The position numbers and the translations under genes are program-made. The notes below the pieces were generated by a model. The model did no database searches. It was not told the DNA's origin and saw nothing but the letters and a program-made list of their open reading frames with translations. A stretch of 9,875 bases of DNA from an uncultured Lachnospiraceae bacterium. GTDB lineage: Bacteria; Bacillota_A; Clostridia; Lachnospirales; Lachnospiraceae. Below, piece by piece: positions 1 to 9,875 of this stretch; within the stretch, counting starts at the first letter, position 1, and every line of letters starts with the position of its first letter. The DNA is taken from assembly GCA_946614075.1 (NCBI GenBank), contig CAMOGO010000029.1, positions 1 to 9,875 on the forward strand. Direction: 5' to 3'.

Positions 1-406
1 GACCGTGGAGGACCTCGCTGATGCTATTCCGACCACCATCAACACGGCTCTCGCGGCGGCTAAGTCGAGCGGTGAGTTCGATGGTGACAAGGGGGATAAG
101 GGCGACAAAGGCGACCCGGGTAGTGTCGGTCCCGCAGGTCCTCAGGGCGAGCGCGGAGAGACCGGCAGTCAGGGCGTTCCGGGTGAAGATGGCTTTTCTC
201 CCTCTGTCACCGTTACTCAGACCGCCACAGGAGCGACCATCACCATCACGGATAAGGACGGCACGACCACGGCTGACATTGCCAACGGAGAGCGAGGTCC
301 CAAAGGCGATACTGGCGACTCCTACGTGCTGACGAGTGCGGATAAATCGGAGATAGCACAGCTTGTTTTAGCGGCGATGCCGACCGCAGAAAGCGAGGCG
401 TTCTGA
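1..406 (+). CDS. Collagen-like phage tail/fibre protein, 3' part
   Basis: The reading frame is open from the left edge, so the 5' end is probably outside the window. The first in-frame start codon is a GTG at 5, but only four bases precede it and no ribosome site can be seen, so I do not treat it as the real start. Numbering from that GTG, residues 27-63 form an unbroken Gly-X-Y collagen-like run rich in GDK triplets, followed by a Thr-rich beta-type segment and a second short Gly-X-Y run at 95-104. Such repeats form trimeric stalks in phage tail fibres and tip proteins. The position just upstream of another tail protein and the lysin fits a tail-tip or receptor-contact role. The stop TGA overlaps the next ATG by one base, which implies translational coupling. 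The exact structural role is inferred. Confidence 0.8.
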   Translation, partial: TVEDLADAIPTTINTALAAAKSSGEFDGDKGDKGDKGDPGSVGPAGPQGERGETGSQGVPGEDGFSPSVTVTQTATGATITITDKDGTTTADIANGERGPKGDTGDSYVLTSADKSEIAQLVLAAMPTAESEAF

Positions 407-972
407 TGAAATACAGTATCGAAGGACAGACCCTGACCGATATTGCGGACGCTATCCGAGAAAAAACTGGCGACACTGCGGCTCTGACTGCGGCGGCTAT
501 GGCTGAGGCGATAGCTGGGATTAGTGGGGGCGGTGGATTGGAATATGAGAGTGGTATATGGACACCGGAAGAAGACATGTACACGCCTGTCGCCATAGAG
601 TTCAGCAATACACACGCAACCCCTCCTTGGATGTATTTTATTTGCAACGCAGCCCCAGAGAGCGAAATACGGAGGCTGAGCATAATCTTTCAAGAGTTTT
701 TTTCCTTCGATCGGTTGTGCGGTATCGTACGCGGCACTTACGGGCAAGCAAGAGCGATTTTTAGCACAACAGACGGAAGTTTTGCTTTTGGTGCCCGATA
801 CTCCTTCAATCTGAAAACTGATGGAACGACCACCGCCGATAACTATGCTACATGGGCAACCTCGGAGCACATTATGGCAAGGTCTGAAAATCCGAACAAA
901 ACGGACAGAGTAATGTTTTACGCCAAAGATACGCCATACAAATGGATCGCCGTCTGGGCACCCGAAGCATAA
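406..972 (+). CDS. Phage tail-tip/minor structural protein
   Basis: This 188-residue protein starts with an ATG that overlaps the previous stop by one base. Its first ~40 residues carry the pattern TLTDIADAIREKTG followed by an Ala-rich segment with AEAIAGI. This short module recurs at the N-terminus of many tail and baseplate-associated proteins of clostridial and bacillar phages, and I recognise it from that general pattern only. After a glycine linker (about residue 40) the rest (about 45-188) is rich in aromatic residues and probably beta-structured, with no enzyme motif I recognise; it could be a small receptor-binding or fibre-tip domain. Its place between a collagen-like protein and the lysin supports a late structural role. 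Its stop TAA overlaps the ribosome site of the lysin gene. Confidence 0.7.
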   Translation: MKYSIEGQTLTDIADAIREKTGDTAALTAAAMAEAIAGISGGGGLEYESGIWTPEEDMYTPVAIEFSNTHATPPWMYFICNAAPESEIRRLSIIFQEFFSFDRLCGIVRGTYGQARAIFSTTDGSFAFGARYSFNLKTDGTTTADNYATWATSEHIMARSENPNKTDRVMFYAKDTPYKWIAVWAPEA

Positions 973-981
973 GGAGGCACC
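970..981 (+). promoter_or_regulatory. Strong ribosome binding site of the lysin gene
   Basis: AAGGAGG at 971-977 is a full match to the anti-Shine-Dalgarno sequence and lies 4 bases before the ATG at 982. It overlaps the stop codon of the upstream tail gene (TAA 970-972), so ribosomes ending there are well placed to reinitiate on the lysin. It fixes the lysin start. Confidence 0.85.
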
Positions 982-2829
982 ATGATAAAAATTTATATCC
1001 CGGGCCTTCCCTGCAAGTCATACGAATACCGCAGAGGGGACGCCCAAATCATTCATGACGACGAAAAGAACTGCATCATCATAGACGGCGGCGAGCCTGA
1101 TTTGTGCAATAAGATACTCGCATACTGTCGGAACGTGGGCATCACTCATGCCACGTACATCTTGACACACTGGCATCCTGACCATGATGCAGGCATGAAG
1201 CAGTTATTGGAGTCCTCCCTCGTCATTGACAGGATATACTGTCCGCCTCCGGCAGAAGTCAAGGCGCTTGACATAGACGACTACAATAGGGCCTGCCGAA
1301 GAATAGCGCAAGCAAAGGCGCTGAAGAAGCAGATCATTTACCCTAATCCCAATGCCGTCACCCATGTCGTGGTCGGTAAGATACGGTGCCACCTGTGGAG
1401 GCGTGCGGGCAATCGGAACGACAAAACTGACTATCAAGTGAATAACACGTCCATACAGACGTATTTTCCCGACATGTACTATCTCAGCACTGGCGACATC
1501 ATCAACGCTTTCGAGGGGTATCTCTCCATCCTCAATGCGCCCGTGAAGGTGTTCAAGGTGCCCCACCATGGGAACGCCTGCACAGACGGCCCCTGCCGCA
1601 AGCTGAAGGAGCTGGGCGCGGAGCTGTGCTGGTACAATGACTGGGAAAAGAAGGGCGCGTCCGTAGGCTCCAGCAGCTTCAGCAAGTGGGGCGCGGGGTA
1701 CTGCAAAAAGTATTTCCACACGCTCCGCACGGATGCCGATATTTACATGACAGCGTTCGCAAAAACGCTGCAGGTGCAGTACGGGCACAACCATTACAGC
1801 TATGCCATCCCCTACGATGGCAAGGCGCCCACGGATCGCTGGGTGAAGGGTGCAAAGGGCTGGTGGTATGAATACGCGGACGGCACCTATGCGGTCGGCT
1901 GGAAGAAGCTCAAGTGGTCGAAAGGCGAGAACTGGTTCTATTTCACGAAGGACGGATGGATGTGCACGGGCTGGGTGTACGACGGCGGATGCTGGTATTT
2001 CTGCGATGGCAACGGCGCCATGAAAACAGGCTGGCTCACGTACAAGGGGAAAAGGTGTTACTTGGAGCCGACAGCCGGGAAAAATCAGGGCCATGCATAC
2101 ATGAGCCAGACGGCGGTCATCGATGGCAAGACATATGTGTTTGACTCTGACTGCTACGCCACAGAGATCAAGGAGGCGGAAGAACCTCGCAGCAAGTCCA
2201 GGCTCAACGTGATCGATATCGCCTCCTATCAGTCCGGGCTGGATCTTCGCAAGGTCAAGGTTGATGGAGTGATCATCAAGGCATCGCAGGGGACAGGATA
2301 CGTCAACCCCTGCTGCAACCGCCACTATGATCAGGCGAAGGAAGCTGGAATCCTCCGAGGGCTGTATCACTATGCGAACGGCTCCGGAGCTGTGGCAGAG
2401 GCTCACTTTTTTGTGGACACCATCAAAGACTGCATCGGAGACGCGATCCTCGCTCTGGATTGGGAAGGCGCGCAGAACCGCGCATTCGGCAACATGGATG
2501 TGGGATATTGCAAGACATTTCTCGACTGCGTCTATCAGCTTACCGGGGTGCGACCTCTCATCTACATGAGCAAATCTGTCTGCCGCGCTCACGACTGGTC
2601 ACCGGTGGCGGAACATTACGGATTATGGGCGGCTCAATACGCGAACATGAATCAGACAGGCTTCCAGGAGGAGCCGTGGACAGACAATAGGGGCTGGGGA
2701 GCATGGGAGTCCCCTGCGATCTACCAGTACTCGTCCCGTGGCAGGCTTGCCGGGTACGATGGGAACCTCGACATGGATATCGCTTACATGTCGGCAGCCG
2801 GCTGGAGGAAGTATGCTTCAAAGAGCTAA
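982..2829 (+). CDS. Three-domain lysin: MBL-fold hydrolase, wall-binding repeats, GH25 lysozyme
   Basis: This 615-residue protein has three parts. Residues 1-~280 are a metallo-beta-lactamase-fold domain with H63-x-H65-x-D67-H68 (HWHPDH), an STGD segment ending at D172, and PHHGN with H195/H196; this ligand pattern resembles the ComEC type and pneumococcal Pce. Residues ~294-362 hold about three aromatic GW...WYxF repeats of the choline/glucan-binding kind. Residues ~407-610 are a GH25 muramidase, which cuts the MurNAc-GlcNAc bond of peptidoglycan: VIDIASYQ with D412, LALDWEG with D493 and E495, and a closing LDMDIAY with D597/D599. All expected catalytic acids appear present. There is no signal peptide, so export would need a holin, and none is visible nearby. 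The MBL substrate is unknown; a wall phosphodiester such as teichoic-acid phosphocholine is an inference from the Pce-like domain pairing. A tail-associated lysin is an alternative role. Confidence 0.9.
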   Translation: MIKIYIPGLPCKSYEYRRGDAQIIHDDEKNCIIIDGGEPDLCNKILAYCRNVGITHATYILTHWHPDHDAGMKQLLESSLVIDRIYCPPPAEVKALDIDDYNRACRRIAQAKALKKQIIYPNPNAVTHVVVGKIRCHLWRRAGNRNDKTDYQVNNTSIQTYFPDMYYLSTGDIINAFEGYLSILNAPVKVFKVPHHGNACTDGPCRKLKELGAELCWYNDWEKKGASVGSSSFSKWGAGYCKKYFHTLRTDADIYMTAFAKTLQVQYGHNHYSYAIPYDGKAPTDRWVKGAKGWWYEYADGTYAVGWKKLKWSKGENWFYFTKDGWMCTGWVYDGGCWYFCDGNGAMKTGWLTYKGKRCYLEPTAGKNQGHAYMSQTAVIDGKTYVFDSDCYATEIKEAEEPRSKSRLNVIDIASYQSGLDLRKVKVDGVIIKASQGTGYVNPCCNRHYDQAKEAGILRGLYHYANGSGAVAEAHFFVDTIKDCIGDAILALDWEGAQNRAFGNMDVGYCKTFLDCVYQLTGVRPLIYMSKSVCRAHDWSPVAEHYGLWAAQYANMNQTGFQEEPWTDNRGWGAWESPAIYQYSSRGRLAGYDGNLDMDIAYMSAAGWRKYASKS

Positions 2830-2851
2830 TTACTCGTGTTAACTCGAGTAA
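2830..2851 (+). repeat. Short inverted repeat after the lysin gene
   Basis: TTACTCG (2830-2836) and CGAGTAA (2845-2851) are perfect 7-bp arms separated by 8 bases, starting right after the lysin stop. No T-run follows, so it is a poor terminator on its own. It may be an RNA 3'-end stabilising hairpin or a protein site; its function is unknown. Confidence 0.5.
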
Positions 2852-2908
2852 AGCCGCGCGTCACGGTCAGGCACAGCCGCAGAATATGGCGCACTCGTAT
2901 GAGACTAT

Positions 2909-2930
2909 CTAAATCCCATGGGATATTTAG
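2909..2930 (+). repeat. Palindromic element upstream of the late terminator
   Basis: A perfect 12-bp palindrome, ATCCCATGGGAT (2913-2924), sits within outer arms CTAAAT (2909-2914) and ATTTAG (2925-2930). As RNA it could fold as a small hairpin with a two-base bulge. It is 10 bases upstream of the main terminator. The 2830-2939 stretch otherwise has no convincing gene; a 60-codon open frame there has no ribosome site and runs through the terminator. Confidence 0.45.
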
Positions 2931-2939
2931 TCAAGATCA

Positions 2940-2976
2940 CCCCGGAAGGAGAGATCCTTCCGGGGCTCTTTTTTTT
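2940..2976 (+). terminator. Strong Rho-independent terminator of the late operon
   Basis: CCCCGGAAGGA (2940-2950) pairs perfectly with TCCTTCCGGGG (2955-2965), an 11-bp GC-rich stem closed by a GAGA (GNRA-type) tetraloop. The T-rich tail CTCTTTTTTTT follows at 2966-2976. It ends transcription coming from the tail and lysin genes and insulates the small cassette that follows. Confidence 0.93.
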
Positions 2977-2995
2977 GCCCAAAACGCAATCCTTT

Positions 2996-3026
2996 TAAAT
3001 AAAAGTGTTGACATATAAATAAAAGT
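2996..3026 (+). repeat. Tandem 11-bp direct repeats, candidate operator
   Basis: TAAATAAAAGT occurs twice, at 2996-3006 and 3016-3026, exactly 20 bp apart. One copy ends just before the -35 box and the other fills most of the promoter spacer. This is a good layout for a repressor that binds repeated half-sites on one face of the helix. The ribbon-helix-helix protein encoded downstream is the obvious candidate ligand; that link is an inference. Confidence 0.6.
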
Positions 3027-3036
3027 ATAGTAATAT
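3008..3036 (+). promoter_or_regulatory. Sigma-A-type promoter of the two-gene cassette
   Basis: The -35 box TTGACA (3008-3013) is a perfect consensus match. It is followed by a 17-bp spacer and the -10-like TAATAT (3031-3036) in a very A/T-rich stretch unlike the surrounding GC-richer DNA. It lies about 45 bp upstream of the first cassette ATG and directly after the late terminator, so the cassette can be expressed on its own, including in the lysogen. Confidence 0.75.
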
Positions 3037-3078
3037 ATAGTCAAGGGGAGACAATAAGGCATAGCAAAGGAGGACATC

Positions 3079-3351
3079 ATGGAAAAGAGAATGGCAAAGA
3101 ATCTGCTGGCAGAGCAGGGTATCAAGATTTTCATCAAGGACATCCAGGCTGTCAAGATCCACCCTGTCACGGTGGTGAGCCACAATGTAGGAGAAGGTCT
3201 CGCGCCGGATCGCTTCTCTCACAGGGACATCGTTGTGGTCCTCATGAAGGACGGCACCGGCTATCAGATCCTCAGGGAGACGGTGGACAAGGATGGTAAC
3301 TTCTCCACCAATTCAGCAAGATTCGTCACAAGAGAAATCAGAAACATCTGA
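3079..3351 (+). CDS. Hypothetical protein, first gene of moron cassette
   Basis: This 90-residue protein starts at an ATG preceded by a strong AAAGGAGG ribosome site. I do not recognise a family. It is soluble and mixed alpha/beta in appearance, with no membrane segment, no signal peptide and no cysteine cluster. A basic N-terminus (MEKRMAKNLL) leads into IKIFIKDIQAVKIHPV, then a hydrophobic strand DIVVVLM and a charged C-terminus. It is the first gene of a two-gene unit with its own promoter, and its stop lies 14 bases before the next ATG, so the two proteins are probably made together. A lysogenic-conversion or partner function is possible but cannot be shown from sequence. Confidence 0.75.
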   Translation: MEKRMAKNLLAEQGIKIFIKDIQAVKIHPVTVVSHNVGEGLAPDRFSHRDIVVVLMKDGTGYQILRETVDKDGNFSTNSARFVTREIRNI

Positions 3352-3365
3352 CAAGGAGGGCAGCA

Positions 3366-3797
3366 ATGAACAAGATCATCAAGGGGAAGCGATACAACAC
3401 GGACACGGCCCAGCTCATGGGTGAATACAGCTACGGCTACCGCGGAGACTTCGGACATTGGACCGAAGAACTCTACCGGAAGCAGACAGGGGAGTTCTTC
3501 TTGTACGGAGAGGGAGGCCCTGCGAGCAAATACGCTGAATCGGTAGGTCAGAATCAGTGGAGCGGTGGAGAAAGGATCAGGCCGCTGACCATTGGCGAGG
3601 CGAAGTCCTGGGCCGAGAAATATCTGGACGGCGATGAGTACGAAAAGATATTCGGAGTGGTCGAGGAAGATGGTGGCAAGAAGGTGATGACCTACTCGCT
3701 CCCAATGGGTGCGATCGACAAGCTCAAAAGGGCTGCAGTCAATGAAGGAAGATCTGCAAGTGGCGTCCTCGCAGATCTGATTGAAAAATATCTGTGA
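3366..3797 (+). CDS. Moron-cassette protein with C-terminal ribbon-helix-helix domain
   Basis: This 143-residue protein has the ribosome site AAGGAGGG just upstream of its ATG. The N-terminal ~100 residues begin IIKGKRYNTDTAQLMGEY and contain TGEFFLYGEGGPASKYAE. I recognise this as a family spread through mobile elements of gut Bacillota, without a proven function. The last ~36 residues (about 107-143) begin with a strand-like VMTYSLPMGAIDKLKRAA and continue as two helices, which fits a ribbon-helix-helix DNA-binding fold similar to the CopG/Arc type. Autoregulation through the 20-bp-spaced direct repeats at the cassette promoter is plausible. A good terminator follows the stop within 5 bases. 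It might instead be the antitoxin-like half of a pair with the upstream gene, but no toxin motif is visible there. Confidence 0.8.
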   Translation: MNKIIKGKRYNTDTAQLMGEYSYGYRGDFGHWTEELYRKQTGEFFLYGEGGPASKYAESVGQNQWSGGERIRPLTIGEAKSWAEKYLDGDEYEKIFGVVEEDGGKKVMTYSLPMGAIDKLKRAAVNEGRSASGVLADLIEKYL

Positions 3798-3801
3798 TGG
3801 G

Positions 3802-3838
3802 AATCCCCGGAAGGACATGACCTCCCGGGGATTTTTTT
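3802..3838 (+). terminator. Rho-independent terminator of the moron cassette
   Basis: AATCCCCGG (3802-3810) pairs with CCGGGGATT (3825-3833), and after one A-C mismatch AGG (3812-3814) pairs with CCT (3821-3823) around a 6-base loop. The T-run lies at 3832-3838. It ends the two-gene cassette. The left arm shares CCCCGGAAGGA with the late terminator at 2940. Confidence 0.9.
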
Positions 3839-3842
3839 AAAG

Positions 3843-3859
3843 CGTGACATTTTGTCACG
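3843..3859 (+). repeat. 17-bp palindrome next to attP
   Basis: CGTGACATTTTGTCACG has perfect 7-bp arms (3843-3849 and 3853-3859) and a TTT centre. It lies 5 bp from the candidate attP. No T-run follows it on either strand, so it is more likely a protein binding site than a terminator. It could bind a recombination directionality factor or a host regulator; this is speculation. Confidence 0.55.
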
Positions 3860-3863
3860 GTTT

Positions 3864-3913
3864 GACGGTGTTAATCGAAAGCCACGGAAGGGTGAATGTC
3901 AAATAACACCGTC
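3864..3913. other. attP: Candidate phage attachment site attP
   Basis: A 50-bp imperfect dyad with perfect 10-bp outer arms, GACGGTGTTA (3864-3873) and TAACACCGTC (3904-3913). In all, 17 of 25 positions are symmetric, including inner CAC/GTG at 3883-3885 and 3892-3894. The centre is the non-palindromic dinucleotide AA at 3888-3889. Large serine integrases use attP sites of about 50 bp built as two imperfect inverted half-sites around a non-palindromic central dinucleotide, so size, symmetry and centre all fit. It lies 5 bp from the integrase stop codon, in the only free gap between integrase and the rightward genes. The call is strong by structure but has not been tested against a bacterial attB. 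Confidence 0.72.
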
Positions 3914-3918
3914 TAAGG

Positions 3919-5223
3919 TCACAAAAAAATCACATCAATTGAGCGGTCCGGGCCTATCCATATTTCCTTGATTACCGATTGCCATAGATATCTCTTCTCC
4001 TTGATGGTGAAGGTCTTATACAGCTCTGCGAAAGAGTCAGGCAGTTCGAGTGGCCTGAGTGGCTCGATCGGCTGGACATTCCCGCACTCCGCGATTGCGG
4101 CATCAAGCTTCTCCCTGTCTGCCTTGTATTCATCGAGGCTGATGACATCGCTCAGATAGAGATCCTTCAGCCTGTCTCGCTTCCGTGTCAGATCCGCGAC
4201 TTTCTTCCGGGAGTCATTCCTTTTTTTGGCTTCGACCTCATAGTGCAGTTTGCGTTCACCGAGGAGGCGGTTCACATTATCAAGAAGATATCGCTCGATC
4301 ACGTTCTCCGACATCCCCACCGAATTGGTGCAGGCTCCGGCAGGTCTATAATGCTTCTGGCATTTGTACCGCGTGTACCCATGAATGTAGATTGCTGAGT
4401 AGTTGCGTCTACACGTTTTGCAGTGGATCATCCCGGTAAATATATACTCTCTCTTTGCCGTGTTCTTCCTGTTAAAGTGGAGCTTCCTCTGGACATCATC
4501 GTACAGTTCCCGATCTATGATAGGCTCACAAAAGTGGTCATTGTCTCTATTGACTCCGATATATCGAGGATTCCGCATCATGTGTTTGATAGCCACATCT
4601 GTCCTGATAAGGCCGTATACGTTTGCGGCATAGCGGACCAGTTCATTGAGATTTGTGTTTTTAGAGTAATGCCGAAAAAGGTCTCTTACCATCTCCGCGT
4701 CATCGTTAGGGACAAGATGCTTATTGACTATCGAATATCCAATCGGACACGATCCTGTGGTCACCTCTCCCTTCTTGATCTTGTAGTCGAATACCTGTCT
4801 GACCCTCTGCCCTGTGTTCTCCGCTTCGAATTGAGCGATGCTCATCATCTGGTTGACCACAAGACGGCCCTGTGGCGTGGTGGTGTCATAGATGGGTTCC
4901 CAGATAGCTGTCCACCCCACGCCATATTTGTCTAAGACCTCCATCATGTTGAGATAATGTCTTATGGAGCGATAGAGGCGGTCAAGCTTGGTCACGATGA
5001 TCCTGTCAATCATCCCTGCCTTCACGTCACCGAGGAGCCGCTGCAGTTCATCGCGGTCCGCTCTTGTTCCGCTGATTCCATCGTCCATGTACTCCCCGGC
5101 ACAGACCATGTCAGGCCTGTCATCAATATACTTGCGTAGCGCCGCCCTCTGGGCAGGGATCGAGTCTCCTTCCTGGGCCTGTCGATCGGTAGAGACCCGG
5201 AGATAAATTGCTGTTCTTATCAT
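3919..5223 (-). CDS. int: Large serine recombinase (phage integrase)
   Basis: This 434-residue protein begins at the ATG at 5223-5221, preceded by AAAAGGAGG seven bases upstream; that site excludes the longer frame reaching 5418. Residues 1-~145 are the resolvase catalytic domain: YLRVSTDRQ with nucleophile Ser11 and Arg9, DDGISGT at 47-53, and KLDRLYR at 79-85. Residues ~155-265 are the recombinase domain (TTGSCPIGY, RNPRYIG). A zinc ribbon uses C268, C271, C288 and C298, and ~325-380 is a charged coiled coil typical of integrases that control directionality. It acts on attP and a host attB to integrate the phage genome, and needs a directionality factor to excise. Its length is at the short end for the family. 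Expression is probably from the repressor transcript, so it would be made in the lysogenic programme. No terminator is clear after its stop. Confidence 0.96.
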   Translation of the reverse strand: MIRTAIYLRVSTDRQAQEGDSIPAQRAALRKYIDDRPDMVCAGEYMDDGISGTRADRDELQRLLGDVKAGMIDRIIVTKLDRLYRSIRHYLNMMEVLDKYGVGWTAIWEPIYDTTTPQGRLVVNQMMSIAQFEAENTGQRVRQVFDYKIKKGEVTTGSCPIGYSIVNKHLVPNDDAEMVRDLFRHYSKNTNLNELVRYAANVYGLIRTDVAIKHMMRNPRYIGVNRDNDHFCEPIIDRELYDDVQRKLHFNRKNTAKREYIFTGMIHCKTCRRNYSAIYIHGYTRYKCQKHYRPAGACTNSVGMSENVIERYLLDNVNRLLGERKLHYEVEAKKRNDSRKKVADLTRKRDRLKDLYLSDVISLDEYKADREKLDAAIAECGNVQPIEPLRPLELPDSFAELYKTFTIKEKRYLWQSVIKEIWIGPDRSIDVIFL

Positions 5224-5425
5224 TGTGCGCCTCCTTTTCGATCTGCTGCACGTTTGCCTTTTCCCAATCGTTGCTTTCGATGTGATCCAGGGCGTGGAGA
5301 TAGGCCCTGACTCTCCCGCGGTAGGAGAGCCGGGCGTTGAGATAGATCGTGTATCCTTCCGGGCATGGAGCGACCATCTCATCCACGGGCAGATCCACGA
5401 TGTAAACATAGATGTCATTCGTCAC
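5123..5425 (-). CDS. Small ImmA/IrrE-like protein overlapping the integrase start
   Basis: This 100-codon gene starts at GTG (5425-5423) with AAGGAG eight bases upstream, inside the last codons of the repressor (11-base overlap). Residues 1-~69 look like a compact ImmA/IrrE-type fold: a strand segment IYVYIVDLP, the typical GYTIYLNARLSYRGRV, then YLHALDHIESNDW. The zinc pair H44/H48 is kept, but the catalytic Glu of HExxH is Ala45, so it is probably not an active protease. Proteins of this family act on phage or ICE repressors, and its place beside the repressor fits. The similarity seems to end near EKEAHND (about residue 69). The last ~31 codons overlap the integrase in another frame, look unlike any folded domain, and probably reflect a missing stop codon. 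The function is inferred. Confidence 0.75.
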   Translation of the reverse strand: MTNDIYVYIVDLPVDEMVAPCPEGYTIYLNARLSYRGRVRAYLHALDHIESNDWEKANVQQIEKEAHNDKNSNLSPGLYRSTGPGRRLDPCPEGGATQVY

Positions 5426-5783
5426 GATTGGTCTCCTTGAATCGTAAGAGCATATCTGCCGCCATTCTCAGGTCCTCCGGGCGGCTGTCGCGGGCAGCAT
5501 CGAAGAGGATGCGCATCTCAGGATTGTCGAACAGCTCCTGTGCCATCTTCGCTGTGGACTCATTAAAATAATATCCATTCTGCTGTACATTTGTTTGTAC
5601 ACCCATGAGGGAGTCAACCGACACGTCAAGGAATTCCGCAATCTTTACCAGCTTGTCAGCTTTGAGGTTATACCTTCCCCTCTTCCAGTCCGAAAGCGTA
5701 CCGGCACTGATACCCGTCCCTTTGGACACTGCATAGTCCGAATATCCCTTTGAGTCTCTGATCCTTGCATAATCTTCGTACAT
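5415..5783 (-). CDS. cI-type repressor (XRE-family HTH)
   Basis: This 122-residue protein starts at ATG 5783-5781 with GGAGG just upstream; longer frames reaching 6206 run through the operators and the Cro gene and are rejected. Residues 3-62 are an XRE helix-turn-helix domain (YAVSKGTGISAGTLSDWKRG, then ADKLVKIAEFLDVSVDSLMG). The C-terminal half is a helical segment with MAQELFDNPEMRILFDAARD and ends LLRFKETNRDE; it looks like a dimerisation domain and has no LexA-type Ser/Lys protease signature. Release from repression therefore may not use RecA self-cleavage, and the adjacent ImmA-like protein could be involved. It is likely to bind the TTCGG...CCGAA sites in 5829-5946, and its own leftward promoter contains one of them. 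It is clearly paralogous to the divergent Cro-like protein. Confidence 0.9.
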   Translation of the reverse strand: MYEDYARIRDSKGYSDYAVSKGTGISAGTLSDWKRGRYNLKADKLVKIAEFLDVSVDSLMGVQTNVQQNGYYFNESTAKMAQELFDNPEMRILFDAARDSRPEDLRMAADMLLRFKETNRDE

Positions 5784-5820
5784 GCTCTCCTCCAAACCGT
5801 AAATTCCCGAAAATTTACTG

Positions 5821-5849
5821 TTGACACATTCGGCGAGCCGTAGTATATT
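5821..5849 (+). promoter_or_regulatory. Early rightward promoter (PR-like)
   Basis: TTGACA (5821-5826) is a perfect -35, followed by exactly 17 bp and TATATT (5844-5849), a 5/6 match to the -10 box. The predicted start is near 5856, giving a leader of about 134 bases to the Cro-like ATG at 5990. An operator-like dyad fills the spacer, so repressor binding should block polymerase directly. It probably drives the whole rightward early operon. Confidence 0.85.
5829..5842. promoter_or_regulatory. Operator site 1 (within the rightward promoter)
   Basis: TTCGGCGAGCCGTA matches the pattern TTCGG-N4-CCGAA in 9 of 10 fixed positions. It lies wholly in the -35/-10 spacer of the rightward promoter. Confidence 0.7.
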
Positions 5850-5863
5850 AAGCCTAAGGGGCA

Positions 5864-5877
5864 TTCGGTACACCGAA
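5864..5877. promoter_or_regulatory. Operator site 2 (perfect dyad)
   Basis: TTCGGTACACCGAA has perfect 6-bp arms around a 2-bp centre and is the best copy of the TTCGG-N4-CCGAA pattern. It lies just downstream of the predicted rightward start, in the zone transcribed by both face-to-face promoters. Confidence 0.78.
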
Positions 5878-5893
5878 AACCCCGATAGGTAAA

Positions 5894-5906
5894 TACGGAA
5901 GCCGAT
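5894..5906. promoter_or_regulatory. Operator-like site 3 (degenerate)
   Basis: TACGGAAGCCGAT is a weaker copy, with CGG and CCG three rather than four bases apart and one mismatch in each arm. It lies midway between sites 2 and 4. It may be a low-affinity site or chance. Confidence 0.45.
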
Positions 5907-5927
5907 GTGAAATTGTGTGGCAACTAT

Positions 5928-5956
5928 ATTATATCGGCTATCCGAATTATTGGCAA
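5928..5956 (-). promoter_or_regulatory. Leftward repressor/lysogeny promoter
   Basis: On the minus strand, TTGCCA (5956-5951, 5/6 match to -35) is followed by 17 bp and a perfect TATAAT (5933-5928). The predicted start is near 5921, with a leader of about 138 bases to the repressor ATG at 5783. It should transcribe repressor, ImmA-like gene and integrase. It points toward the rightward promoter, so the two leaders overlap. Confidence 0.85.
5933..5946. promoter_or_regulatory. Operator site 4 (within the leftward promoter)
   Basis: ATCGGCTATCCGAA matches TTCGG-N4-CCGAA in 9 of 10 fixed positions. It lies in the spacer of the leftward promoter, mirroring site 1 in the rightward promoter. A further half-site, TTCGG, occurs at 5974-5978 just before the Cro-like ribosome site. 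Confidence 0.7.
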
Positions 5957-5989
5957 CAATTTTGTAACAAAAATTCGGAAAGGAGGAAA

Positions 5990-6196
5990 ATGAAGGCAAC
6001 GTATCAGAGATATGCCCGCCTGAGAGACGAGCGCGGCATGACGGATTACCGAGTCTGTAAGGAGACGAACATCGCACCGTCCACCATTTCAGACTGGAAG
6101 AACGGGCTCGGAACTCCGAAAGTTGACAAGCTGCTGAAGATCTCGACCCTGTTTGGAGTCCAGATCGAGGACATGCTGGAAGAGGTGACTGTATGA
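5990..6196 (+). CDS. Cro-like regulator (XRE-family HTH)
   Basis: This 68-residue protein starts at the ATG at 5990 with AAAGGAGG four bases upstream. An upstream ATG at 5915 is rejected because it lies in the leader and has no ribosome site. Nearly the whole protein is one helix-turn-helix domain: YRVCKETNIAPSTISDWKNG followed by VDKLLKISTLFGVQIEDMLE. It aligns residue for residue with the N-terminal domain of the repressor (both share YAR-RD, DY-V-K-T-I, TISDWK or TLSDWK, and DKL-KI). It is therefore the short Cro-type partner lacking a C-terminal domain. It probably binds the same operators with a different order of affinity, favouring the lytic programme. As the first gene of the early operon it overlaps the next gene by 4 bases (ATGA). 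Confidence 0.9.
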   Translation: MKATYQRYARLRDERGMTDYRVCKETNIAPSTISDWKNGLGTPKVDKLLKISTLFGVQIEDMLEEVTV

Positions 6197-6468
6197 TCCC
6201 AATCATTGATGACTACTACGTCACTGTCGAGACCAATCCGACCAACTACATTGTGAGACGTGGGAAAGGGGAGAAGGACAAGAAGGGAACCACGAAGGCC
6301 AGACCGCTGAGTTACCACACAAGCCTCGCGAAGGCGATTTCATTCATCCGTGGGCAAATAGTCGCTGAGAAGCTGACAGGGGACTTCCTGCACCTTCGCG
6401 CAGCCCTCGCGGCGGTCTCTGAGGTGGATGACCGCTTCGAGAAAATCATTTCAGAGGTGAAGGCATGA
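6193..6468 (+). CDS. DUF5405-like early phage protein
   Basis: This 91-residue protein starts with an ATG overlapping the Cro-like stop (ATGA). The N-terminal part (IIDDYYVTVETNPTNYIVRR) predicts short beta strands. It is followed by a Lys/Gly-rich loop (KGEKDKKGTTK), a Tyr-containing segment RPLSYHTSLAKAI, and a helical C-terminus. This pattern resembles the small DUF5405 proteins found next to Cro or replication genes in Bacillota phages; I make the family call from memory of the pattern, so it is moderate. No catalytic motif is seen. Its stop overlaps the next small gene within ATGATGA. Confidence 0.72.
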   Translation: MIPIIDDYYVTVETNPTNYIVRRGKGEKDKKGTTKARPLSYHTSLAKAISFIRGQIVAEKLTGDFLHLRAALAAVSEVDDRFEKIISEVKA

Positions 6469-6560
6469 TGAACATCGAACGACTGCTTCGCGCTCTCTCC
6501 GAGATCCTGGGGGAGCGGAGCGGGGCAGAGGTGGAGGTGAGGATTGACGGCAACAATTAA
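6465..6560 (+). CDS. 31-residue early miniprotein
   Basis: This small gene starts at ATG 6465 (or the adjacent ATG at 6468), overlapping the previous stop in ATGATGA. The product is MMNIERLLRALSEILGERSG followed by AEVEVRIDGNN: one amphipathic helix and one strand. A stop overlapping a start on the left and the ribosome site of the next gene lying inside its 3' end are typical of a real, coupled phage gene. Small proteins with the same helix-strand build occur in early regions of clostridial phages. Its function is unknown. Confidence 0.6.
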   Translation: MMNIERLLRALSEILGERSGAEVEVRIDGNN

Positions 6561-6813
6561 GTGCGACCCTTCCAGGCTCCCTGTTCCATTCGCTCCGAAG
6601 CCGATCAAGAGACAGGTCAGGGTTGTGGTCGAGGAGAAACACCTTCCCATCAAGAAGCGGGAACAGACCGCTTGGACGGAGGACAGGGACAGGGTGCTGA
6701 TCCAGCTCCGGCACGAGGGAAAGACAATGCAGCAGTGTGCGGATGAGCTGGGAACGACAAGAGGCGCCATAAACAAGAGGCTTGCAAGACTGAGGAGGAG
6801 GGGAGAGATATGA
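6544..6813 (+). CDS. Helix-turn-helix early protein with TTG start
   Basis: This 89-residue protein appears to start at TTG 6544, preceded by GGAGGTGAGGA; no ATG exists before residue ~58, within the HTH domain. The N-terminal half is basic and Pro-rich (PVPFAPKPIKRQVRVVVEEKHL), with a possible DNA-contacting tail. The C-terminal half (about residues 44-89) is a helix-turn-helix: WTEDRDRVLIQLRHEGKTMQ, then CADELGTTRGAINKRLARLR. This resembles Myb/GcrA-like recognition domains in phage regulators. It may control later transcription or bind origin DNA; which is unknown. Its start overlaps the miniprotein gene by 17 bases and its stop overlaps the next ATG in ATGA. Confidence 0.72.
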   Translation: MTATIKCDPSRLPVPFAPKPIKRQVRVVVEEKHLPIKKREQTAWTEDRDRVLIQLRHEGKTMQQCADELGTTRGAINKRLARLRRRGEI

Positions 6814-6995
6814 GAGATGACACAGGATTTGTCCCGTCAGCATTGGCGCTGGGCGGGGTGATCCTCGCGGCGATCTGCTGCGAGAGTATATGCGACAGCC
6901 CGGTGGCTGTATTCATGGCTATCGGAGCACTAATCATGGCATTCGCGGCAGGGGCCGCGGCAAAGAAGGAGGAAGAAAATGACTGGAATTCTTGA
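6810..6995 (+). CDS. Small membrane protein with two predicted transmembrane segments
   Basis: This 61-residue protein starts in an ATGA overlap with the previous gene. Residues ~10-25 (ALALGGVILAAICC) and ~32-50 (VAVFMAIGALIMAFAAGAA) are hydrophobic, joined by a short loop with CESICDSP, and the C-terminus is charged (KKEEENDWNS). This gives a hairpin membrane protein with a cytoplasmic tail. I do not recognise the family. A holin is unlikely because it lies in the early operon, far from the lysin. Superinfection exclusion or host-membrane modification fits the place, but this is only an inference. The gene's 3' end carries the ribosome site (AAGGAGG) of the next gene. Confidence 0.65.
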   Translation: MRDDTGFVPSALALGGVILAAICCESICDSPVAVFMAIGALIMAFAAGAAAKKEEENDWNS

Positions 6996-7173
6996 GGATC
7001 TGATCAAGGCTATTGAGATGCTGGACGTATTCGAGATCGCAGAGGCAAGTGTTTGCGGATGGCACGTTGAAATCCACGAGTCCGATTATAGGAAGGCGCG
7101 GGTGATCGAGATCACGAGGCCGTATCCGCCGGAGGAGCCGGAGGCAGAGGAGGCCCAGGATGAGGAGCGGTGA
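6979..7173 (+). CDS. Small acidic hypothetical protein
   Basis: This 64-residue protein has a strong AAGGAGG ribosome site about 8 bases before its ATG and overlaps the membrane-protein gene by 17 bases. An N-terminal amphipathic helix (ILEDLIKAIEMLDVFEIAEA) is followed by a strand region (WHVEIHESDYRKARVIEITR). A Pro/Glu-rich acidic tail follows (PYPPEEPEAEEAQDEER). I recognise no family. The acidic tail could be a DNA mimic or a protein-binding tail, but there is no direct evidence. Its 3' end overlaps the start of the zinc-ribbon gene by 14 bases. Confidence 0.62.
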   Translation: MTGILEDLIKAIEMLDVFEIAEASVCGWHVEIHESDYRKARVIEITRPYPPEEPEAEEAQDEER

Positions 7174-7369
7174 TCCGCTCCACGACTTCTACGAACATGA
7201 GAAGGAAGTCGAGGACAGAGAAAGCAGATGCCCCATCTGCGACTGCTGTGGCGAGCCGATCACAGACGAGACATTCTGCAAGGTGAATATGCGGGGGAAG
7301 GTGCTGTGCTTTCATTGGGACTGCACCGTCCTCCGATACACAGAAGATTATATCACGGAGGGCGAATAA
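7160..7369 (+). CDS. Small zinc-ribbon early protein
   Basis: This 69-residue protein starts at ATG 7160. An N-terminal helix (DPLHDFYEHEKEVEDRESRC) is followed by CPICDCCGEPITDETFCKVN and RGKVLCFHWDC. The paired CxxC-type cysteines around CCGEPI and the later C-FHWDC group suggest one bound zinc ion. Small zinc-ribbon proteins with an N-terminal D-Y-E helix are common in early regions of Bacillota phages just before recombination genes. Their role is unknown; an adaptor or nucleic-acid-binding function is possible. Its stop TAA shares one base with the ATG of the annealing-protein gene (TAATG). Confidence 0.72.
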   Translation: MRSGDPLHDFYEHEKEVEDRESRCPICDCCGEPITDETFCKVNMRGKVLCFHWDCTVLRYTEDYITEGE

Positions 7370-8016
7370 TGGCCACATATGAGGATATCCGGAAGGCGAA
7401 CGCCTCTATCCGGACCACAGATATCAAGGGCAAGATGTATGCGGAGGTCAACGAGAGGATCAAGGCCTTCCGCATGGTGCACCCCAATGGATACATCACC
7501 ACACAGATCATCAGTCTTGACGGCGGGGTCTGCGTGATCAAGGCAGAGGTAGGAGACGAAGAGAAGGTCCTGGGGGCCGGGACTGCCTACGAAAAGGAGG
7601 GGTCCACGTTTATTAACAAGACCTCATACATTGAGAACTGCGAGACCTCTGCTGTGGGCCGTGCGCTGGGAATGGCTGGATTCGGCATTGACACTTCTGT
7701 TGCCAGTGCCGAGGAGGTCCAGAACGCCATCGCCCAGCAGAACGCGGGAAGAAGTGCGAAGGAGCCCGAGGCTAAGAAGGAGCCCGAGGCTAAGAAGGAG
7801 CCCGAGGACAAGAAGGAGACGGAGAAGGTCGCAAAGCAGAGGATCAACGGGGTCTATGCTGATTCGCTCCGGAAGCGGTGCGAAAACTTCAATGTGGATC
7901 TCAATAAATTCCTTGCCTTGAACAAGGTCGAGCGGGTCGAGGACCTGACCATGAGGCAGTTCATGACGGCCGTTGAGAATTGGGACAAGGTGGTAGACAA
8001 GTGCAAGGTAGAATAA
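7369..8016 (+). CDS. ERF-like ssDNA-annealing recombination protein
   Basis: This 215-residue protein starts at the ATG at 7369; an open frame extends upstream to 7228, but that part is the zinc-ribbon gene in another frame. The N-terminal ~130 residues contain ISLDGGVCVIKAEVG, GAGTAYEKEG and the hallmark ENCETSAVGRALGMAGFGID, the motif I associate with ERF-like single-strand annealing proteins. A low-complexity linker (about residues 131-153) carries three KEPEAK-type repeats. The C-terminal ~60 residues (INGVYADSLRKRCENFNVDL onward) form a small helical domain. These proteins pair complementary single strands during phage recombination and repair. NinB-like and resolvase-like genes directly downstream complete a plausible recombination set. 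It could also belong to a related annealing family. Confidence 0.72.
   Translation: MATYEDIRKANASIRTTDIKGKMYAEVNERIKAFRMVHPNGYITTQIISLDGGVCVIKAEVGDEEKVLGAGTAYEKEGSTFINKTSYIENCETSAVGRALGMAGFGIDTSVASAEEVQNAIAQQNAGRSAKEPEAKKEPEAKKEPEDKKETEKVAKQRINGVYADSLRKRCENFNVDLNKFLALNKVERVEDLTMRQFMTAVENWDKVVDKCKVE
7759..7827 (+). repeat. 18-bp tandem repeat in the annealing-protein linker
   Basis: The unit AAGGAGCCCGAGGCTAAG occurs at 7759-7776 and 7777-7794 without change. A third copy at 7795-7812 has one changed codon, and a partial degenerate copy follows to 7827. It encodes KEPEAK repeats, a charged flexible linker between the two domains, and probably varies in copy number by slippage. Confidence 0.85.
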
Positions 8017-8537
8017 AAGACATCTACCGAGGAATGGCTGGGGGGACAGTGGTCACGATCGAGACCTCTGCCTCCCCGGCAGAGATCGAGAAGCTGAAGG
8101 ACAAGCCCATCGAGATCAAGGCCATGAGGAGACATAGGACGCTTGACGCGAATGCTCTCCTCTGGGCGTGTATCGGAGACATCGCGAAGGCCATCATGGC
8201 TGACAAGTGGGATGTGTATCTCACCATGCTGAGACGATACGGCCAATATACTTACGTATGCGTCAAGCCTGACGCGGTGGAGATGGTCAAACGGCAGTGG
8301 AGGGAGACGGAGGTCATCGGTGATTATCTTGTAAACGGCCAGAAGGCAGTGCAGATGCTCTGCTACTATGGTTCCTCCACCTACGACACGAAGGCATTCT
8401 CCGCACTCCTTGACGGAGTGATCAGCGAGATGGTCGAGATGGGATTAACTCCTCCGGACCGAGGAGAGATGAAAAGGACACTTGAAGCATGGGAGAAAAA
8501 GAACGGAGAAAGGGAGCCCGGGGCGAAAGACTGCTGA
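8001..8537 (+). CDS. ninB: NinB-like recombination protein
   Basis: This 178-residue protein probably starts at GTG 8001, giving MQGRIKDIYRGMAGGTVVTI, with AAGGTGG seven bases upstream; the longer frame from 7980 adds six residues without support. The pattern matches the NinB (lambda Orf) family: an N-terminal strand region, then IEIKAMRRHRTLDANALLWA, the signature Arg-rich SLDANA-like segment. A helical half follows with YGQYTYVCVKPDAVEMVKRQ and CYYGSSTYDTKAFSALLDGV. Lambda Orf binds single-stranded DNA and assists annealing proteins, standing in for RecFOR. The 16-base overlap with the annealing-protein gene fits joint use. Its 3' end overlaps the resolvase gene by 49 bases. Confidence 0.82.
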   Translation: MQGRIKDIYRGMAGGTVVTIETSASPAEIEKLKDKPIEIKAMRRHRTLDANALLWACIGDIAKAIMADKWDVYLTMLRRYGQYTYVCVKPDAVEMVKRQWRETEVIGDYLVNGQKAVQMLCYYGSSTYDTKAFSALLDGVISEMVEMGLTPPDRGEMKRTLEAWEKKNGEREPGAKDC

Positions 8538-8851
8538 GAGCATTCCTGGAAGGATGCGGAATCTCAGCGAAGAGAGGTTTCGTGTGGATGGGCCAGTCAG
8601 ACCTTGTCGGAATAGAGGGCATTCATGTTGAGTGCAAATTTGTCGAAAAACTCAACGTACGCAAGGCGATGGATCAGGCCATCTCCGAGGCGGAGAAGCG
8701 CAAGGACGGTCTCCCCACCGTATTCTGGAAGGTCTCCCGGAGGCCATGGCTCACCGTCATGCGGACGGAGGACTGGGCGAAGCTGTATTTACTGGCAAGG
8801 GGGCGTTATGAGTCAGAACGAGAAGATATTGAATCACCTTCAGACACATGA
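8489..8851 (+). CDS. Hjc-like Holliday junction resolvase / PDDEXK nuclease
   Basis: This 120-residue protein starts at ATG 8489 inside the NinB-like gene. It has the layout of a small PDDEXK nuclease: GARGERLLRAFLEGCGI (motif I Glu), GQSDLVGIEGIHVECK with the metal-binding Asp and the E-x-K core, then VEKLNVRKAMDQAISEAEKR. It ends with TVFWKVSRRPWLTVMR and a helix. Phage proteins of this type are usually annotated as Holliday junction resolvases. It would resolve branched DNA made by the annealing and NinB-like proteins, or trim concatemers for packaging. All core catalytic residues appear present. The final ~15 residues overlap the next gene in another frame. Confidence 0.85.
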   Translation: MGEKERRKGARGERLLRAFLEGCGISAKRGFVWMGQSDLVGIEGIHVECKFVEKLNVRKAMDQAISEAEKRKDGLPTVFWKVSRRPWLTVMRTEDWAKLYLLARGRYESEREDIESPSDT

Positions 8852-9011
8852 AGGGATTACTTCCAGCGAAGCCATCCGGCTGTATGGCTGCACAAGGCTG
8901 GCTGCGAGGATCTCTGATCTGAGATCCAGAGGGCACGACATCCGGAGCGAGAAGGTCGTGAAGAAGGACGGCAAAAAGACCGTCTCATATTCGAGGTATT
9001 GGCTGGCATGA
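8808..9011 (+). CDS. Winged-helix DNA-binding early protein
   Basis: This 67-residue protein starts at ATG 8808, overlapping the resolvase-like gene by 44 bases; the longer open frame from 8625 is a shadow inside that gene. MSQNEKILNHLQTHEGITSS is helix 1, EAIRLYGCTRLAARISDLRS is the helix-turn-helix, and RGHDIRSEKVVKKDGKKTVS with YSRYWLA forms the wing. This is a well-known small winged-helix type in Bacillota phages, usually just before replication genes. It may bind the nearby origin or regulate the operon; neither is proven. Its stop overlaps the replication gene start in ATGA. Confidence 0.82.
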   Translation: MSQNEKILNHLQTHEGITSSEAIRLYGCTRLAARISDLRSRGHDIRSEKVVKKDGKKTVSYSRYWLA

Positions 9012-9613
9012 AAAAGTCATATGTCATGTACAAGTCATGGTCAAAGATGTTCCTCCAGCTGGAGCCGGAGAAGGCAGGGAAGCTGATCCAGGCCATTTGC
9101 GCATATCAGGACGGCGAGGAATACGTCATAGGAGATCCGGTCCTTGAGGCAGTCTTTTCGATGTTCAAAGAGACCTTTGATGCAGACCGTGTGGCTTACG
9201 AGGAGAAATGCGAGAAGAACCGCACGAATGCCCTCAATCGTCTACGGTCGCAAGCGAACGCTAACGATCGCTTACGTTCGACCTATGATAATGATAATGA
9301 ATATGATAATGATAATGATTTAAAAGAAAAAGAGAGTAAAAAGAAATTGTCGGCACGATTCGTGCCTCCCTCTCTCCAAGAGGTCAAAGGGTACTGTCTG
9401 GAAAGAAAGAACAAGGTCGACCCGGAGGGATTCATTGATTTCTACACATCCAAAAACTGGATGGTCGGCAAGACCAAGATGAAGGATTGGAAGGCTGCAG
9501 TCCGGACCTGGGAGCGAAGGGACAGGGGAAGTCCCGAGAAGAACAAGTTCAACAGATTCGAGCACAATGACTACGACTTCGAAGAATTGGAGAGGGCTCT
9601 GCTCAATGGATAG
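9008..9613 (+). CDS. DUF6291-type phage replication protein
   Basis: This 201-residue protein starts at the ATG at 9008 (ATGA overlap); a TTG at 8999 in the same frame is less likely. Residues 1-~75 match the DUF6291 pattern: SYVMYKSWSKMFLQLEPEKA, GKLIQAICAYQDGEE, and VFSMFKETFDADRVAYEEKC. Residues ~76-118 are low-complexity (RLRSQANANDRLRS, then YDNDNEYDNDND) and match the DNA repeats that look like an origin. Residues ~119-201 contain VKGYCLERKNKVDPEGFIDF and WKAAVRTWERRD, the C-terminal motif seen in many DnaD-like phage replisome organisers. It probably binds the origin inside its own gene and recruits the host helicase; a helicase loader is not seen in the window. Role by analogy, confidence good for family, moderate for function. 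Confidence 0.8.
   Translation: MKKSYVMYKSWSKMFLQLEPEKAGKLIQAICAYQDGEEYVIGDPVLEAVFSMFKETFDADRVAYEEKCEKNRTNALNRLRSQANANDRLRSTYDNDNEYDNDNDLKEKESKKKLSARFVPPSLQEVKGYCLERKNKVDPEGFIDFYTSKNWMVGKTKMKDWKAAVRTWERRDRGSPEKNKFNRFEHNDYDFEELERALLNG
9241..9280 (+). repeat. Four tandem 10-bp iteron-like units
   Basis: The units TCTACGGTCG, CAAGCGAACG, CTAACGATCG and CTTACGTTCG lie head to tail with exact 10-bp period, and CCTCAATCG just before (to 9240) looks like a decayed fifth. The common core is (A/G)CG-N-(T/A)CG preceded by an A/T-rich triplet. A 10-bp period puts every unit on the same face of the helix, as expected for iterons bound by an initiator. Confidence 0.65.
9284..9345 (+). other. A/T-rich tract next to iterons, candidate DNA-unwinding element
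   Basis: Two 18-bp imperfect copies built on GATAAT triplets (9284-9301, 9302-9319) are followed by an A-rich run to 9345. This is by far the most A/T-rich part of the early operon. Its position directly beside the iterons suggests an unwinding element of an origin inside the replication gene. Confidence 0.55.
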
Positions 9614-9872
9614 TAAGAAGGGAGTCTGCTTCATCTGCGGACGGATCGGACCCACGGAAAGGCATCACATATTCGGAGGAGCAAATCGTAGGTGGTCGGA
9701 GAAGTATGGTCTTGTGGTTGACCTCTGCCACTTCTGCCACAACGAGCCTCCGAATGGTGTACATCACAATGTACGGCAAATGAGGTGGCTGCGGGCCCTG
9801 GGACAGGAGGAATTCGAAAAGACGCACTCGCATGAGGAATTCATGCAGATATTTGGGAGGAATTACAGATGA
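9606..9872 (+). CDS. HNH-like zinc-binding phage protein
   Basis: This 88-residue protein starts at ATG 9606, overlapping the replication gene by 8 bases; the frame upstream to 9567 is a shadow. CFICGRIGPTERHHIFGGAN gives a CxxC pair and an RHH of HNH type, followed by WSEKYGLVVDLCHFCHNEPP (second CxxC plus H-N) and GVHHN. This ordered C-C, HH, C-C, H-N arrangement is the beta-beta-alpha-metal fold of HNH nucleases or of NinG-like phage recombination proteins. The C-terminus is helical (MRWLRALGQEEFEKTHSHEE). It is shorter than full HNH enzymes, so it may be a minimal nuclease or a structural zinc protein. It follows the replication protein in the same operon. Confidence 0.78.
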   Translation: MDSKKGVCFICGRIGPTERHHIFGGANRRWSEKYGLVVDLCHFCHNEPPNGVHHNVRQMRWLRALGQEEFEKTHSHEEFMQIFGRNYR

Positions 9873-9875
9873 ATC
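9869..9875 (+). CDS. Start of next early gene (cut by window edge)
   Basis: An ATG at 9869 overlaps the stop of the HNH-like gene (ATGA) and has GGGAGGA about 8 bases upstream, the same coupling used through the operon. Only two codons are inside the window, so nothing can be said about the product. Confidence 0.6.

What the first reader, a model, noticed from the sequence alone, without database searches (positions are those of the whole stretch)
982..2829. Lysin that joins a Pce-like MBL domain, wall-binding repeats and a GH25 lysozyme
Seen: complete metal-ligand motifs of an MBL fold (H63/H65/D67/H68, D172, H195/H196), three aromatic wall-binding repeats, and GH25 acids D412, D493, E495. 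Known: pneumococcal Pce pairs an MBL-fold phosphocholine esterase with choline-binding repeats, and Cpl-1 pairs GH25 with such repeats. Inference: this protein combines both designs, so it may first remove a wall decoration (or cut a phosphodiester or DNA) and then cut glycan, or clear wall fragments that would trap the lysin or progeny phage.
Basis: partly seen in the sequence, partly recalled or inferred. Interest (0 to 1): 0.82.

Follow-up and report, generated by a model that had tools for sequence, protein, structure and literature searches.

The report
Phage lysin with built-in metallo-hydrolase
A phage's cell-bursting enzyme carries an extra metal-dependent hydrolase domain, and relatives of that domain recur in the lysis genes of many unstudied phages, so these phages may cut a second wall polymer besides peptidoglycan when they burst their host.

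The parts
982..2829 (+). three-module lysin ORF, 615 aa
972..977 (+). ribosome-binding-site-like AGGAGG
   Evidence: read directly
982..1821 (+). MBL domain of the ComEC/Pce type (residues 1-280)
1168..1185 (+). H63-x-H65-x-D67-H68, first metal motif
   Evidence: invariant in 240 of 240
1441..1452 (+). N154-x-x-S157 motif
   Evidence: invariant in 240 of 240; aligned with Pce
1495..1497 (+). D172, metal-bridging Asp by homology
   Evidence: invariant in 240 of 240
1564..1569 (+). H195-H196 (HHGN motif)
   Evidence: invariant in 240 of 240
1831..2172 (+). wall-binding repeats of choline-binding type (residues about 284-397; three canonical, rest degenerate)
   Evidence: bounds by eye
2200..2820 (+). 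GH25 lysozyme domain (residues 407-613), acids D412, D493, E495, D597
2940..2965 (+). terminator-like hairpin after the lysin
   Evidence: pattern match; 7 found in 1-6300 against a shuffled mean of 4.4; this one has the longest stem, 11 pairs
5..406 (+). end of a collagen-like tail fibre ORF
406..972 (+). ORF of unknown function directly before the lysin, also present in L004; no family match, no membrane helix by hydropathy

Best explanation
The protein is the endolysin of a temperate phage. Its C-terminal GH25 domain cuts the glycan, its repeats hold it to the wall, and its N-terminal MBL domain is an active metal-dependent hydrolase, most likely a phosphodiesterase, that cuts a phosphodiester-linked wall polymer (teichoic acid type, or its decoration). 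It works as an accessory lysis enzyme in the way LysB does for mycobacteriophages: it strips a second wall layer that hinders the lysin or that would trap the lysin or the progeny. Shown here: architecture, predicted fold, complete and conserved metal site, purifying selection, holin-lysin cassette context in about half of the relatives, repeated re-pairing with different lytic domains. Inferred: catalysis, phosphodiester substrate, benefit at lysis.
Against: No activity or substrate is known for any member. A profile of 36 separate-gene proteins does not list Pce in the PDB at E 0.1; its best MBL match is 3.3e-4 (7ev5) and ComEC is at 0.005. The one genome bin with a relative (G001; the phage contig may not belong to it) has neither LicD nor the CDP-glycerol glycerophosphotransferase family PF04464, so its wall may carry no classical teichoic acid or choline. 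No holin lies beside the lysin in this window, nor, at Pfam level, in 10 further contigs. R140 (239 of 240) aligns with no Arg in Pce or in the printed ComEC-like domain L013, so the substrate pocket differs from both. Against the more distant L003 the MBL dN/dS is 0.201 (dS 2.6, near saturation).
Confidence: 0.5

Rival explanations
1. Phosphocholine esterase in the strict Pce sense: the MBL removes phosphocholine from choline-decorated teichoic acids, releasing the lysin (whose own repeats would bind choline) from debris.
For: Best profile match in the PDB is Pce/CbpE; the repeats match choline-binding families over cut-off and the aromatic positions W318, W331, W338, Y339, W351, Y360 are kept in 40 of 40; P0046 is MBL plus repeats with no lytic domain found, the Pce layout.
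Against: 88 of 120 listed separate-gene members carry CW_7, which in Cpl-7 binds muropeptide and serves choline-free walls (PMC3466307, passages); Pce is not listed for the separate-gene profile; R140 not shared with Pce; no LicD in G001.
Confidence: 0.2
2. Nuclease, as the ComEC MBL domain: cuts host DNA released at lysis or incoming DNA.
For: Fold tie with ComEC, profile-profile match to ComEC-like domains at 99.7%; basic pI 8.5, fused median 8.2, separate median 8.8, against 5.1 in the cellular frames.
Against: The residue after HHG is Asn or Gly in 240 of 240, against Ser in 19 of 19 cellular ComEC-like frames, and S728A, which I infer to be that Ser, lowered ComEC nuclease activity (PMC12455585, passages); canonical endolysins build up in the cytoplasm beside the phage's own DNA before holin triggering (recalled); fusion to wall-binding modules fits a wall substrate better.
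Confidence: 0.12
3. Another ester, amide or lactone hydrolase on the wall (for example on peptidoglycan or D-alanyl esters), the MBL fold being broad.
For: The MBL superfamily covers many bonds (PMC12455585, passages); R140 (239 of 240) and C200 (228 of 240) are strongly kept in the family.
Against: Both nearest structural relatives cut phosphodiesters.
Confidence: 0.13
4. Non-catalytic structural or binding module.
For: Some MBL-fold domains are thought inactive (S. pneumoniae ComEC; PMC5031224 and PMC12455585, passages).
Against: 240 of 240 listed proteins keep all seven ligands, down to about 21% identity.
Confidence: 0.05

Closest known systems
Pneumococcal phosphorylcholine esterase Pce (CbpE, LytD), PDB 2bib/1wra
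   Different: About 16% identity; Pce is a secreted host enzyme with a signal peptide and no lytic domain (PMC4929436, passages); R140 absent; many relatives carry CW_7 instead of choline repeats
MBL (BLACT) domain of ComEC, PDB 9ic4
   Different: No competence channel family in the protein; HHGN/HHGG instead of HHGS
GH25 endolysins with choline-type repeats (Cpl-1)
   Same: GH25 plus choline-type repeats
   Different: Order reversed (repeats before GH25) and an extra N-terminal MBL domain
LysB of mycobacteriophages
   Same: Second lysis enzyme that acts on something other than peptidoglycan, with a peptidoglycan-binding part (PMC8309991, abstract)
   Different: Unrelated fold and chemistry (recalled: alpha/beta-hydrolase esterase on mycolyl-arabinogalactan); analogy of role only
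CW_7 repeats of lysozyme, PDB 5i8l (Cpl-7, name recalled)
   Same: C-terminal repeats of the separate MBL genes match at 4.8e-14
   Different: Cpl-7 is a muramidase (PMC3466307), not an MBL

Membership tests
Pce-type phosphorylcholine esterase | MBL fold with full ligand set | tested here: met
   (predicted fold)
Pce-type phosphorylcholine esterase | choline-binding repeats after the MBL | tested here: met
   window protein; the separate-gene relatives have CW_7 instead (88 of 120 listed)
Pce-type phosphorylcholine esterase | choline-decorated host wall (LicD) | tested here: inconclusive
   host of the window unknown; G001, a bin with a 34%-identical MBL domain, has no LicD; 4 of 21 genomes in that search do
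Pce-type phosphorylcholine esterase | release of phosphocholine | not testable with these tools
   needs enzyme assay
ComEC nuclease domain | HHGS motif | tested here: not met
   Asn 223 and Gly 17 of 240; Ser in 19 of 19 cellular ComEC-like frames, which were picked by H-x-H-x-DH and HHG and not checked by family
ComEC nuclease domain | competence channel domain in the same protein | tested here: not met
   no such family in the protein
GH25 lysozyme | PF01183 over cut-off with catalytic acids | tested here: met
Holin-endolysin lysis cassette | holin gene beside the lysin | tested here: not met
   no + strand ORF with a membrane helix within 600 bases before or 1000 after the lysin in the window; met at Pfam level in 12 of 23 contigs with the MBL gene, window counted in the 23
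LysB | alpha/beta-hydrolase esterase fold (recalled) | tested here: not met
   the extra domain is an MBL fold; only the role is compared

The most novel reading that the evidence does not exclude
A group of mostly uncultured phages has a third, so far unnamed lysis function: an MBL phosphodiesterase, encoded in the holin-lysin cassette or fused to the lysin, that strips teichoic-acid-type polymers during lysis, a counterpart of LysB and spanins for walls with anionic glycopolymers.
Probability: 0.4. Interest if true: 0.85.

Novelty: new variant of a known kind. Interest (0 to 1): 0.64.

Why it matters
Lysis of Gram-positive cells is commonly taught as holin plus peptidoglycan hydrolase. A conserved metallo-hydrolase in the cassette of many uncultured phages would show that wall polymers other than peptidoglycan are a barrier that phages solve enzymatically, and would make directly testable whether teichoic acids must be removed for efficient lysis or progeny release. 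It also gives a new class of wall-active enzyme for biochemistry.

Tried and rejected
Host identification: no genome is held for the window. tblastn at 1e-3 with the window's MBL domain found nothing in 50,697 phage or 72,556 plasmid records; with the L056 separate-gene protein nothing in phages and one plasmid gene annotated ComEC/Rec2. These are single-sequence searches and can miss relatives at low identity: PHROG families 14556 and 7043 show that phages do hold more distant MBL segments. Full-length queries matched phage records only in part, none covering 80% of the query. The one genome-contig scan gave a single bin contig, L001. In the phylum sample of its genome 42 of 392 genomes matched at 1e-3, but only G001 itself strongly (5.6e-40; the other 41 at 2e-9 or worse); in the order sample 1 of 385 at 1e-15, G001 again. 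Teichoic acid and choline genes could thus be looked for only in that bin and 20 relatives.

A purely structural MBL and an antibiotic-type beta-lactamase were considered and rejected, on ligand conservation and on fold. A virion (tail) lysin was considered: the window shows tail genes then lysin with no holin, so it is not excluded here, but relatives put the gene in holin cassettes. The BFVD fold search listed 'lysozyme' proteins; those with long alignments were not looked at for an MBL part. P0054 looks like a holin-MBL fusion with a frame-shifted-looking tail and is not used as evidence of a fusion.

Counting: lytic classes of the 120 fused proteins were counted by hand from the Pfam column: GH25 without CHAP 22, GH25 with CHAP 30, amidase 62, CHAP alone 4, holin family 1 (P0054), none 1 (P0046). 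P0079 and P0089 list no choline-type repeat. CW_7 was counted the same way (88 of 120). A cruder phmmer labelling gave amidase 56 and 9 unlabelled and was dropped for the tree. The tree used 55 of 120 fused (85% identity representatives), 21 of 120 separate (65%) and 10 of 19 cellular domains; P0046 was unlabelled. The 8 changes are the fewest on that quick tree; well-supported branches alone force 6 for the GH25 label; the two fused/separate changes depend on one long-branched row, P0050.

Papers: searches looked for an MBL enzyme in or beside a lysin, and for ComEC, Pce and LysB (10 of 10 used); no listing described an MBL-bearing endolysin. The library lacks most subscription journals, so this is not proof. 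PMC2253252 is not held. Passages only were read of PMC12597775, PMC4929436, PMC5031224, PMC12455585, PMC9341999, PMC10778630, PMC11677781, PMC3466307; outline and abstract of PMC8309991.

Limits: the loci were found by searching with MBL-lysin proteins, and several contigs are near-copies (L005/L006, L046/L050, L047/L049), so 12 of 23 and similar counts are not independent events. L053, L055, L057-L060 and L008-L011 had no MBL ORF at E 1e-15 and are not in the counts; L051, L062, L012 and L070 repeat contigs already counted; L002 is left out of the holin count for lack of upstream DNA. Conservation counts use the best-scoring 120 of 899 and 120 of 176.

Full report
What is there. The ORF at 982-2829 encodes 615 aa with a good ribosome-binding site. 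Pfam finds GH25 at 411-591 (1.3e-33) and choline-type repeats, and only a sub-threshold Lactamase_B match at the N-terminus. AlphaFold2 on an alignment of 40 proteins (A1) gives mean pLDDT 92.5, pTM 0.57 (the modules' mutual placement is uncertain). The gene follows a collagen-like tail ORF and an unknown ORF, is followed by a terminator-like hairpin at 2940-2965, and further on by a serine integrase (minus strand) and HTH regulators: a temperate phage.

How common, and how it is built. The protein search gave 899 hits, of which the best 120 are listed. By their Pfam column the MBL half is joined to GH25 (22), GH25 plus CHAP (30), amidase (62) or CHAP (4), with one protein lacking a lytic domain (P0046) and one probable artefact (P0054); 118 of 120 list a choline-type repeat. 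The pair window/L004 shows the swap: MBL part 95% identical in protein, lytic end GH25 in one and amidase in the other. On a quick tree of 86 MBL domains the lysis MBLs are separated from 10 cellular ones (SH-aLRT 100), the lytic class changes 8 times at the fewest among 54 labelled rows (well-supported branches alone force 6 for the GH25 label), and fused versus separate takes 2 changes, which rest on one long-branched row.

Lysis cassette. Of 24 distinct contigs with an MBL ORF (window included), 23 have upstream DNA. A holin at Pfam cut-off lies directly upstream in 12: L007, L043, L044, L047, L048, L049, L052, L054, L056, L061, L065, L066. The nine Dp-1-type holins overlap the MBL gene start by a few bases (in L044, L047 and L049 if the start is taken where the match begins), as does the two-helix ORF in L003 (weak PHROG holin match, 1.2e-4). 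Against this, ten have none beside the gene: window, L001, L004, L005, L006, L045, L046, L050, L063, L064 (L001, L005, L006 and L063 have small membrane-protein ORFs downstream, without a Pfam name in the two tested).

Selection. Between window and L004 the MBL part has dN 0.061 and dS 1.248 (ratio 0.049, 280 codons); between window and L002, dN 0.060 and dS 1.060 (0.056, 144 codons); against the more distant L003 the ratio is 0.201 with dS 2.6. GH25 gives 0.098 (L003), 0.080 (L002) and 0.053 (L061, dS 3.7). The MBL domain is under purifying selection of much the same order as the GH25 part.

Function. Nearest relatives by fold cut phosphodiesters; most listed variants go with a wall-binding family (118 of 120 fused; 88 of 120 separate); the gene travels in lysis cassettes and keeps its metal site throughout. 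This points to a wall phosphodiester, and teichoic-acid-type polymers are the obvious one; wall teichoic acids hinder endolysin binding in S. aureus (PMC10778630, passages). The step from 'metallo-hydrolase bound to the wall at lysis' to 'teichoic acid phosphodiesterase' is inference. Strict phosphocholine esterase activity is possible for the choline-repeat members. The one genome bin with a relative, G001, lacks both LicD and PF04464, which counts against both, though the phage contig may not belong to that bin.

Known or new. GH25, choline repeats, CW_7, Pce and ComEC are all known. Seven paper searches aimed at an MBL enzyme in or beside an endolysin, in an open-licence library, listed no description of one, and tblastn at 1e-3 with one member of each form found no match in 50,697 phage records; more distant MBL segments do exist in phage protein families (phrog_14556, phrog_7043). 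LysB is the nearest in role (PMC8309991, abstract). I file it as a new variant of a known kind.

Noticed in passing
L055:3989-6532: A GH25/CHAP phage lysin interrupted by an intein-like element (Intein_splicing 1.6e-8, just under cut-off; Hint_2 over cut-off) that begins at what looks like the catalytic Cys of the CHAP domain.
   Followed up: partly
phrog_7043 (matched by L063:4001-5176 and L056:3977-5149): A phage tail protein family of 1,077 profile positions holds a related MBL segment (5.2e-12); MBL enzymes may also ride on virions.
   Followed up: no
L007:5001-7727: MBL plus choline-type repeats joined to a glucosaminidase and a PG_binding_1 domain, a further lytic class.
   Followed up: no
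P0046: MBL plus choline-type repeats with no lytic domain found (428 aa), the layout of Pce, in a cluster of 19 sequences; whether the stored protein is complete is not known.
   Followed up: partly
window 3919-5418 (-), 5415-6206 (-), 5915-6196 (+): Serine integrase and two HTH regulator ORFs, partly overlapping on opposite strands: a lysogeny module shortly after the lysin.
   Followed up: no
L064:4001-5173: A broken copy of the separate MBL gene with in-frame stops, followed by CW_7-like and GH25-like pieces.
   Followed up: no
window 406-972 and L004:1-573: A conserved ORF of unknown function takes the place between tail and lysin where many relatives have a holin; no membrane helix in the window copy, one only at a lax hydropathy threshold in L004.
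   Followed up: no
fold search in BFVD: Some viral proteins named lysozyme align over 350 or more columns (for example A0A8S5URN6); whether any carries an MBL part was not examined.
   Followed up: no
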